Positions 1 to 64,000 of a DNA stretch of 64,000 nucleotides are shown here, in pieces; position 1 is the first letter of the stretch, and each line of letters starts with the position of its first letter. The position numbers and the translations under genes are program-made. The stretch is from NCBI RefSeq assembly GCF_002723935.1, contig NZ_BEWM01000005.1, positions 124,001 to 188,000 on the forward strand. Direction: 5' to 3'. A model generated the notes under the pieces. That model was given only the letters and a program-made list of their open reading frames with translations, was not told the DNA's origin and did not search any database. The DNA comes from Gluconobacter cerinus. GTDB taxonomy: Bacteria > Pseudomonadota > Alphaproteobacteria > Acetobacterales > Acetobacteraceae.

Positions 1-1
1 G

Positions 2-352
2 GAAGTGACATCCTGGCGCGCCATCACGCCTGTCGCCAATCCCGGCTCTTATGGAAGTGTCTATGAATGGCGCTGCTATGAGGCCAAGGCGGATGGCATG
101 CCTGACGTTGAGGAGCGTTTCCTTGCTGCTGTGCCGGAGAGAGAAACGGTCTCCCCGCTGACGTGCACACTCGTCTCTCTTGAGGGCACGCCGCGCATTG
201 CGCATCTGTGGCCTTATGCAGACCTGAATGCACGGTCGGAAAAGAGGGCCGCTGCTGTGGCTACCGGAAGCTGGCCGCCAAAAGTCGCGCCGTTTCTGAC
301 GCGGATGGAAAGCGAGATTCTGCTGCCATTGGCAATCTCTCTCTGGAACTGA
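2..352 (+). CDS. C-terminal part of a NIPSNAP-like protein (cut by window edge)
   Basis: The reading frame is open to the left edge and ends with TGA at 350-352, leaving about 116 residues. The fragment is soluble, with no membrane segment. A tyrosine/tryptophan-rich strand (VYEWRCYEAK, about residues 19-28) is followed by an acidic helix and a closing segment in which an Arg/Ala-rich helix precedes a Trp-containing end. This resembles the ferredoxin-like fold of NIPSNAP/EthD-type proteins, but the match rests on general pattern only. The GTG at position 5 is probably internal, because homologous folds need more sequence upstream. A strong terminator follows. The function is not known. Confidence 0.45.
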   Translation, partial: EVTSWRAITPVANPGSYGSVYEWRCYEAKADGMPDVEERFLAAVPERETVSPLTCTLVSLEGTPRIAHLWPYADLNARSEKRAAAVATGSWPPKVAPFLTRMESEILLPLAISLWN

Positions 353-379
353 AGTGTTCGGTCTTTAGTGTCCGTATTC

Positions 380-420
380 AAAAAAAGGCGGCCTGCAGAA
401 TATGCAGGCCGCCTTTTTTT
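380..420. terminator. Bidirectional rho-independent terminator
   Basis: GGCGGCCTGCA at 387-397 pairs perfectly with 403-413 around a 5-nt loop. It is flanked by an A-run at 380-386 and a T-run at 414-420, so it works in both directions. It closes the rightward gene ending at 352 and the leftward yfdX-like gene ending at 456. Confidence 0.9.
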
Positions 421-455
421 GTTTCTAGTTCCGCGCGTTAGATGGGCGCGGGAGC

Positions 456-1130
456 TTACTTCTTGGTCGCGTTTGCTGGGGCCAATGTCGTAACGAAGTC
501 TTCGGATACGAAGACAATGGAGTCCAAAGCCTCATCCAGAGCCTCTACAGCCTGTTGCGGATGGCGACCTTCCGTGAAGACAGTTGCCCGATTGATTGCG
601 CCTTGGAATGGGGCAATCGGGGCTAGGGCGAGAATGAAGTCCGCATTCTGGCCCACGACTTTCATTGTCTGGGCAGCTGAGTCCGTATCACCGTTCTTCA
701 GCTGAGCATTGGCGGATGCGACAGCTGCTTTCTGCTCTGGGGCAAGCGTCTCGCTGGCAATGAACTCACCACCCACGGGTAGCCAGTCAACCTGGCCGGA
801 GACCGCATGATGCGTTGAGGGAAGTGGGTGCTGTGGAGCTGCGTGCAGATCGTTTTCTGCGGCCTGGAACTTCTGACTGGCTGTTGTTGCGGCGGTCAGT
901 CGCTTCTGGGCGTCATAGAGAGCCGGAATGGCAGCATCTGTCTGACCGGCACTCAGGATCTGACGTGCTTTGAGAATGTCCGTAACGGCGCGTTGCCCGT
1001 CAGCAGACAGGTGATGAAATGCCCGATGGGCTTTGAAAGATTCCCAGTCCTTATGAAGAGATCCGGCATGCGCTGGCATGGCGGAGAGTGTCAAGGCTGC
1101 TGATGCAAGGATGGGAAGTAGAATTCGCAT
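456..1130 (-). CDS. YfdX family periplasmic protein
   Basis: This is a 224-residue protein with a clear Sec signal peptide (about residues 1-22, ending SAMPAHA). The mature part is helical and rich in Ala, Gln and Asp. The pattern HLSADGQRAVTDILKARQIL followed by a conserved middle block (QVDWLPVGGEF) is what I recall for the YfdX family. Some YfdX proteins occur in acid-response clusters in enterobacteria, but no enzymatic activity is established for the family. It is transcribed away from edd, and the AT-rich gap between them probably holds both promoters. The start is ATG at 1130-1128. Confidence 0.75.
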   Translation of the reverse strand: MRILLPILASAALTLSAMPAHAGSLHKDWESFKAHRAFHHLSADGQRAVTDILKARQILSAGQTDAAIPALYDAQKRLTAATTASQKFQAAENDLHAAPQHPLPSTHHAVSGQVDWLPVGGEFIASETLAPEQKAAVASANAQLKNGDTDSAAQTMKVVGQNADFILALAPIAPFQGAINRATVFTEGRHPQQAVEALDEALDSIVFVSEDFVTTLAPANATKK

Positions 1131-1568
1131 GATGAGATCCTAATGAATATAAAATCAATATCGAGAAACATAAAAACATAATTCAGAATCTATCAAATGA
1201 AAGTTGATTTATATTTCATCATTAATCCGGATCAATTTCGTTCTGATTTCCTGCGGCAGGAATTCATTTTGAGTATTTGCTCATCATCGCATCTGCGTAT
1301 ACGAAAATACATAATATTGAAAATACTGGGCAAATCTGAGTTTGTACTTTATTTTCATTTTTTCGAAAAAAAACGGTTTAAATGAAAAGATAAAAAGCCA
1401 TTCTGAGAAATAAAAATAATAAATTTTCTCGGAAAGGCATTGTGAGGTGTTGCTGTTCCAGGTTCGGTTCCGTATGAAAGTAGCCCCTTCACGAGGCTGT
1501 GTCTTTCAGCGGAAAGAGCGTTTTTTCCGTCTGGCAGCGCGTGTGTCAGTCGAGCAGCGAGTGTTCCA
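1131..1568. promoter_or_regulatory. AT-rich divergent intergenic region between the yfdX-like gene and edd
   Basis: These 438 bases are much richer in A+T than their surroundings, especially 1135-1425, and no reading frame here looks like a gene. They must hold the promoters of the leftward yfdX-like gene and of edd-eda. A T/A-run area at 1350-1400 could be intrinsically bent. No clear regulator palindrome was found. Confidence 0.6.
1450..1478 (+). promoter_or_regulatory. Candidate sigma-70 promoter for edd-eda
   Basis: TTGCTG at 1450-1455 and TATGAA at 1473-1478 are separated by 17 bases, close to the consensus -35 and -10 hexamers. They lie about 90 bases before the edd start, on the correct strand. 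This is a visual match only. Confidence 0.35.
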
Positions 1569-3416
1569 ATGTCTTTGAATTCCGTCGTCGAGAGCGTGAC
1601 CGCCCGGATCATCGAGCGTTCGAAAGTCTCCCGTCGCCGTTATCTTGCTCTGATGGAGCGAAACCGGGCCAAAGGCGTCTCCCGCCCACGCCTGGCCTGC
1701 GGAAACCTCGCTCACGCCATTGCTGCGGCTGCGTCTGACAAGCCGGAGCTTATGCGTCCGGCCAGCACGAACCTCGGGATTGTGACGACTTACAACGACA
1801 TGCTGTCGGCGCATCAGCCGTATGGACGTTACCCGGACCAGATGAAGCTGTTCGCCCGTGAAGTTGGGGCAACTGCTCAGATCGCCGGTGGTGCGCCAGC
1901 AATGTGTGATGGCGTGACGCAGGGACAGGAGGGAATGGAGCTTTCCCTGTTCTCCCGTGACGTTATTGCCATGTCCACGGCTGTGGGCCTGAGCCACGGC
2001 ATGTTCGAAGGTGTCGCGCTTCTGGGGATCTGTGACAAGATTGTCCCGGGCCTGCTGATGGGCGCGCTGCGCTTCGGGCATCTGCCGACAATGCTGATCC
2101 CGGCCGGCCCTATGCCGTCAGGCCTTCCTAACAAGGAAAAGCAGCGGATCCGCCAGCTCTATGTGCAGGGCAAGGTCGGGCAGGACCGTCTGATGGAAGC
2201 GGAAAACGCCTCCTACCATAGCGCTGGCACATGCACCTTCTACGGCACGGCCAATACGAACCAGATGATGGTTGAGATCATGGGTCTCATGATGCCGGAT
2301 TCTGCCTTCATCAATCCGAACACGCCGCTTCGGCAGGCCATGACGCGCGCAAGCGTCCATCGTCTGGCGGAAATCAGCCTGAATGGCGAAGATGTCCGCC
2401 CACTGGCGCAGTGTGTTGATGAAAAGGCCATTGTGAATGCGGCAGTCGGATTGCTGGCAACCGGCGGTTCGACCAACCACACGATCCACCTGCCTGCCAT
2501 TGCACGAGCTGCTGGTATCATTATTGACTGGGAAGATCTGAGCCGCCTCTCAGCCGCAGTTCCGCTGATGACGCGCGTTTACCCCAGTGGCTCTGAGGAC
2601 GTGAACGCTTTCAATCATGTGGGTGGTATGCCGACACTGATTGCTGAGCTTTCCCGTGCCGGCCTTCTGCACACGGACATCATGACGGTCTCGCGCGGCG
2701 GATTTGCCGATTATGCCTGCCGTGCCAGCCTGCAGGATGACGAAGTCGTTTACACGCATGCCAAGCCATCGCTGGACCGTGACATTCTCCGGGACGTCAA
2801 AGAGCCGTTCAAGGCTGATGGTGGTATCAAGCTCATGCAGGGCAATGTCGGTCGTGGCATCTATAAAAGCAGTGCCATTGCTGAAGAGTTTCTGACCATT
2901 GAAGCCCCGGCGCGCGTTTTCCATGACCAGCATGATGTCGCCACCGCGTTCCAGAATGGTGAGCTTGAGCGGGATGTCGTTGTTGTTGTGCGGTTCCAGG
3001 GGCCGGAAGCCAACGGTATGCCGGAACTGCACAAGCTGACGCCAACGCTCGGCGTGTTGCAGGATCGGGGCTACAAAGTGGCTCTTCTGACAGACGGACG
3101 GATGTCAGGTGCGAGTGGTAAGGTGCCCGCTGCCATTCACGTCGGCCCGGAAGCTCAGGTCGGCGGCCCGATTGCCCGCGTTCGGGATGGTGACATGATC
3201 CGGGTGTGTGCCGTAACGGGGCAGATTGAGGTTCTCGTCGATCCGACAGAATGGGAGGCACGCGAACCTGTTGCGCCGCCGCCGCCTGCTCTCGGAACCG
3301 GACGTGAGTTGTTTGCCCTCATGCGTTCGGTGCATGATCCGGCCGAAACCGGCGCATCCGCCATGCTGGCCCAAATGGATCAGGTAATCGAAGCCGTTGG
3401 CGACGCCATTCACTAA
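1569..3416 (+). CDS. edd: 6-Phosphogluconate dehydratase
   Basis: Edd dehydrates 6-phosphogluconate to 2-keto-3-deoxy-6-phosphogluconate, the first committed step of the Entner-Doudoroff pathway, in the cytoplasm. The 615-residue protein has the usual length for the IlvD/Edd family. The cysteines expected to hold the 4Fe-4S cluster are visible at about C155 (GICDK) and C222 (AGTCTF); C113 lies in the conserved MCDG motif. [15 protein letters not shown] and the C-terminal [16 protein letters not shown] blocks are family signatures. It is followed 12 bases later by eda, so both are surely co-transcribed. In Gluconobacter this route and the pentose phosphate pathway carry sugar flux because glycolysis lacks phosphofructokinase. 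Confidence 0.97.
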
Positions 3417-3428
3417 GGACCAAATTTC

Positions 3429-4052
3429 ATGACTGATACTGCCAAACTTGATGCTGTCATGACCCGCTGCCCGGTTATTCCGGTGCTGGTGGTCAATGAT
3501 GTTGCACAGGCTCGTCCCTTGGCTGAAGCGCTGGTCGCTGGTGGCCTGACCACTCTGGAAGTGACGCTGCGGACGCCTTGTGCGCTCGAAGTGATCGAGG
3601 AAATGTCCAAGGTTGAGGGCGCGTTTGTCGGGGCCGGGACTGTACTGAACCCGACGGATCTGGAGCGTGCAGTGAAGGCTGGCTCCCGCTTTATCGTGAG
3701 CCCTGGCTTAACCGCACCGCTGGCTGACGCTGCCCGCGACCATGACATGCCTTTCCTTCCGGGCGTTGCGAATGCTGGTGACATCATGCGCGGTCTGGAT
3801 CTGGGGCTGACACGCTTCAAGTTCTTCCCGGCTGTGACCAATGGTGGCATTCCGGCGCTGAAGAGCTTGGCCAGTGTATTTGGCAATGTCCGCTTCTGCC
3901 CGACGGGCGGCATCACTGAAGGGAGTGCTCCGGACTGGCTGGCACTTCCTTCCGTATCCTGTGTTGGCGGATCGTGGATCACGGCAGGTGAGTTTGACGC
4001 AAAGACGGTGACGCAGCGTGCTACGGCTGCTGCTCTTTTGCGCCAGAGCTAA
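3429..4052 (+). CDS. eda: 2-Keto-3-deoxy-6-phosphogluconate aldolase
   Basis: Eda cleaves KDPG into pyruvate and glyceraldehyde 3-phosphate, the second Entner-Doudoroff step. The 207-residue class I aldolase shows the Schiff-base lysine at about K131 (TRFKFFPA) and the general acid/base glutamate at about E44 (LEVTLRTP). FCPTGGI forms the phosphate-binding turn and GGSW lies near the C terminus. The ATG start lies 12 bases after the edd stop. A strong terminator follows at 4089-4129, which ends the two-gene operon. Confidence 0.97.
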   Translation: MTDTAKLDAVMTRCPVIPVLVVNDVAQARPLAEALVAGGLTTLEVTLRTPCALEVIEEMSKVEGAFVGAGTVLNPTDLERAVKAGSRFIVSPGLTAPLADAARDHDMPFLPGVANAGDIMRGLDLGLTRFKFFPAVTNGGIPALKSLASVFGNVRFCPTGGITEGSAPDWLALPSVSCVGGSWITAGEFDAKTVTQRATAAALLRQS

Positions 4053-4088
4053 GATCCTTTGTAAATTTTTCGCTTCATTGAAAACAGG

Positions 4089-4129
4089 AAGGCGGTCTGG
4101 AAGTTATCCGGACCGCCTTACTTTTTTTT
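4089..4129 (+). terminator. Terminator of edd-eda
   Basis: A 12-bp stem (4089-4100 with 4108-4119, one G-T pair) has a 7-nt loop and is followed by eight T at 4122-4129. Confidence 0.9.
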
Positions 4130-4199
4130 ATTGAGGGCCTGTTTCTCTGCTTGAGAACGGATAAAGAACATCTCCAGAAGAAGATGGGGGATGGAATTT

Positions 4200-4262
4200 A
4201 TGAATATCTTTGCAGGAAAAGGGGTTACGGCCCTTTCCGCTAATGTCCGAATCGGATCATAA
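4200..4262 (+). CDS. Possible 20-residue small protein
   Basis: An ATG at 4200 opens a 20-codon frame ending in TAA at 4260-4262. A purine-rich stretch (GGGGGATGGA, 4186-4195) lies upstream at Shine-Dalgarno distance. The peptide (MNIFAGKGVTALSANVRIGS) has no recognisable motif. It ends seven bases before the GTG start of the next gene, so it could be a translational leader for that gene, or chance. Confidence 0.25.
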   Translation: MNIFAGKGVTALSANVRIGS

Positions 4263-4268
4263 GAACCC

Positions 4269-4832
4269 GTGACTGGACGTTCTCATCTCCTGATTGGCGG
4301 ATTTGCTGTTTTGTGTGCGATACGCTGGCATGTCCTGTCACCCGAGCCTTTTTCGGTCTGCACAGGGTTGCTGGGTAGTCTGCTTCCGGACATTGATACG
4401 GAGCGCTCCATGCTTGGGGCCCGGGTCAAATTTCTGTCCCGTTTTCTGGCGCGGACGTTTGGTCATCGTGGGATGACGCATTCCGGTGTTGTGCTGCTTT
4501 TGATCGCCGCTCTGGTTGGGGCTTTTATGGGGGAAGGTGCGCTGCAAGGCCCGATTGGCGCTCTTCTACTGGGCGTTGCCACCCACATTGCGGCTGACCT
4601 GCCAACCGGTGGCTGCCAGCTTCTGGCGCCCCTTAGCCGGTCCAGACTGTCTTTCTGGCCCTATGTCCGCACAGGCGGTCTGGGCGAGATCATGCTTCTT
4701 CTGCCTACTCTTTTTCTATTAGGGTGGGCAGGGTTCGCGGGACGTGATCCATTTGGTGGTCACGCTCCTTACGTCGTGCATCACCAGCGGTTGCACGGAC
4801 ATGTTTTGAAGGATATTGCATTTCCATCATGA
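4269..4832 (+). CDS. YdjM-like metal-dependent membrane hydrolase
   Basis: The 187-residue protein has several hydrophobic segments (about residues 5-20, 30-40, 75-100 and 140-160). It carries His/Asp motifs expected of the YdjM/LexA-regulated membrane hydrolase family: an N-terminal [30 protein letters not shown] and [10 protein letters not shown]. The family is annotated as membrane-bound metal-dependent hydrolases of unknown substrate, often linked to SOS regulation in enterobacteria; no LexA box was identified here. The start is GTG at 4269. Its stop overlaps the purH ATG (ATGA), so translation of the two is probably coupled. Confidence 0.8.
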
Positions 4833-6406
4833 CTGAGACCCGACTCCCCGTCCGTCGCGCCCTTCTCTCCGTTTCTGACAAGACGGGACTGATTGAACTG
4901 GGGCGCGCACTTGCCGCCCACGGTGCAGAACTGCTTTCGACGGGGGGCTCGGCAAGGGCGCTGCGTGAGGCGGGTCTGACTGTCAAAGATGTTTCAGAAC
5001 ATACGGGCTTCCCCGAAATTCTTGACGGTCGTGTCAAGACGCTGGTTCCGCAGGTTCATGGCGGCATTCTTGCACGTCGTGATCTGCCGGCTCATGTGAG
5101 CCAGATGGAAGAGCACGGCATCGTGCCAATCGATCTGGTCTGCGTTAACCTGTATCCTTTCGCCGCTACGGTTGCATCCGGCGCGGGCGATGAAGACTGT
5201 ATCGAGAATATCGATATTGGCGGCCCGGCCATGATCCGTGCTGCGGCCAAGAACTTCGATCATGTCACGATCCTGACGTCTCCTCAGCAATACGGTGATT
5301 TCGTTCAGTCTCTGGACGCGGGTGGAACGTATTTGAGCGAGCGTCGTGATTATGCCGGTGCTGCGTACGCCCATACGGCGTCTTATGACGGTATGATCTC
5401 CCGTTGGTTCGCGGAACGTGCTGGCGAATTGTTGCCTCCTGTTCTGACGCTCAGTGGCTCACGCGACGAGCTTCTGCGGTATGGTGAAAATCCGCATCAG
5501 AAAGCTGCTTTCTACCGTGATGGCAGCACACGGGCGGGCATTGCGACGGCTCGTCAGGTGCAGGGCAAGGCGCTGAGCTACAACAATCTAAATGACACAG
5601 ATGCAGCGTTCGAGGCTGTTGCTGAATTTGATGCGCCGACTGTTGTGATCGTCAAACACGCTAATCCATGCGGTGTGGCGTCTGCTGAAACGCTGGAACA
5701 GGCATGGATCGCGGCGCTGCGTTGTGATCCGGTTTCGGCATTTGGTGGCATCGTAGCTGTGAACAGAACGCTGGATGCAGAAACCGCTCAACGTATCAGT
5801 GCGATTTTCACGGAAGTGATTGTTGCCCCGGATGCGGACGCACAGGCTATTGAAATTCTTTCTCGCAAGAAGAACCTGCGTCTGTTGCTCACTGGCGGAA
5901 TGCCTGATCCGGAAGCTGAAGGGCTAGCTTTTCGCTCTGTCGCCGGTGGTTTTCTTGCGCAAAGCCGGGATGCAGGCCGCGTCCTTGAGAGCGATCTAAA
6001 GGTCGTCACCAAACGCGCGCCCACGGAAAAGGAGATGAAAGATCTCCTGTTCGCGTTCCGAGTGGCCAAGCACGTGAAATCCAACGCGGTCATTTATGTT
6101 CGCAACAATGCGACTGTCGGGATCGGGGCGGGGCAGATGTCCCGTGTTGATAGTGCGCGCATTGCTGCTCGCAAGAGCGAAGACGCTGCAAATGTTGCGG
6201 GTGAGACTGCCCCGTTGACCAAGGGGTCTGTGGCCGCATCGGATGCGTTCTTCCCGTTCGCAGATGGTCTTGAGAGTGTTGTTGCTGCTGGTGCTGTGGC
6301 TGTGATCCAGCCCGGTGGCTCAATTCGCGATCAGGAGGTGATCGACGCTGCCGATGCAGCTGGAATCGCCATGGTCTTCACTGGCATGAGGCATTTCCGG
6401 CATTGA
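4829..6406 (+). CDS. purH: Bifunctional AICAR transformylase / IMP cyclohydrolase
   Basis: PurH carries out the last two steps of de novo purine synthesis: formylation of AICAR by 10-formyl-THF, then ring closure to IMP. The 525 residues divide into an MGS-like IMP cyclohydrolase domain (about 1-200, with [22 protein letters not shown] and [18 protein letters not shown]) and a transformylase domain. The catalytic Lys-His pair of the latter is visible in [11 protein letters not shown], and the protein ends with AIVQPGGS-type and [11 protein letters not shown] blocks. Its length is normal. It overlaps its neighbours by four bases at both ends, which implies a tightly coupled operon. Confidence 0.97.
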
Positions 6407-6756
6407 AACCTTTCGCTCTCGCAAGCCTGCTTCTGGCTTTCTCCGCCCCGATGGTCGCCGAGGCCGCGCCATGTCTGTATGACATGTCACCGCTGCCCGT
6501 CACGAAAGGAATTGTTTCCCGTATTACGCCGACAGGTGTGATGCTGCGTGATGGGACGACTGTCATTCTTCCAGAGGAACTTCTGGCAGGTGTGCGTCTG
6601 GCACAGCCTCTTGCGGTTAGAGGGCTCGTGGCAGCATCGACCCACACAGTGCAGGCTTTTGCACTTGATGGCGTTCCGCCAGTTTGCCCGGCACCAGCAG
6701 CAGTTACGCGAGGGCCATTTCCGGGTTCTCCTGGATACGATCACATTCAGAACTGA
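6403..6756 (+). CDS. Small secreted protein of unknown function
   Basis: This is a 117-residue protein with a typical Sec signal peptide ([21 protein letters not shown]). A short beta-rich region follows in which [23 protein letters not shown] suggests a small OB- or SH3-like barrel, and the C-terminal tail is Pro-rich. The start is TTG at 6403, overlapping the purH stop (TTGA). I do not recognise the family. Co-translation with purH probably reflects an old genomic arrangement rather than a role in purine synthesis. A hairpin follows the stop. Confidence 0.6.
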
Positions 6757-6764
6757 GTTTTGTG

Positions 6765-6788
6765 CGCGGCCTCTTTGAAAGGGCCGCG
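6765..6788 (+). terminator. GC-rich hairpin after the purH operon
   Basis: CGCGGCC at 6765-6771 pairs perfectly with 6782-6788. A T-rich but interrupted stretch follows, so it may be a weak terminator or an mRNA-stabilising hairpin. Confidence 0.5.
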
Positions 6789-6862
6789 TATAAACCTTTT
6801 ATTTACGTCTGCCGTGCCACTCTCCTTACCGGTTGTTTCCCCGGGAACTGGAGGGCTTGTCA

Positions 6863-8137
6863 TTGTCGCAGATTCTGCCCGCAGCAAAGCCGGGAATGAC
6901 GACTGGTGGCGGCACGTTTCCTGTTGATACGCCACTTGCTTCAAAAGAACGATTTCAGGATTTTCTGAAAAGCTACGTTCATGAGAAGTCTCCGTCCTCT
7001 GACTGTGCCGCTCTCTCTCGTAAAAATACGCCGCGGGTGCAGAGTGAAAAGAACGTTCAGACAAACAGAGGGTCTGAGGTCGGCAAGAATCAGCCTGTTT
7101 CAACAGAGAACCGCGAGGTCTCTCGAAGTTTAAAACCTTTGAGCGCAGCGACGAAGGTCTCTGCACAGCCTGTCCGTTCGAATTCACTTCCCGAAAAATC
7201 TTCGAAAATACCGAACCCGGTTAACATTACTCGACGCGGATCAGAGTTATCCGCTCGTAAAGTTTCGACGGATGCATCCTTCATGGAAGCTCCCAAAGTG
7301 TCTTCATCGGTGCTGCAAAACGACGTCATAGACGAGCCTGTGACGACAGAAGAACCTGATCTGGGCCAACACGCAGAACAATTCGCACAATGCGTGTCGG
7401 ATCTAGAAGCCGACAACGGCCAGAGTTCGATGTCTGATTTGTCTCTTGGTATCGCCTCCTTTGATGGCGCGTCGAAATCCACGATAGACCCACTTGAGGT
7501 CAAGGAAGAGAGGGAAGTTTCTGAAACAGAGAGTGTGAATGTGGCATCTCCCACGTCGGCAGAAAATATTCATGTCTTGCAGGCGTCGAATGCTGAGGCC
7601 TTGGGATCACGCCTGGAGCTTCCGTCCCGGGGATTACAGAATTCCGGTTCCGAACATACGAGCGTTTCAAGTTCCACGTGGGACGAAGCCGGCCCGTCAT
7701 CCTTGAATGGCTCCGTCATTACGCATCAGGCAACGGATCAGCGCCTCAATACCCAGATCGACATTTTCTTGGAACATGACGGCAAGATCCGGATGTCCGT
7801 TGCTGAGGACAAAGGGGGCGAACGCCACATCCATATTCTGGCTGAAAATTCGGAGGCGCTGCGTAGTCTTTCTACAAATAAAGAAAGCTTATTGTCGTCG
7901 CTGAACCAGAACCTCGTGTCGCTCTCCGCAGATCAGCCTGTGATATCCACAGAGGTCAGTTTTGGTTTGCTGGGATCTTTCTCGCAAGACTATCCGACAA
8001 ATTCTGGCCGGGAAGAAAGTCAGCAACGGCCCTTCACGGCTTGTGGTTCCTCTGAGACTTCGTCTGAAGATCTCAGTGAGAACGCCTCTGTGTCTCCTCG
8101 AAAATTTTTGCGCGGTGTTGTTGATCTGACCGCTTAA
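6863..8137 (+). CDS. fliK: FliK-like flagellar hook-length control protein
   Basis: This protein of roughly 424 residues is low-complexity, rich in Ser, Glu and Thr, and has no membrane segment. Its last third holds a more ordered block (about QIDIFLEHDGKIRMSVAED and the following residues) like the C-terminal export-switch domain of FliK. Identification comes mainly from position: it directly precedes flgD, the hook cap gene, as fliK often does. FliK measures hook length and switches the export gate. The start is uncertain. TTG at 6863 has GGAGGG seven bases upstream and was chosen; TTG at 6833 or ATG at 6896 are alternatives. Confidence 0.6.
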   Translation: MSQILPAAKPGMTTGGGTFPVDTPLASKERFQDFLKSYVHEKSPSSDCAALSRKNTPRVQSEKNVQTNRGSEVGKNQPVSTENREVSRSLKPLSAATKVSAQPVRSNSLPEKSSKIPNPVNITRRGSELSARKVSTDASFMEAPKVSSSVLQNDVIDEPVTTEEPDLGQHAEQFAQCVSDLEADNGQSSMSDLSLGIASFDGASKSTIDPLEVKEEREVSETESVNVASPTSAENIHVLQASNAEALGSRLELPSRGLQNSGSEHTSVSSSTWDEAGPSSLNGSVITHQATDQRLNTQIDIFLEHDGKIRMSVAEDKGGERHIHILAENSEALRSLSTNKESLLSSLNQNLVSLSADQPVISTEVSFGLLGSFSQDYPTNSGREESQQRPFTACGSSETSSEDLSENASVSPRKFLRGVVDLTA

Positions 8138-8150
8138 AGGACGTTTTTTA

Positions 8151-8873
8151 ATGGTCTCTTCTGTCACGTCATCATCGCTTCTGAACCAGGCTGTCTCGGC
8201 GGCCAAGTCGAGTGCGTCAACTCAGACATCGAGTGCATCAACATCCACAGCAAGTAGTGTGGGCAGCGCTGCACTGTCTTCCATGGCAGGAAATTTCAAT
8301 CAGTTTTTAACACTTCTGACCACTCAGCTTCAGCATCAAGACCCCAGTAATCCAACCAGTACGGACAGCTTCACCAGTGAGTTGGCGCAGTTTGCAGGCG
8401 TGCAGCAACAGGTTGAGACCAATACTAATCTTACCAGCCTGATTTCTGCCACGCAGGACACTCAGATCACGTCTGGTATTGCGCTAGTCGGTAAAACAAC
8501 GACAGCCACGACGGCTTCTCTGCCCTTACAAAGCGGTAAGGCTAGCATGACATTTACAGCGGAGCAGGCTGGACCTGTAGCCATTGCCGTGACCGATGCG
8601 AGCGGTCAGGTTGTCAAAACCGACACGATGACGGCTACTGCGGGGACAAATTCCTGGTCTTGGGACGGAAATGATAACAGCGGACAACAACTGTCTGATG
8701 GTCAGTATTTCGTAGCTGTTGAAGGGACCGGGACGAGTGGAGAAACGGCATCTTTCCCGACAACAGTTTCCGGTACCGTTACAGGTCTGACACGGACATC
8801 GAGCGGCGTTAACGTGCAGATGGGAAGTGCGACTGTTCCGCTGAGTGATCTGGACGGATTTTCAGGAGCCTGA
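8151..8873 (+). CDS. flgD: Flagellar hook cap/assembly protein FlgD
   Basis: FlgD caps the growing hook and is needed for polymerisation of FlgE. The 240-residue protein has a Ser/Thr-rich N terminus (with an internal 7-residue repeat) and then the FlgD signature region NFNQFLTLLTTQLQHQDPSN at about 48-67. ELAQFAGVQQQVETN follows, and the C-terminal part contains the FlgD Ig/Tudor-like fold (SWDGNDNSGQQLSDGQYFV). It starts at ATG 8151, 14 bases after the fliK-like stop. It belongs to the flagellar operon 6863-14954. Confidence 0.93.
   Translation: MVSSVTSSSLLNQAVSAAKSSASTQTSSASTSTASSVGSAALSSMAGNFNQFLTLLTTQLQHQDPSNPTSTDSFTSELAQFAGVQQQVETNTNLTSLISATQDTQITSGIALVGKTTTATTASLPLQSGKASMTFTAEQAGPVAIAVTDASGQVVKTDTMTATAGTNSWSWDGNDNSGQQLSDGQYFVAVEGTGTSGETASFPTTVSGTVTGLTRTSSGVNVQMGSATVPLSDLDGFSGA
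8208..8249 (+). repeat. 21-bp tandem repeat in the flgD N-terminal linker
   Basis: Two adjacent 21-bp units (8208-8228 and 8229-8249) encode SSASTQT and SSASTST. They differ at a few bases and lie in the disordered Ser/Thr linker before the FlgD core. Confidence 0.7.
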
Positions 8874-9037
8874 ACAGTCAGGGCGGAAAATTCTATCGTT
8901 TTAAGCGCCCGTTAACCTTTTCTGTCCACAATGTCTGTCAGTGATTGCAGCAGGACAGGGTGAACGCGCATGTGGGCAGGGCTTGAGGCATCTCCTGAAA
9001 AAGCTTGTACGCAGATGACCGTATGGTGGGCGATTAA

Positions 9038-10705
9038 GTGAAGGCTCTTCTCGCAAATCTGAAGCAGCTCGGCCTCCCACGGCTGGCTGCTCTGGGGGGA
9101 GTGGGGGCGGCGCTGCTTGTGCTGCTCGGAGTTCTGGTCATGCACGGAGCAAATTCCACTACCGGACTGCTCTATCGAGATCTGGATCCCAGAGAAGCCG
9201 GTGAAATCGTAGATCAGCTTGCTAAGGCCCATATTGCGTATCGCCTGCAGGATCAGGGCGCGACGATCATGGTCCCTGATGACGAAGTGGCAAAAGCACG
9301 CCTTCTTCTTGCGAAAAGTGGCCTGCCGTCCGGCGGTTCGGTCGGATATGAGATTTTCGATAAGGGAAACAGTTTTACAGCCACGCAGTTTGAGCAAACG
9401 ATCAACGAGACGCGTGCGCTGGAAGGTGAATTGGAGCGATCAATCCGCTTGATCCACGGTGTTCGCAATGCTCGTGTTCACCTTGTTCTGCGGCACAGAG
9501 AGCTTTTCTCTACGAATGAGCAGGGCGCCCAGGCAAGTGTGCTTCTTTCGATGGAAGGCGCACGCCGTTTGGATGAGGAAAGTATTGCGGCGGTCGTTAA
9601 CCTGGTTTCTGCGGCGGTACCGGGTTTGGAGGCGCAGAATATCTCACTCGTAGACAATCGCGGGCATGTCCTGCTGCGTCAGGGCGCGGGAAGCGTCGAT
9701 GGCAATCAAACGGCAGAAATGCAACGGCAGGCGTTGGAACAACGCATTTCCCGTGAAGTTGAGGACATGTTGGGAGCTTCTGTCGGCATAGGGCGTGTGC
9801 GGGTGGAAGCGACCGTGGCGATGAATAATGATCATGTGCGGGAAACTCAGGAAAGTTACGACCCTGACCAGCAGGTTCTTCGTTCTCAGCAAACCAAAAA
9901 TGACAAAAGTATAAACACACAAGGAGCAGCAAATACGACGGTCGGAAACAATCTGCCGAATGCTAATGCTGGTCAGCCGCAGAACGGAAGTCAAAGCAGC
10001 AGGCAGGAGCAAACGGATAATTACGAGATTGGTAAAAAGGTTCGAACCCTGGTGCAGGATCAGCCACGCATTTCTCGTATCAGTGTCGCTGTCATGGTTG
10101 ATGGAGCCGTGCAGACGGACGTGAAAGGTCAACATGTCTGGCAGCCACGAAATACTCAGGAGCTGGAAAGGCTAACGGCTCTGACCAAGACGGCTATTGG
10201 GTTCGATCAGGCTCGTGGCGATGTTGTTACCGTAATGTCTATGCAGTTTTCGGATATCGAAGCGGCAATACCCACGCCCCAACAGACATTTCTGAAGGGA
10301 ATTTTGAGCCGCTCAAATGAAATGGAAGCTGCGCGTTTCGGTATTTTTGCTCTGTGCCTATTGATGGTGCTTTTCTTTGTCGTGCGCCCCTTGTTGCGTC
10401 CTCCTGGGGGCGGGCTTCCGACCGGGCAGCTTCTTTCTGATGCAAGAAGTGGCGGAGCTCCTCTGCCTGAGTTGGGGGGCACACTGGCGACTGAGGTGGG
10501 AAACCCGACAGCTCTTTTGGCTGCTCCATATGACGCCACGGTACCTTTAACAGAGAGTGACGAAGAGACGGTGGCCGTGAGTGGCGTTTCCGGCCGTATT
10601 CGAGCGTCCTCTGTTCAGCGGGTGGTAGACCTCGTGGAAACGCATCCTGCGGAAAGTATTGCACTGATGCGCAGTTGGCTGATGCCGAGACAGGAGGGGC
10701 ACTAA
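9038..10705 (+). CDS. fliF: Flagellar MS-ring protein FliF
   Basis: FliF forms the MS ring in the inner membrane, the base for the motor and export apparatus. The 555-residue protein has a TM segment near residues 15-37 and ring-building YscJ/FliF domains with TGLLYRDLDPREAGEIVDQL and ARVHLVLRHRELF. A low-complexity periplasmic region follows at about 270-330. A second TM lies near 430-450 (FGIFALCLLMVLFFVVRPLL), with a cytoplasmic tail that should bind FliG. The start is GTG at 9038. The 164 bases between flgD and fliF hold no gene. fliG starts two bases after the stop. Confidence 0.95.
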   Translation: MKALLANLKQLGLPRLAALGGVGAALLVLLGVLVMHGANSTTGLLYRDLDPREAGEIVDQLAKAHIAYRLQDQGATIMVPDDEVAKARLLLAKSGLPSGGSVGYEIFDKGNSFTATQFEQTINETRALEGELERSIRLIHGVRNARVHLVLRHRELFSTNEQGAQASVLLSMEGARRLDEESIAAVVNLVSAAVPGLEAQNISLVDNRGHVLLRQGAGSVDGNQTAEMQRQALEQRISREVEDMLGASVGIGRVRVEATVAMNNDHVRETQESYDPDQQVLRSQQTKNDKSINTQGAANTTVGNNLPNANAGQPQNGSQSSRQEQTDNYEIGKKVRTLVQDQPRISRISVAVMVDGAVQTDVKGQHVWQPRNTQELERLTALTKTAIGFDQARGDVVTVMSMQFSDIEAAIPTPQQTFLKGILSRSNEMEAARFGIFALCLLMVLFFVVRPLLRPPGGGLPTGQLLSDARSGGAPLPELGGTLATEVGNPTALLAAPYDATVPLTESDEETVAVSGVSGRIRASSVQRVVDLVETHPAESIALMRSWLMPRQEGH

Positions 10706-10707
10706 CA

Positions 10708-11721
10708 ATGATTGGACTGGAAAAATCTGTCACAGGTGCGCAAAAGTCCGCCATTCTGATGATGGCATTAGGAGAAGATAATTGCGCGCGCCTCTTTGAG
10801 CAGATGCACGAAGAAGAAATTCGAGAAATTTCTGCCGCGATGTCTCAGCTTGGAATGGTCTCTGCAGAAACTGTCGAAAGCGTCTGTCACGAATTCAGCC
10901 GGAGCCTCGGGTCTTCAGAAGTTTTGATTGGCGATATCGAAACAACTGAACGATTGCTCAAAAATACGCTTCCCGCTGGGCGAGCAGCGGCCATCATGGA
11001 AGAAATTCGTGGTCCTGCCGGGCGAACTATGTGGGACAAACTTGGAAACGTCTCAGAGGCAGTGCTCGCTAATTATTTAAAAAATGAATATCCGCAAACG
11101 GTCGCAGTTATTCTTAGCAGGATCAAGGCAGCGCATTCGGCGAAAGTTCTCGCTCTGCTGCCTGAAGAATTTTCGCTCGATGTTATGACGCGGATGCTGA
11201 AAATGGAAAATGTGCAAAAGGGTGTTTTGCACAGTGTGGAGCAGACATTAAGATCCGAGTTTGTCTCTAACCTTCCGCGTGGTTCGCATAGAGACAGCCA
11301 CGAAGTTCTTGCAGATATCTTCAATAATTTTGATCGAAGACTTGAAGCACGCTTTATGACGGCCCTGGATGAGCGCAGTCATGATGATGCGGAGCGAATT
11401 AAAGGCCTCATGTTTACTTTCGAGGAATTGGCTCAGGTTCCTGTAGAGGGCCTTATGGTGTTGCTTAATCAGATTGCACGCGAAAGCTTGCCGATTGCTC
11501 TTAAGGGTGCAAGCGAGAAACTGCGAAGTGCATTTCTTGCGGCAATGTCTGAGCGTGCAGGGCGTATTCTTATAGATGAAGTTGAAGCATTAGGCCCTGT
11601 GCGCGTTAAGGACGTCGATGCGGCACAGAGTGATATTCTGCTTGTTGCCAAAGTTCTTCTTGATCGTGGGGAAATTGAACTTCTGGATCAAGAACAGGCC
11701 GCGAATGAGATGCTCGTATGA
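10708..11721 (+). CDS. fliG: Flagellar motor switch protein FliG
   Basis: FliG sits on the cytoplasmic face of the MS ring, transmits torque from the stator and is part of the rotor switch. The 337-residue protein shows the three FliG domains. The N-terminal domain begins GAQKSAILMMALGEDN, the middle domain contains NEYPQTVAVILSRI (an EHPQ-like motif), and the C-terminal domain carries the charged torque helix around IMFTFEELAQV-like residues (GLMFTFEELAQVP) and MSERAGRILIDEVEALGPVR. ATG at 10708 was chosen; a frame extension upstream overlaps fliF and lacks homology. It overlaps fliH by ATGA. Confidence 0.96.
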   Translation: MIGLEKSVTGAQKSAILMMALGEDNCARLFEQMHEEEIREISAAMSQLGMVSAETVESVCHEFSRSLGSSEVLIGDIETTERLLKNTLPAGRAAAIMEEIRGPAGRTMWDKLGNVSEAVLANYLKNEYPQTVAVILSRIKAAHSAKVLALLPEEFSLDVMTRMLKMENVQKGVLHSVEQTLRSEFVSNLPRGSHRDSHEVLADIFNNFDRRLEARFMTALDERSHDDAERIKGLMFTFEELAQVPVEGLMVLLNQIARESLPIALKGASEKLRSAFLAAMSERAGRILIDEVEALGPVRVKDVDAAQSDILLVAKVLLDRGEIELLDQEQAANEMLV

Positions 11722-12389
11722 GTATTCCTGATTTCGACCGCCGCGATCAGGTGTCCAAAGTTCTTTACGCTGAAGATTTTGACATCCCGGTTTTGTCTCC
11801 AGTCGAACCAGAACCAGTCTCAGATCTGTCTGCTGGGGAAATAACTACACCTGAACTCTACACTGCCGAAGATTTAGATTTTGCCTGTAGGCAGGAAAAA
11901 GAACGAGTGTCTGCACTCGAAAGGAATTTTTATGAAAAAGAAAAATCTGAGTGGAAGAACTGTATCGAGAATAATTCTTTAAATATTATAAAAAAAATTT
12001 CTGATCAGATGAATCAATGTGCACGGCAAGAAGCTGAAAATTCCTCAATCGCCATTTTTTCTCATCTAGCAAAAATTTTTCCATCCCTTTTGGAAAATTA
12101 TGGTCCCAGAGAACGGGATGTATTGATTGATAAAATCATGCCAACCCTCAGAGAGGCTGCGCGCATCAGAATAGAAGCTAAATCTCAGGAAATTCAGCAT
12201 TTATTAACGTTGTGTGAGCGAGAAGGAGTGGAAGTGATTGATTGTCGTGCAGATGACACTTTGGCTTCGGGAGATTTTCGAATTTTTTGGGCGACGGGAA
12301 AGGCTTGCCGAGAGGCAGGAACCTTGGTGCAGGAAATTTTGAAAATATTTTCTCTGGATAAAGTTTTACCTGCAGTGAGCGCGGAATAA
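11718..12389 (+). CDS. fliH: FliH-like flagellar export ATPase regulator
   Basis: FliH binds and restrains the export ATPase FliI and tethers it to the export gate through FliN. The 223-residue protein has an acidic N terminus, a long predicted coiled coil (about residues 55-110, rich in Glu, Lys and Gln) and a C-terminal globular part. That part contains VEVIDCRADDTLASGDFRIFW and a closing helix, matching the FliH/YscL C-terminal pattern. It is noticeably richer in A+T than its neighbours, with an A-run near 11988. It overlaps fliG by ATGA and ends five bases before fliN. fliI is not in this window. Confidence 0.8.
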   Translation: MSIPDFDRRDQVSKVLYAEDFDIPVLSPVEPEPVSDLSAGEITTPELYTAEDLDFACRQEKERVSALERNFYEKEKSEWKNCIENNSLNIIKKISDQMNQCARQEAENSSIAIFSHLAKIFPSLLENYGPRERDVLIDKIMPTLREAARIRIEAKSQEIQHLLTLCEREGVEVIDCRADDTLASGDFRIFWATGKACREAGTLVQEILKIFSLDKVLPAVSAE

Positions 12390-12394
12390 TTGAA

Positions 12395-12727
12395 ATGACT
12401 GATACACAGAATAATTTCGATCTTGATGACGTCGAAGCAGTATCGGCGCAGTCTGTAGAGCCGCCTCGCTTCGCTCATGATCTCGAAGCGATCTACGATA
12501 TTCCTGTAACGGTCAGTGCCGTTCTGGGACGTGCCAATATGCAGGTGAGCCAGCTATTACGATTGGGACGCGGGGCTGTTGTGGAGCTTGATCGAAAAGT
12601 CGGTGATTCGATCGACATTCTCGTAAATAATCGTCTGATAGCTCGTGGTGAAGTCGTGATGGTGGATGAGAATAGACTTGGTGTAACCATGACGGAAATT
12701 ATCAAATCTGGAAAAGTTAAAAACTGA
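12395..12727 (+). CDS. fliN: Flagellar motor switch protein FliN
   Basis: FliN is the C-ring protein at the bottom of the rotor, and takes part in switching and in docking FliH-FliI. The 110-residue protein is mostly the SpoA domain: IYDIPVTVSAVLGRANMQVS, then LGRGAVVELDRKVGDSIDIL and the closing RLGVTMTEII. The short acidic N-terminal extension is usual for this family. ATG at 12395 follows the fliH stop by five bases. fliM is not adjacent here. Confidence 0.95.
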   Translation: MTDTQNNFDLDDVEAVSAQSVEPPRFAHDLEAIYDIPVTVSAVLGRANMQVSQLLRLGRGAVVELDRKVGDSIDILVNNRLIARGEVVMVDENRLGVTMTEIIKSGKVKN

Positions 12728-12803
12728 AAAAATTTCCTAATATTTAACTTATACCGATATATTTTTTTCTAAGACGAAAATTTAATTAGGTAAGACTATT
12801 ATT

Positions 12804-14954
12804 ATGAACACATCAGAAGGGGTTCTTTCTTCCTTTGTGAAAAAGACCTCTCTCTCTGGTTATTTTCAGAAAATGCCCTTGCCCGCCTGGTTGCAAGGAG
12901 GGCAGCGTTGGCTGCCGGGAACAGATGTTGGATTGGCACTGGCAGTTGCCGGATTGCTCTCAGTTCTCGTCTTGCCGCTGCCGACATTCATTCTGGATGT
13001 CGGGCTGGCCCTCTCAGTCACGGCGTCCGTACTTGTCCTGATGGTCGCTTTGTTTTTAACGCGACCACTTGATTTCACCTCTTTCCCAACATTGCTGCTC
13101 CTCACAACATTGCTCCGTCTGTCGCTGGAGGTTGCGACAACCAGACTTATTCTTAGTCACGGTTATGAGGGGATGTATGCAGCTGGCCATGTCGTAGCTG
13201 CCTTCGGAGGTTTTCTGATGGGAGGTGACGTCGTAATCGGCGCGATCCTGTTTGCAATCCTTCTGGTTGTGAATTTCATGGTGATCACTAAGGGGTCAGG
13301 GCGTATTGCTGAAGTGGCAGCACGCTTTTCGCTGGATGCCATGCCTGGAAAGCAGATGGCGATTGATGCTGAACTGTCTTCTGGCGCCATCAGTGACAAA
13401 ATTGCACGGCAGCGCCGTAAAGAACTCCAGGAAGAAAGTGGGTTCTATGGAGCGATGGATGGTGCGGCCAAGTTCGTCCGTGGAGATGCAATCGCGAGTT
13501 TGATCATTACGGCAATCAATATCGTCGGAGGGTTAGCCATTGGCATTGGGCGTCATGGGATGACTGTGGCGGATGCCGCATCTGCTTTCACGACTTTGAC
13601 GATCGGCGATGGCCTGGTTTCGCAAATTCCTGCTCTGCTTGTCTCTACGGCCTCGGGTATTGTGGTGACCAAGGGAGGTACTGAAGGTGCGGCGGACGTA
13701 GCTTTGGTGCGGCAACTTGGCGGCAACCCCAAACCGCTTGCTTTGGCAGCTGGCTCAGCGGCTGTCCTGTCATTAATGCCTGGGTTGCCGACGCTTCCCT
13801 TTCTTGGTTTGGCAGCTCTTGCAGGAGGAGGAGCGTGGTTGCGACATCGCTCACCTGTTAAGGATCAGAATGCTGAAGAGGATGCTGTCAGCCTTCCTGA
13901 AAACACGCAGTCTGGTGAGCCCCCCATTACCGAAAGCCTCCGTGTTGATTTGCTACGTTTAGAGTTGGGCTTTAATTTGCTCTCAATTGCGAGCGGTGAT
14001 GGTGCGCGGTTAACTGAACAAATCAAGGTTCTCAGAAGAACAATTGCTGGAGAAATGGGATTTATTCTGCCTCCCGTCCGTATTCAGGACAATCTTCAGC
14101 TTTCTTCCGACGCGTATGCTGTAAAAATTAAAGAAATCGAAATTGGACATGGAGAAGTACGGATTAGTCGGATTTTGGCGATGAATCCGAAGGGAGGTTT
14201 GCCAGACTTGCATGGTGAGGAAACGCGAGAGCCGGCATTTAATCTCCCAGCATTGTGGATTGATCAAAGTGAACGAGAGAATGCGATTATCAAGGGATAT
14301 ACAGTCGTTGATCCAGCAAGCGTCATTATTACGCACTTAACGGAGTTGGTTCGGGAAAACATGGCCGATCTCCTGTCTTACTCCGAGACACAGAAACTTC
14401 TGGATGACATGCCACGAGATCAGCAGAAACTGATTGTCGATCTTATTCCGTCTCAAGTGTCAGTGAGTGTTGTTCAGAGAGTTCTACAAAGTCTTCTTGC
14501 GGAGCAGATTTCAATTCGTGATCTGTCGGGTATTTTAGAGGCGCTTCAGGAAGGCTGTGGGCAAGGTCTCAAATCTGTACTGGCGTTGACCTCACATGTT
14601 CGGAGCCGTTTGGCGCGTCAGATCAGCTTCGCTGTTACCGGACCAAAGGGCTATATTCCTGTTTTGACACTAAGCCCCGATTGGGAAGTCGTGTTGTCAG
14701 AAAACATGATTGGTCCTGCAGATGATCGCCAGTTGGCGCTCCCGCCATCTCGCCTGAACGAACTGGTAGGCAAGCTGAGGCAGGCTTTGGATGTAGCTTT
14801 GGGGCAGGGTGAAAACCCGGTTATTCTTGTCGCCGGGGGGATGCGTCGTCCGATGCGAATGATTGTGGAACGCATTCGCCCAGCGACCATGGTTCTATCG
14901 CAAACAGAAATTTCTACTCGCGCAAAGATACGGACCGTCGGGGTCATTCAGTAA
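12804..14954 (+). CDS. flhA: Flagellar export gate protein FlhA
   Basis: FlhA is the large integral subunit of the flagellar type III export gate. The 716-residue protein has about eight N-terminal TM segments (residues 35-330). The conserved FHIPEP-type cytoplasmic loop includes RFSLDAMPGKQMAIDAELSSG and a MDGAAKFVRGDAIA block. The C-terminal cytoplasmic domain, from about 360, binds export chaperones, and QTEISTRAKIRTVGVI lies at its end. Length and motifs are complete. It is the last gene of this flagellar block; the following gene is unrelated. Confidence 0.96.
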   Translation: MNTSEGVLSSFVKKTSLSGYFQKMPLPAWLQGGQRWLPGTDVGLALAVAGLLSVLVLPLPTFILDVGLALSVTASVLVLMVALFLTRPLDFTSFPTLLLLTTLLRLSLEVATTRLILSHGYEGMYAAGHVVAAFGGFLMGGDVVIGAILFAILLVVNFMVITKGSGRIAEVAARFSLDAMPGKQMAIDAELSSGAISDKIARQRRKELQEESGFYGAMDGAAKFVRGDAIASLIITAINIVGGLAIGIGRHGMTVADAASAFTTLTIGDGLVSQIPALLVSTASGIVVTKGGTEGAADVALVRQLGGNPKPLALAAGSAAVLSLMPGLPTLPFLGLAALAGGGAWLRHRSPVKDQNAEEDAVSLPENTQSGEPPITESLRVDLLRLELGFNLLSIASGDGARLTEQIKVLRRTIAGEMGFILPPVRIQDNLQLSSDAYAVKIKEIEIGHGEVRISRILAMNPKGGLPDLHGEETREPAFNLPALWIDQSERENAIIKGYTVVDPASVIITHLTELVRENMADLLSYSETQKLLDDMPRDQQKLIVDLIPSQVSVSVVQRVLQSLLAEQISIRDLSGILEALQEGCGQGLKSVLALTSHVRSRLARQISFAVTGPKGYIPVLTLSPDWEVVLSENMIGPADDRQLALPPSRLNELVGKLRQALDVALGQGENPVILVAGGMRRPMRMIVERIRPATMVLSQTEISTRAKIRTVGVIQ

Positions 14955-15079
14955 GAACCCAAGAGTGCATGGCTCTCGTGTGTTGCAAGTTGCCATCTGA
15001 GTCTAAGGGTGTACGGGCTTACCTCGGACTTTGTGATCGCTTATGGTCTCTGGTCATTGCTAAAGGGAATGTACCGACC

Positions 15080-15922
15080 ATGCGTGTTGCACTGATCCAG
15101 ATGGCTCCTTCGGCTGACCGGGATGCAAATATTGCTCAGGCTCAGAAGCTCGTGGCGGATGCAGTAAAAGCCGAAAATCCTGTCTTGGTGGTTTTGCCAG
15201 AGGTGTGGAGTTGCCTGGGCGGGACGGCTGAGACCAAGCATGCCAGCGCTGAGCAACTCCCGGCTCCTGGAGAGTCTGGTGGTCCGCTGTATGAGGCTTT
15301 GCGCGCAATGGCCAAAGAGCACGGTATTTGGGTTCATGGTGGCTCGATCGGAGAAACCGTCTCGGGTGAGGGGAAAGACAAGTTGGCGAATACATCGCTG
15401 ATCTTTGACCCTCACGGCAATGAATGCGGACGCTACAGGAAAATTCACCTTTTTGATGTGGTCACGCCGAATGGGGATGGTTATCGGGAGAGTGATAACT
15501 ATGTGCCAGGCGACAGCGTAGAGGTTGTAGATATTTCAGGCGTCCCGACGGGTCTCGCCATTTGCTACGATTTGCGTTTTGCTGAGCTGTTTCTTGCATT
15601 GCGAGCCGCAGATGTGGCGATGATCATTTTGCCTGCTGCGTTTACACAGCAGACAGGGGAGGCTCATTGGGAAATCCTGATCCGGGCACGTGCGATAGAA
15701 ACGCAGTCTTGGGTCATTGCCTGTGGGACAGCCGGTTGGCATACGGATGCCGCTGGCAACGAGCGTCAGACATATGGTCACTCCATGATTGTAAATCCGT
15801 GGGGCGAGGTTGTTCTGAAGCTGGGGGGCGAAGCTGCTTGGGGAACTGCCGATCTCGATTTTGATCAGGTGCGCCAGGTGCGTGAACGTATGCCAATTCA
15901 GGCAAACAGGCAGTTGATCTGA
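15080..15922 (+). CDS. Nit1/Nit2-like carbon-nitrogen hydrolase (probable omega-amidase or deaminated glutathione amidase)
   Basis: This nitrilase-superfamily amidase has 280 residues. The catalytic triad is visible: E41 (LPEVW), K121 (YRKIHLFD) and C162 (ICYDLRF). IHLFDV and the [17 protein letters not shown] block are typical of the Nit branch, which hydrolyses deaminated glutathione or omega-amides such as alpha-ketoglutaramate. ATG at 15080 begins the canonical MRVALIQM strand; the frame extends 37 codons further upstream, but that part has no family character. It ends five bases before the NAD kinase gene, so the two are probably an operon. Confidence 0.88.
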
Positions 15923-15927
15923 CGAGT

Positions 15928-16686
15928 ATGAAAATTGCTTTTGTAGCGGCGTCAACAGACGCCGCCCAGGATGCACTCGCAGTTCTGGTCGCTCGCTATG
16001 GAAACGTTCCGCTCGAAAGCGCTGATGTGGCTGTCAGTCTGGGGGGCGATGGCTTCATGCTCGAAACGCTTCATCGTGTTCTTGGGCTTGAGTTGGCCGT
16101 GTACGGTATGAATTACGGAACCATCGGGTTCCTTATGAACACGCCCAATGAAGATGATCTACCGGAACGCCTGTTAAATGCGCAGCCTTCCTTGCTACAT
16201 CCGCTGCATATGACGGCAAGGACAGTCAATGGAGAGGTGTCTGAAGCGCGGGCATTTAATGACGTGTTCCTCTTTCGCCAGACACGCCAGACATCCCGAA
16301 TTCGTATTGAGGTTGATGGCCGGACAAGGCTGGAAGAGTTGATTTGTGACGGGGTCATTGTTGCGACCCCTGCGGGATCGACGGCGTACAATCTTTCCGC
16401 GCATGGCCCCATCGTGCCCCTGAGTGCGAACATCTTACCGTTGACGCCAATTTCTGCTTTCCGTCCCAGGCGTTGGCGGGGCGCTCTCCTGCCATCGACG
16501 GCCGTGGTCAGACTGACGTTGATGGACACAGACAAGCGACCCACGGCGGCAGTTGCAGATTTCAAGGAAATTCGTGATGTGGCTGAGGTGATTGTCAAAG
16601 AGGACCGCAAGCTGCATGCCACGGTCCTCTTCGATCCAGATCACGGGCTGTCCGAGCGTATTATCGCTGAACAGTTTCTGGAGTAA
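15928..16686 (+). CDS. nadK: NAD kinase
   Basis: NadK phosphorylates NAD to NADP, a key cofactor for the many NADP-dependent oxidoreductases of acetic acid bacteria. The 252-residue protein has the GGDG motif ([14 protein letters not shown], about residues 35-48) and the [10 protein letters not shown] block. The second conserved region, [20 protein letters not shown], lies at about 147-166. The length is typical of the short alphaproteobacterial form. The start at ATG 15928 follows the amidase stop by five bases. It converges on the leftward dehydrogenase ending at 16692. Confidence 0.95.
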
Positions 16687-16691
16687 CTGTT

Positions 16692-17624
16692 TTACAGGAT
16701 GGGTGTCAGTAACGGCTTACCGTCAAAGTGCGCGATGAGATTGTCGACCATCAGGTTGCCCATAATGGTCCGCGTTTCTACGGTTGCCGATGCCTGATGA
16801 GCTTGCAGGACCGTATTATCAAGCTTGAAGAAGTCGGGATTGATGTTTGGTTCATTCTGGAACACATCCAGTCCCGCGCCTGCAATCCGCTTTTCTTGCA
16901 AAGCTGAAAGCAAAGCTGCCTCATCGACAACCGATCCGCGAGCAATGTTGATGAGGACGCCGTCTGCCCCTAGAGCTTCAAGAATTTCCGCATCAACCAT
17001 ATTGGCTGAGCGAGGACCTCCCGAGACTGCCAGAACGAGAATATCGCTCCATTCAGCCAGTTTTTTCAGATCACTTTCGAAGCGTACGGCGCTTTCAGGA
17101 CGTGGCTTGGAATTGAAATAGGCCAGTTCCATACCGAATGCTGCTGCACGATGGGCAATGGCTTGCCCGATCTGACCAAAACCTGCGATGCCCATCCGCT
17201 TTCCGGTCACGCTGCGGGACAGCGGCAGCGAATTTCTGGACCATTCACCGGAGCGAACAAGACGGTCATTCAAGACCGTGTCACGCATGACTGATAGCGT
17301 CAGGACAATGGCCATGTCTGCAACATCATCGGTAAGGGTGCCGAGCGTTGTCGCAACACCAATTTTGCGGCGGCGTGCTTCGTCAAGGTCGATCTGATCT
17401 GTCCCGACGCCGTTGACGGCGATGACTTCTAACGCAGGAAGCGCGTCCATAAGGGGGCGCGGAATTCCTGAACCGCCGCCAGTGGCCACCCCCCGGACTT
17501 TATCTGCGATTGGCTTGAGCTGATCGAGGTCACGGTATTTGTGCAGGTTAAAATGCTCTTCAAGTCGCGCTACGATCCCGGCTGGGAAAGGGTCGATCAT
17601 GAGCAGGTCAGGTTTGGTAGACAA
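16692..17624 (-). CDS. D-isomer-specific 2-hydroxyacid dehydrogenase (probable glyoxylate/hydroxypyruvate reductase)
   Basis: The 310-residue protein has the two-domain fold of NAD(P)-dependent 2-hydroxyacid dehydrogenases. The Rossmann motif GFGQIGQAIAHRAAAFG lies near residues 149-165, the catalytic Arg in INIARGSVVDE, a Glu in the FQNEPNI segment, and the general-base His in LQAHQASAT. NSKPRPES just after the Rossmann strand has Ser/Arg where an Asp would favour NAD, which suggests NADPH use. The exact substrate (glyoxylate, hydroxypyruvate or another 2-oxoacid) cannot be read from sequence. The start is TTG at 17624-17622. Confidence 0.88.
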   Translation of the reverse strand: MSTKPDLLMIDPFPAGIVARLEEHFNLHKYRDLDQLKPIADKVRGVATGGGSGIPRPLMDALPALEVIAVNGVGTDQIDLDEARRRKIGVATTLGTLTDDVADMAIVLTLSVMRDTVLNDRLVRSGEWSRNSLPLSRSVTGKRMGIAGFGQIGQAIAHRAAAFGMELAYFNSKPRPESAVRFESDLKKLAEWSDILVLAVSGGPRSANMVDAEILEALGADGVLINIARGSVVDEAALLSALQEKRIAGAGLDVFQNEPNINPDFFKLDNTVLQAHQASATVETRTIMGNLMVDNLIAHFDGKPLLTPIL

Positions 17625-17641
17625 GTCGGTTCTCCTGTTGA

Positions 17642-18133
17642 TCAGTGACGGGAGGGAAGAGTGTCGAGCTCTTTGTCCGCAAGGGCACGGCAGGCGTATT
17701 CAACGTCGTTCCAGGTGATCGTAAAGCCGCTTTCTGGGCCATAATAAGGATCATCGACGTCTTCACCCTCTCGGCCAGGAATATGGTCGAGCATAAGGGA
17801 GAGGCGCGCTCTACTGTCCGAGGGCTGCATATTTTGCAGGTGGGTCAGATGTGAGTGATCGAGCGCAATGATGTGGTCAAAACGGTAAAAATCATCTTCG
17901 CAGATGAGGCGTGATCTAAGTGCTGAAGCGTCCAGGCCGTGTTGGCTTGCTACCTTGCAGGCTCTCGGATCTGGTGGATACCCGAGGTGCCAATGTCCAA
18001 TAGCAGCTGAATCAATATCGAGTTCAAGTTCTCGCCTTTCAGCCTCTCGACGCATGGCAAGTTCAGCGAGTGGAGAGCGGCATATATTGCCAGTGCAGAC
18101 AAAGAGGAAGCTATTTAAGCGCCGGTTAGCCAT
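17642..18133 (-). CDS. Low-molecular-weight protein-tyrosine phosphatase
   Basis: This cytoplasmic phosphatase has 163 residues. The P-loop VCTGNICRSPLAE (catalytic Cys and Arg of CX5R) lies at about 12-24, and the general-acid Asp is in DVDDPYYG near residue 130. The fold and length are normal for the family. In other bacteria these enzymes dephosphorylate bacterial tyrosine kinases or small molecules. ATG at 18133 begins MANRRLNSF; an extension to 18301 overlaps the next gene and is not supported. It overlaps the 3' end of the transporter gene by about 19 bases, so the two are likely co-transcribed. Confidence 0.9.
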   Translation of the reverse strand: MANRRLNSFLFVCTGNICRSPLAELAMRREAERRELELDIDSAAIGHWHLGYPPDPRACKVASQHGLDASALRSRLICEDDFYRFDHIIALDHSHLTHLQNMQPSDSRARLSLMLDHIPGREGEDVDDPYYGPESGFTITWNDVEYACRALADKELDTLPSRH

Positions 18134-19095
18134 ATGAAAAATGCCATTGTTGCAATGGAAGTCAGTGTTCCGAAAAACAGGACGGAAGCGATTTCGCGTT
18201 CCAGAACGTGATACCGCATTGCCAGAATAACGTTGATGGAGGCACTTGGGATTGCCATCGTCAACACACTTTCCTGAAGGGCCTGCGGGGGAAGGTGCCA
18301 CGCTCGAGCCAAAGCATAGATTATTCCCGGAATGACAATGTTGCGGATCCCCACAATCGTGCCCACCAGAGGACTAAAACGAACCTGCCGCGTAAAAAGG
18401 ACGACGCCTGATGCGAACAGAGCTGCTCCTCCCGTCGTATGGCCGAGCAGAAGAAAGGACCCCTTCAGGAATACGGGCAGGAAAGCGCCAGCACTGACGA
18501 GCACAAGAGCTAACAGCGGCACCCAGACCACGGGCTCACGGCATGAATGAAGAAGATGCCCTACCAGTTCACGAAGTTCGTTGCGTCTTTCCGTCGTAGT
18601 GTCGTGGGCCTGTCGGTTTCCGTGATCGTGCCCCATCAGAATAAGGGTAATGGGTAACTGGATCAGGTTCATCGCTAGGGCGGCGATTGAAATCGGCACA
18701 CCGCTGGCAGCCCCGAAAATCTGCCCTAAAACTGGGATACCAATAAACGGGACCGAGGGACCGGTGATTGTCATGGCAATGATGGCGGCTTCGCTCAGTC
18801 GGCGCTTCAGTGCAAAACGGAATACACTGAAAACGGCAGCATATCCGCCCACCATTGCCAAAAGTATGAGCGCCGCTACCGGACCAGCAGACAGCACCTG
18901 AGCTTTGGGCGTGCTCAGAATGGAGACGAAGAGTTCGAGCGGAAGGGCATAGAGCATGACCAGTCGCGTCAGAACGCCTGCCTGCTGGGCATCAAAATCT
19001 TTACGGTACGCGGCGAAATAGCCGAAGCCCAGTGTGACCAGAATGGGCAAAATAGCCTGGATGATCGTGAGCAGCAGGTTTGGCGAAGAGGTCAT
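18115..19095 (-). CDS. AEC family (auxin efflux carrier-like) transporter
   Basis: The 326-residue protein has about ten TM segments in two halves joined by a hydrophilic loop with a His/Asp-rich stretch (about residues 155-175). LLTIIQAILPILVTLGFGYFAA at the N terminus and the second-half pattern with PSASINVILAMRYHV fit the AEC family. Members export auxin-like acids or move malonate, malate or other carboxylates. The substrate here is unknown; a carboxylate is plausible in an acid-producing bacterium. The gene is read leftward, upstream of the phosphatase gene. Confidence 0.85.
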   Translation of the reverse strand: MTSSPNLLLTIIQAILPILVTLGFGYFAAYRKDFDAQQAGVLTRLVMLYALPLELFVSILSTPKAQVLSAGPVAALILLAMVGGYAAVFSVFRFALKRRLSEAAIIAMTITGPSVPFIGIPVLGQIFGAASGVPISIAALAMNLIQLPITLILMGHDHGNRQAHDTTTERRNELRELVGHLLHSCREPVVWVPLLALVLVSAGAFLPVFLKGSFLLLGHTTGGAALFASGVVLFTRQVRFSPLVGTIVGIRNIVIPGIIYALARAWHLPPQALQESVLTMAIPSASINVILAMRYHVLEREIASVLFFGTLTSIATMAFFIWLTGA

Positions 19096-19255
19096 GAGAT
19101 GCTCATAGAAAGGCAGAAGTTCCAGGTGTCGCTATTCTCTTTCGTAATGACATCGTTATCATCCGTCCATCCCTGCCGCTGGAAGCGATTGACCAAAAAG
19201 AGCGGGTGATGTCTTTGTAGAATGCTTTTGCTTCAATTCTTGGTCTGGGCGAACC

Positions 19256-19567
19256 ATGCAATCCATTTTTGACACCTTGCTCAGTTTCATCCTGATGCTA
19301 CTGGGCTTTATTGTCGCGGCCGTAGCTTTTGTGGAAGTTGCTGCGCGTGCCGTATTGAGTAGCATTGGGATACATGGACAATTTCAGACGGTTCTTCTTC
19401 TTTGTCTGTTATGCGCTCTAATTATTGTGGCATTTCGTATTTTTGGACGCTTATTGGCGGTACTTCTGACCGCTGCTTTTGTTGTTTATTTATTGCATTC
19501 TCTACTTGGCATTCCACACAATGTCCCTGTCAGGGGCAGCGCGCAGGAGAAGGCAATTACTTTGTGA
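19256..19567 (+). CDS. Small membrane protein of unknown function
   Basis: The 103-residue protein has three hydrophobic segments (about residues 8-32, 43-60 and 64-85) and a short hydrophilic tail. No motif is recognised. It is read away from the AEC transporter gene and stops just before the prophage boundary repeat at 19573, so it is the last chromosomal gene on that side. The start is ATG at 19256. Confidence 0.55.
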   Translation: MQSIFDTLLSFILMLLGFIVAAVAFVEVAARAVLSSIGIHGQFQTVLLLCLLCALIIVAFRIFGRLLAVLLTAAFVVYLLHSLLGIPHNVPVRGSAQEKAITL

Positions 19568-19572
19568 AGATA

Positions 19573-19589
19573 TGGTGTCCGTGAGAGGA
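19573..19589. repeat. Distal attachment-site repeat
   Basis: TGGTGTCCGTGAGAGGA matches the tRNA-Arg 3' end at 24526-24542 in 16 of 17 positions, in the same orientation. The single change (T for C at 19582) is expected for a copy no longer under selection as tRNA. Confidence 0.8.
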
Positions 19590-19703
19590 ATAGGTTCCTG
19601 TTGTAAAATCAATTAGTTGCGTTTTAAAATGGTACTAATGCTAGCACACAGAATCAACGACTTACGGCGAAGTTGTAAAACAAATCTAGCTAACCTCAGT
19701 ACG

Positions 19704-19906
19704 TCATTCAGCACATTTTTTCCGGAATTCTTCCATCTGAAGAGCCGATGTGATGAGGTTGGGACAGTCCTGCCGGTGCCCCGGATCTCGGCCGCCATCC
19801 CCTTCTGGAAATCGGCCGTCCAGGGGTGCAAGGCAGGACACACAACCTTCAGCCGTGGCTGCGCACACCCAGTCAGTGCCAGGCACAACAAAACAGTCCG
19901 CATCAC
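19704..19906 (-). pseudogene. Frameshifted outer-membrane spanin (Rz1-like lipoprotein)
   Basis: The start codon (GTG 19906-19904) opens a lipoprotein with a lipobox ending LALTGC, followed by a short Pro/Cys-containing segment (VCPALHPWTADFQ). That frame then runs into unrelated sequence. A second frame continues with ITSALQMEEFRKKCAE and a stop at 19704, a charged C terminus of the kind seen in o-spanins. A single lost C in the CCC run near 19763-19768 would join them. The start overlaps the i-spanin stop, as Rz1 genes overlap Rz. An intact o-spanin would pair with the i-spanin to fuse the two membranes at lysis. Confidence 0.65.
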
Positions 19907-20132
19907 GCCTTCCCCTTGTCCAGAGCATCCAGCAGTTCATCCACAGTCTGCGGAGCATCAGCACCGCGCTGGTCCATGACCTGCTGTTGCGCCACCTGAG
20001 ATTGAGCTTCCTTAACGTCCTGGTCAGCCGTATCGGCTTTCTGCGATTTGCCCCGGCTCGATAGAGTTCGAGAGCCGACGCCATGCCCACGAGGAGCATG
20101 ACACCGACAATCGCCAGATTGGCTGTATTCAC
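19903..20132 (-). pseudogene. Frameshifted inner-membrane spanin (Rz-like)
   Basis: The GTG at 20132 overlaps the stop of the preceding gene. It encodes an N-terminal TM helix (LAIVGVMLLVGMASALELY) and then goes out of frame. The neighbouring frame continues with a hydrophilic coiled-coil-like tail (DTADQDVKEAQSQVAQQQVM) and ends DALDKGKA at 19903. One base lost near 20036-20042, in the AGAAAGCC stretch, would restore a single protein of about 76 residues with the topology of an i-spanin. It sits between the holin/lysozyme region and the o-spanin, as expected for a lysis cassette. Confidence 0.6.
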
Positions 20133-20398
20133 TGGGCAGGCGCTTCCTTGGCTGACTGACCAGCCGGACCGGCAGCGATGACACGCTCCAGTTCCGTGGC
20201 ACCTTCCAGCGTTTTAGTCAGAGCAGCATCGAAGGCCGTGATATCGACATGCTCAGCCAGCTTCGACATAGAGGCCGCGAGAACACTCTGAAGGACGAGA
20301 CCGCCGACGCTGATGCCCTGCTGGACCGAGGGTGTATCAGCCTTGCCCAGAGACTGGTTCACAAGACCTTCAAGGGCCGTCACAGAATCAAAAGCCAT
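20129..20398 (-). CDS. Small phage protein of unknown function in the lysis cassette
   Basis: The 89-residue protein begins MAFDSVTALEGLVNQSLG and is acidic and helical, with no TM or signal. ATG at 20398 is chosen because a terminator hairpin ends 16 bases upstream; the frame upstream of it reads through that hairpin. The stop overlaps the i-spanin start (GTGA). I do not recognise a family. It is probably a phage structural or lysis-associated accessory protein. Confidence 0.6.
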   Translation of the reverse strand: MAFDSVTALEGLVNQSLGKADTPSVQQGISVGGLVLQSVLAASMSKLAEHVDITAFDAALTKTLEGATELERVIAAGPAGQSAKEAPAQ

Positions 20399-20413
20399 TG
20401 GTGCTTCTTCCAT

Positions 20414-20438
20414 AAAAAAAGCCGCCTCGATGGGCGGC
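20414..20438 (-). terminator. Rho-independent terminator directly before a phage gene
   Basis: On the minus strand GCCGCC (20438-20433) pairs with GGCGGC (20426-20421), followed by seven T. The next gene starts 16 bases downstream. The arrangement is nearly duplicated at 22169-22192. Confidence 0.75.
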
Positions 20439-20530
20439 ATTGCATCCGACGGTCTGACAGCTGGGGTGCTGCCTCCTTCGGAGATCTGAGGAATGAGGAT
20501 AATCGAGCCAGGACCGGCTGAAGGGTTCAG

Positions 20531-20857
20531 TCAGGTCGGTGCTTTAGGCTTTCCCTTGCTGTCGAGGATCTGCACACCACTGTCTGCGCCGGCCTTTTTC
20601 AGAAGTGGCGCTTCGGCCCGCGTCGTCATGACGGCCGTGAGCCCGATCTTATACATGGCGGCGGCATATTTCTGCTCAAAGGCCAGAAAGCTCAGAAGTT
20701 GATACGGCCTGACCCAAAGAGATCTGGGAGCCGGAGGGGCAATCCGAGACCGCAGGAAACCACAGACATTCAGCAGCACCGAGGCCAGAACAAGAAACAT
20801 ACCACCCCAGAACAGGACCTGCGGCGGGAGCAGTCCGAAAAGATCAGACCATTGCAT
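20531..20857 (-). CDS. Holin candidate (one-TM phage protein)
   Basis: The 108-residue protein starts MQWSDLFGLLPPQ and has one strong TM segment (about residues 13-33, VLFWGGMFLVLASVLLNVCG). A hydrophilic C-terminal part of about 70 residues is rich in Lys and Ala. Its start overlaps the endolysin stop by 14 bases. Size, membrane segment and location beside the endolysin and spanins fit a holin, but sequence alone does not prove this. ATG at 20857 is preferred over the upstream frame extension inside the lysozyme gene. Confidence 0.5.
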   Translation of the reverse strand: MQWSDLFGLLPPQVLFWGGMFLVLASVLLNVCGFLRSRIAPPAPRSLWVRPYQLLSFLAFEQKYAAAMYKIGLTAVMTTRAEAPLLKKAGADSGVQILDSKGKPKAPT

Positions 20858-21347
20858 GGTTCGCCCCCATGACTGTCCGCTTGCCCAGAAATACGTCCCG
20901 TTCATAGGCGCGACGGTTGGTCAGGCCGGCCAACTCGACCAGATGGCCTTTCACGGTCGCCTTGTTCCAGCGTGGCAGTTCATTGGCCGCGCCGGCATAA
21001 TCCCCGGCATTCAGCTTACGCAGAAGCGTGGAGCTTTCCATGGCCGGTGTGCCGACATTGTATTGCCAGGACAGGAGTGCCGCCCGCTGGACATCCGAGA
21101 GCGGAACTTTGACCAGGCGCGACAAGGCAGCATCATAATTCATGACCGACTGGAGCAGCAGACTGGCCGCGTTTGCTTCACTCATGGGCGGCGTTTTGGC
21201 CGTGACGGGTTTCCCGGATCTCAGCCAGCGGCTGCCATAGCCGATCGTCCAGTAGCCGGCAGGGCAGACATAAGGCTTTGACCGGAATCCTTCGAAATCG
21301 GGCAGCTTTAGAAGCGCCGTGGCCAGCACGACGGCAGTTTCATTCAT
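20844..21347 (-). CDS. Phage endolysin, GH24 lysozyme
   Basis: The 167-residue muramidase cleaves the MurNAc-GlcNAc bond of peptidoglycan at phage lysis. The GH24 catalytic pattern is visible: Glu in FEGFRSKPY (about residue 19), then WTIGYGSRW with the conserved Thr-Gly-Tyr-Gly at about 34-37. The VQRAALLSWQYNVGT block (about 100-114) is typical of T4/lambdoid-type lysozymes, as is RR.YERDVFL near the end. No signal peptide or anchor is seen, so it should need a holin. The frame looks intact, unlike the spanins downstream. Confidence 0.9.
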   Translation of the reverse strand: MNETAVVLATALLKLPDFEGFRSKPYVCPAGYWTIGYGSRWLRSGKPVTAKTPPMSEANAASLLLQSVMNYDAALSRLVKVPLSDVQRAALLSWQYNVGTPAMESSTLLRKLNAGDYAGAANELPRWNKATVKGHLVELAGLTNRRAYERDVFLGKRTVMGANHAMV

Positions 21348-21411
21348 TTGATGTACTCCCAGAAAGTAAGATTTTACGTCTTCCTAATTTCTTGATTTTG
21401 ATCTTTAATGA

Positions 21412-21822
21412 TTGGAAATTTTCTTGGGGATTGCTGTGTTTCTTGGGTTAAGTATTGCTGATTCAATTTCTTTTTCTTCATCAATGTTTGCTGGATTTGG
21501 AGCGCTTTTGGCATTTTCAGTTGCGAATGGACAAAGAAACCAAGGCGGACAATCTATAGAAATACAAAAATTTATATTAAAAAGAGATGCTTGGAGAAAA
21601 ATAGCTGAATTAAATGATAGATATGAATATTCAATTCCGAATAGTCTTTATGAAATAAAGTCTGCCCTAGACGAATTAGACATGGTTATGCCTGGATATT
21701 CAGATAATTGTCGATATAATATTGATAGATATAATAGCAATACTTCAGGAGTTGATTTTGGAGTTATCAGAATTTCTCTGTATGAATTGAAGATTAAATT
21801 ACAGAATGATTTGAGTTTGTAA
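21412..21822 (+). CDS. AT-rich two-TM protein, possible prophage cargo (moron)
   Basis: The 136-residue frame is strongly A+T-rich compared with everything around it and is read against the surrounding phage genes. The protein starts (TTG at 21412) with two hydrophobic segments (about residues 3-15 and 25-40). A hydrophilic helical region follows (QSIEIQKFILKRDAWRKIAELNDRY) and then a Tyr/Asn-rich C terminus. I recognise no family. Opposite orientation, foreign composition and an apparently intact frame inside a decayed prophage fit a lysogenic-conversion gene; immunity or superinfection exclusion would be a guess. Confidence 0.6.
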   Translation: MEIFLGIAVFLGLSIADSISFSSSMFAGFGALLAFSVANGQRNQGGQSIEIQKFILKRDAWRKIAELNDRYEYSIPNSLYEIKSALDELDMVMPGYSDNCRYNIDRYNSNTSGVDFGVIRISLYELKIKLQNDLSL

Positions 21823-21890
21823 TGTTTGTTTCCCGATAGACACCACCAGGTGAGCCACCCCGGATCCAAGGATTGACGTCGCTAGGGTGA

Positions 21891-22157
21891 TCAGCGCCGT
21901 GACAACGGCTCCATGACGCGGTCCACCTTGGATCCAAGCGCCTTGATCCCATCTTCCAGATCTTCCTTCAGATCGCTGATCTGAGTGCGCAGGGATGCAA
22001 TTTCAGAGCGCATTTCAGCCCGCAGATCAGACTGATTGTCGCCAAGAGCGGAGACCAGAGTTTCAAGCTTGAGAACTCGATCTTCCAGAACCCGAATGAT
22101 CTCGTCCTTACTTGTGGGCGCAAAGAGAGCAGGAGCGGAAGTTTGTGTGTCAGGCAT
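21891..22157 (-). CDS. Small phage coiled-coil protein
   Basis: The 88-residue protein has a long predicted coiled coil from about residue 17 to 75 (heptads in EDRVLKLETLVSALGDNQ and ISDLKEDLEDGIKALGSK). There is no TM or signal. Similar small coiled-coil proteins sit just before lysis genes in tailed phages, but no function can be named. ATG at 22157 lies just below a terminator hairpin, repeating the layout seen at 20398. Confidence 0.6.
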   Translation of the reverse strand: MPDTQTSAPALFAPTSKDEIIRVLEDRVLKLETLVSALGDNQSDLRAEMRSEIASLRTQISDLKEDLEDGIKALGSKVDRVMEPLSRR

Positions 22158-22168
22158 GGTTTTTCCAT

Positions 22169-22192
22169 AAAAAAAGCCACCCGGAGGCGGCT
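22169..22192 (-). terminator. Rho-independent terminator directly before the coiled-coil gene
   Basis: On the minus strand AGCCGCC (22192-22186) pairs with GGTGGCT (22181-22175), one G-T pair, with a 4-nt loop and seven T. It is followed by ATGGAA..ACC-ATG, as at 20414-20438. Confidence 0.75.
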
Positions 22193-22194
22193 GT

Positions 22195-22348
22195 CAGAAC
22201 AGGGGTAGGTATGAGGGCTGGCGATCAGGCCAGGACCGACCGGGTCAGGCCGTGCCGGCAATGCCGTGCTGGTCGTGTCAGTACCGCTGGCAATCGCCGC
22301 GATAGCCTTCATCGCGTCGGTGAAGGTGGAGGGATCGAAGAACTCTTG
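22195..22348 (-). pseudogene. 3' remnant of a phage gene cut by the insertion sequence
   Basis: In one minus-strand frame about 45 codons read as a plausible protein end (FFDPSTFTDAMKAIAAIASG, then an Ala/Pro-rich tail). The frame is open towards the IS and runs past the terminator at 22192-22169 instead of stopping before it. This suggests a small frameshift near its end. It was probably part of a phage tail or structural protein whose 5' part was lost when the IS arrived or through later deletion. Confidence 0.4.
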
Positions 22349-22354
22349 ATTGAT

Positions 22355-23620
22355 AAGCTTGGACCGTAATTTCTGGGTTTTGGCGATTTGGTTGACGGTT
22401 TTCGGGTAATCTTTCGGTCTGCGTTTTGAGCAGATTGGGGGCTGTTACCCGCTGAATGACTACGCGCTCGCGTTCAATCTTTCGAGGAAGAGGAAGCGGC
22501 GCATGTTGTAGACGATATTGGCCAGCCCGATCCTCATGGTGGCTCGGCTGATGCCGACAGTACGGATGAATAGTCCCGTCTGCGATTTCTGATCGGCAAA
22601 GACGTGCTCAACACGAGATCGGATCACGGACTTTCCTGCGTTGGATCTCTGGATATGCCGGGACATCGGTTTGAGATGCGGCTTTTTTCTGTGAACCCTC
22701 GAGACAAAGCCCTGCTTTTCCATAAAGTCTTCATTGGCTTTGGAGCGATAGGCCGTGTCAGCCCAGACCGTTGAGGATGTATTGCTTTTATCAAGCAAGC
22801 CCTCTCTCAATCGCGCGCCGTCACTGGCGGCAGCATCTGTCGTCTTCCATTTACGGATCAGCCGAAATTTCCGATCGGTGGAGATGTGCGACTTGTAACC
22901 AAAAAAACGGGATGGCCAGATCCGTTGCGGGCATACTCCCGTCTTCCTGTCGCTACGCTTTCGTGAACTTCAGGGTCCAGCGCGCATGCCTGTCCTTGTG
23001 GGACAGCTTTGACGGCTTGTCCTGCCACTCCTGTGGGATCTGTCCTTCCCGAAGATCGTTTTTCTCTGCGTTGGTGTTCCGCTGCTTTGGAGCAGCCACC
23101 AGTGTGGCATCCCGGATCTGGCCTGACATCGGTAAATACCCGGCGTTGCGCAGGATTGCGTCAAAGCGGTTGAACAGCCCATCGATCGTACCCGCCTGTG
23201 TCAGACGTTCGCGGAACAGTCAGACCGTTTTGGCATCCGGCACCTGATCTGAAAGCTCCAAACCAAGGAAGCGCATAAAGGAGATGCGGTCGTTGATCAG
23301 ATATTCCGTCCGTTCATCAGACAAATTGTTCAATGTCTGGATCACCAGAATCTTGAACATCAAAACGGGATCAAATGGCGGTCGTCCGCCCTTGCTTCCA
23401 TCGGAATACGCCAGGGTCTTGTCCAAATCAGGGCGGAACGCTTCAAAATCCACAGTCCGGGAAAACGCTTCGAGCTGATCGCCAAGCCCGCTCAGCCGGG
23501 CAAGTCGCTCTTCATCATCAAAGAAACCAGACTGCTTCATCATCCATTCCCTCAATCAATGCAGGAGTGATGGAATCACACAGAGAGACTCAAAACCAGA
23601 GGGTTTTTCGAACCCTCCAG
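22355..23620 (-). mobile_element. IS5-family insertion sequence, inactive (ends approximate)
   Basis: An IS5-type transposase remnant fills this stretch. I could not fix the terminal inverted repeats. The left end lies around 22350-22380 and the right end around 23560-23625; CTGGTTTTGA-like stretches near both ends may belong to them. The element lies in the prophage between the truncated phage gene and the integrase, and probably removed or replaced the 5' end of the latter. Confidence 0.65.
22460..23543 (-). pseudogene. IS5-family transposase with two stops and a frameshift
   Basis: The N-terminal part (MMKQSGFFDDEERLARL onward) and the C-terminal part (VWADTAYRSKA, then SRVEHVFADQ) are both clear. 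They carry the DDE residues: Asp in RDATLVAAP, Asp in WADTAY and Glu in RVEHVF. Three lesions separate them: TGA at 23222-23220 where WLFRERL should begin, TAG at 22955-22953 replacing a Lys codon in the KAKRQ position, and an extra base in the A7/T7 run at 22901-22907 (IPFFGYKSH). The last could be repaired by slippage but the two stops could not, so the element cannot move by itself. Confidence 0.85.
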
Positions 23621-24465
23621 ATTGAACGCCCACCAGCACCTAAAACACTGGCTTACCTAATCGATCTTTGGATCAAATCGGCTCGGTTCATGTCGTTAGG
23701 AAAGAACACGCAGAGGAACTATCGTCGTCTGCTGATGTCGATGCAGAAAGCGCCCTATGCTGACGACTACGTGGAACATTTCCAGACAATCCACCTGCGC
23801 CGTTTTGTAGCTGAGTTTGCGGATAGACCAGCGGCTGCCAATCATCGGATCAAATTGTTTCGGATGCTCTTCGATTATGCCGTCGATGACGGCTGGCGCG
23901 CAGATAATCCAGCTACTCCGCTCAAGAGATACAAGGAAAAAGCCGATGGGGCGGAAACGTGGTCAGATGATCAGATCCGGCAGTATGAAGATTATTGGCC
24001 GAGCGGGTCCGTACAGCGTCGAGCTTTGGCGCTCCTGCTGTACGCGGGGCAGCGTCGCAGTGACGTTGTGAGAATGGAACGGAAGCACCTGCGTGGAGAT
24101 ATTATCGAAGTGACCCAGCAGAAAACGGGAACATCACTGAAGATACCAGTTCACCCTCACCTTATGACTGAATTATTGCAGGCACCGGAAACGGGAAATT
24201 TTTTACAGCGTCGTAACGGGTTATCTTTTACGGCCAACGGATTTTACATGCGATTCAAGTCGTGGCGTGACGCTGCAGGTGCCTTAGTCCTCATGGCCTA
24301 AGAAAAGCAGCTGGCCGCCGACTTGCAGAAGCTGGGTGCACGCCTCACTAGATCGCCGCGATAACAGGGCACGCAACTTTGTCTGAAGTGGAACAATATG
24401 CTCGCGCTGTTGACCAAAAGAAGCTTGCTAGAGAGGCAATGAAACGGATGAGGGCTGTAAAATAA
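23570..24465 (+). pseudogene. Prophage tyrosine integrase, broken by a frameshift and an amber codon
   Basis: The frame reads as a phage tyrosine recombinase with a SAM-like core-binding domain (WIKSARFMSLGKNTQRNYRRL) and the catalytic domain. The first catalytic Arg is in YAGQRRSDVVRM. At 24287-24292 one base is missing: restoring a C turns LVLMA-stop into LVPHGLRKAAGRRLAEAGC, the second catalytic box. That restored frame meets TAG at 24349-24351 and then continues with IAAITGHATLSEVEQYARA, including the nucleophilic Tyr, to TAA at 24463-24465. The true N terminus is unclear because the IS abuts it. It points toward the tRNA, as an att-adjacent integrase should. Confidence 0.88.
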
Positions 24466-24525
24466 AACTCAAAAACTGTAAAACAGTCTCAGAAAAAGGC
24501 AGAAAATGGCGCGTTATTGTTTTTG

Positions 24526-24542
24526 TGGTGTCCGCGAGAGGA
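24526..24542. repeat. Proximal attachment-site repeat (tRNA-Arg 3' end)
   Basis: This 17-bp stretch spans the CCA, the acceptor 3' strand and part of the T-stem. It recurs at 19573-19589 with one mismatch. Together they mark the prophage ends. Confidence 0.8.
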
Positions 24543-24565
24543 TTCGAACCTCCGGCCCCAGGATT

Positions 24566-24799
24566 CATACCACTTCGACTTTCGCCGCCATGCCCTTGAG
24601 CATGTTCGTGGTCTGGACTGTCTCTTCACCACAGCCCCCTAAGCGGCCAAGGTGTCACCCGTACAGTCTCTACACCTTCTTTCCAACCAATGCGGAAAGC
24701 TTGGCTCGGGATTGGCACGGTTCAAATGAACCAGAGCGTTCCCCGAATTTGAGTGAATCCACCATGAAGTTTCCTGTCATGGCGCCCAATTCAGACCTT
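24566..24799 (-). ncRNA. Self-splicing group I intron in the tRNA-Arg(CCU) anticodon loop
   Basis: The 234-nt intron follows a U at the end of the 5' exon and ends in G, as group I introns do. Core elements read in order on the minus strand: CAATCCCGAGCCAAGC (the P4 side), GTGTAGAGACTGTACGG (P6/P7 5' side) and GAAGAGACAGTCC (P7 3' side). GACTGT and ACAGTC can pair as P7. AGGAA soon after the splice site can pair with exon TTCCT as part of P1. No reading frame for a homing endonuclease is present. Group I introns are known in tRNA-Arg(CCU) of Agrobacterium and other alphaproteobacteria. Confidence 0.92.
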
Positions 24800-24836
24800 A
24801 GGAATCCTGTGCTCTATCCTGCTGAGCTACGCGGAC

Positions 24837-25517
24837 ACACGAGGAACTAGTTATCCTAAGATGCTTTCACCTGCAAGCAGCGCTCTGGATAGCCTTAACA
24901 TTGAAAAAAAATGTTATTATTTTGCAAACTAAATATGATATCAGTGAAGCGGAAACGTTATTCATTCCGTAATTTAATTATCAAATTAACATAAAAACGT
25001 AAATCATATTTCCAATTATCGGGTTTTTGGCGTATTTATATGTCTAAATTTGGAGGCGAAAATGTAAGAACATTCTTGCACTTTCGTGTTGTCTGTGGTT
25101 CCAGTCATCCCTGTCTACATAGTTTTTTGATATCAAACTTTCAGAAGTGCCTGTGTCAAAAGCTGTCTCTGATGAAGTGCCATAGTCTTGGCTTATCCTG
25201 TGGATAGGTTGAGAAAGTAGTACGTAGCTGGGTGGTATATCTTTGCCTCAATGTATGAGTGTGAAGAATTGCTATCCTCGAAATAGACCCCTCCATAAAG
25301 ATTTCAAGAAATCTTCTGATGGGGTGTGGTTGCTGAACATTATCAGCGCCTGGGTAGGGAGGATGGTAATGCCACAGCCTGTTCCTACAGCGAGCGTTTT
25401 GAAACGCCTGTTTCAGGGCTGTTAGGGTTGAGGGTTGCTAGCCATGGTTTCGCATCGAATATCTGATCGAGATAGTCTGCGTCCTTTTCATGCGTTTCGG
25501 TCTGACTGCGGGTATTG
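24837..25517. other. AT-rich intergenic region between tRNA-Arg and the SARP regulator
   Basis: These 681 bases hold no convincing gene. The first 230 are very A+T-rich and probably contain the tRNA promoter on the minus strand. A perfect 8-bp hairpin (AAGATTTC, 2-nt loop) lies at 25298-25315, flanked by a further CCAT/ATGG pairing, but has no T-run. TGTGGATAG near 25199 resembles a single DnaA box. The right part must hold the promoter of the regulator gene. Confidence 0.5.
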
Positions 25518-27656
25518 ATGGGTATGACTAAGATGCTTTCAAGTTCAGTGCGCCAGGCCCGCGAAGCAGACCCTACACTTCTCCGTCTCAAGCTTATTGG
25601 GCAAATGGAAGCGCGCACCCTGACGGGGGAGAGTGTTCTTCCTGTTGGGGGTAAAACGCGCGCGCTTCTGGCTATTCTGGCTCTGTCTGACAGAAAGCCC
25701 GTCCTTCGTTCCCGACTGGCTGAACTGCTATGGAGTCGTCGGCCAGAAGATATGGCGCGCGCTTCATTACGGCAGGAAATTCACCGTCTTTTGGACGCTC
25801 TGAGCCCTTTGGGCGTCGAGATCATAGATGTGCAGCGGCATTCTCTTATGCTGAAGCCTGCTCTGACGTCTGTGGACGCTGAACGTATCCTCACGGCCAG
25901 TGTCAGGACCATCGACAGTATCCCTGCGCCAGAGGAAGTGCTGCTTGGGGAGCTTAGCGGAATCGATGTTGCACTGGACGAGTGGCTCAGTCAGCAGCGT
26001 GCACGGCTCTCACATCATCTTCTCGGGCTCTACGAAGGCTGTCTGCGCGAGTTGACTGACCCAGAGCAGGTTGATGACGTTACGGATCGTCTTCTCAAGG
26101 TTGATGCCCTGAATGAGGCCGCATGGCGGGCCAAGATTCAAAGTGCTTTGCGTCGCGGTGAGCAGGCAAGGGCTGTTCTCCTGGCGGAGCAGGCCGTGCG
26201 AGCCTTTGGGCAGGAAGAGGGGCATGTGGCAGGCCCTGTTACCCAAGCGTTAATTTCCAGTGTTCTGAAGGCAGCAGGGCTCGAGCCGAGCATTGGGACT
26301 GCAGGTATTGCCGAGCTAGATGGCGCTTCTGTGCTATTTTCAGGCAACGACGATACTCTTGCTGTTCCTATAGGCGCGCAGCGTACAGATCCAATGCTGG
26401 CATTGCCGCTTCATCTTTCGCAGATGGCAGCCGGGCAATCCCGAAAGATTTCCCTGCTTGTATTGTCTCCGTTTGCTGCGGACGGTTTGAAAGATGCCGA
26501 GTTAAAGTGCGCGACCAGCTTGAGCGATCAGTTTGAACTCCTGTTCGTTCATGTCGATACTTTTGATATTGTGGCGAAGCCTGAAGGTTTCGTTCCAGAC
26601 CCGGCGAACCCTCTTGCATCCTATCGCGGCCTCGGCGCCGATTATGTCGTGACTGGCGCGGTTCGGGCCGGTGCTTCTGATAATGCTTTCCGGCTAATCC
26701 TGAAGGTTCTGGATGTTCGGGCTGGTGGATTTATCGTCTGGGGCACTTACTACGATCTGCCGGATCTGGACCCGATGTCAGTCAGCAACGGACTGATGGG
26801 GCCTGCAACGGCAATGCAGTGGGGCCTTCTCCTTGCGGAGGCACGCCGCACGGCGAACCGCGCAGACAGTGAACTCTCTGCTCTGGGTAAAGCGACCAGG
26901 GTTTTTATGTTGCTGTTGAAGCGGGACAATGCCCTGTTCCCGAGGATTAGTCAGCTTCTTGACGCTGCGGGGATCGAAGATCCGCGGGAAGGTACCGTGG
27001 CCGTGATGCAGGTACTCTACTGCCTGATCCGCTACGAAAATGACTGGAGTGCGGCGGGAACAGCATTGCTCGCGCGTGGTATCGAGTTTGCGCGCCTGTT
27101 GGTGAATCTCAAGCCGGATGCGCCTGGGATGGCCATTCTTTTGTCCACGCTGCTGATGCACGATCCGGCATCTGTGCCTCTGGCACGTTCCATCATGCGG
27201 ATGTGTGAGAAGTCTATGGCTGGGGCTTCAAGCATGCATAACATGCACGATGTGCTGCTATGCCGCGTCCTGTTGCATGTTCTGGATGGAAACCTGGCTG
27301 AGGCGGCCGCGGTAGCAGGAAAGCTGCGTCACAATCCGTATCATTCTCCACTTTCAACACTGATCAGACCGTTTTTCATGATGGTCATGATGTTGGGTGG
27401 AGAACGTCAGGACGTCATTGAAATGGGGCGTCTGATGGCTGGGCTGCACCCCAACTACTCGAGCACGCTGGTCTATTATCTGGCAGCTCTGGTGCTTGAA
27501 GGCGAAAGTGCTGAGGAAATCCAGCAGGTTCGACAGCATTTGCACCGTCTGGTTCCGGATCTGACAATTGAGAAGATTTTGAGTCGTTTTCCGTATCTGA
27601 GTGCGTCCAAAAAGGCGGAGCTGCGGCAGGCTTTCAGCTCAACAGGTCTTTTATAA
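25518..27656 (+). CDS. SARP-type transcriptional regulator (winged helix, BTAD and TolB-like domains)
   Basis: The protein of about 712 residues begins with an OmpR/SARP-like winged-helix region (about 20-105: LLRLKLIGQMEA, GGKTRALLAILAL, RSRLAELLWSRRPEDMARASLRQEIHRL). A bacterial transcriptional activation (BTAD, TPR-like) domain follows to about 250. A middle block (about 310-415) contains GADYVVTGAVRAG and IVWGTYYDLPD, which resembles the TolB-like/FlgO domain of adenylate-cyclase-type regulators. The rest is alpha-helical repeat. Such proteins activate transcription in response to unknown signals. The target is not evident. The start is ATG 25518 or the in-frame ATG at 25524. Confidence 0.7.
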   Translation: MGMTKMLSSSVRQAREADPTLLRLKLIGQMEARTLTGESVLPVGGKTRALLAILALSDRKPVLRSRLAELLWSRRPEDMARASLRQEIHRLLDALSPLGVEIIDVQRHSLMLKPALTSVDAERILTASVRTIDSIPAPEEVLLGELSGIDVALDEWLSQQRARLSHHLLGLYEGCLRELTDPEQVDDVTDRLLKVDALNEAAWRAKIQSALRRGEQARAVLLAEQAVRAFGQEEGHVAGPVTQALISSVLKAAGLEPSIGTAGIAELDGASVLFSGNDDTLAVPIGAQRTDPMLALPLHLSQMAAGQSRKISLLVLSPFAADGLKDAELKCATSLSDQFELLFVHVDTFDIVAKPEGFVPDPANPLASYRGLGADYVVTGAVRAGASDNAFRLILKVLDVRAGGFIVWGTYYDLPDLDPMSVSNGLMGPATAMQWGLLLAEARRTANRADSELSALGKATRVFMLLLKRDNALFPRISQLLDAAGIEDPREGTVAVMQVLYCLIRYENDWSAAGTALLARGIEFARLLVNLKPDAPGMAILLSTLLMHDPASVPLARSIMRMCEKSMAGASSMHNMHDVLLCRVLLHVLDGNLAEAAAVAGKLRHNPYHSPLSTLIRPFFMMVMMLGGERQDVIEMGRLMAGLHPNYSSTLVYYLAALVLEGESAEEIQQVRQHLHRLVPDLTIEKILSRFPYLSASKKAELRQAFSSTGLL

Positions 27657-27793
27657 AGCGCTCATGTGCAGGTAGGGCGCTTGGCCTTACCGGATGAGCG
27701 CGATATGAACACGGAATTGATGTTGCCCGGATTCAGGTTTCGCCAGTCTGTCTCCATGCCCGTGACGGCCCTGGCCCGGCCCGCAGGACCACC

Positions 27794-28312
27794 ATGATGT
27801 CTCGTATGCAGATGATTGTTTCCAGCTCTTCCCGCCGTTCAGCGCTTCGGACGGCCGTGGGCATTCTTGCCCTCGGTACAGTTGCTGCCTGTGGCGGCGC
27901 TCGCGATCCCAGCAGCCTTACTGCGCCCCGCAATCATCTGCTCGGCGTTGATCGTGGGGCAGAAGGTGGCGCTGACCAGCTCAAGGGCGGCGTTAATGCC
28001 TATCTGTGGCGTGGCGCGATCGATACGCTTTCGTTTATGCCGCTGGCTTCCGCCGACGCAGTCGGGGGTGTCATTCTGACGGACTGGTATCAGCCGCCAT
28101 CCAGCAAGGGCGAGCGCTTCAAGATTGCTGCGTATGTGCTTGACCGCCGTATGCGTTCTGACGCGCTTCGCGTGTCGGTATTCCGGCAGGTGTTTCAGGA
28201 CGGCGAATGGCAGGATACTCCGGTTTCAGCCACGACCACGTCTGACATTACGACCCGTATCCTGACCCGCGCCCGCCAGTTGCGTGCAGAAAACGGCGAA
28301 CAGGGTAACTGA
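27794..28312 (+). CDS. DUF3576 lipoprotein
   Basis: The 172-residue protein has an N-terminal signal with a lipobox (LGTVAAC, Cys at about 33). A DUF3576 domain follows: [17 protein letters not shown], then [12 protein letters not shown] and a conserved C-terminal helix. It is a predicted lipoprotein of unknown function. Directly upstream of leuS-lptE-holA is its usual alphaproteobacterial location, which suggests a role in the cell envelope beside LptE. The stop is seven bases before the leuS start. ATG at 27794 is used. Confidence 0.88.
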
Positions 28313-28319
28313 GTTAGAC

Positions 28320-30917
28320 ATGAGCGACACGACACATACGGCTTTCGATTTTCAGTCCCGGGAGCCGTTCTGGCAGGCAGAGTGGAAACAGCGGAATGTA
28401 TTTGCTGTTCCAGATGTGCCTCCGGCTGATCGGCCAAAGTATTACGTTCTGGAGATGTTTCCGTACCCCTCCGGCCAGCTGCATGTTGGCCATGTGCGGA
28501 ATTATACGCTTGGAGACGTCGTAGCCCGTTATAAGCGCGCACGAGGGTTTTCGGTGCTTCATCCCATGGGATGGGATGCTTTTGGACTGCCCGCTGAGAA
28601 TGCAGCGCGGGAACGTAATGTGCATCCTGGCAAGTGGACGATGGAAAACATCGCCACAATGCGCGGCACGCTGCAACGTCTCGGCTTTTCCTTGGACTGG
28701 GACCGCGAAATCGCGACCTGTCTTCCGGAATATTATGGCAAGCAGCAGAAACTGTTTCTGGACATGCTCGCCGGTGGTCTGGTTGAGCGCCGGGATTCGT
28801 CTGTAAACTGGGACCCGGTCGATGAGACGGTTCTGGCCAATGAGCAGGTTGTCGAGGGACGCGGATGGCGGTCCGGAGCGCTGATTGAGAAAAAAGTTCT
28901 TTCTCAGTGGTTTCTGAAAATCACCAAATTTGCTCAGCCGCTGCTTGATACGCTGGGGCAGCTGGATCGCTGGCCGGAACGCGTGCGGACGATGCAGGAA
29001 CGCTGGATTGGGCGTTCAGAGGGCGCGCGTGTCCGTTTTGCTCTTCATAGCCCGCCGTCGGGCTTCGACATTGAGCTGGATGGTATCGAAGTCTTCACGA
29101 CCCGGCCGGATACGCTGTTCGGATTGAGCTTCGTTGGTATTGCCGCGGATCATCCGCTGGCAGCCAAGGTCGCGCGGACCAATCCTGCTGCGGCTGAATT
29201 TATTGAAGAATGCCGTCGTCTTGGAACATCCGAAGAGGTGATTGAGGCTGCTGAAAAGCGTGGCTTCGATACGGGTCTTCGCGTCAGCAATCCTTTGAAT
29301 CCAGATCAGACGGCGCCTGTCTGGATCGCCAATTTCGTGTTGATGGATTATGGCACGGGGGCGGTCTTTGGGTGCCCGTGTGGCGACCAGCGTGATCTTG
29401 ATTTTGCTCACAAGTATGATCTCGCCGTGCCGCAGGTTCTGCTGCCCGATGGTGAAGATGCTGAGACATTCCGCATTGGCCGGAAGGCTGTCTCGGGCGA
29501 AGCCACGCTCTACAATTCGGGATTCCTTGACGGTCTGGCTGTTGCAGTCGCCAAAAAAACAGTCATCGAGCGTCTTGAAGGCATGGGCGTTGGGCATGGC
29601 GTCGTAAACTGGCGTCTGCGGGACTGGGGAATTTCCCGTCAGCGCTACTGGGGCTGCCCGATTCCCATTATTCACTGTGAGAAGTGTGGTGCAGTTCCGG
29701 TTCCGGATGATCAGCTGCCAGTCGTCCTGCCAGAAGATGTGACATTTGATCGGCCGGGCAACCCGTTGGATCATCATCCGACCTGGAAGCACGTTTCCTG
29801 CCCAAGCTGCGGGTCTGCCGCCACGCGTGAAACAGACACGTTCGACACGTTTGTGGACAGTTCCTGGTACTTCGCCCGCTTTACCAGCCCGCACGCGCCG
29901 ACGCCGACCGTACCGGCTGCGGCTGATGGCTGGCTGCCCGTCGATCAGTATATTGGCGGCATTGAACATGCGATCCTCCATCTGCTCTATGCGCGCTTCT
30001 TTACCCGCGCCATGCATGAGACGGGGCACTTGGGTCTGGATGAGCCGTTTGACGGCCTCTTCACTCAGGGTATGGTCACGCACGAAAGCTACAAGGACGG
30101 GGCAAACTGGCTCTATCCGGAAGAAGTCGAGCGTCGCGGTGATGTGGTTGTCCGACGTGACACGGGAACGCCCATTCAGGTCGGACGCTCTGAAAAAATG
30201 TCCAAGTCCAAGCGCAATACGGTTTCTCCGGTAGAGATTATTGAGCGTTTTGGTGCTGATACGGCGCGGTGGTTTGTTCTGTCTGACAGTCCTCCAGAGC
30301 GTGACATGGAGTGGACAGCGTCCGGCGTAGCTGCTGCGGCCCGGTTTGGGCAGCGCCTGCATCGTCTGGTTTCCGCTGTGGCTGCGGCTGATCCGATTGA
30401 CAGTGCGCATGGCTCGGCTGGAGATGATCTGCGCCGTGCTACGCATCGTGCGATTGCAGCCGTCACAGAGGCTTTGGAAGCGTTCACGCCGAACGTCGCA
30501 GTGGCTCGATTGCATGAGCTGACCTCCGCTCTGGCAGAGGTGCAGGGCAAAGAGGGGGGTGGTTTCGCTGCTGCACGACGGGAGGCTGCCTCCGCGCTGT
30601 GCCTGCTGTCTGCACCAATGATGCCGCATCTTGCTGAAGACATGATGGCGGTTCTCGAACCTGGTGGTGAACTCGTTGTGGATCGGGCATGGCCCGAGGC
30701 GCAGGATGAGTGGCTTGCAGTTCAGAGCGTCACGATTGGTGTGCAGGTGCTTGGAAAGCTTCGTGGAACAATCCAGGTGCCACCAGATGCGCCGAAGGAT
30801 GACGTTCTCGCTGCGGCGAAGGCTGAGCCTAATGTTGCCCGGGCCCTTGAGGGCAAACGTCTGGTGAAGGAAATCCACGTTCCCAACCGGATCGTCAATT
30901 TTGTGGTAGCAGGCTGA
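28320..30917 (+). CDS. leuS: Leucyl-tRNA synthetase
   Basis: LeuS charges tRNA-Leu. The protein of about 865 residues has the class I signature as HVGH in [14 protein letters not shown] and the KMSKS loop as [10 protein letters not shown]. The CP1 editing domain shows [10 protein letters not shown], and the zinc-binding segment has Cys pairs (HCEKCG.., SCPSCG). The C-terminal anticodon-binding domain is complete. ATG at 28320 starts [11 protein letters not shown]; the frame extends 12 codons upstream into the DUF3576 gene and is rejected. lptE follows two bases after the stop, so the genes form an operon. The long antisense frame inside is not a gene. Confidence 0.97.
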
Positions 30918-30919
30918 TC

Positions 30920-31576
30920 GTGAAACGTCGCAGTTCCCTGACCCTTTCTGCGTTCCTTCTGCTGGGAGGGTGTGGTTTCACCCCTCTCTACGGCAAGATG
31001 GATACGAAAACCGATATTTCGGCTGAACTCGCACAGGTTTACGTCGCGAATATTCCGGGAAGATATGGTCAGGAACTGCGACTGGCCTTGCAAAAAAATC
31101 TTGCAGGTGCCGGTCCTGAAAATCCTCAGCATTATATGCTGCGGGTCAATTCCGGTGCCAACAGTGAAGCCATTGATATTCACCAGGACAATACAGCGGG
31201 GCGTATCCGTGTTTCTGGTTCAGCGCACTGGCAGTTGTTTACGGTGGAACAGTCTCCCCAGTTAATCACGCAGGGAGATGCGACAACGCTTGACGGTTAT
31301 AGTGGCAGCTTTGAACAGTATTTTGCTCAGACGCTGAATGACGAAACGACCAAGGGACGTGTTGCGGATACCTTGGCTCAAAGTCTCACACAGCAGCTCG
31401 CCGTCTGGTTCCGCTCCCATAACATGCCGTCCAATGCGGCACCTGTTGATATGCCGAGGTATATCAACACGGACAGAATGCCGTCCGATAACGGGTCTGC
31501 GACGGATCGCGTTGGCGTGGATGGCTTCCCGGCCTCCGCGACGGGACGTCTCTCTCAAGGCACCACAAGCAATTAA
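30920..31576 (+). CDS. lptE: LPS assembly lipoprotein LptE
   Basis: LptE plugs the LptD barrel and helps insert lipopolysaccharide into the outer membrane. The 218-residue protein has a lipoprotein signal (LTLSAFLLLGGCGFTPLYG), with the lipobox Cys followed by the GFTPLYG motif typical of LptE. A beta-rich domain follows, with RYGQELRLALQKNL and the YSGSFEQYFAQ segment. The C-terminal tail (about 170-218) is low-complexity and longer than usual. The start is GTG at 30920, two bases after leuS. The stop overlaps the holA start (TAATG). Confidence 0.88.
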   Translation: MKRRSSLTLSAFLLLGGCGFTPLYGKMDTKTDISAELAQVYVANIPGRYGQELRLALQKNLAGAGPENPQHYMLRVNSGANSEAIDIHQDNTAGRIRVSGSAHWQLFTVEQSPQLITQGDATTLDGYSGSFEQYFAQTLNDETTKGRVADTLAQSLTQQLAVWFRSHNMPSNAAPVDMPRYINTDRMPSDNGSATDRVGVDGFPASATGRLSQGTTSN

Positions 31577-32577
31577 TGAAAATTGAGGCCCGTAACATTG
31601 GCCGTGCCCTGTCCGATGCCGGAACATGGCGCGCCATTCTTCTTCACGGCGAAGACACGGGGCTAATACGGGAAAGAGCGGCTCAGGCCGTGCGGCTCGT
31701 TGCAGAGACGCTGGACGATCCATTCCGCGTCTCCCAACTCGATCGCGAGACGCATGATCGTCTTGAGGAAGAGGGGACTGCCCTTTCGTTGATCGGTGGT
31801 CGGCGTGTTGTGTGGGTTCGCAGTAGCACAGACGCCCTGACCCCCATGCTGACGCGTGCTCTGGAAGTCTCGACAGACACGTTGATTGTGATTGAGGCAC
31901 CCGGTCTTACGTCACGATCCACGCTGCGTGCTTTCGCCGAGCGGCACAAAGAAATGGCATCGATTGCCTGTTATCCTGAGGAGGGGCGGGCGTTATCCCA
32001 GACGGTGACGGATGCTTTGTCCCAGGCCGCAGTTTCCATTGATCGGGATGCTTTGACTTGGCTTATGGGACGGCTGGGGGCAGATCGAAGCGGTGTTCGC
32101 GGTGAGATCGAGAAGCTTGTTCTCTATGCAGGGCCAAACGGTCGGCTTGATCTTGATGCTGTTCAGGACTGCGTGGGTGATGCGGGAGGGAGTTCTCTGG
32201 AAGATGCGGTCTTCGCCGCGTTGTCCGGCCATCGGGCAGAGGCAGATCAGGCTCTGGAGCGCGCTTTGGCCGATGGGGCTAATCCCGTAGCGGTTGCGCG
32301 TGCAGTATTAAGCGTGCTGACGCGGCTTCAGAAAGTGGCACTTGCAGTTAAGGCTGGCCAAGGCCGCGCAGAAGCCATGAAAGCGCTCAAGCCGCCAATC
32401 TTCTTTAAACGGACTGCTGCGTTTAATCAGGCTCTGGACCGTTGGTCTGTCGCGGCACTGAGCCGGGCTGCACGCGAAACGCAAGCTTTTGAGCTGGCCT
32501 GCAAGCAGAGTGGTGCACCTGATCTGGCACTTTGCCGACGTCATATCTCGGCGCTGTGTGGCATCTGGAAAGTCTGA
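31576..32577 (+). CDS. holA: DNA polymerase III delta subunit
   Basis: HolA is the wrench of the clamp loader that opens the beta sliding clamp. The 333-residue protein has the right length and pattern: AILLHGEDTGLIRERA near the N terminus, LIVIEAPGLTSRSTLRAFAE, then WLMGRLGADRSGVRGEIEKLVLYAG and the C-terminal helical collar domain. ATG at 31576 overlaps the lptE stop. The leuS-lptE-holA order is a conserved proteobacterial arrangement. A strong bidirectional terminator follows at 32628-32656. Confidence 0.93.
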   Translation: MKIEARNIGRALSDAGTWRAILLHGEDTGLIRERAAQAVRLVAETLDDPFRVSQLDRETHDRLEEEGTALSLIGGRRVVWVRSSTDALTPMLTRALEVSTDTLIVIEAPGLTSRSTLRAFAERHKEMASIACYPEEGRALSQTVTDALSQAAVSIDRDALTWLMGRLGADRSGVRGEIEKLVLYAGPNGRLDLDAVQDCVGDAGGSSLEDAVFAALSGHRAEADQALERALADGANPVAVARAVLSVLTRLQKVALAVKAGQGRAEAMKALKPPIFFKRTAAFNQALDRWSVAALSRAARETQAFELACKQSGAPDLALCRRHISALCGIWKV

Positions 32578-32627
32578 GTTTCAAGCGTCTGCATCAAGTG
32601 GATGGGTTGTTAGTATTGTAGATATGG

Positions 32628-32656
32628 AAAACGGCGGAGTTGAGCTCCGCCGTTTT
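32628..32656. terminator. Bidirectional terminator between holA and the TonB receptor gene
   Basis: A perfect 12-bp stem (AAAACGGCGGAG at 32628-32639 with 32645-32656) with a 5-nt loop ends in T4 on either strand. Confidence 0.9.
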
Positions 32657-32666
32657 GCGTTCCGGC

Positions 32667-35147
32667 TTAGAAGCGCGCAGACACATCCAGATAATAATAG
32701 CCGCCAGCAATACCGAGCTGGTTGGTGCTCATGTAATACTTGGGCGCACCAAGATAGCGGTTTTCCTTTGGCACGACGGAGGGGTACGCAGCGAAGATGT
32801 TGTTGCCGCCAATCGTCGCACTCCAGCGCGTGTTGATGTTGTAGGTTACAGACGCATTGGTGGTCCATTTAGGTGCGTTCTGGAACTCACGATAGTTCGT
32901 TGTCGAGAACGCGTTCGGGCCAGTGTAATAGGTCAGGTTTGATGTCGTCTGGCCATAGCGGATTTCGTGAACTGCAACGGCCCACGTATTGTTGGGGGAG
33001 TGCCAGCGACCGCCAAAGATGATCTTGGAGCGCGGGTAGGCTGTCGTCAGATAGGCGAGAGTAGGGATGGTCAGCAGGTTTGCACCGCTGGTGGTCGTAC
33101 CCTGATGGCGCAGGCGCGTCCGGTTCAGGTTGATGGCAACGTCCCAGTCCACATGACCGAAGCGGCCGAACTCGCTTGGGTAAGTTGCATTGATGTCCAG
33201 GCCCTGTGTGCGGGTCGTGGCGACGTTCGCGAACCAGTAAGCTGACAACTGGCCAGCACCCCAGTTTTCGGAACCTGACGGCAGTGGGAAACCGTTTGCG
33301 TAGAGGGCCTTATACGCCTGTGAACCGTAGATCGTTCCGCCTGGCTGGATACGATCACGCAGATCAATTTGATAGGCGTCGACCGTGACGTGAAGCTTAC
33401 GGATCGGCTCAACGATGATGCCGCCTTCGACGCTAGTGGCCTGCTCCGGCTTCATCTGTGAAGCGCCGTTGGCCAATGCACCAGTGGAGTTGGCTGCAAT
33501 CAGGCCGCGAGCTGCTGTTGGGGAGACGGCAAGCGCGGAGTAATGCTGCTGGGCCAGTGTCGGGGCATGGAAGCCACTGCTGAATGTTCCGCGAACAGCA
33601 AACCGCGGGCTGAAGTCGTAGCGTGTGGAGACTTTGCCGGTTTTGGCGTTTCCAACATCTGTATAGTGCTCGACGCGGCCTGCCAGATCGACCTGCCAGT
33701 TCTTCATCAAGTGTGTAGAAATATCGACGTATCCAGACGCGACATCACGGGACCAGTTGCCTGCATTGTAAGTTGTCGTGCCGGGGATGCCGTCAGCGCC
33801 TGTGCCCGCAATGCTGTCTGCGGAGCCGGTGCCCATGGAATAGGATTCATAGCGATACGCTGCGCCACCGGCGACGTTGATGCTGTGAGGCCAGAAAGAG
33901 AAGTTGAACTTCCGGGACAGATCGAAACTGCTCGTCCACTGGGAGTTGTTATATCCCTGCGCATTGTAAAAGTTCGTAGGTGTCCGGCCGTCGGCTTTGT
34001 AAACGGCGCTGTTAATCGTGCTGAGCGCATCAAACCGATCAAAGTCACGGCCATACACTGTGGAAAGATCCCAGTGCCAGCCAGCCAGCATACCCTTGAA
34101 ACCAGCTGTCAGTTCGTAATCGTTTTCTTCCAGCCCAAGGATCGGCGAATAGCCATACGGGTATTTTGCGGCGTATCCGGGATAGGCGCTCAGGGTCGAG
34201 GGCAAGCGATAGTTCTGGTAGGATTCCGCATGCCGATGGGCATAGGTTGCACTGGCATAGGCCTGAACAGTCTCGGTGATGTCGTAACCTGCAGTGATGG
34301 CGACGCTCTCACGTGTCTGTTCGGGCTGGCTCAGCACCTGGTTGGTATACTGGTTGGTACGATTGTCTTTACCGGACCGGAACGCGTGGTCCTGATGCAC
34401 AAAATCGCCACCGATATGCACATAGCCACGGTTATTCAGATTGAATCCGCCATCCAGATACACACCCTGCTGGAAGCCATCTCCCTCGCTGGTGATGCCG
34501 GTGTTGGAGCGCATGCTCAGTCCGTGGTCCTGCTTCTTGGTGATGATGTTCACCACGCCAGCGATCGCGTCCGAACCGTACTGGGCTGATGCGCCGTCAC
34601 GCAGAACTTCAATGTGATCGATCATGGACATGGGCAGCATGTCGATATCAACCGGGGTTGCGCCCTGAGACGGCCCCGGATCGGCATAAATATTGGCCGT
34701 CGTATGACGACGCTTGCCATCCACGAGCACAAGGGTTTCGTTCGGGTTCAGGCCACGCAGGGCGATGGTGTCCGTGAGGGCGCCAGCGTCGAAGCCTGCT
34801 GTCGGGACCGTCAGCGACGGCAGCAGGAGGGAGAGGGCATCGCGAAGGGTTGGCTGGCCCGTTGACGTGATCTGGCGGCTTGAAACAACATCGATCGGAG
34901 AAATCGAATCCCGTGCTTTCTTGCCGAACTCACGCGTTCCCGTGACGATCACAGCATCAGTGCCGCCAGAGACGTCCTTGGCGTGTGCGGGAGCGGCATT
35001 GCGGACTGCCTGGCTCTTGGCTTTTTTGTGATGGGTGTCCGCTGTCGGGACGGCTGCGCATAGTCCTGCAACCGGCATCATGAGGGAGGAGCCAAGAAGT
35101 GTGGTACCAAGGAGTCCCAGATGTCGGGAAGAAAAGCGTACAGCCAC
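32667..35147 (-). CDS. TonB-dependent outer-membrane receptor
   Basis: The 826-residue protein is a TonB-dependent receptor that should import a large substrate through the outer membrane using TonB energy. It has a signal-like N terminus and a plug domain with TGTREFGKKARDSISPIDVV, then LRDALSLLLPSLTV, ALRGLNPNETLVLVDGKRRH, and IDHIEVLRDGASAQYGSDAIAGVVNI. A large beta barrel ends in a C-terminal Phe (VSARF). The plug resembles receptors for carbohydrates or unknown compounds rather than classical siderophore receptors. The start is GTG at 35147-35145. It is divergent from the Yellow/MRJP-like gene with 173 bases between. Confidence 0.93.
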   Translation of the reverse strand: MAVRFSSRHLGLLGTTLLGSSLMMPVAGLCAAVPTADTHHKKAKSQAVRNAAPAHAKDVSGGTDAVIVTGTREFGKKARDSISPIDVVSSRQITSTGQPTLRDALSLLLPSLTVPTAGFDAGALTDTIALRGLNPNETLVLVDGKRRHTTANIYADPGPSQGATPVDIDMLPMSMIDHIEVLRDGASAQYGSDAIAGVVNIITKKQDHGLSMRSNTGITSEGDGFQQGVYLDGGFNLNNRGYVHIGGDFVHQDHAFRSGKDNRTNQYTNQVLSQPEQTRESVAITAGYDITETVQAYASATYAHRHAESYQNYRLPSTLSAYPGYAAKYPYGYSPILGLEENDYELTAGFKGMLAGWHWDLSTVYGRDFDRFDALSTINSAVYKADGRTPTNFYNAQGYNNSQWTSSFDLSRKFNFSFWPHSINVAGGAAYRYESYSMGTGSADSIAGTGADGIPGTTTYNAGNWSRDVASGYVDISTHLMKNWQVDLAGRVEHYTDVGNAKTGKVSTRYDFSPRFAVRGTFSSGFHAPTLAQQHYSALAVSPTAARGLIAANSTGALANGASQMKPEQATSVEGGIIVEPIRKLHVTVDAYQIDLRDRIQPGGTIYGSQAYKALYANGFPLPSGSENWGAGQLSAYWFANVATTRTQGLDINATYPSEFGRFGHVDWDVAINLNRTRLRHQGTTTSGANLLTIPTLAYLTTAYPRSKIIFGGRWHSPNNTWAVAVHEIRYGQTTSNLTYYTGPNAFSTTNYREFQNAPKWTTNASVTYNINTRWSATIGGNNIFAAYPSVVPKENRYLGAPKYYMSTNQLGIAGGYYYLDVSARF

Positions 35148-35320
35148 GATTTAACGATCTCACGAGAGTGTATTGATAATTCGACAATCTGATGTCGTGT
35201 ATCGTTTTGGTCAACGCAATTTCTTGCAGTTTGATAACATTCCCGAAAATTGTGTCCTGGTGTTGCTTCATTCCCTCAGTTGAGGCGTTGCTCTTTGACT
35301 GACCACTTGGAGCTTGAACA

Positions 35321-36538
35321 GTGAAGCGTCGTCATTTTCTGCGTGCAGCATCGGTTGCGCCCGCCTCTCTCGCTGCATCCTCTCTTGTATCCCAACCCGC
35401 CTGGGCTGATGGAAACGAAGACCGGGGAACAGGCCCGTCCGGTGTATTCGAAGTGGTGGCCCGGTTTGATGGACCAGGGCCTTCGGGTGTCGTGGTTCTG
35501 CCAGATGGTCGCATTTTCGTTGGTTTTCCGCGTCATGCAGTTGACCATAAGGGTGCGACCCTCGGTGAACTCGTGAAGGGAAGGGTGGTTCCTTATCCTT
35601 CGGCCGAGGAAAGTATGCCCGGCAGCCGCGCTGCCGCGGATTGCCTTGTGTCCATTCATGGCATGACGCTGGACGCAAAAGGCAGGATCTGGGCGATTGA
35701 TGATGGCAAAAGAGCCGGTCACCCGCTGGCGCCAGGGGCTGCCAAGATCATTTGTATTGATCCGCAGACCAACACGATTGTTCACAGGCTTATCCTGAAA
35801 GCGCCGGCGCTTTTGCCGGACAGTCATATGAATGATCTGCGTGTGTCCTTGTCTCATGGAGCGCAAGGCACAGTGTTCGTGACGGATTCTTCATTCGGGA
35901 CGAAGCCGGGACTTGTGGTGGTGGATGTCGCGACGGGGCAGGCGCGTCGTGTCCTGACGCAAAGCAAGGCCATTCTGGCGGAACAGGGCTTTCTGGCAAT
36001 TGTGGAGGGCGAGCCCCGCCGATATATTCCCGGCAAGCCTCAGCTTGTTTCGGGAGGTGTGGATGGTATCGCCATCACAAAGGACGAGCAGCGTCTGTAC
36101 TTCTCGCCTCTGACAAGTCGCCGTCTTTACAGCTTGCCCGTTGCTCTGCTCGCAGATGTCTCATCGGATGACGCAACGCTTGAGCCAGCGATCAGGGATG
36201 AAGGTGAGAAAGGGGTGGCGGATGGCCTCGATTTCGACCGGCATGATCGCCTTTACACGACCAACTACGAACACGACTGTATCTTGCGACGCGATCCGGA
36301 TGGCAGTTTCAAGATGATGCTGCGGGACCCGCGCGCGCTCTCGCCGGATGGTATTTTTGCATCCGACAATTATGTTTACTGCACGTTTGGTCAGTGGAAC
36401 CGGCTGGCGTCTTTCAATGAAGGCAAAGACCGGCGCGTTCCGCCCTATCTGCTGGTCCGGTTCCCGATTGAAGAGCCGGAAGCCTACAATGCCCTACCCG
36501 AGGGGGCACCATCCAAAGCCGGGACACCGGGGGATTAA
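35321..36538 (+). CDS. Tat-exported Yellow/major royal jelly protein-like beta-propeller
   Basis: The 405-residue protein begins with a twin-arginine signal (KRRHFLRAASVAPASLAASSL, cleavage near QPAWA). A beta-propeller of the Yellow/MRJP (SMP-30-related) type follows. Recognisable blocks are GPSGVVVLPDGRIFVGFPRH, the DDG..AGHPL stretch, MNDLRVSLSHG..GTVFVTDSS, GVDGIAITKDEQRLYFSPLTSRRLY and DGLDFDRHDRLYTTNYE. Bacterial members are periplasmic, often called L-dopachrome-tautomerase-related, but their substrates are mostly unknown. The start is GTG at 35321 after a GGAGC-like ribosome binding site. A strong terminator follows. Confidence 0.82.
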   Translation: MKRRHFLRAASVAPASLAASSLVSQPAWADGNEDRGTGPSGVFEVVARFDGPGPSGVVVLPDGRIFVGFPRHAVDHKGATLGELVKGRVVPYPSAEESMPGSRAAADCLVSIHGMTLDAKGRIWAIDDGKRAGHPLAPGAAKIICIDPQTNTIVHRLILKAPALLPDSHMNDLRVSLSHGAQGTVFVTDSSFGTKPGLVVVDVATGQARRVLTQSKAILAEQGFLAIVEGEPRRYIPGKPQLVSGGVDGIAITKDEQRLYFSPLTSRRLYSLPVALLADVSSDDATLEPAIRDEGEKGVADGLDFDRHDRLYTTNYEHDCILRRDPDGSFKMMLRDPRALSPDGIFASDNYVYCTFGQWNRLASFNEGKDRRVPPYLLVRFPIEEPEAYNALPEGAPSKAGTPGD

Positions 36539-36543
36539 AATAG

Positions 36544-36582
36544 AAAAAGCCCTCGACCAGAGGACTGGGTCGAGGGCTTTTT
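36544..36582. terminator. Bidirectional terminator after the Yellow/MRJP-like gene
   Basis: A perfect 15-bp stem (36544-36558 with 36568-36582) has five A on one side and five T on the other. It serves the rightward gene and the leftward yidB-like gene ending at 36597. Confidence 0.93.
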
Positions 36583-36596
36583 CGGGCTTGGAGCCT

Positions 36597-36959
36597 TCAG
36601 GCTGTCTGCTGCGGAGGCAGCTGGTCTTCTGTCGTGTGCTTGTCCACTGCCGCAGGAAGCAGCTGTGCAATAGCCGGAAGAATGGTTGCTGCCGGAAGAC
36701 CTGTCTTTGCGACAATCATCTGAATCTGCTCGTTCGTCAGTAGGTTGCGGAGTTCATCCGTGGTGATGGGCAGGTTCTCGCCATTGCCAATCCAGGAATG
36801 GATCTTTTCATCAAGGCCTGCGCTCTTCGCCTGTGCAATGAGCATGTTCAGGCCTTCGCCCTTGAGCATATCCCCAAAGCTACCGCCCAGCTTGTCGCCG
36901 AGTTGGCCGCCAAGGGCGCCCATGGCCTGATTCACGATGTTACCGAAAAAGCCGCTCAT
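36597..36959 (-). CDS. YidB family (DUF937) protein
   Basis: The 120-residue protein has a Gly-rich start (MSGFFGNIVNQAMGALGGQLG) and the DUF937/YidB core: GLNMLIAQAKSAGLDEKIHSW, NLPITTDELRNLL and AKTGLPAATILPAIAQLLP. It is soluble with no signal peptide. The function of the family is not established. It is a single gene between two terminators (36544-36582 downstream and 37003-37032 upstream), so it has its own promoter in the 36960-37000 gap. Confidence 0.85.
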   Translation of the reverse strand: MSGFFGNIVNQAMGALGGQLGDKLGGSFGDMLKGEGLNMLIAQAKSAGLDEKIHSWIGNGENLPITTDELRNLLTNEQIQMIVAKTGLPAATILPAIAQLLPAAVDKHTTEDQLPPQQTA

Positions 36960-37002
36960 GGCGCATGTTCCGTTTTTGGTGCGGCCTGAACGCCGCTAGG
37001 AG

Positions 37003-37032
37003 AAAAAAGGGCCGAGCCAAAATGATCGGCCC
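37003..37032 (-). terminator. Terminator of minCDE
   Basis: On the minus strand GGGCCGA (37032-37026) pairs with TCGGCCC (37015-37009), followed by six T. It lies just after the minE stop. Confidence 0.85.
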
Positions 37033-37041
37033 GGCTTTAAA

Positions 37042-37326
37042 TCAGGACGCCCGTTTTTTGTTCAGTTCCTGAGGAACTTCGACGTCAATTTCGAGCATTG
37101 AACAGCCACTGCCACGGTCGACCTTGATCTTGACCTTGTCCTGATCGACGGCGACGTGGCGTGCGATGACTTCCATGATTTCTTTGTGAAGCTGCTTGAT
37201 CAGGTCTGACTCACCTTCCTCACCCGCGCCACGTTCGTGAGCGAGAAGAATCTGGAGGCGATCCCGTGCGACAGCGCTACTGGACGTCTGCTGACGTTTT
37301 GCGAAGAGGTTTGCGAGGAAGCTCAT
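37042..37326 (-). CDS. minE: Cell division topological specificity factor MinE
   Basis: MinE drives MinD off the membrane and generates the pole-to-pole oscillation that places the division site. The 94-residue protein has the N-terminal membrane/MinD-binding segment ([31 protein letters not shown]) and the topological domain ([35 protein letters not shown]). The start overlaps the minD stop (ATGA). It is third in the leftward minC-minD-minE operon. Confidence 0.95.
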
Positions 37327-38141
37327 GCCGCACCCTTCTTGCCAAGGAGCCAGTCAAAGAAGCCACGCTTCTCGACCGGGATTGAAACTTCAATCTTCTC
37401 ACCAGCCAGACGACGTGCGGCTTCGAAATAGGCGCGTGCCGGGAGGCTTTCCGGAGAGGACAGGGTGACAGGAGCGCCAACGTTGGACGCCTTCAGAACA
37501 TCATCGCTTTCCGGCACAATACCAACCAGCGGGATGGACAGGATTTCCAGAACGTCTTCAACGCTCAGCATTTCCTTGCGGGCAGCGCGGATCGGGTCAT
37601 AGCGCGTGATGAGAAGGTGCTTTTCAATCTTCTCGCCGCGCTCGGCCTTTTCGGTCTTGCTATCCAGCAAGCCGATAATGCGGTCTGAGTCACGTACGGA
37701 GCTGACTTCAGGGTTCGTCACGATGACCGCAGCGTCAGCATGGTACATGGCGAGTTGCGCACCGCGTTCAATGCCGGCCGGGCTGTCACAGATAACCCAG
37801 TCAAACTTCTCGCGAAGTTCTTCCATGACGCGGGCTACGCCTTCTGACGTCAGCGCGTCTTTGTCGCGCGTCTGGGAGGCCGGAAGAATGGACAAGGTTT
37901 CGCAGCGCTTATCGCGGATCAGGGCCTGGGACAGTCTTGCGTCGCCCTGCACCACGTTGATGAGGTCAAACACAACGCGACGTTCTGCGCCCATCACCAG
38001 ATCAAGGTTACGCAGGCCAACGTCAAAATCCACCACAACGACGTTCTGGCCGCTCTGCGCGAGTGCGGCGCCGAGAGCGGCGGTCGATGTCGTCTTGCCG
38101 ACGCCACCCTTGCCTGAGGTGACAACCAGAACCTTGGCCAT
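37323..38141 (-). CDS. minD: Septum site-determining ATPase MinD
   Basis: MinD is a membrane-bound ATPase that recruits MinC and is released by MinE. The 272-residue protein has the deviant Walker A ([16 protein letters not shown]), the switch with [16 protein letters not shown], and [19 protein letters not shown] as Walker B/switch II. A C-terminal segment (about 255-272, [14 protein letters not shown]) is the amphipathic membrane-targeting helix. It starts 157 bases downstream of minC, so it may have an additional promoter there. Confidence 0.97.
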
Positions 38142-38298
38142 GAATACTCCAAAAACTGCTTCTGTGACGTAATGCCGCCCGTTGTGCGGAACCCGCGCCT
38201 GATGCCTTATCCTATGGGATAGTAAAGCCTTACGGCAACACGGGAATAAGGGCTGTTTCGTGGCATGAGGTCACTTTCTTGCAGTTCCTGCCTCCGGA

Positions 38299-39036
38299 TC
38301 AGCGCGGAAGAGGCAAAACGCGGACCCGGTCCTCATCCAGAAGGACCTGTGCGGGCTGGCCGAAAATCGCAGCGTCAATGTCTTCCGTAACGGCGTAAAA
38401 GCCATCCAGAGCAAGGAGTTCAGCCTCCATTCTGGACGCAAAAATTCGCGCTTCAGACTTGCCGCCGACACCGGCGATCGCGCGACCACGTAACGAACCG
38501 TAAACGTGGATAGAACCTGCTGCAACGATCTCTGCTCCTGATGAAACGGAGCCGATAATGATCACGTCGCCCTGCATGTGCTGGATGCACTGTCCTGAGC
38601 GGATGGCACCATCGAGGATCAGCGTTTGCCCGCCTGCGGGCGCCGCGACGGCTGTTGCATCCGCTGCGGCCCCTTGATCGGGAAGCTCCACTTCGCCGGA
38701 AGGGCGGCCGCCTTCGAAGGAGGCAGGCCAGTCCCACCCCGAGACAGCCGGCCATGAACGATCACCCCCTTCAATGCTGATGATCCGCACGCCACGTCTG
38801 CGGATATCTTCCAGGAGGGTTGGTAGGCCCTGTGTTTCTTCCGAGAGAAGTCCGAGGTCGAGAATCACCGGCTTTCCGCTGAAAAGGCCGCCGGAACGGA
38901 CGACCTGCTGATCCAGGCCAGCCAGCCAGAGGTTCAGGGGAGCCTCCGGTGACAGGACCAGCGCCAGAAAAGAGCGGCCGCGGGCACGGATGCGCATCGG
39001 GGAGGAGGCGTGAGAAGCGGATGCGGTGTCTGACAT
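38299..39036 (-). CDS. minC: Septum formation inhibitor MinC
   Basis: MinC is the FtsZ-polymerisation inhibitor carried by MinD. The 245-residue protein has a variable N-terminal FtsZ-binding domain (to about 105) and an Ala/Pro-rich linker (about 120-145). The C-terminal triangular beta-helix domain contains the signature QHMQGDVIIIGSVSSGAEIVA and GSIHVYGSLRGRAIAGVGG. It is the first gene of the leftward min operon. The start at ATG 39036 lies in a divergent gap of about 80 bases from the glutathione transferase-like gene. Confidence 0.93.
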   Translation of the reverse strand: MSDTASASHASSPMRIRARGRSFLALVLSPEAPLNLWLAGLDQQVVRSGGLFSGKPVILDLGLLSEETQGLPTLLEDIRRRGVRIISIEGGDRSWPAVSGWDWPASFEGGRPSGEVELPDQGAAADATAVAAPAGGQTLILDGAIRSGQCIQHMQGDVIIIGSVSSGAEIVAAGSIHVYGSLRGRAIAGVGGKSEARIFASRMEAELLALDGFYAVTEDIDAAIFGQPAQVLLDEDRVRVLPLPR

Positions 39037-39115
39037 CGGAAAATTCGTTGGCCCTGTATGGAAGCAATGACGGAGGCTCTTGTGAGCGCGTAATGGCTGA
39101 CTTAGAACATGAAGA

Positions 39116-39784
39116 ATGCGTATCCTGCATCACCTTCCACTCTCCCCGCAATGCCGTCTTGTCCGGCTTGTGCTTGGCGAGAAGAGACTGCCCTGTGAAC
39201 TCGTGATCGAACGGGTGTGGGAACAGCGCGAGGAATTCCTTGCTCTGAACCCTGCTGGTGAGGTTCCGGTTCTTGTTGAAGAGAACGGGCTTGCCGTACC
39301 CGGCGCCCGCGTCATCTGCGAATATCTGGATGAAGCCTATCCGGATACACCCCTGCTTGGCCGTACGCTTGCCGAACGTGTCGAAGTCCGTCGATTGATG
39401 GACTGGTTTGAGACCCGTTTCGGGCAGGAAGTGACGCGCAACCTGCTGGGCGAGAAAGTTGACAAGCGGTTGTATGGCCGTGGTCACCCGGACGGAAACG
39501 TCCTGCGGGCCGGTTACGGCAACATGCGCTTCCATCTGGACTATATCGGCTGGCTGGCAGAAACGCGGTCCTGGCTTGCGGGGCCATCTATTTCGATGGC
39601 TGACTTCGCTGCTGCTGCGCATCTCTCGGCGCTGGACTTTATTGGGGATGTGAACTGGGCAAAGGCGCCGGCCGCCAAGGACTGGTATGCTCGGGTGAAG
39701 TCCCGTCCGTGTTTCCGCGGCCTTCTGACTGACCGGATGAGTGGCATCACGCCGCCTGGTCATTATGCGAATCTGGATTTCTGA
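39116..39784 (+). CDS. Glutathione S-transferase family protein
   Basis: The 222-residue protein has a thioredoxin-like N-terminal domain starting HHLPLSPQCRLVRLVLGEKRL, with NPAGEVPVLVEENG carrying the conserved cis-Pro and ARVICEYLDEAYP the glutathione-binding Glu/Ser region. An all-helical C-terminal domain (AGPSISMADFAAAAHLSALDF) completes the fold. The Ser-Pro-Gln-Cys segment at the start of helix 1 suggests a Ser or Cys as catalytic residue. The role is unknown; detoxification or stress is a family-level guess. Its 3' end lies 14 bases before the GTG of the next gene. Confidence 0.88.
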   Translation: MRILHHLPLSPQCRLVRLVLGEKRLPCELVIERVWEQREEFLALNPAGEVPVLVEENGLAVPGARVICEYLDEAYPDTPLLGRTLAERVEVRRLMDWFETRFGQEVTRNLLGEKVDKRLYGRGHPDGNVLRAGYGNMRFHLDYIGWLAETRSWLAGPSISMADFAAAAHLSALDFIGDVNWAKAPAAKDWYARVKSRPCFRGLLTDRMSGITPPGHYANLDF

Positions 39785-39797
39785 GCGGGAGCTGTCC

Positions 39798-40973
39798 GTG
39801 ACATTTGATGTGGTGGTCCTTGGGGCTGGTGCGGCTGGCCTCATGGCTGCTGCAACAGCGGGACGTGGTGGTGCGCGTGTACTGGTTCTGGATCACGGGT
39901 CCGAACCTGGACGCAAGATCCTGATCTCGGGCGGTGGGCGCTGTAACTTTACGCATCTGGAGACGGGGCCAAACTGTTTTCTGTCCCAGAACAAACATTT
40001 TGCGCGCTCGGCGCTGGCACGTTACACCCCGCGTGATTTCGTGAAGTTGGTGGATCGCTATCAGATTGCCTGGCACGAGAAGGCCAAGGGGCAGTTGTTC
40101 TGCGATGGGTCTGCCCGTCAGATCGTGGATATGCTGGTGTCTGAATGTCAGGATGCTGGTTGTGAAGCGCGGATGGAGACCCGGATCACGGATGTCGAGG
40201 CCGATGCGGACGGCTTTGTCGTTCGCACGGATGCAGGGGATGTTCGAAGCCGTTCTGTGATTTTGGCGACCGGCGGTCTGTCCATTCCCAAACTGGGCGC
40301 TACGGACCTTTCCCTGCGGATCGCACGATCCTTCGGTTTGAAAATTGTCCCGACTGCTCCTGCTTTGGTGCCGTTGGTCCTGGATGATGCGGACCCTTCT
40401 CTGGCGGGTGTGTCTCTGGATGTCGTCACAACTTGTGGGAAAAAAGGGCCTCGCTTTGCCGACGGGATGGTTTTTACCCATCGTGGGCTGTCAGGCCCGG
40501 CCATCCTCCAGATTTCCTCTTATCTTGAGGCAGGCGGCACGGCTCATATTGACCTGATGCCGGGGCGAAATGCGTTGGAGGTTTTGCTGGCGATCAAGAA
40601 GGCACGTCCGCGCGCGCTTCCTCCCAGCCTGCTTGAAGCGCTCCCCGCGCGTCTGGCGAAAGAGCTGGCTGGCGGCCTTGGAGACGTCATGCTGGCCAAT
40701 CAGCCGGACAAGAATATCAAAGCGCTCGCAGAACGTCTGTCCCGATGGGAGGTCCGTCCTTCTGGAACGGAAGGGTACGCAAAGGCCGAAGTTATGCGCG
40801 GAGGGATCGATACGAGCGGTCTGTCGTCCCAGACAATGGAAGTGCGGGACGTCCCGGGGCTGTATGCGATTGGTGAAGCAGTGGATGTCACGGGGTGGCT
40901 CGGTGGCCACAATTTCCAGTGGGCCTGGTCCAGCGGTGTTGCTGCAGGGCAGGCTGCTGCTGCCCGTGTGTAG
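39798..40973 (+). CDS. HI0933-type FAD-dependent oxidoreductase (BaiN-like)
   Basis: The protein of about 391 residues has an FAD-binding Rossmann start (FDVVVLGAGAAGLMAAATAGRGG). The family motif PGRKILISGGGRCNFTH follows, and the C-terminal FAD segment AEVMRGGIDT, then LYAIGEAVDVTGWLGGHNFQWAWSSG. These identify the HI0933/YhiN/BaiN flavoprotein family. The physiological substrate is unknown for most members. The start is GTG at 39798, giving VTFDVVV; the frame continues upstream into the glutathione transferase-like gene but that part lacks homology. Confidence 0.9.
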   Translation: MTFDVVVLGAGAAGLMAAATAGRGGARVLVLDHGSEPGRKILISGGGRCNFTHLETGPNCFLSQNKHFARSALARYTPRDFVKLVDRYQIAWHEKAKGQLFCDGSARQIVDMLVSECQDAGCEARMETRITDVEADADGFVVRTDAGDVRSRSVILATGGLSIPKLGATDLSLRIARSFGLKIVPTAPALVPLVLDDADPSLAGVSLDVVTTCGKKGPRFADGMVFTHRGLSGPAILQISSYLEAGGTAHIDLMPGRNALEVLLAIKKARPRALPPSLLEALPARLAKELAGGLGDVMLANQPDKNIKALAERLSRWEVRPSGTEGYAKAEVMRGGIDTSGLSSQTMEVRDVPGLYAIGEAVDVTGWLGGHNFQWAWSSGVAAGQAAAARV

Positions 40974-41070
40974 GCTGGGGCGCCACAGGATTGCCATATC
41001 AGCATAGGATGCCCGCAACTGATGAGCGGAAGATCCGTTTTGCGCTCACATGAATTGTTTTGAGAGGGTC

Positions 41071-41322
41071 ATGTTGATGTCTGGTTCTATTCGCCGTTCA
41101 GCCCTGCGTGCTGTTGCAGGCCTTTCATTCCTAGGATTGGGTGCGTGCGTCGGAACGGCCGCGCCGGGCCCTGTTAACCCGTCAGCGCCGGTCGCAGGGT
41201 ATGGCTATACCTGCAAGGCCGGAATCTACACCTGCAAGATGCCAACTCAGGTTCCTTTGGGCACCTCCTGTTCCTGTCCGGGACTGGGCGCTGCAAGCTA
41301 CGGCAACATCCATCAGCCCTGA
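41071..41322 (+). CDS. Small predicted lipoprotein, cysteine-containing
   Basis: The protein of about 83 residues has a lipoprotein signal (SIRRSALRAVAGLSFLGLGAC). The mature part of about 55 residues has four further cysteines (YTCKAGIYTCKMP and SCSCPG) in two close pairs, which might form disulphides or bind a metal. I do not recognise the family. ATG 41071 follows a GAGAGGG ribosome binding site at 41061-41067; the ATG at 41050 is upstream of that site and unlikely. Confidence 0.6.
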   Translation: MLMSGSIRRSALRAVAGLSFLGLGACVGTAAPGPVNPSAPVAGYGYTCKAGIYTCKMPTQVPLGTSCSCPGLGAASYGNIHQP

Positions 41323-41368
41323 GGCTGCCAGGATTGGACATGAGGTCCTAAGGGGCTAGAACCGCGCC

Positions 41369-42595
41369 ATGCAGGATGGGAGTTCCGGTATGGTGCAGTT
41401 CGTTCCATGGATTATTGCAGCAGTGGCTCTCGTGGTGGCTGCCTTGGCGTTGTTGCGTGGTAATAGCAGGGACGTCGCCCGCCTTCTGGACCGTGAAGCC
41501 GATGAGCGTGCGCGGGATGCGGACTATCAGCGGGCACATCTGGCCGAGGTTGAGCGTGTCCTGTCCGGTCGGATGGATGCTCTTCGGCTTGAAACCAGTG
41601 AAAAACTTGGTGATCTCGCGCGGCGCGTTGGGCAGGATCAGGCTGAAGGGCGTGTTCTGCTCTCTGATGCGTTGCGAGAGATGGCACAAAGTCAGAACGA
41701 GCAGATCGAGCGGATCCGTCTGGCCGTAAATGAACAGTTGCACGGTGCTGTCGAAAAGCAGATGCAAACCAGCTTTCAGCGCGTGGTTGAGCAGTTCAGT
41801 GCGATGCAGAAAGCTCTCGGTGAGGTCACAAGCGTGACGGCCCAGATCGGAGACCTCAAGCGTCTGTTCTCGAACGTCAAGACGCGCGGCGGCTGGGGCG
41901 AGGCGCAGTGCCGGGCTATTCTGGACGATATTCTTCCGGAAGGGAGCTATGACACCAACTTCCGACTGGGAGACAGCGGAGAGTCGGTAGAGTTTGCCAT
42001 TCGAATGCCTGTGAAAGGGCATGTTGCTCCCCGCCTGGCGATTGACAGCAAATTTCCTACGGAGGCTTACGAGCGCCTTTTGAATGCATCAGAGCTTTCG
42101 GATGCATCGGCTGAAAAGGCTGCAAGGCGCGAGCTTGAAACGGCGATCAAATTCGAGGCGCGCAAGATCGCGTCCAAGTATATCCGGCCACCTGTCACGG
42201 TTGAATTCGCCGTCCTGTATCTGCCGACGGACGGTCTTTATACCGAAATTGCCCGGATGCCCGGCGTTATTGATGAAATTGGGCGGTTGTATCGGGTGAT
42301 TGTCATGGGACCGTCATTGCTACCTGCCATGCTGCGTACGGTTCATCTCGGTTATGTGACGCTTGCGCTGGAAGAGCGGACAGAAACCATTGCAAGCCTG
42401 CTGGGCGCGACACGGCAGGAAATGCTTCGGATGGATCAGGTTCTTGAACGATTGCAGCGTAATGCCGGTACGATGGGAAACACGATCGAAGAGGCGCGCC
42501 GCCGAACCCGTGTTCTTGGGCGTCGCCTGAGATCGCTGGATGGTATTGATAAAACGGATGAGGAGCAGGACGAGATTGATAGTCTGGAAGCTTAA
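41369..42595 (+). CDS. rmuC: DNA recombination protein RmuC
   Basis: RmuC limits recombination at inverted repeats and is a predicted nuclease-related protein. The 408-residue protein has an N-terminal TM helix (VPWIIAAVALVVAALALL) and a long coiled coil (about 40-150). The RmuC domain follows, with KTRGGWGEAQCRAILDDILP, RLAIDSKFPTEAY, RPPVTVEFAVLYLPTDGLY and VIVMGPSLLPAMLRTVHLGY. The length is typical. It precedes the two-component system but there is no reason to link their functions. Confidence 0.92.
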   Translation: MQDGSSGMVQFVPWIIAAVALVVAALALLRGNSRDVARLLDREADERARDADYQRAHLAEVERVLSGRMDALRLETSEKLGDLARRVGQDQAEGRVLLSDALREMAQSQNEQIERIRLAVNEQLHGAVEKQMQTSFQRVVEQFSAMQKALGEVTSVTAQIGDLKRLFSNVKTRGGWGEAQCRAILDDILPEGSYDTNFRLGDSGESVEFAIRMPVKGHVAPRLAIDSKFPTEAYERLLNASELSDASAEKAARRELETAIKFEARKIASKYIRPPVTVEFAVLYLPTDGLYTEIARMPGVIDEIGRLYRVIVMGPSLLPAMLRTVHLGYVTLALEERTETIASLLGATRQEMLRMDQVLERLQRNAGTMGNTIEEARRRTRVLGRRLRSLDGIDKTDEEQDEIDSLEA

Positions 42596-42642
42596 GACTG
42601 ATTTTAATTGGATGACAGGATATATTCCCGCATGTGACAGTT

Positions 42643-43374
42643 ATGAGCATGATGCCCGTACCTGAGCACGAGGCGGTCTCCCGCCCGATTGAGCCTGTCA
42701 TTCGTCTCCTGCTGATTGAGGATGATGAAAGTATTGCGTCGGAAGTCTCCGAGGAGCTTAAGACGCGCGGTTATGATGTGACGTGGGTCGATAACGGCAT
42801 TCTGGGCCTCGAAGCTGCGCAGTCCGGTCAATACGACCTGATGGTCGTTGATCGTATGTTGCCTGAGATGGACGGCCTGAGTGTTATCGAGGCCCTGCGT
42901 CGCCAGAAAATCACGCTTCCAGTTCTGGTTCTTTCCGCATTGTCCGCAGTTGATGACCGTGTGAATGGCTTGAAGGCGGGCGGTGACGACTACCTTACAA
43001 AGCCGTTCGCCATGGAAGAGCTTGCGGCCCGGTTGGAGGCCTTGCTGCGGCGTCCCACGGATAGCCGTGTAACGGTTCTGCGGGTTGGCCCGCTTGAAAT
43101 GGACCTGATTGAACGCAAGGTGTCTCGCAGTGGCCGGGACGTTGAGCTTCTGCCGCGTGAGTTCCGTCTTCTGGAATACATGATGCGCCGCCCGGGCACC
43201 GTTCTGACCCGAACGATGCTGCTTGAGGACGTTTGGAACTACCGCTTTGTGCCACAGACCAATCTGGTGGATGTGCATATCGGCAAGTTGCGCAGGAAGA
43301 TCGATCTTCAGGGCGAAACGCCGCTGATCCATAGCATCCGGGGCGCGGGGTTCAGTCTGCGTGTATCGGACTGA
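42643..43374 (+). CDS. OmpR-family response regulator
   Basis: The protein of about 243 residues has a receiver domain with the acidic pair in LLLIEDDES, phospho-acceptor Asp at about 70 (MVVDRMLPEMDG) and the conserved Lys in YLTKPFAMEEL. A winged-helix DNA-binding domain ends with HIGKLRRKIDLQGETPLIHSIRGAGFSL. It forms a pair with the histidine kinase, whose gene overlaps its end by 14 bases. Location just upstream of the RND pump operon suggests control of that pump. The start is ATG 42643 or the GTG at 42634. Confidence 0.93.
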   Translation: MSMMPVPEHEAVSRPIEPVIRLLLIEDDESIASEVSEELKTRGYDVTWVDNGILGLEAAQSGQYDLMVVDRMLPEMDGLSVIEALRRQKITLPVLVLSALSAVDDRVNGLKAGGDDYLTKPFAMEELAARLEALLRRPTDSRVTVLRVGPLEMDLIERKVSRSGRDVELLPREFRLLEYMMRRPGTVLTRTMLLEDVWNYRFVPQTNLVDVHIGKLRRKIDLQGETPLIHSIRGAGFSLRVSD

Positions 43375-44785
43375 CATTTTCCGGACGGCCACGTTCCGGC
43401 TGACACTGGCGTTCGTGGTGGCGATGATCGGCGGCATCACGATGCAGTTCCTGCTCGTCTATGCCCAGATGAACGGTTACGAAAGTGCTCGTTCCAGCGA
43501 TCTGCTCCGACGTGAGGCAGCACTTCTCGTTCAGGAGACACCTGAGCGTCTGGAAGACGTCGTCCGGGAACGAAGCAAGACGGACCTGCGCGTCATTTTG
43601 AATGGCGCTGGCCTGTTCGATCTAAATCACAACCGTATTGTTGGTGACATTCGGCGTTGGCCTGAAGGGCTGGAGGTCTCCAACCGGACGCGTCGGCTCA
43701 AAGTCGCGCCGCCGGGGGACACGCCTTATGAGATGCGATATCTGGCGATAGAAGTTCCGGGGCCGGGTGGCGGAGCAGGCGATCGGATTCTGGTTCTTGC
43801 CCGCTCCATGCATATGGCGGATGAGCTTCGGTACATCATCAAGCGGGCTGCGCTGATCTCACTGGTGCCGATGGTGCTGTTTGCGCTGCTGGCGGGATTG
43901 TTTCTCAGCCATCGGGCTTTGGCACGGGTGAAGGAGATGCGGCAGGCCATTGAACGGATCATGGCGGGCGATCTGCATGAGCGTTTGCCCGCCGGGCGCG
44001 AATGGGATGATATCGAGCGTCTTGCAGGCGCCGTGAACCGGATGCTGGATCGGCTTGAACATCTGCTTGATGAAATTCGCGATGTTGGCAACGATATTGC
44101 GCACGATCTTAGGACCCCGCTGGCACGTGTGCGGGCGCGGTTGGAACGAGCGCTCTCCTCGTCAGATGATCCTGTTCACCTCAAGTCCATTATTCTGCGG
44201 GCCACGCAGGATCTGGATCAGTGCTTTTCGGTGATTACGGCGCTGCTACGTATCGGTGAAATTGAGAACGGACGTCGGCAGGCTGGTTTCACGACGATGG
44301 ATCTGTCGGAGCTGGTTGCGGGTATCGCAGATCTCTATGAGCCGATTGCCGAGGCTGGTGGGTTGGCTCTGAGTGTGGAAGGCGCCGATCGCGCGATCCC
44401 CCTCTATGGAGATATGGATCTCCTGAACGAGGTTCTGGCAAATCTCGTGGACAACGCCATCAAGTTCACGCCTCCAGGCGGGGATGTTGGGTTGATGGTC
44501 GGGCAGGACGAGCAGGGCTGCGCCTGGCTTCAGGTTCATGACACGGGCATCGGGATTGCGGAGGAAGAGCGGGGCGCCGTACTGGGGCGATTCTACCGTT
44601 CAGACAAAAGTCGTCACATTCCGGGAAGTGGTCTTGGTTTGAGTCTTGTATCTGCAATTCTGCATTTGCATGGGGCAACGCTGAAAATCAGTGCGTTCCG
44701 GCCCAATCAGGAACTGGCAGGATCAGTATTTACGATTCATTTTTCAGGGCGCAGTGGCTCCGATCGTAGTGCCAGTATTACATGA
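43361..44785 (+). CDS. Membrane-bound sensor histidine kinase
   Basis: The 474-residue kinase has two TM segments (about 12-35 and 165-185) enclosing a periplasmic sensor of about 130 residues, then a HAMP domain. The phospho-acceptor His is about H248 (DIAHDLRTPLARVRARLERA). The ATPase domain has the N box (NEVLANLVDNAIKFTPPGG), G1 (VHDTGIGIAEEER), F (LGRFYRSD) and G2 (GSGLGLSLV) boxes, all intact. It starts at GTG 43361 inside the 3' end of the regulator gene. The signal sensed is unknown. Confidence 0.94.
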   Translation: MYRTDIFRTATFRLTLAFVVAMIGGITMQFLLVYAQMNGYESARSSDLLRREAALLVQETPERLEDVVRERSKTDLRVILNGAGLFDLNHNRIVGDIRRWPEGLEVSNRTRRLKVAPPGDTPYEMRYLAIEVPGPGGGAGDRILVLARSMHMADELRYIIKRAALISLVPMVLFALLAGLFLSHRALARVKEMRQAIERIMAGDLHERLPAGREWDDIERLAGAVNRMLDRLEHLLDEIRDVGNDIAHDLRTPLARVRARLERALSSSDDPVHLKSIILRATQDLDQCFSVITALLRIGEIENGRRQAGFTTMDLSELVAGIADLYEPIAEAGGLALSVEGADRAIPLYGDMDLLNEVLANLVDNAIKFTPPGGDVGLMVGQDEQGCAWLQVHDTGIGIAEEERGAVLGRFYRSDKSRHIPGSGLGLSLVSAILHLHGATLKISAFRPNQELAGSVFTIHFSGRSGSDRSASIT

Positions 44786-44955
44786 CATTTCTGTTTCATG
44801 CCTGAATCCGGTCTTTCTTAAATTCAATTTTGCTTGTCGCACTTCCTGTGTCCGGTATGACTTGTCTCAATTTAAAGGGGACGCCCGTTGAGACTGAAAA
44901 AGACTGACGTAATCGCGCAGCTCCGATCATCCAGGAACGGGAGCATCGCAGACGC

Positions 44956-47900
44956 ATGAATGCCATCGTCGTAACGGCCCTCAAACGGCCTTATACGTTC
45001 GTTGTTCTTTCGATCATGATCCTTATTTTTGGGGTCAGGGCGATTGTTTCGACGCCGACGGACGTTTTTCCTTCAATCAAGATCCCTATTGTTGCGATTG
45101 TCTGGTCCTATACTGGGCTCATGCCAGACGATATGTCGGGTCGTATTGTTTATTATTACGAAAGATCGCTAACAGCGACTGTCAGTAATATCGAGCATAT
45201 TGAGAGTTCGTCTTACTATGGCCGTGGCATCGTCAAGGTCTTCTTCCAGCCAGGAACGAATACTGCGGTTGCGCAAACGCAGATTACGTCTGTTTCCCAG
45301 ACGGTCATCAAGCAGATGCCGACCGGGGCGACGCCGCCGCTGATCATTGCGCTGGATGCGTCTTCCGTCCCGGTTCTGACGTTGCAGGTCAATAATTCGA
45401 CCATGTCCGGGTCGGAAATCTACAACATGGCGTCTAACCTGATTCGCCCGGCGCTTGTGCCGGTCGCGGGGGCGGCCATTCCGAATCCATACGGTGGTCT
45501 TGCGCCGGACATCATGGTCGATATCGACCCGATCAAACTTCAGGCTCACCGTCTTTCACCCGAAGACGTTGCGAATGCGCTGAACCGCCAGAACATTGTT
45601 CTGCCGGCTGGTGATCAGAAGGTCGGGTCCATTGACTGGATGGTGAAGACCAACTCGACCCCGCTTGATCTCTCGGTCTTCAACAAAATGCCCATCAAGC
45701 AGGTGGGGAACTCCGTTATCTACCTGCGAGATGTCGCGTGGGTGCATCGAGGGGGCCCTCCCCAGATCAACGCTGTTCTGGTGAAGGGACAGCAGGCCGT
45801 TCTGATCGTCATCCTGAAAAGTGGTGACGCCTCGACCCTGTCTGTCGTCGCGGGCGTGAAGGCGCTTTTGCCTCAGATCAAGGCTACGTTGCCCGCGGGC
45901 ACCACTCTGAACGTACTGACGGACGCGTCAGGCTTCGTGAAAGAGTCGGTTTTTGACGTGGTGCGTGAGATGATCACCGCTGCGATCCTGACCAGTCTGA
46001 CAGTTCTGCTCTTCCTCGGTTCTTGGCGCTCTACCGTCATCGTTGCGACGTCCATTCCGCTGGCCATGCTCTGTTCATTGATCGGCCTCAGTATTGCGGG
46101 GCAGTCGATTAACGTCATGACACTGGGTGGTCTGGCTCTGGCTGTCGGTATTCTTGTCGATGACGCGACCGTCATGATTGAGAATATCGATGCCCATCTT
46201 GAGATGGGGAAAGAGCTTGAAGACGCCATTATTGATGCAGCCAATCAGATCGTCATTCCGACATTCGTGTCGACAACCTGTATCTGTATCGTCTGGCTGC
46301 CGCTTTTCGAGCTGACGGGCGTTTCTGGCTGGCTCTTTATGCCGATGGCCGAGGCCATCATCTTCGCGATGATTGCGTCCTTCATTCTCTCACGAACACT
46401 CGTCCCGACAATGGCGAACTGGCTGCTTCCGGCACAGGTGAAGATGCACCGCGATCCGGAGTGGCATCATCGTAAGCCAGGCATTTTCGGCAGGTTCCAG
46501 AGAGGCTTTGAAGCCCGGTTTACGAGCTTCCGCGAGCATTACAAAGGCATCCTGTCGGGCCTGATTGCTATTCGTGGCCGATTTGTTGCCATGTTCCTTC
46601 TGGCGGCTGTGGCGTCCATGGCTCTGCTGTTGTTCGTCGGGCAGGATTTCTTCCCGGAAATCAAATCCGGTACGCTTCAGATGCATATGCGCGCACCGGT
46701 TGGCACGCGTATTGAAGAGACAGGCAAAATCGCTGGCCTCGCAGAAAAGCGCCTTCGGGAGATCCTGCCGGGTCAGGTCGAGAATGTCGTGAATAACTGT
46801 GGCTTGCCGTTCAGTCAGCTGAACCAGGCCATGGTGCCGTCACCGACAACGGGTGCGCAGGATTGCGACATCACGATCCAGCTCAAGAATGATGAGAGCC
46901 CTATCCCGGAATACCGTCAGAAAGTCCGTAAGGGTCTGACAGATGCGTTTCCTGGAACAATCTTCACGTTCCAGCCGGGCGACATGACCGCCAAGATCCT
47001 GAATTTCGGCCTGCCAGCGCCGATTGACGTTCAGATTTCGGGCCGTGATCTGCAGAACAACTTTGCCTTTGCAACGCATTTGGCCAAGAAGCTGCGTCAT
47101 ATTCCGGGTATCACGGACGTATCCGTTCAGCAGCCGATGACCCAGCCAACGTTGCTGATCAACAATCGTCGAAGCTTTGCACTGGGAACAGGCATCACAC
47201 AGCGGGACGTTGCGTTGAATGCTCTCGTCACGCTGTCTGGTAGTGCGCAGGTGGGGCAGACCTACTACCTGAATGCTCAGGGGACGTCCCAGCTTATCGA
47301 TGTGCAGACACCTGCGAACTATCTTCAGACTATGAATGATCTGGAAATCGTTCCAATCGACAAGGGCGACGGCAATCCGACCAACCAGAACCCGCAGATG
47401 CTGGGTGCCCTGAGCGAACTGGTTCAGACCGGTACGCCTGCGGAAATCTCACATTACAACATCATGCCGGTCTTCGATATTTACGCAGCTCCAGAGGGGA
47501 CGGACCTTGGCACCCTGTCGCGCGCAGTGAACCGCGTCGTTGATGGAGAGCGTAAAGACCTGCCGCACGGATCAACTCTTGTGGTGCGCGGTCAGGCTGT
47601 GACCATGAATGATGCCTATGTGCAGCTGATTGGCGGCCTCGCCCTGTCCATTGTTCTTGTTTACCTGATTATCGTGGTGAATTTTCAGTCCTGGCTTGAT
47701 CCGTTCGTGATCATTACGGCGTTGCCGGGCGCGCTTGGTGGTATTTCCTGGAGCCTGTTCCTGACCCACACGCCATTGTCTGTGCCGGCATTGACTGGTG
47801 CGATCATGTGTATGGGAACGGCTACCGCGAACGCCATTCTTGTTGTCTCGTTTGCGCGAGAGCGGCTGGATCACCACGGTGATGTTCTGCTGGCGTCTCT

Positions 47901-48123
47901 GGAGGCGGGATATGAGCGTATCCGCCCGGTTCTGATGACAGCGCTTGCCATGATGATCGGCATGATTCCGATGTCGATCAGTAATTCTTCGAACGCTCCG
48001 CTGGGTAAGGCCGTGATTGGTGGCCTGCTCATCGCAACAGTGGCAACGTTGCTGTTCGTTCCCTGTGTCTTTGCCCTAATGCATTACAAGCGGCCTGCTG
48101 GGCCTGAAGGAGACCGCGCGTGA
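44956..48123 (+). CDS. RND efflux permease lacking the usual proton-relay lysine
   Basis: The 1055-residue inner-membrane permease has the twelve-TM RND layout with two large periplasmic loops. TM4 carries the Asp pair D402-D403 (VGILVDDATVMIEN). In TM10, where AcrB has the relay Lys (SAKNAIL), this protein reads GTATANAILVVSFARE, with Ala958 in its place. I believe a whole RND subfamily shares this, so it need not be a defect. It is followed by the adaptor and outer-membrane genes with 4-base or 1-base overlaps, a complete tripartite pump. The substrate cannot be predicted; ATG at 44956. Confidence 0.93.
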   Translation: MNAIVVTALKRPYTFVVLSIMILIFGVRAIVSTPTDVFPSIKIPIVAIVWSYTGLMPDDMSGRIVYYYERSLTATVSNIEHIESSSYYGRGIVKVFFQPGTNTAVAQTQITSVSQTVIKQMPTGATPPLIIALDASSVPVLTLQVNNSTMSGSEIYNMASNLIRPALVPVAGAAIPNPYGGLAPDIMVDIDPIKLQAHRLSPEDVANALNRQNIVLPAGDQKVGSIDWMVKTNSTPLDLSVFNKMPIKQVGNSVIYLRDVAWVHRGGPPQINAVLVKGQQAVLIVILKSGDASTLSVVAGVKALLPQIKATLPAGTTLNVLTDASGFVKESVFDVVREMITAAILTSLTVLLFLGSWRSTVIVATSIPLAMLCSLIGLSIAGQSINVMTLGGLALAVGILVDDATVMIENIDAHLEMGKELEDAIIDAANQIVIPTFVSTTCICIVWLPLFELTGVSGWLFMPMAEAIIFAMIASFILSRTLVPTMANWLLPAQVKMHRDPEWHHRKPGIFGRFQRGFEARFTSFREHYKGILSGLIAIRGRFVAMFLLAAVASMALLLFVGQDFFPEIKSGTLQMHMRAPVGTRIEETGKIAGLAEKRLREILPGQVENVVNNCGLPFSQLNQAMVPSPTTGAQDCDITIQLKNDESPIPEYRQKVRKGLTDAFPGTIFTFQPGDMTAKILNFGLPAPIDVQISGRDLQNNFAFATHLAKKLRHIPGITDVSVQQPMTQPTLLINNRRSFALGTGITQRDVALNALVTLSGSAQVGQTYYLNAQGTSQLIDVQTPANYLQTMNDLEIVPIDKGDGNPTNQNPQMLGALSELVQTGTPAEISHYNIMPVFDIYAAPEGTDLGTLSRAVNRVVDGERKDLPHGSTLVVRGQAVTMNDAYVQLIGGLALSIVLVYLIIVVNFQSWLDPFVIITALPGALGGISWSLFLTHTPLSVPALTGAIMCMGTATANAILVVSFARERLDHHGDVLLASLEAGYERIRPVLMTALAMMIGMIPMSISNSSNAPLGKAVIGGLLIATVATLLFVPCVFALMHYKRPAGPEGDRA

Positions 48124-49409
48124 CCCACCCGACACAACAGGGGCAGACGCCTCAGGGAAACCGACAGGAAAGTGGATCACCCGTGCGGAACAGACTGATT
48201 CTTCTTGGTGTCGTGGTGGTTGCCATTGTGCTGGCTGCCTGGGGTATCGTTGAAAGAGGCGTGCACTATCATTCGCTCAGCGGTGTGACTGAAGAAGCAG
48301 CCATTCCGCCGGTAACACTGATTTCTCCGCAGCCTGGGCCGAAAACGCGTCAGGTGGATCTGCCTGCCAATCTGGCGGCCTGGTATGAAGCGCCGATTTA
48401 CGCTCAGGTCTCCGGCTATGTGAAAATGTGGTACAAGGACTACGGCGCGCATGTGAAGCGTGGTGATGTTCTGGCTGAAATCAATACGCCAAGCATTGAT
48501 GCCCAGTTCCAGGCGGCCAAGGCGCAATATAACGTCAAACTGGCGCGCTATAATCTGGCCGTTATCACGACTCAGCGCTGGACTGCTCTGAAGGGGACGC
48601 AGGCTGTTTCCCGGCAGGAAGTGGACGTGCAGGCTGCAAATGCAGCGGCACAGAAAGCTGAACTAGAAGCTGCCGAGCATGAAGTCGAGCGTTTTCAGGC
48701 GCTGGAAGACTTTAAGAAAATTGTCGCTCCATTCGATGGAATCGTGACGTCACGTCTGGTGAACGTTGGTGACTATGTGAATGCAGGGGGTGGAAACGTG
48801 AATTCGCGCGGAACAGCCTCAGAGCTGTTTTCGGTGGCAGATGTTCATCGGATGCGCGTTTTCGTCTCTGTTCCGCAGGATTTTGCGAGCGTTATTTCGC
48901 CTAAAATTACGGCTGATCTGTCTGTTCCTCAGTATCCAGGGCGCCGCTTCCGCGCCACGTTCCTGGCAACGGCAAACGCGTTCAATGCGTCTACGCGAAC
49001 TGTGACGACAGAGCTGACGATCGGGAATGAGGACAATCTTCTCTGGCCGAATTCCTACGCAACGGCTCATATCGCTGCTCCCGGAAATCCGGACATTTTG
49101 ATTCTTCCTGAGGGCGCTATCATTTTCCGGGCCCAGGGAATGCAGGTTGCCAAAGTTATCAACGGACATGTCCATCTGGTCAGCGTGACCGTTGGCATCA
49201 ATTTTGGGACGACTGTGCAGATCCTGAGTGGTGTGACGAAGGATGACCAGCTTATTGCCAACCCGACCGCTGATCTGCTGGAAGGGGATGAGGTTCGTGT
49301 TGTGCCAACGACACCGGGCTATAACATTCCGACCAAGGCTCAGCAGGAAGAGGACCAGAAATCTGTGCGTTCGCATGATGCCAATCCGGATGAGGCTGGA
49401 TCCCGTTGA
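48120..49409 (+). CDS. RND efflux periplasmic adaptor (membrane fusion protein)
   Basis: The 429-residue adaptor links the permease to the outer-membrane channel. An N-terminal TM anchor lies at about 25-45 (LILLGVVVVAIVLAAWGIV). The lipoyl halves show YAQVSGYVKMWYKDYGAHVKRGDVLAEI and the KIVAPFDGIVTSRLVNVGDYV segment around an alpha-helical hairpin (about 145-200). Beta-barrel and membrane-proximal domains follow. The start is GTG at 48120, overlapping the permease stop. No lipobox is seen, so anchoring is by the TM helix. Confidence 0.92.
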   Translation: MTHPTQQGQTPQGNRQESGSPVRNRLILLGVVVVAIVLAAWGIVERGVHYHSLSGVTEEAAIPPVTLISPQPGPKTRQVDLPANLAAWYEAPIYAQVSGYVKMWYKDYGAHVKRGDVLAEINTPSIDAQFQAAKAQYNVKLARYNLAVITTQRWTALKGTQAVSRQEVDVQAANAAAQKAELEAAEHEVERFQALEDFKKIVAPFDGIVTSRLVNVGDYVNAGGGNVNSRGTASELFSVADVHRMRVFVSVPQDFASVISPKITADLSVPQYPGRRFRATFLATANAFNASTRTVTTELTIGNEDNLLWPNSYATAHIAAPGNPDILILPEGAIIFRAQGMQVAKVINGHVHLVSVTVGINFGTTVQILSGVTKDDQLIANPTADLLEGDEVRVVPTTPGYNIPTKAQQEEDQKSVRSHDANPDEAGSR

Positions 49410-51037
49410 TGAGATTGACTGATCGCAAGCGCGGATATTTCTCCAGGCCTCGCCGTCATGTGGCGACGGCTTTGGCTGGTGTCCTGTCCATCGGTCTGGC
49501 GTCCTGCAACCTGGCGCCAGAGTACCATCCTCAGAAATTCCTCTATCCGGAAGGCTGGGAAGGGAAGGGGGTCATGGGCAACGCCCGTCCTGCGGATGAT
49601 GCACTCCGCAGTGACTGGTGGACGATGTTCAAGGACCCTATCCTGAACGAAATGGAAACGCGGATGCTGCAGGTCAATCCGGACCTGCAAGCCGCAGCGG
49701 AAGCCTTTACCCAAGCCCGGGACGTTGCGCGCGAGGCGGAGAGCAAGCTCTATCCGCAGCTCACGGGTGCAGCTCATATGAGCTATAACAAGGGCTCGGT
49801 CGGGCGGCTATATAACAACCCGAGAACTAGTTCGTCGCTCGTCTATGAGTCAAATCAGGCTTATAGCGGCGCTGCAACCTGGGAGCCAGATTTCTGGGAC
49901 TCCATCCGTAACTCAACACGGATGGAGAAAAATCTCGCTCAGGCAACGGCCGCAGAATATGCGTCCGCCAAGCTGAGCCTGGAGGCGGAGCTCGCCAGCG
50001 ATTATATCGCGTTGCGGGGGCTTGATGCCCAGAATGCGGTTTATGAAGACTCAATCCATTACTTTAAGGCCGCAGTAGAAATTACGGAGCTGCGTCAGGC
50101 TGGTGCTATTGGCGCGGGACTTGACGTTTCGCGTGCCCAGAATCAGCTGTTTTCAGCCATGGCCGCTCAGAGCACTCTGGTTGCAGACCGGCGGGTGATG
50201 GAAAATGCGATCGCCGTGCTACTGAATACAGCGCCTGCGGGTTTCCATATTGCGCCAGTTCGCGACGTGAAAATGCGGTTTGGTGTCGTGAAGGTAAATC
50301 CGGGCTTCCCGTCGTCGCTGCTGGAGCGGCGTCCGGATATTGCATCGGCTGAACGACATATGGCCGCAGCCTCCCGGGCGATAGGCATATCACGAGCAGC
50401 GTTCTATCCGCATATTACGTTGAGCGCAGATGGTGGCTTTGAGGATGGCGGGTTCGATCTTGCCAGTGTCTCCCGGGCATTCTGGAAAATTGCAGTTCAA
50501 GCTGTGGAGCCAGCATTTACGGGTGGATTAAGGCGTGCGGCCTTGCAGCGGGCGTGGTCTCAATATCGGGCTTCGGTTGATGACTATCGCGGCGTCGTCC
50601 TGTCGGCTTTTCAGGACGTGGAAAACGGTCTGACCCAGAGCGGGCAATACAAAATTGCTCAGGACCAGCAGCAGAAAGCTGTTGAGGCCGCACTGCGGAC
50701 GCAGAGCATGACCATGGCGCTCTACACAGGTGGATTGTCGAATTACCTGGATGCTCTTGTGGCGCAGCAGGATGCGCTTCAGGCGCGGCTGGGGCTGGTT
50801 CAGACGCAGACGTCACAGATACAGGCGACAGTCCGTCTTGTGCGCTCTTTGGGCGGCGGATGGGATGTCAGTGAGCTTCCAGGTGTGAAGCAGATCGATC
50901 CGTTTGGTGCGTTCCAGTATGAAGGATTGCACAAACCGGCACCTGTGGCAGGAATTGATGCTCATGAGTCTGCAGCTGACAACGATCTGAGCGGAGATAA
51001 AGGGGCGAAAAATGTCCGCGGAGGGTTGACGCACTAG
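49409..51037 (+). CDS. RND outer-membrane factor lipoprotein (NodT/OprM type)
   Basis: The protein of about 542 residues completes the tripartite pump as the outer-membrane channel. The N-terminal lipoprotein signal ends LASCNLAPEY, with the lipobox Cys at about 33. Two OEP repeats follow: the first with DLQAAAEAFTQARDVAREAESKLYPQ, the second with LERRPDIASAERHMAAASRAIGISRAAFYPHITL, both typical of NodT. A tail of about 45 residues after the second repeat is low-complexity. ATG at 49409 is preferred over the overlapping TTG at 49406. rplK follows after 107 bases. Confidence 0.93.
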   Translation: MRLTDRKRGYFSRPRRHVATALAGVLSIGLASCNLAPEYHPQKFLYPEGWEGKGVMGNARPADDALRSDWWTMFKDPILNEMETRMLQVNPDLQAAAEAFTQARDVAREAESKLYPQLTGAAHMSYNKGSVGRLYNNPRTSSSLVYESNQAYSGAATWEPDFWDSIRNSTRMEKNLAQATAAEYASAKLSLEAELASDYIALRGLDAQNAVYEDSIHYFKAAVEITELRQAGAIGAGLDVSRAQNQLFSAMAAQSTLVADRRVMENAIAVLLNTAPAGFHIAPVRDVKMRFGVVKVNPGFPSSLLERRPDIASAERHMAAASRAIGISRAAFYPHITLSADGGFEDGGFDLASVSRAFWKIAVQAVEPAFTGGLRRAALQRAWSQYRASVDDYRGVVLSAFQDVENGLTQSGQYKIAQDQQQKAVEAALRTQSMTMALYTGGLSNYLDALVAQQDALQARLGLVQTQTSQIQATVRLVRSLGGGWDVSELPGVKQIDPFGAFQYEGLHKPAPVAGIDAHESAADNDLSGDKGAKNVRGGLTH

Positions 51038-51144
51038 GCTAAACCAGTCTAGGGGACCGCCTCACTTCGAACGCGGGAGGGGGCGGCTGTGTCCGACTCC
51101 GTTGTCACCGCGGTTCGGGAACGACAAACAGGGGAGTCCCGGAT

Positions 51145-51579
51145 ATGGCCAAAAAAGTTGTTGGCTACATCAAGCTTCAGATCCCGGCTGGTAAAGCCAA
51201 CCCGTCTCCGCCGGTAGGTCCGGCACTGGGTCAGCGCGGCCTGAACATCATGCAGTTCTGCAAAGAGTTCAACGCGAAGACGCAGCAGCTTGAACCAGGT
51301 ATGCCGATCCCGGTGGTTATCACCGCGTATGCAGACCGTACGTTCTCCTTCATTACGAAGACCCCGCCGAACACGTACTTCCTTCTGAAGGCCGCCAAGA
51401 TTTCCAAGGGCAGCCAGACGGTCGGTAAGGCTGCGGCTGTTGGCTCCGTGACGACGTCTCAGCTTCGCGAGATTGCTGAAACGAAGTTCAAGGACATGAA
51501 CGCCAACGATCTCGATGGCGCCGTGCGTATGCTCGCAGGCTCCGCGAAGTCGATGGGCCTGAACGTGGTGGAGGGCTGA
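51145..51579 (+). CDS. rplK: 50S ribosomal protein L11
   Basis: L11 binds 23S rRNA in the GTPase-associated centre. The 144-residue protein is complete: [40 protein letters not shown] at the N terminus (proline-rich switch), then [17 protein letters not shown] and the C-terminal rRNA-binding domain. It starts at ATG 51145 after an AGGGGAG ribosome binding site. It is four bases from rplA. The usual upstream partners secE and nusG are absent here. Confidence 0.98.
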
Positions 51580-51583
51580 TATC

Positions 51584-52276
51584 ATGGCCAAGAACAAGCG
51601 TCTGAATGCTGCGCAGGCAACTGTCGAGCGCAACAAGCCATATGCCCTTTCCGAAGCTGTTGCTCTGGTGAAGAGCAACGCCAAGGCAAAGTTCGATGAG
51701 ACCATCGAAATCTCCCTGAACCTCGGCATTGACCCGCGTCATGCTGATCAGATGGTTCGTGGTCTGATCTCCCTGCCGAACGGCACGGGCAAGACACTTC
51801 GCGTTGGCGTGTTCGCACGTGGTGCCAAGGCTGAAGAAGCTCTGGCAGCCGGTGCAGAAGTTGTTGGTGCAGAAGACCTGGCTGAAAAGATCCAGGCTGG
51901 CGAAATCGCTTTCGACCGCTGCATTGCAACGCCTGACATGATGGCTCTCGTTGGTCGTCTCGGTAAGGTTCTTGGTCCGCGTGGCCTGATGCCGAACCCG
52001 CGTCTCGGCACGGTAACGATGGACGTCAAGGGTGCGATCACGGCTGCCAAGTCCGGTCAGGTTGAATATCGCGCTGAAAAAGCCGGTATCATCCACGCTG
52101 GCGTTGGTAAGGCTTCTTTCGATGAAGCCAAGCTGGTCGAGAACATCAAGGCTCTGGTCGATGCCGTTCAGAAGGCTCGTCCGTCTGGCGCCAAGGGTAC
52201 CTACATGAAGAAGGCAGCGCTGTCTTCCACGATGGGTCCGGGCGTCCGCGTTGACGTGTCCTCCTTCGAGGCTTGA
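51584..52276 (+). CDS. rplA: 50S ribosomal protein L1
   Basis: L1 forms the mobile L1 stalk that helps release deacylated tRNA and, in many bacteria, represses its own operon by binding the rplK leader. The 230-residue protein has the family blocks [25 protein letters not shown] and [19 protein letters not shown], with [20 protein letters not shown] near the end. The length is normal. It follows rplK by four bases and is the second gene of that operon. Confidence 0.98.
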
Positions 52277-52588
52277 TTGAATTGAGGGCTTTCTGTAGAA
52301 AGCCCTCAACAAGGAATGACGCCATGTTTCGGCATGGTGGCGTAGGGGTAATTCGTTCGCGAATTGCTTCCAAACCTGTCCAAGACCGCACGTAGCACCT
52401 CTGGTGCTTTAAATGCTCCCTTCGTGGAGTGGCGAGCGTCAGGCGGGGCGCCAGTGTTTCAGTGGCTTTGCCAGGATGCACTGGGTTCGCTCACTTCTGT
52501 GGACAGGCGAGCGGGGTATTTTCCGGAAACGGGGGTATCCCATGGGTAACTTGGTCCGGATCGTTCCGGACTGACGAGGAGACAGGTT
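52277..52588 (+). promoter_or_regulatory. rplJ (L10) leader with several hairpins
   Basis: The 312-base gap before rplJ codes for nothing but is highly structured. A perfect 13-bp hairpin with a 2-nt loop lies at 52282-52309, AATTCG-TTCG-CGAATT at 52350-52365, and AGCACC-TCT-GGTGCT at 52394-52408. A long structured rplJ leader is the known binding site of the L10-(L7/L12)4 complex for feedback control of the operon. The first hairpin has no T-run, so it is more likely a processing or pausing site than a terminator. Confidence 0.7.
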
Positions 52589-53107
52589 TTGGACCGTACG
52601 GAAAAGCGGGCCTTTGTCGAGTTCCTCGCCGATGTGTTCAACAGCACGTCCATGGTTGTCGTCACCCAGAACAAGGGTCTGACGGTTGCTGATGTGACGG
52701 AGCTGCGTCGACGCATTCGTGCGGCAGGTGCGACATATAAGGTTGCGAAGAACCGGCTGGCCAGCCGCGCTCTGGATGGGACCCAATTCGACGGCATCGC
52801 GCCGCTGCTCAAGGGGCCAACGGCCCTGGCTTGGTCTGAAGACCCGGTTGCAGTTGCAAAGGTGATCGTCGAGTTCGCCAAGACGAATGACAAGCTTGTA
52901 GTGCTCGGTGGCTCCCTTGGTTCCCAGACGCTTGACGTCGCTGGAATCAAGACACTTGCCGAGCTGCCGTCTCTGGACGAACTGCGTGCGAAGCTGGTGG
53001 GTATGATTCAGACCCCCGCTACGCGTATCGCAGGTGTTGTTCAGGCTCCGGCAGGCCAGCTTGCTCGCGTCTTCGGCGCCTATGCCAAGACCGGCGAAGC
53101 CGCCTAA
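52589..53107 (+). CDS. rplJ: 50S ribosomal protein L10
   Basis: L10 anchors the L7/L12 dimers on the ribosomal stalk. The 172-residue protein starts with TTG at 52589 behind GACGAGGAGACA, a good ribosome binding site. The family pattern is clear: [42 protein letters not shown], then a C-terminal helix with [22 protein letters not shown] that binds L12. The rare TTG start together with the long leader may set a moderate translation rate. Confidence 0.97.
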
Positions 53108-53173
53108 GAGTAAAATCAACGCTGCGGCGTAGATTTGAACCCAATCAAACAGTGCATCACGTAGGATAAGACC

Positions 53174-53545
53174 ATGGCCGATCTGGCAAAGATTGTTGAA
53201 GAGCTATCCGCTCTTACCGTTCTCGAAGCTGCTGAGCTTTCCAAGCTTCTCGAAGAGAAGTGGGGCGTTTCCGCTGCTGCTCCAGTAGCTGTTGCTGCTG
53301 GCCCGGCTGCTGCTGCAGCTCCTGCTGAAGAGCAGACCGAGTTCACCGTTGTTCTGGCCGCTGCTGGCGACAAGAAGATCAACGTGATTAAGGAAATCCG
53401 TGGCATCACGGGCCTGGGTCTGAAGGAAGCTAAGGACCTGGTTGAAGGCGCACCGAAGACCGTCAAGGAAGGCGTGTCCAAGGACGAAGCCGAGAAGATC
53501 AAGAAGACCCTGGAAGACAACGGCGCCAAGGTCGAAATCAAGTAA
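53174..53545 (+). CDS. rplL: 50S ribosomal protein L7/L12
   Basis: L7/L12 recruits translational GTPases. The 123-residue protein has the N-terminal dimerisation domain ([25 protein letters not shown]), an Ala-rich hinge (about 37-52) and the C-terminal factor-binding domain ([24 protein letters not shown], then APKTVKEG). It starts at ATG 53174, 66 bases after rplJ. It is the last gene before the rpoB leader. Confidence 0.98.
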
Positions 53546-53787
53546 TCAACTTGATCGGGTCGTTTCCTCTCTGAGGAGGCGGCCTCTGCGAAAGCAGACG
53601 GATAGGGCGGGGATCGCATGCGGTTCCCGCCCGATTTGCCGTTGCTGGAAATAAGAGTATAATACGCGGCTCGCTACGTATTGAAATTACTGAAAGCCGG
53701 TCGTTCCGGTCGTCCGTGTCGTGTCAGGCGTTCGTCTGACAATGAAATCCCGGGCGACTCGAAGGTCTGGTGCAGAGGGCAAGATAG
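53546..53787 (+). promoter_or_regulatory. rplL-rpoB intergenic region with a stable hairpin
   Basis: The 242 bases hold no gene. GGGCGGGGA at 53605-53613 pairs with TTCCCGCCC at 53624-53632, followed by CGATTTGCCG rather than a T-run. In other bacteria a partial attenuator and an RNase III site lie here to set the ratio of L12 to RNA polymerase; this hairpin is a candidate for that role. Confidence 0.55.
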
Positions 53788-56700
53788 ATGAACGCGATCA
53801 CCAAATCGTTCACGGGACGCAAGAGGATCCGCAAAAGCTTCGGGCGCATTCCCGAAATTGCGCCGATGCCCAATCTGATCGATGTGCAGCGCGCGTCCTA
53901 CGAAGCGTTCCTGCAAATGAACGTGAGTCCTGACAGCCGTCAGAACTCCGGTCTGCAGGAAGTCTTCCGTTCGGTTTTTCCAATCAATGACTTTGCTGGT
54001 CGCGGTCGTCTGGACTTCGTGTCTTACGAGTTCGAAGAGCCGAAGTATGACGTTGAAGAGTGCATTCAGCGCGGTCTGACATTTGCAGCTCCGCTGAAGG
54101 TTATCCTCCGTCTTACGACTTGGGATATCGATGAAGACACAGGTTCACGCTCCATTCATGATCTGAAGGAACAGCCGGTTTACATGGGCGACATGCCGCT
54201 CATGACCAATAACGGCACCTTTATTATCAATGGTACCGAGCGTGTCATCGTTTCTCAGATGCATCGTAGCCCGGGCGTCTTCTTCGATCATGATAAGGGC
54301 AAGACGCATTCTTCGGGCAAGTATCTTTTTGCTGCCCGTGTGATTCCGTATCGTGGTTCGTGGCTGGACTTCGAATTCGATGCAAAGGACCTGATTTACG
54401 TCCGCATCGATCGTAAGCGTAAGCTTCCGGTTACGACGCTGCTTTATGCTCTTGAGGGCGCGAACTATATCGCCCAGCGCGAAGAGAAGATTGCAGAAGG
54501 CGGCGATGTCGAAGGTCTAGACATTCGGGGTATGGATCAGGATGAAATCCTGTCCTACTTCTACGACATGGTCACCTTTACCCGCATGGGTGATGGCTGG
54601 GCACGTCCGTTCGAGCCTGATGCGTTCCGCGGCCAGAAGCTGCTGAGCCCGTTGGTTGACGCTGATACCGGTGAAGTCGTTGCTGAAGCCGATGCCAAGC
54701 TGACAGCGCGCATGGTTCGCAAGATTGCTGAAAAGACCCGTGTAGTTCAGGTCGGTCGCCTTGACGTTCTTGGCTGCTATCTTGCCCATGATCTCATCAA
54801 TGAGAACACTGGCGAGATCTACGGTGAAGCTGGTGAAGAGCTGACGGAAGACCGTCTGGCAGCACTTGAAGAGCTGGGAATTACAGAGCTTCCAACGCTT
54901 TCCATCGATGGTTCGCACGGTCCTTGGATCCGTAACACGCTCTCAGTTGACAAGAACACGAGCCGTGACGAAGCACTGATCGATATCTATCGTATCATGC
55001 GTCCAGGCGAGCCGCCGACCAAGGAAACCGCTGAAGCGATGTTCCGCGGTCTGTTCTTTGACCAGGATCGCTACGACCTTTCGTCTGTTGGTCGTGTCAA
55101 GATGAACATGCGTCTTGATGTAGACGCCCCGGACACCCTGCGCGTTCTGCGCAAGGAAGATATCCTGCGTACCATCAAGATCATGTGCGATCTCAAGGAT
55201 GGTCGTGGCCAGATCGACGATATTGATAACCTTGGTAATCGTCGCGTTCGCTCCGTCGGCGAACTGATGGAAAACCAGTATCGCGTTGGCTTGCTTCGTA
55301 TGGAGCGTGCCATCCGCGAGCGCATGGGCTCCGTCGACATCGACACGGTCATGCCGCATGATCTGATTAACGCCAAGCCTGCGGCTGCTGCCGTACGTGA
55401 GTTCTTCGGCTCGTCGCAGCTGAGCCAGTTCATGGATCAGACAAACCCGCTTTCTGAAGTGACGCACAAGCGTCGTCTTTCGGCGCTTGGCCCGGGCGGT
55501 CTGACCCGTGAGCGCGCAGGCTTCGAAGTTCGTGACGTCCATCCGACGCATTACGGTCGTATCTGCCCAATTGAGACGCCTGAAGGCCCGAACATTGGTC
55601 TGATCAACTCGCTTTCGACCTATGCCAAGGTTAACAAGTACGGCTTCATTGAGACACCGTATCGTCTTGTGAAGGACGGCATTCTTCAGGATGGCTGGAA
55701 ATATCTTTCCGCCATGGAAGAAGAGAAGCTTGTTGTTGCCCAGGCCGATGCGAAGCAGAGCGCTGATGGCCATCTGACAGACGAACTGGTCTCGGTTCGT
55801 AAGTCTGGTGACTTCCGTGTTGTTCCGCCTGAGCAGGTTACGGCTTGCGACGTATCACCGAAGCAGCTTGTGTCTGTTGCTGCGGCTCTCATTCCGTTCC
55901 TTGAGAACGATGACGCGAACCGCGCCCTGATGGGTGCGAACATGCAGCGTCAGGCCGTTCCACTGGTGAAGGCTGATGCCCCACTGGTTGGTACGGGCAT
56001 GGAAGCAGCTGTTGCACGTGACTCTGGTGCGACAATCGTCGCCAAGCGTGACGGTATTATCGACCAGATCGATGGTGCCCGTATCGTGGTCCGCGCGACC
56101 GACGATGCTGGTGCAACTCAGGGCGTCGATATCTATCGCCTTCGCAAGTACATGCGTTCGAACCAGTCGACCTGCATCAACCAGCGCCCGCTGGTGAAAG
56201 TTGGCGATACGGTTCATGCTGGCGACATCATTGCTGACGGTCCGTCCACGGAACTGGGTGAACTGGCTCTGGGTCGTAACGTGCTCGTCGCGTTCATGCC
56301 TTGGAACGGTTACAACTTCGAAGACTCCATCCTGATTTCTGAGCGTATTGCTCGTGATGACGTGTTCACCTCGATTCATATCGAGGAATTCGAAGTCATG
56401 GCTCGTGATACGAAGCTGGGTCAGGAAGAAATTACGCGCGACATTCCTAATGTCGGCGAAGAAGCTCTTCGTAACCTTGACGAGGCTGGCATTGTTTATG
56501 TCGGCGCAGAGGTCAATCCGGGCGACATTCTTGTTGGTAAGGTGACACCAAAGGGCGAAAGCCCAATGACGCCAGAAGAGAAGCTTCTGCGTGCCATCTT
56601 TGGTGAAAAGGCTTCTGACGTTCGTGACACGTCTCTGAAGCTTCCACCCGGAACGACCGGAACGATCGTTGATGTTCGTGTCTTCTCGCGCCGCGGCGTG

Positions 56701-57960
56701 GACAAGGACGAGCGTGCCATGGCCATCGAACGCGCTGAAATCGAGCGTCTGACGAAGGACCGTGATGACGAGCGTTCCATTCAGGAGCGTAGCTTCCACA
56801 ACCGTCTGCGTGAGCGTCTGGTTGGTGAAGTGGCCGGAGCAGGCTTCAAGGGGATCCGTGCAGGAACGCCGATCACAGTAGAGGTGCTTGATGAGCATCC
56901 TCGCGCTGCATGGCGGAACGTCACGGTTGCTTCTGACGAAGTCACCGCCGAGCTTGAGACCCTGCGTTCAGAGTTCGACGAAGCTGTTCGCCTCATTAAC
57001 TCTCGCTTTGAGAACAAGGTCGAGAAGCTTCAGCGTGGTGATGAACTGCCGCCTGGCGTGATGAAGATGGTCAAGGTCTTCGTCGCTGTGAAGCGTAAGC
57101 TTCAGCCTGGCGATAAGATGGCCGGTCGTCATGGTAACAAGGGTGTTGTCTCCCGCGTTGTGCCAGTCGAGGACATGCCATTCCTGGAGAACGGACAGGC
57201 GGTTGATATCGTTCTGAACCCGCTCGGTGTGCCGTCTCGTATGAACATCGGTCAGATCCTTGAAACCCATCTGGGTTGGGCATGTGCCAATATTGGCGCA
57301 AGCATCGGGGAAATGGTCGACGAGTATCAGCGGTCTGGCGAACGTAAGCAGGAACTGCTTGATCGCCTGCGTGATGTCTATGGCGACGAAGTGTTCGAGA
57401 CGGATGTGGCAACGCTTCCTAACGAGCAGCTTGTTGAGCTGGCCAATAATCTCCGTAAGGGCCTGCCAATTGCTACGCCTGTTTTCGATGGGGCTTCCAT
57501 CCCTGATATCGAAAACATGCTGGAGAAGGCTGGCGTTGATAAGTCTGGCCAGTCCCAGCTGATCGATGGTCGTACAGGCGAGCTGTTCGAGCGTAAGACG
57601 ACAGTTGGCTACATCTACATGCTGAAGCTGCATCACCTTGTCGACGACAAGATCCATGCACGTTCGATCGGTCCTTACTCGCTTGTTACGCAGCAGCCGC
57701 TGGGTGGTAAGGCGCAGTTCGGTGGTCAGCGCTTCGGTGAGATGGAAGTGTGGGCACTTGAGGCGTATGGCGCAGCATATACGCTGCAGGAAATGCTGAC
57801 GGTGAAGTCGGATGACGTGTCCGGCCGTACCAAGGTTTATGAGGCGATCGTGCGTGAGCAGGATGACTTCGAGGCCGGTATTCCTGAGAGCTTCAACGTT
57901 CTGATCAAGGAACTGAAGTCGCTCGGTCTGAATGTCGAACTTGAGCAGGGCGCCGCTTAA
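53788..57960 (+). CDS. rpoB: RNA polymerase beta subunit
   Basis: The 1390-residue beta subunit is complete. The rifampicin-region residues are seen in [30 protein letters not shown] (about 530-560). [22 protein letters not shown] follows, then the [21 protein letters not shown] block, [15 protein letters not shown] and the C-terminal [24 protein letters not shown]. The Ser/His/Ser positions of the rifampicin pocket appear wild-type. ATG at 53788 begins [19 protein letters not shown]. rpoC follows after 80 bases. Confidence 0.99.
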
Positions 57961-58040
57961 TTGGCGTCTCTGCTGCTCGCTTTACGGTTCAATTTTGACG
58001 CGCCCGCAGGACGCTGCGGCGCGCATTGGGGTTTCGGCGC

Positions 58041-61000
58041 ATGAACGAACTCATGAAGATCCTGGGTCAGGCTGGCCAGTCGGTAGCCTTCGATCAGATC
58101 AAGATCCAGCTTGCTTCCAGCGAGCAGATCCGTTCCTGGTCTTACGGTGAAATCAAAAAGCCGGAGACCATTAATTACCGGACGTTCAAGCCTGAGCGTG
58201 ACGGCCTTTTCTGTGCGCGTATTTTTGGTCCGATCAAGGACTACGAATGCCTGTGTGGAAAATACAAGCGGATGAAGTTCCGCGGCATTGTCTGTGAAAA
58301 GTGCGGTGTTGAAGTTACGCTGGCGAAGGTTCGCCGTGAGCGTATGGGCCATATCGAGCTCGCTTCACCTGTCGCACATATCTGGTTCCTGAAGTCGCTT
58401 CCTAGCCGTATTGCTACGATGATGGATATGGCTCTCAAGGATGTTGAGCCAGTTCTGTACTTCGAAAAGTTCCTTGTGCTCGACAAGGGCGTCTGTGACT
58501 CCGATCAGATCGAGTCTTACAAGAACGGCAAGAAGCGCGACCAGTACCTTCTGGACGAAGTCCGTTGTGAAGATCTTCTGGATGAATATCCGGATGCAGG
58601 CATCGACGTCGGTATCGGCGCTGAAGCCATCAAGCGTGCACTTTCCACGTATGACTGGGGTATTCCTAACGCTCAGGAGCGTGAACTGAGCCTTGCCGCT
58701 AAGGCAAAGGGCTTGGCGGATCCGTTTGACTATGACGCTGAAGTCATGGAAGGCGATTCCGAAAAGACGATGATGCGCAAGAAGCTGCGCAAGGCAACGT
58801 CCGAGGCTGCTCGCAAGAAGCTGGTCAAGCGTCTGAAGCTCGTTGAGGCATTCGTTGAGAGTGGTTCACGTCCGGATTGGATGATCATGGACATTATTCC
58901 GGTGATCCCACCGGAACTGCGTCCGCTGGTCCCGCTGGATGGCGGTCGTTTCGCCACGTCCGATCTGAATGATCTGTATCGTCGCGTTATCAATCGTAAT
59001 AACCGTCTGAAGCGTCTGATCGAGCTTCGTGCGCCGGACATTATTGTTCGAAACGAAAAGCGTATGCTTCAGGAATCTGTTGATGCGCTGTTCGATAACG
59101 GTCGTCGTGGACGTGCCATCACGGGTGCCAACAAGCGTCCGCTGAAGTCTCTGTCCGACATGCTAAAGGGCAAGCAGGGCCGTTTCCGTCAGAACCTTCT
59201 TGGTAAGCGCGTTGACTACTCTGGCCGTTCGGTCATCGTGGTTGGTCCGGAGCTGAAGCTGCACCAGTGCGGTCTTCCAAAGAAGATGGCGCTAGAGCTT
59301 TTCAAGCCATTCATCTACTCGAAGCTTGAGAAGTACGGTCACGCTACCACTATTAAAGCTGCAAAGCGTATGGTGGAGAAAGAGCGTCCGGAAGTTTGGG
59401 ATATCCTCGAAGAGGTTATCCGCGAGCATCCTGTGATGCTGAACCGTGCGCCGACGCTTCACCGTCTTGGGATTCAGGCATTTGAGCCAACGCTGATCGA
59501 AGGGAAGGCTATCCAGCTTCACCCGCTGGTCTGCACCGCGTTCAATGCTGACTTTGACGGCGATCAGATGGCCGTGCACGTTCCGTTGTCGCTCGAAGCA
59601 CAGCTGGAAGCCCGCGTGCTGATGATGTCCACAAACAACATCCTCAGCCCGGCTAACGGTAAGCCGATTATCGTGCCGTCTCAGGATATTGTTCTGGGTC
59701 TCTATTATCTGAGCCTTGAAGTTCCTGAGTATCGCGCAACGCCAGACGAAGCTGTCATTGAAGGCGACAAGGTCGTTAAGGCTGCGCCGCCGGCATACTC
59801 GGATGTTGCAGAAATCGAGAGCGCAATGCTGGCGGGTACTCTGCAACTGCACGATAAGATTCGTCTGCGCCTGCCGACCGTTGATGAAAACGGTAAGCCG
59901 ATCCGCCAGATGATCGTGACGACGCCGGGACGTGCGCTTATTGCGCAGATCCTGCCGAAGCACCCAGCGATTCCGTTCAGCCTGATCAATAAGCAGCTGA
60001 CGAAGAAGAACGTGTCTGACGTGATTGACACGGTCTACCGTCACTGTGGTCAGAAGGAAGCAGTGATCTTCTGTGACCGTCTGATGGGTCTTGGATTCCG
60101 TCATGCTGCCCGTGCCGGCATCTCCTTCGGCAAGGATGACATGATCATCCCGGCAGAGAAGGCGCCGCTGGTTGCCAAGACTTCGGAAGAGGTCAAGGAA
60201 TTCGAGCAGCAGTATCAGGATGGTCTGATCACCGCTGGCGAGCGCTATAACAAGGTGGTTGACGCATGGTCACGCTGCACGGACGAAGTCCAGGCAGCCA
60301 TGCTGAAGGAAATTTCCAAGCAGGTTATCGGTAAGCCGACTAACTCTGTCTGGATGATGAGCCACTCCGGTGCTCGTGGGTCGCCAGCCCAGATGAAGCA
60401 GCTCGCTGGTATGCGCGGTCTGATGGTGAAGCCTTCGGGCGAAATTATCGAACAGCCGATTATCGCGAACTTCAAAGAAGGTCTGTCGGTTCTCGATTAC
60501 TTCACGTCCAGCCACGGTGCTCGTAAGGGCCTCGCGGATACGGCTCTGAAGACTGCAAACTCGGGTTATCTGACGCGTCGTCTCGTTGACGTTGCCCAGG
60601 ATTGCATCATCGTCGAGCCGGATTGCGGTACTGAACGCGGCCTGACGGTTCGTGCGGTTATGGATAGTGGTGAAGTTGTCGCTTCGCTGTCTGAGCGTAT
60701 TCTGGGACGTACGACGTCCAAAGATGTGCTGCACCCGGTGACGCATGAAGTTCTGCTTCCGCGCAACACCCTGATCGAGGAGCCCGAAGCAGAGCTCATC
60801 GAGAAGGCCGGCGTCGAAAGCATGGAGATCCGCTCGGTTCTGACATGCGATAGCCGCGTTGGTATCTGTGCGCATTGCTATGGTCGTGATCTGGCTCGCG
60901 GTACGCCGGTGAACATCGGTGAAGCTGTCGGCGTTATTGCCGCTCAGTCCATCGGTGAGCCTGGTACACAGCTGACGATGCGTACCTTCCATATTGGTGG

Positions 61001-62357
61001 TGCAGCAACGCGTGGTGCTGAGCAGTCGATGGTCGAAGCCTCCCGTGATGGGCGTGTGACGATCAAGAACCGTAACGTCGTTGAGAATTCTCAGAAGGTT
61101 CTGGTGGTGATGTCGCGTAACTGCGAAATCCTGCTGACCGATGAGAACGGTGTCGAGCGTGCCCGTTATCGTGTGCCTTATGGTGCACGTCTGATGGTGG
61201 GCGAGGGTGAGGCAGTCGCACGTGGTCAAAAGATGGCCGAGTGGGACCCGTACACCCTTCCAATCATCACCGAGCAGGCTGGTACTGTTGAATACCTTGA
61301 CCTGATCGACAGCATCACGCTTGTCGAACGTATGGATGAGGTCACCGGCCTTAGCTCCAAGGTTGTGGTTGACTACAAGCAGGCTTCCAAGGGTGTTGAT
61401 CTTCGTCCACGTCTGCAGCTCAAGGATGCTGCGGGCAATGTGGTCAAGCTCGCCAATGGCAATGATGCTCGCTACTTCCTCTCACCAGACAGTATTCTGT
61501 CGATTGAGAATGGTGCCGAAGTTCATGCTGGTGACGTGCTGGCGCGTATTCCGCGTGAAGGTTCCAAGACCCGTGACATTACCGGTGGTCTGCCGCGTGT
61601 TGCCGAACTGTTCGAAGCCCGCCGTCCAAAGGATCATGCGATCATTGCCGAAGGCGATGGCCGTATTGAGTTCGGGAAGGATTACAAGTCGAAGCGTTGC
61701 GTTATCGTGAAAAACGACGAGACCAGCGAAGAGACGCAGTATCTTATCCCGAAGGGCAAGCATGTCTCCGTTCAGGAAGGTGACTTTGTCCAGAAGGGTG
61801 ATCCGCTGGTCGATGGTCCGCGTGTGCCGCATGACATTCTGAAAGTTATGGGTGTCGAGGCGCTTTCGGATTATCTGGTCAACGAAATTCAGGACGTCTA
61901 TCGACTGCAGGGCGTGAAGATCAATGACAAGCACATCGAGGTCATTGTTCGTCAGATGCTGCAGAAGGTTGAAATTCTGGAGCCAGGGGATTCTACCTAT
62001 CTGATCGGCGAGACCGTGGATCGGATTGAGTACGAGATCGAGAACCAGCGTCTTCAGGAAAATGGTGATACCCCAGCAGTGGCTATGCCGGTGCTACAGG
62101 GCATTACCAAGGCTTCCCTGCAGACGCAGTCCTTTATCTCGGCAGCATCCTTCCAGGAGACGACGCGCGTACTTACGGACGCTGCGACGTCTGGTAAGGT
62201 CGACACACTGAACGGTCTCAAGGAGAACGTGATTGTGGGTCGTCTGATCCCGGCCGGTACTGGTAGCGTTATGAACCGTCTGCGCGGCATTGCTGCCAGC
62301 CAGGATCGTCATCGCGTTGGCCGTTCAGCGGCTGAAGTGAAAGACGCGGCAGAATAA
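58041..62357 (+). CDS. rpoC: RNA polymerase beta' subunit
   Basis: The beta' subunit has about 1438 residues. The N-terminal zinc ribbon shows [25 protein letters not shown]. The catalytic NADFDGD motif lies at about 502-508, with the metal-binding Asp triad. The trigger-loop region has [55 protein letters not shown] and the second Zn site [15 protein letters not shown] ([17 protein letters not shown]). ATG at 58041 gives [10 protein letters not shown]; the TTG at 58026 is less likely. Two strong hairpins end the operon. Confidence 0.99.
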
Positions 62358-62364
62358 TGAGAAA

Positions 62365-62447
62365 CCCCTCTGTTCCTCTTTTAAAAGAAGAGCAGAGGGG
62401 AAATTGCGGCGATTCTAAAAACTCTCTCTTTAGAATCGCCGCAATTT
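62365..62447 (+). terminator. Double terminator after rpoC
   Basis: Two hairpins stand side by side. The first has CCCCTCTG at 62365-62372 pairing with 62393-62400, plus an inner CTCTT/AAGAG. The second is a perfect 19-bp inverted repeat (62401-62419 with 62429-62447, 9-nt loop) whose 3' arm ends in T4. The first starts seven bases after the rpoC stop. Confidence 0.85.
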
Positions 62448-62468
62448 TAGCCGAAACACTTGACTCAA

Positions 62469-62493
62469 CGCGGAACCCTTCGTAGGTTCCGCG
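62469..62493 (+). promoter_or_regulatory. Third hairpin in the rpoC-rpsL gap
   Basis: CGCGGAACC at 62469-62477 pairs perfectly with 62485-62493 around a 7-nt loop. No T-run follows directly (an A8 run is at 62523-62530). It may be an mRNA element in the rpsL leader. Confidence 0.5.
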
Positions 62494-62612
62494 CCCTCGG
62501 CTACTCCCGTCTAATTAGGCGAAAAAAAAGCCGTCGAAGACAAAGAATCGCATGTGGTGCCGCTACCTCGGATTCGGGGGATGCCAAGGCCGCACGCTAC
62601 AAAAGGAGGGAA

Positions 62613-62678
62613 ATGGCTTTTGCTGTTTCTCTTTCCAAATGTGGGATAGGCAGGCGGTTCAGCCGCATGTCGATTTGA
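62613..62678 (+). CDS. Possible 21-residue leader peptide upstream of rpsL
   Basis: AAAAGGAGGGAA at 62601-62612, a near-perfect anti-16S match, stands directly before ATG 62613. The frame runs 21 codons (MAFAVSLSKCGIGRRFSRMSI) to TGA at 62676-62678. The peptide is basic and has no recognised family. A hairpin at 62693-62713 (CAGAAAG/CTTTCTG) lies between it and rpsL. It could be a translated leader for rpsL, a small protein, or a coincidence. Confidence 0.4.
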   Translation: MAFAVSLSKCGIGRRFSRMSI

Positions 62679-62744
62679 ATAAAATGTCATGGCAGAAAGT
62701 CTGGTGCTTTCTGTCCGGAATAGGACAAGGATTGGGAAGGGCGC

Positions 62745-63116
62745 ATGCCGACCATCAACCAGTTGATCGCGAACGGCCGTGAGCCGGCCGCAAAGCGGAA
62801 TAAGGTCCCTGCACTACAGGGATGCCCCCAGAAGCGTGGCGTATGCACGCGCGTGTACACGGTAACGCCAAAGAAGCCGAACTCCGCTCTGCGTAAGGTC
62901 GCCAAGGTGCGTCTGACCAACGGGTACGAGGTCGTAAGCTACATTCCGGGTGAAGGTCATAACCTTCAGGAACACAGTGTTGTTCTTATCCGTGGTGGGC
63001 GAGTGAAGGATCTTCCTGGTGTGCGTTATCACATCCTGCGAGGCGTGCTTGACACGCAGGGCATCGCTAAGCGTCGTCAGCGTCGTTCGCTGTATGGCGC
63101 GAAGCGTCCGAAGTAA
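62745..63116 (+). CDS. rpsL: 30S ribosomal protein S12
   Basis: S12 sits at the decoding centre. The 123-residue protein is complete: [58 protein letters not shown], and [20 protein letters not shown]. The lysines whose substitution gives streptomycin resistance (in TPKKPNS and GRVKDLPG) are present, so the allele looks sensitive. The ATG at 62745 is behind GGGAAGGG. rpsG follows after 12 bases. Confidence 0.98.
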
Positions 63117-63128
63117 GAGGTATTTGGA

Positions 63129-63605
63129 ATGAGTCGCCGTCACCGCGCTGTAAAGCGTGAGATCCTTCCCGATCCAAAATTCGGAGACATCGTCATTACG
63201 CGCTTCATGAATGCGCTGATGTACGATGGAAAGAAATCCACCGCCGAAGGCATCGTTTACGGTGCTCTCGAGGTTCTGCGTCACCGTGGTGGTGCAACTG
63301 CTGACCCGGTGGCTATGTTCCACTCGGCTCTGGACAACGTGAAGCCGGCTGTTGAAGTCCGTTCACGTCGTGTCGGTGGTGCTACCTATCAGGTGCCTGT
63401 CGAAGTGCGCACTGAGCGCCGTCAGGCTCTGGCGATCCGGTGGTTGATCGATGCCTCCCGCAAGCGCGGTGAGAACACGATGCAGGAGCGCTTGTCCAAC
63501 GAACTGATGGACGCGGTTAACAATCGTGGCGCTGCTGTAAAGAAGCGCGAAGACACCCACCGTATGGCTGAAGCCAACAAGGCATTCAGTCACTATCGCT
63601 GGTAA
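63129..63605 (+). CDS. rpsG: 30S ribosomal protein S7
   Basis: S7 nucleates assembly of the 30S head and lies at the E site. The 158-residue protein has the start [22 protein letters not shown], the [22 protein letters not shown] block and [33 protein letters not shown], ending with [13 protein letters not shown]. In most proteobacteria fusA would come next. Here the next gene, after 112 bases, is tuf. Confidence 0.98.
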
Positions 63606-63717
63606 TCAGAACCCGCTAAAGGGCTTCCGGCAGTATCTGGGAATCTAACAGGTACTGACTGGATGAACTTTCAGTCTTATCTCTGCCTCGTGGAAGGCAG
63701 GGTTTTGGAGAAAGACG

Positions 63718-64000
63718 ATGGCAAAGGCTAAATTCGAGCGGAACAAGCCGCACTGCAACATTGGTACGATCGGTCACGTCGATCACGGCAAGACCTCGCT
63801 GACTGCTGCAATCACCAAGGTGCTGGCAAAGACCGGTGGCGCAACGTTCAGCGCATATGACCAGATCGATAAGGCTCCTGAAGAGCGTGCTCGTGGTATC
63901 ACCATCTCCACGGCTCACGTTGAGTATGAGACGAAGAACCGTCACTACGCTCACGTCGACTGCCCTGGCCATGCTGACTACGTCAAGAACATGATCACCG
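63718..64000 (+). CDS. tuf: Elongation factor Tu, N-terminal part (cut by window edge)
   Basis: EF-Tu delivers aminoacyl-tRNA to the ribosome. The 94 residues present are the start of the GTPase domain: [20 protein letters not shown] carries the P-loop, RGITIS the switch I threonine, and [14 protein letters not shown] the G3 motif with the catalytic His region. They match EF-Tu and not EF-G. The frame is open to the right edge. The 112-base gap from rpsG contains GGAG before ATG 63718 and no gene. Confidence 0.97.

What the first reader, a model, noticed from the sequence alone, without database searches (positions are those of the whole stretch)
24526..24836. tRNA-Arg(CCU) carries a 234-nt group I intron in its anticodon loop
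The two exons join to a canonical 77-nt tRNA with anticodon CCU. The insertion follows a U, ends in G, and contains ordered P4/P6/P7-like core motifs, with ACAGTC able to pair with GACTGT. Established knowledge: group I introns occur in tRNA-Arg(CCU) of Agrobacterium and some relatives. The sole AGG-reading tRNA, if it is the only copy, would depend on splicing. The intron lacks an endonuclease gene.
Basis: partly seen in the sequence, partly recalled or inferred. Interest (0 to 1): 0.85.

Follow-up and report, generated by a model that had tools for sequence, protein, structure and literature searches.

The report
Self-splicing intron inside arginine tRNA gene
An acetic-acid-type bacterium carries a small self-splicing RNA insert in the middle of one arginine tRNA gene; the insert is real and very probably works, but it is a new member of a family described decades ago.

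Summary
On the minus strand a 77-nt tRNA-Arg(CCU) is split by a 234-nt insert after U36 (5' exon 24836-24800, intron 24799-24566, 3' exon 24565-24526). The insert is a group I intron: RF00028 scores 45 bits over the whole model, E 2.3e-10, below Rfam's cut-off of 50. In 68 homologues P2, P3, P5, P6a, P8, P9, P9.1, P9.2 and one pair each of P4 and P7 keep pairing through changes on both sides; splice-site U, its guide partner G and the terminal G are invariant. No other Arg(CCU) gene was found in the draft assembly. Of 150 genomes sampled from the family, at least 58 carry the interrupted gene, 44 an intact one by a strict pattern, none both. The family is known: a Bartonella relative splices in vitro and in vivo (PMC7717549), and a footnote reports one in Asaia (PMC4596401). 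So it is a new member of a known kind. Beyond the window, the same core sits in at least 12 kinds of tRNA anticodon-loop site, its guide usually fits its own site, and Rfam's cut-off was passed by only 4 of the 58.

The parts
24800..24836 (-). 5' exon of tRNA-Arg(CCU), 37 nt, ending in the anticodon CCU
24566..24799 (-). group I intron, 234 nt, inserted between positions 36 and 37 of the tRNA
24526..24565 (-). 3' exon of tRNA-Arg(CCU), 40 nt including CCA
24785..24787 (-). internal guide sequence GGG: P1 with exon CCU, including the U.G pair at the 5' splice site
   Evidence: 68 of 68 homologues keep all three pairs; invariant, so no covariation inside this site
24788..24790 (-). AUU of the guide: P10 with the first bases AAU of the 3' exon
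   Evidence: 87.3% of cells paired in 68 homologues; shuffled letters 84.7%, slid versions at most 53%
24760..24784 (-). P2 hairpin (24784-24777 with 24767-24760) with GAAA loop
   Evidence: 89.9% paired v 71.1% shuffled, changes on both sides at 8 of 8 pairs; GNRA loop in 64 of 68
24751..24756 (-). P3 5' strand (partner 24660-24655)
   Evidence: 100% paired v 89.9% shuffled, changes on both sides at 4 of 6 pairs
24706..24746 (-). P4 (24746-24741 with 24711-24706) enclosing P5
   Evidence: P4 100% paired, one of 6 pairs changes on both sides in 4 of 68; P5 88.8% v 74.0% shuffled, changes on both sides at 5 of 5 pairs
24674..24705 (-). P6 and P6a
   Evidence: P6 invariant; P6a 91.8% paired v 62.4% shuffled, changes on both sides at 6 of 6 pairs
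24664..24668 (-). P7 5' strand, guanosine-binding helix (partner 24620-24616)
   Evidence: 5 pairs standard in 68 of 68; four invariant, the fifth G-C 57, A-U 7, U-A 4
24627..24654 (-). P8 (24654-24651 with 24630-24627)
   Evidence: 100% paired v 91.5% shuffled, changes on both sides at 3 of 4 pairs
24570..24611 (-). P9 (24611-24608 with 24573-24570) with P9.1 and P9.2; P9.2 has a GNRA loop
   Evidence: P9 100% v 96.5% shuffled; P9.1 95.0% v 63.8%; P9.2 99.6% v 90.3%; P9.2 loop GNRA in 68 of 68
24566..24566 (-). terminal guanosine of the intron (omega G)
   Evidence: G in 68 of 68
24526..24542 (+). 17-bp repeat in the 3' end of the tRNA; likely attachment site of a phage remnant, copy at 19573-19589 (16 of 17)

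Best explanation
The gene makes one precursor RNA. The 234-nt insert folds into a group I ribozyme: its guide GGG pairs with the anticodon CCU (P1, with a U.G pair at the splice site), a guanosine bound in P7 cuts after U36, the freed exon end attacks after the terminal G, and the two halves join into mature tRNA-Arg(CCU). P10 is offered by AUU next to the guide pairing with AAU of the 3' exon. It is an endonuclease-free member of the alphaproteobacterial tRNA-Arg(CCU) intron family in the Acetobacteraceae. Shown here: boundaries, fold by covariation, homology, mutual exclusion with intact copies. Inferred: the reaction itself, from the general group I mechanism and a relative that was shown to splice.
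For: Full-length RF00028 match, E 2.3e-10; spliced product is a canonical tRNA beyond chance; covariation over 68 homologues in eight helices and at one pair each of P4 and P7; splice-site U, its partner G and terminal G 68 of 68, 61 of 234 intron positions invariant; no Arg(CCU) backup found in the assembly and 0 of 58 carriers with an intact copy by a strict pattern. Introns in the same place in three Bartonella records (68-70% identical to this one); BbgpI of B. bacilliformis, described at the same tRNA, splices in vitro and in vivo (PMC7717549, one section and passages read). The window intron lies in a clade of 28 Arg(CCU) introns, support 96/90, nearest Gluconobacter vitians.
Against: No expression or splicing data for this organism. 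RF00028 stays below Rfam's own cut-off. The minimum-free-energy fold of the whole precursor was not compared with the native core; its z-score is only -2.57. P1 and P6 do not vary and P4 and P7 hardly do, so covariation tests them little or not at all. P10 is barely better than shuffled letters. The strict pattern for intact copies would miss one with changed exon bases.
Confidence: 0.96

Rival explanations
1. The intron is degenerate and the tRNA gene a pseudogene; AGG is read by tRNA-Arg(UCU).
For: tRNA-Arg(UCU) is present; AGG is rare, 33 of 1027 arginine codons in 26 long ORFs of the window.
Against: The core elements are intact and conserved; the tRNA stems pair in the window copy and, pair by pair, in 64-68 of the 66-68 homologues with letters there; no carrier of the intron showed an intact copy.
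Confidence: 0.03
2. The insert arrived with the phage remnant that sits at the 3' end of the tRNA and is part of that mobile element.
For: A 16/17-bp repeat and an integrase fragment lie next to the gene.
Against: The repeat lies in the 3' exon, downstream of the intron; the intron is at the same place in at least 58 of 150 genomes of the family and in other orders.
Confidence: 0.01

Closest known systems
BbgpI, group I intron in tRNA-Arg(CCU) of Bartonella bacilliformis (PMC7717549; section on BbgpI and passages read)
   Same: Same tRNA and, by the paper's account, the same alphaproteobacterial intron family; the tRNA gene was unannotated until the insert was taken out.
   Different: Other host order. 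BbgpI itself was not compared; introns of three other Bartonella records are 68-70% identical to the window intron.
tRNA-Arg(CCU) introns of Agrobacterium and other alphaproteobacteria (Paquin et al. 1999; only the reference entry seen; Reinhold-Hurek and Shub 1992, known from citations and recall)
   Same: Same insertion site and intron family, as far as the citing papers tell.
   Different: New host species; sequence comparison with the Agrobacterium intron itself was not made.
Split tRNA(Arg) of Asaia bogorensis NBRC 16594 (table footnote, PMC4596401, passages read)
   Same: Same bacterial family; G149, whose contig length equals that genome's 3,198,265 bp, has the homologous intron L056, 77% identical.
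   Different: In the passages seen the paper gives one footnote and no analysis.
Azoarcus tRNA-Ile(CAU) intron (subgroup IC3; recalled, and named in PMC3984707's reference list)
   Same: Related core, same position 36|37 (nine Ile(CAU) introns of other bacteria seen).
   Different: Other tRNA; guide GUG instead of GGG; in the tree the nine Ile(CAU) introns form their own group. The Azoarcus sequence itself was not compared.

Membership tests
Group I self-splicing introns | Conserved core P3-P8 with P7 guanosine site, and peripheral helices | tested here: met
   Full-length RF00028 alignment, E 2.3e-10; helices in 68 homologues
Group I self-splicing introns | U at the end of the 5' exon paired with G of the guide; G at the end of the intron | tested here: met
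   68 of 68 each; the Arg set was collected by exon ends, so the U is partly built in
Group I self-splicing introns | Guanosine-started splicing in vitro | not testable with these tools
   no experiment
Alphaproteobacterial tRNA-Arg(CCU) introns | Insertion after U36 of tRNA-Arg(CCU) | tested here: met
Alphaproteobacterial tRNA-Arg(CCU) introns | Common descent with the other members | tested here: met
   Clade of 28 Arg(CCU) rows, 96/90, with several alphaproteobacterial orders; bootstrap had not settled; not all 45 Arg(CCU) rows fall together (5 changes)
Subgroup IC3 | IC3 sub-type features | not tested
   assignment recalled from the literature on relatives
Rfam RF00028 as a curated database list (not the natural kind) | Bit score at or above the gathering score of 50 | tested here: not met
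   45 bits. A database cut-off, not a trait of the intron: 4 of 58 family copies passed it (stricter search filters)

The most novel reading that the evidence does not exclude
The window intron is one tip of a single, endonuclease-free intron family that has moved among at least a dozen kinds of tRNA anticodon-loop site in bacteria. It enters after a U at position 33-36, and both guide segments (P1 to the 5' exon, P10 to the 3' exon) are rewritten to fit each new tRNA, as expected of spread by reverse splicing and later adaptation. Several of these sites, such as Thr(GGU), Thr(UGU), Lys(UUU), Lys(CUU), Arg(UCU) and Leu(CAA), are overlooked because tRNA and Rfam scans miss them.
Probability: 0.5. 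Interest if true: 0.5.

Novelty: new member of a known kind. Interest (0 to 1): 0.27.

Why it matters
For the window itself: it restores a tRNA-Arg(CCU) that default ARAGORN and Rfam at its gathering score miss, and adds an acetic-acid-bacteria member to a family with a proven splicer. More widely: 54 of 58 copies in this family of bacteria did not reach Rfam's cut-off (stricter filters), so such tRNAs are probably missing from many annotations (inference), and the spread of one intron core over at least 12 kinds of tRNA site makes the old question of how endonuclease-free introns move testable by guide-sequence swaps in laboratory strains.

Tried and rejected
Rfam at gathering score and ARAGORN defaults found nothing; the permissive modes settled it. 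A first splice-site script gave no result through a wrong program option and was repeated. ARAGORN's own anticodon calls for intron-bearing genes were often wrong (Phe, Ser or Ile for Leu(UAA) genes), so sites were re-read by joining all T|...|G candidates and matching a table of exon ends that I wrote after seeing the first results. 25 of 143 core matches stayed unassigned, some cut off by contig or locus ends, some in no recognisable tRNA; a few of them gave good tRNA scores that fit no row of the table (for example L250, L282). Of the 118 assigned, the lowest scores are 111.3 (L243) and 114.7 (L264), not above the best random join, 114.7; these two rest on the core and the exon-end table. 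L090, read by eye as Thr(GGU), failed the script's core pattern and is not in the counts. Attempted tRNA-stem scores used wrong positions and were redone. Guide fit is not perfect: 125 of 169 introns fit their own site at 3 P1 + 2 P10 pairs (60 of 79 Arg(CCU), 42 of 61 Leu(UAA), 0 of 2 fMet), and foreign sites fit in 437 of 2028 trials; with 4 P1 pairs the Arg(CCU) set fits in 0 of 79. The Asn(GUU) intron L100 is very distant (end branch 2.79) and may not belong to the same family. The odd Leu-like tRNAs of L083 and L086 could not be assigned. Rows dropped: 4 of 79 Arg genes with N or identical, 2 of 75 near-copies, 5 of 73 with long insertions; for the tree, about a third of the family's further Arg introns were taken, 2 rows failed the core pattern or held N, and L100 was left out. 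Intact-gene loci L154-L167 were fetched but not analysed further; L168 was fetched without use.

Full report
Observation. The minus strand of 24836-24526 holds a tRNA-Arg(CCU) gene of 311 nt. Exons of 37 and 40 nt join to a 77-nt tRNA with all four stems and an encoded CCA; the 234-nt insert lies after U36 and ends in G. Default ARAGORN reports no tRNA in the window. Random joins of the same kind in this window gave 3 tRNA calls in 100,000, best score 114.7, against 123.1 here.

Identity of the insert. RF00028 matches it over its whole length at 45 bits, E 2.3e-10, under the gathering score of 50, and the search of the 3.58-Mb genome returned no other match at E<=1. P2, P3, P5, P6a, P8, P9, P9.1 and P9.2 keep pairing through changes on both sides and exceed both shuffled letters and slid partners. 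One of six P4 pairs and the fifth P7 pair do so too (P7: G-C 57, A-U 7, U-A 4); P1, P6 and the first four P7 pairs do not vary. 61 of 234 intron positions are invariant; GNRA loops close P2 in 64 of 68 and P9.2 in 68 of 68; the splice-site U, its partner G and the terminal G are 68 of 68. The P10 pairing AAU/AUU exists in the window, but across the set it is scarcely better than shuffled letters, 87.3% against 84.7%.

Host and dependence. The genome's 44 other tRNA genes include Arg(UCU), Arg(CCG) and two Arg(ACG) but no second CCU. The assembly is a draft (49 contigs, completeness 99.96) and shows no Ala(UGC) or Ile(GAU) gene, which I take to be lost with unassembled rRNA operons (inference). 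AGG is rare, 33 of 1027 arginine codons in 26 long ORFs of the window. The nearest intron in the tree is that of Gluconobacter vitians. A genome that the tool puts in the window's genus (G131) has a contig of the same length, 201,100 bp, as a record named uncultured Neokomagataea sp.. So the host is an acetic acid bacterium (Acetobacteraceae, by these two links); the exact species is unknown.

Distribution. Of 150 genomes drawn from the family, at least 58 carry an intron-interrupted tRNA-Arg(CCU) at this site (55 read cleanly by script, the other three, L130, L139 and L142, read by eye; the list was cut at its weak end). 44 carry an intact gene by a strict pattern, and no genome is in both sets; the remaining 48 fit neither test, and the pattern would miss intact genes with changed exon bases. 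Both states occur inside single genera, for example g50, g64 and g76. Only 4 of the 58 passed Rfam's cut-off in a search with stricter filters.

The wider family. With the window and 22 loci of the family, chosen because they looked like other-site introns or split or divergent copies, this made 143 core matches, of which 118 could be placed: Leu(UAA) 34|35 61, Arg(CCU) 36|37 28, Ile(CAU) 36|37 9, Thr(GGU) 36|37 5, and one or two each of fMet, another CAU tRNA, Lys(UUU) at two places, Lys(CUU), Thr(UGU), Arg(UCU), Leu(CAA) and, from a very distant intron, Asn(GUU). All enter after a U between positions 33 and 36; but the script only tried sites after T and before the end G, so that rule is partly built in. 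Some genomes have two introns, for example G079 (Arg(CCU) and Lys(UUU)) and G076 (Arg(CCU) and Arg(UCU)). The guide fits the intron's own exons in 125 of 169 and foreign exons in 437 of 2028 trials. On a tree of 134 introns the site label changes 17 times (least possible 11; shuffled mean 62.4), so sites are mostly kept, with some switches; starred branches force at least 3 changes for Arg(CCU) (bootstrap not settled). In G079 and G076 the second intron is not nearest to Arg(CCU) introns, which speaks for separate arrivals, not for copying inside the genome.

Known work. PMC7717549 (one section and passages read) describes an intron of this family in Bartonella bacilliformis, with splicing in vitro and in vivo, and cites Paquin et al. 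1999, whose title speaks of horizontal transmission and transposition; that paper is not held. PMC4596401 (passages) has the footnote on Asaia. [quoted passage not shown] PMC5733544 (passages) claims introns, one of them 49 nt long, in cyanobacterial tRNA-Arg, Gly and Lys. PMC4033280 and PMC3984707 (passages) treat bacterial tRNA introns in general. In my searches I noticed no paper on group I introns in bacterial Thr, Arg(UCU), Leu(CAA) or Asn tRNAs; most hits were judged by title and start of abstract only, one search listed 15 of 155, and the library is open-licence only, so this is weak evidence.

Verdict. The thing is a new member of a known family, with a nearly certain mechanism and modest interest; what is less ordinary is how widely the same core is spread over tRNA sites and how often the usual scans miss it.

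Noticed in passing
19573-24542: A phage remnant of about 4.95 kb lies between a 16/17-bp repeat at 19573-19589 and the 3' end of the tRNA (24526-24542). It holds an integrase fragment (23375-24301, PHROG integrase, no Pfam match), a phage lysozyme (20844-21347) and pieces of a transposase (22460-22810, 23220-23555). The tRNA stays whole.
   Followed up: partly
L081, L092, L084, L085, L087, L090, L100, L105: Group I introns in other tRNA genes of the same bacterial family: Lys(UUU), Arg(UCU), Thr(GGU) (four genomes, one read by eye), Asn(GUU), Leu(CAA).
   Followed up: partly
L212, L213 (Microbacterium, Tsukamurella); L241, L246 (Massilia, Thiobacillus); L258, L259: The same intron core in tRNA-Lys(UUU) of actinobacteria, tRNA-Thr(UGU) of betaproteobacteria and tRNA-Lys(CUU) of an acidobacterial and an alphaproteobacterial bin.
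   Followed up: partly
L083 and L086: A Leu-like tRNA gene with this intron and an unusual anticodon loop (C at position 33 in my reading), with a tRNA-Leu(CAA) gene about 100-150 nt downstream; could not be assigned.
   Followed up: no
24506-24850: A 114-codon plus-strand ORF covers the tRNA and intron; a mechanical ORF that automatic annotation might call a protein.
   Followed up: no
G000:C3:407748-407793 (L048): A partial tRNA-like match (23.5 bits) that ARAGORN does not accept, perhaps a tRNA fragment left by another integration.
   Followed up: no
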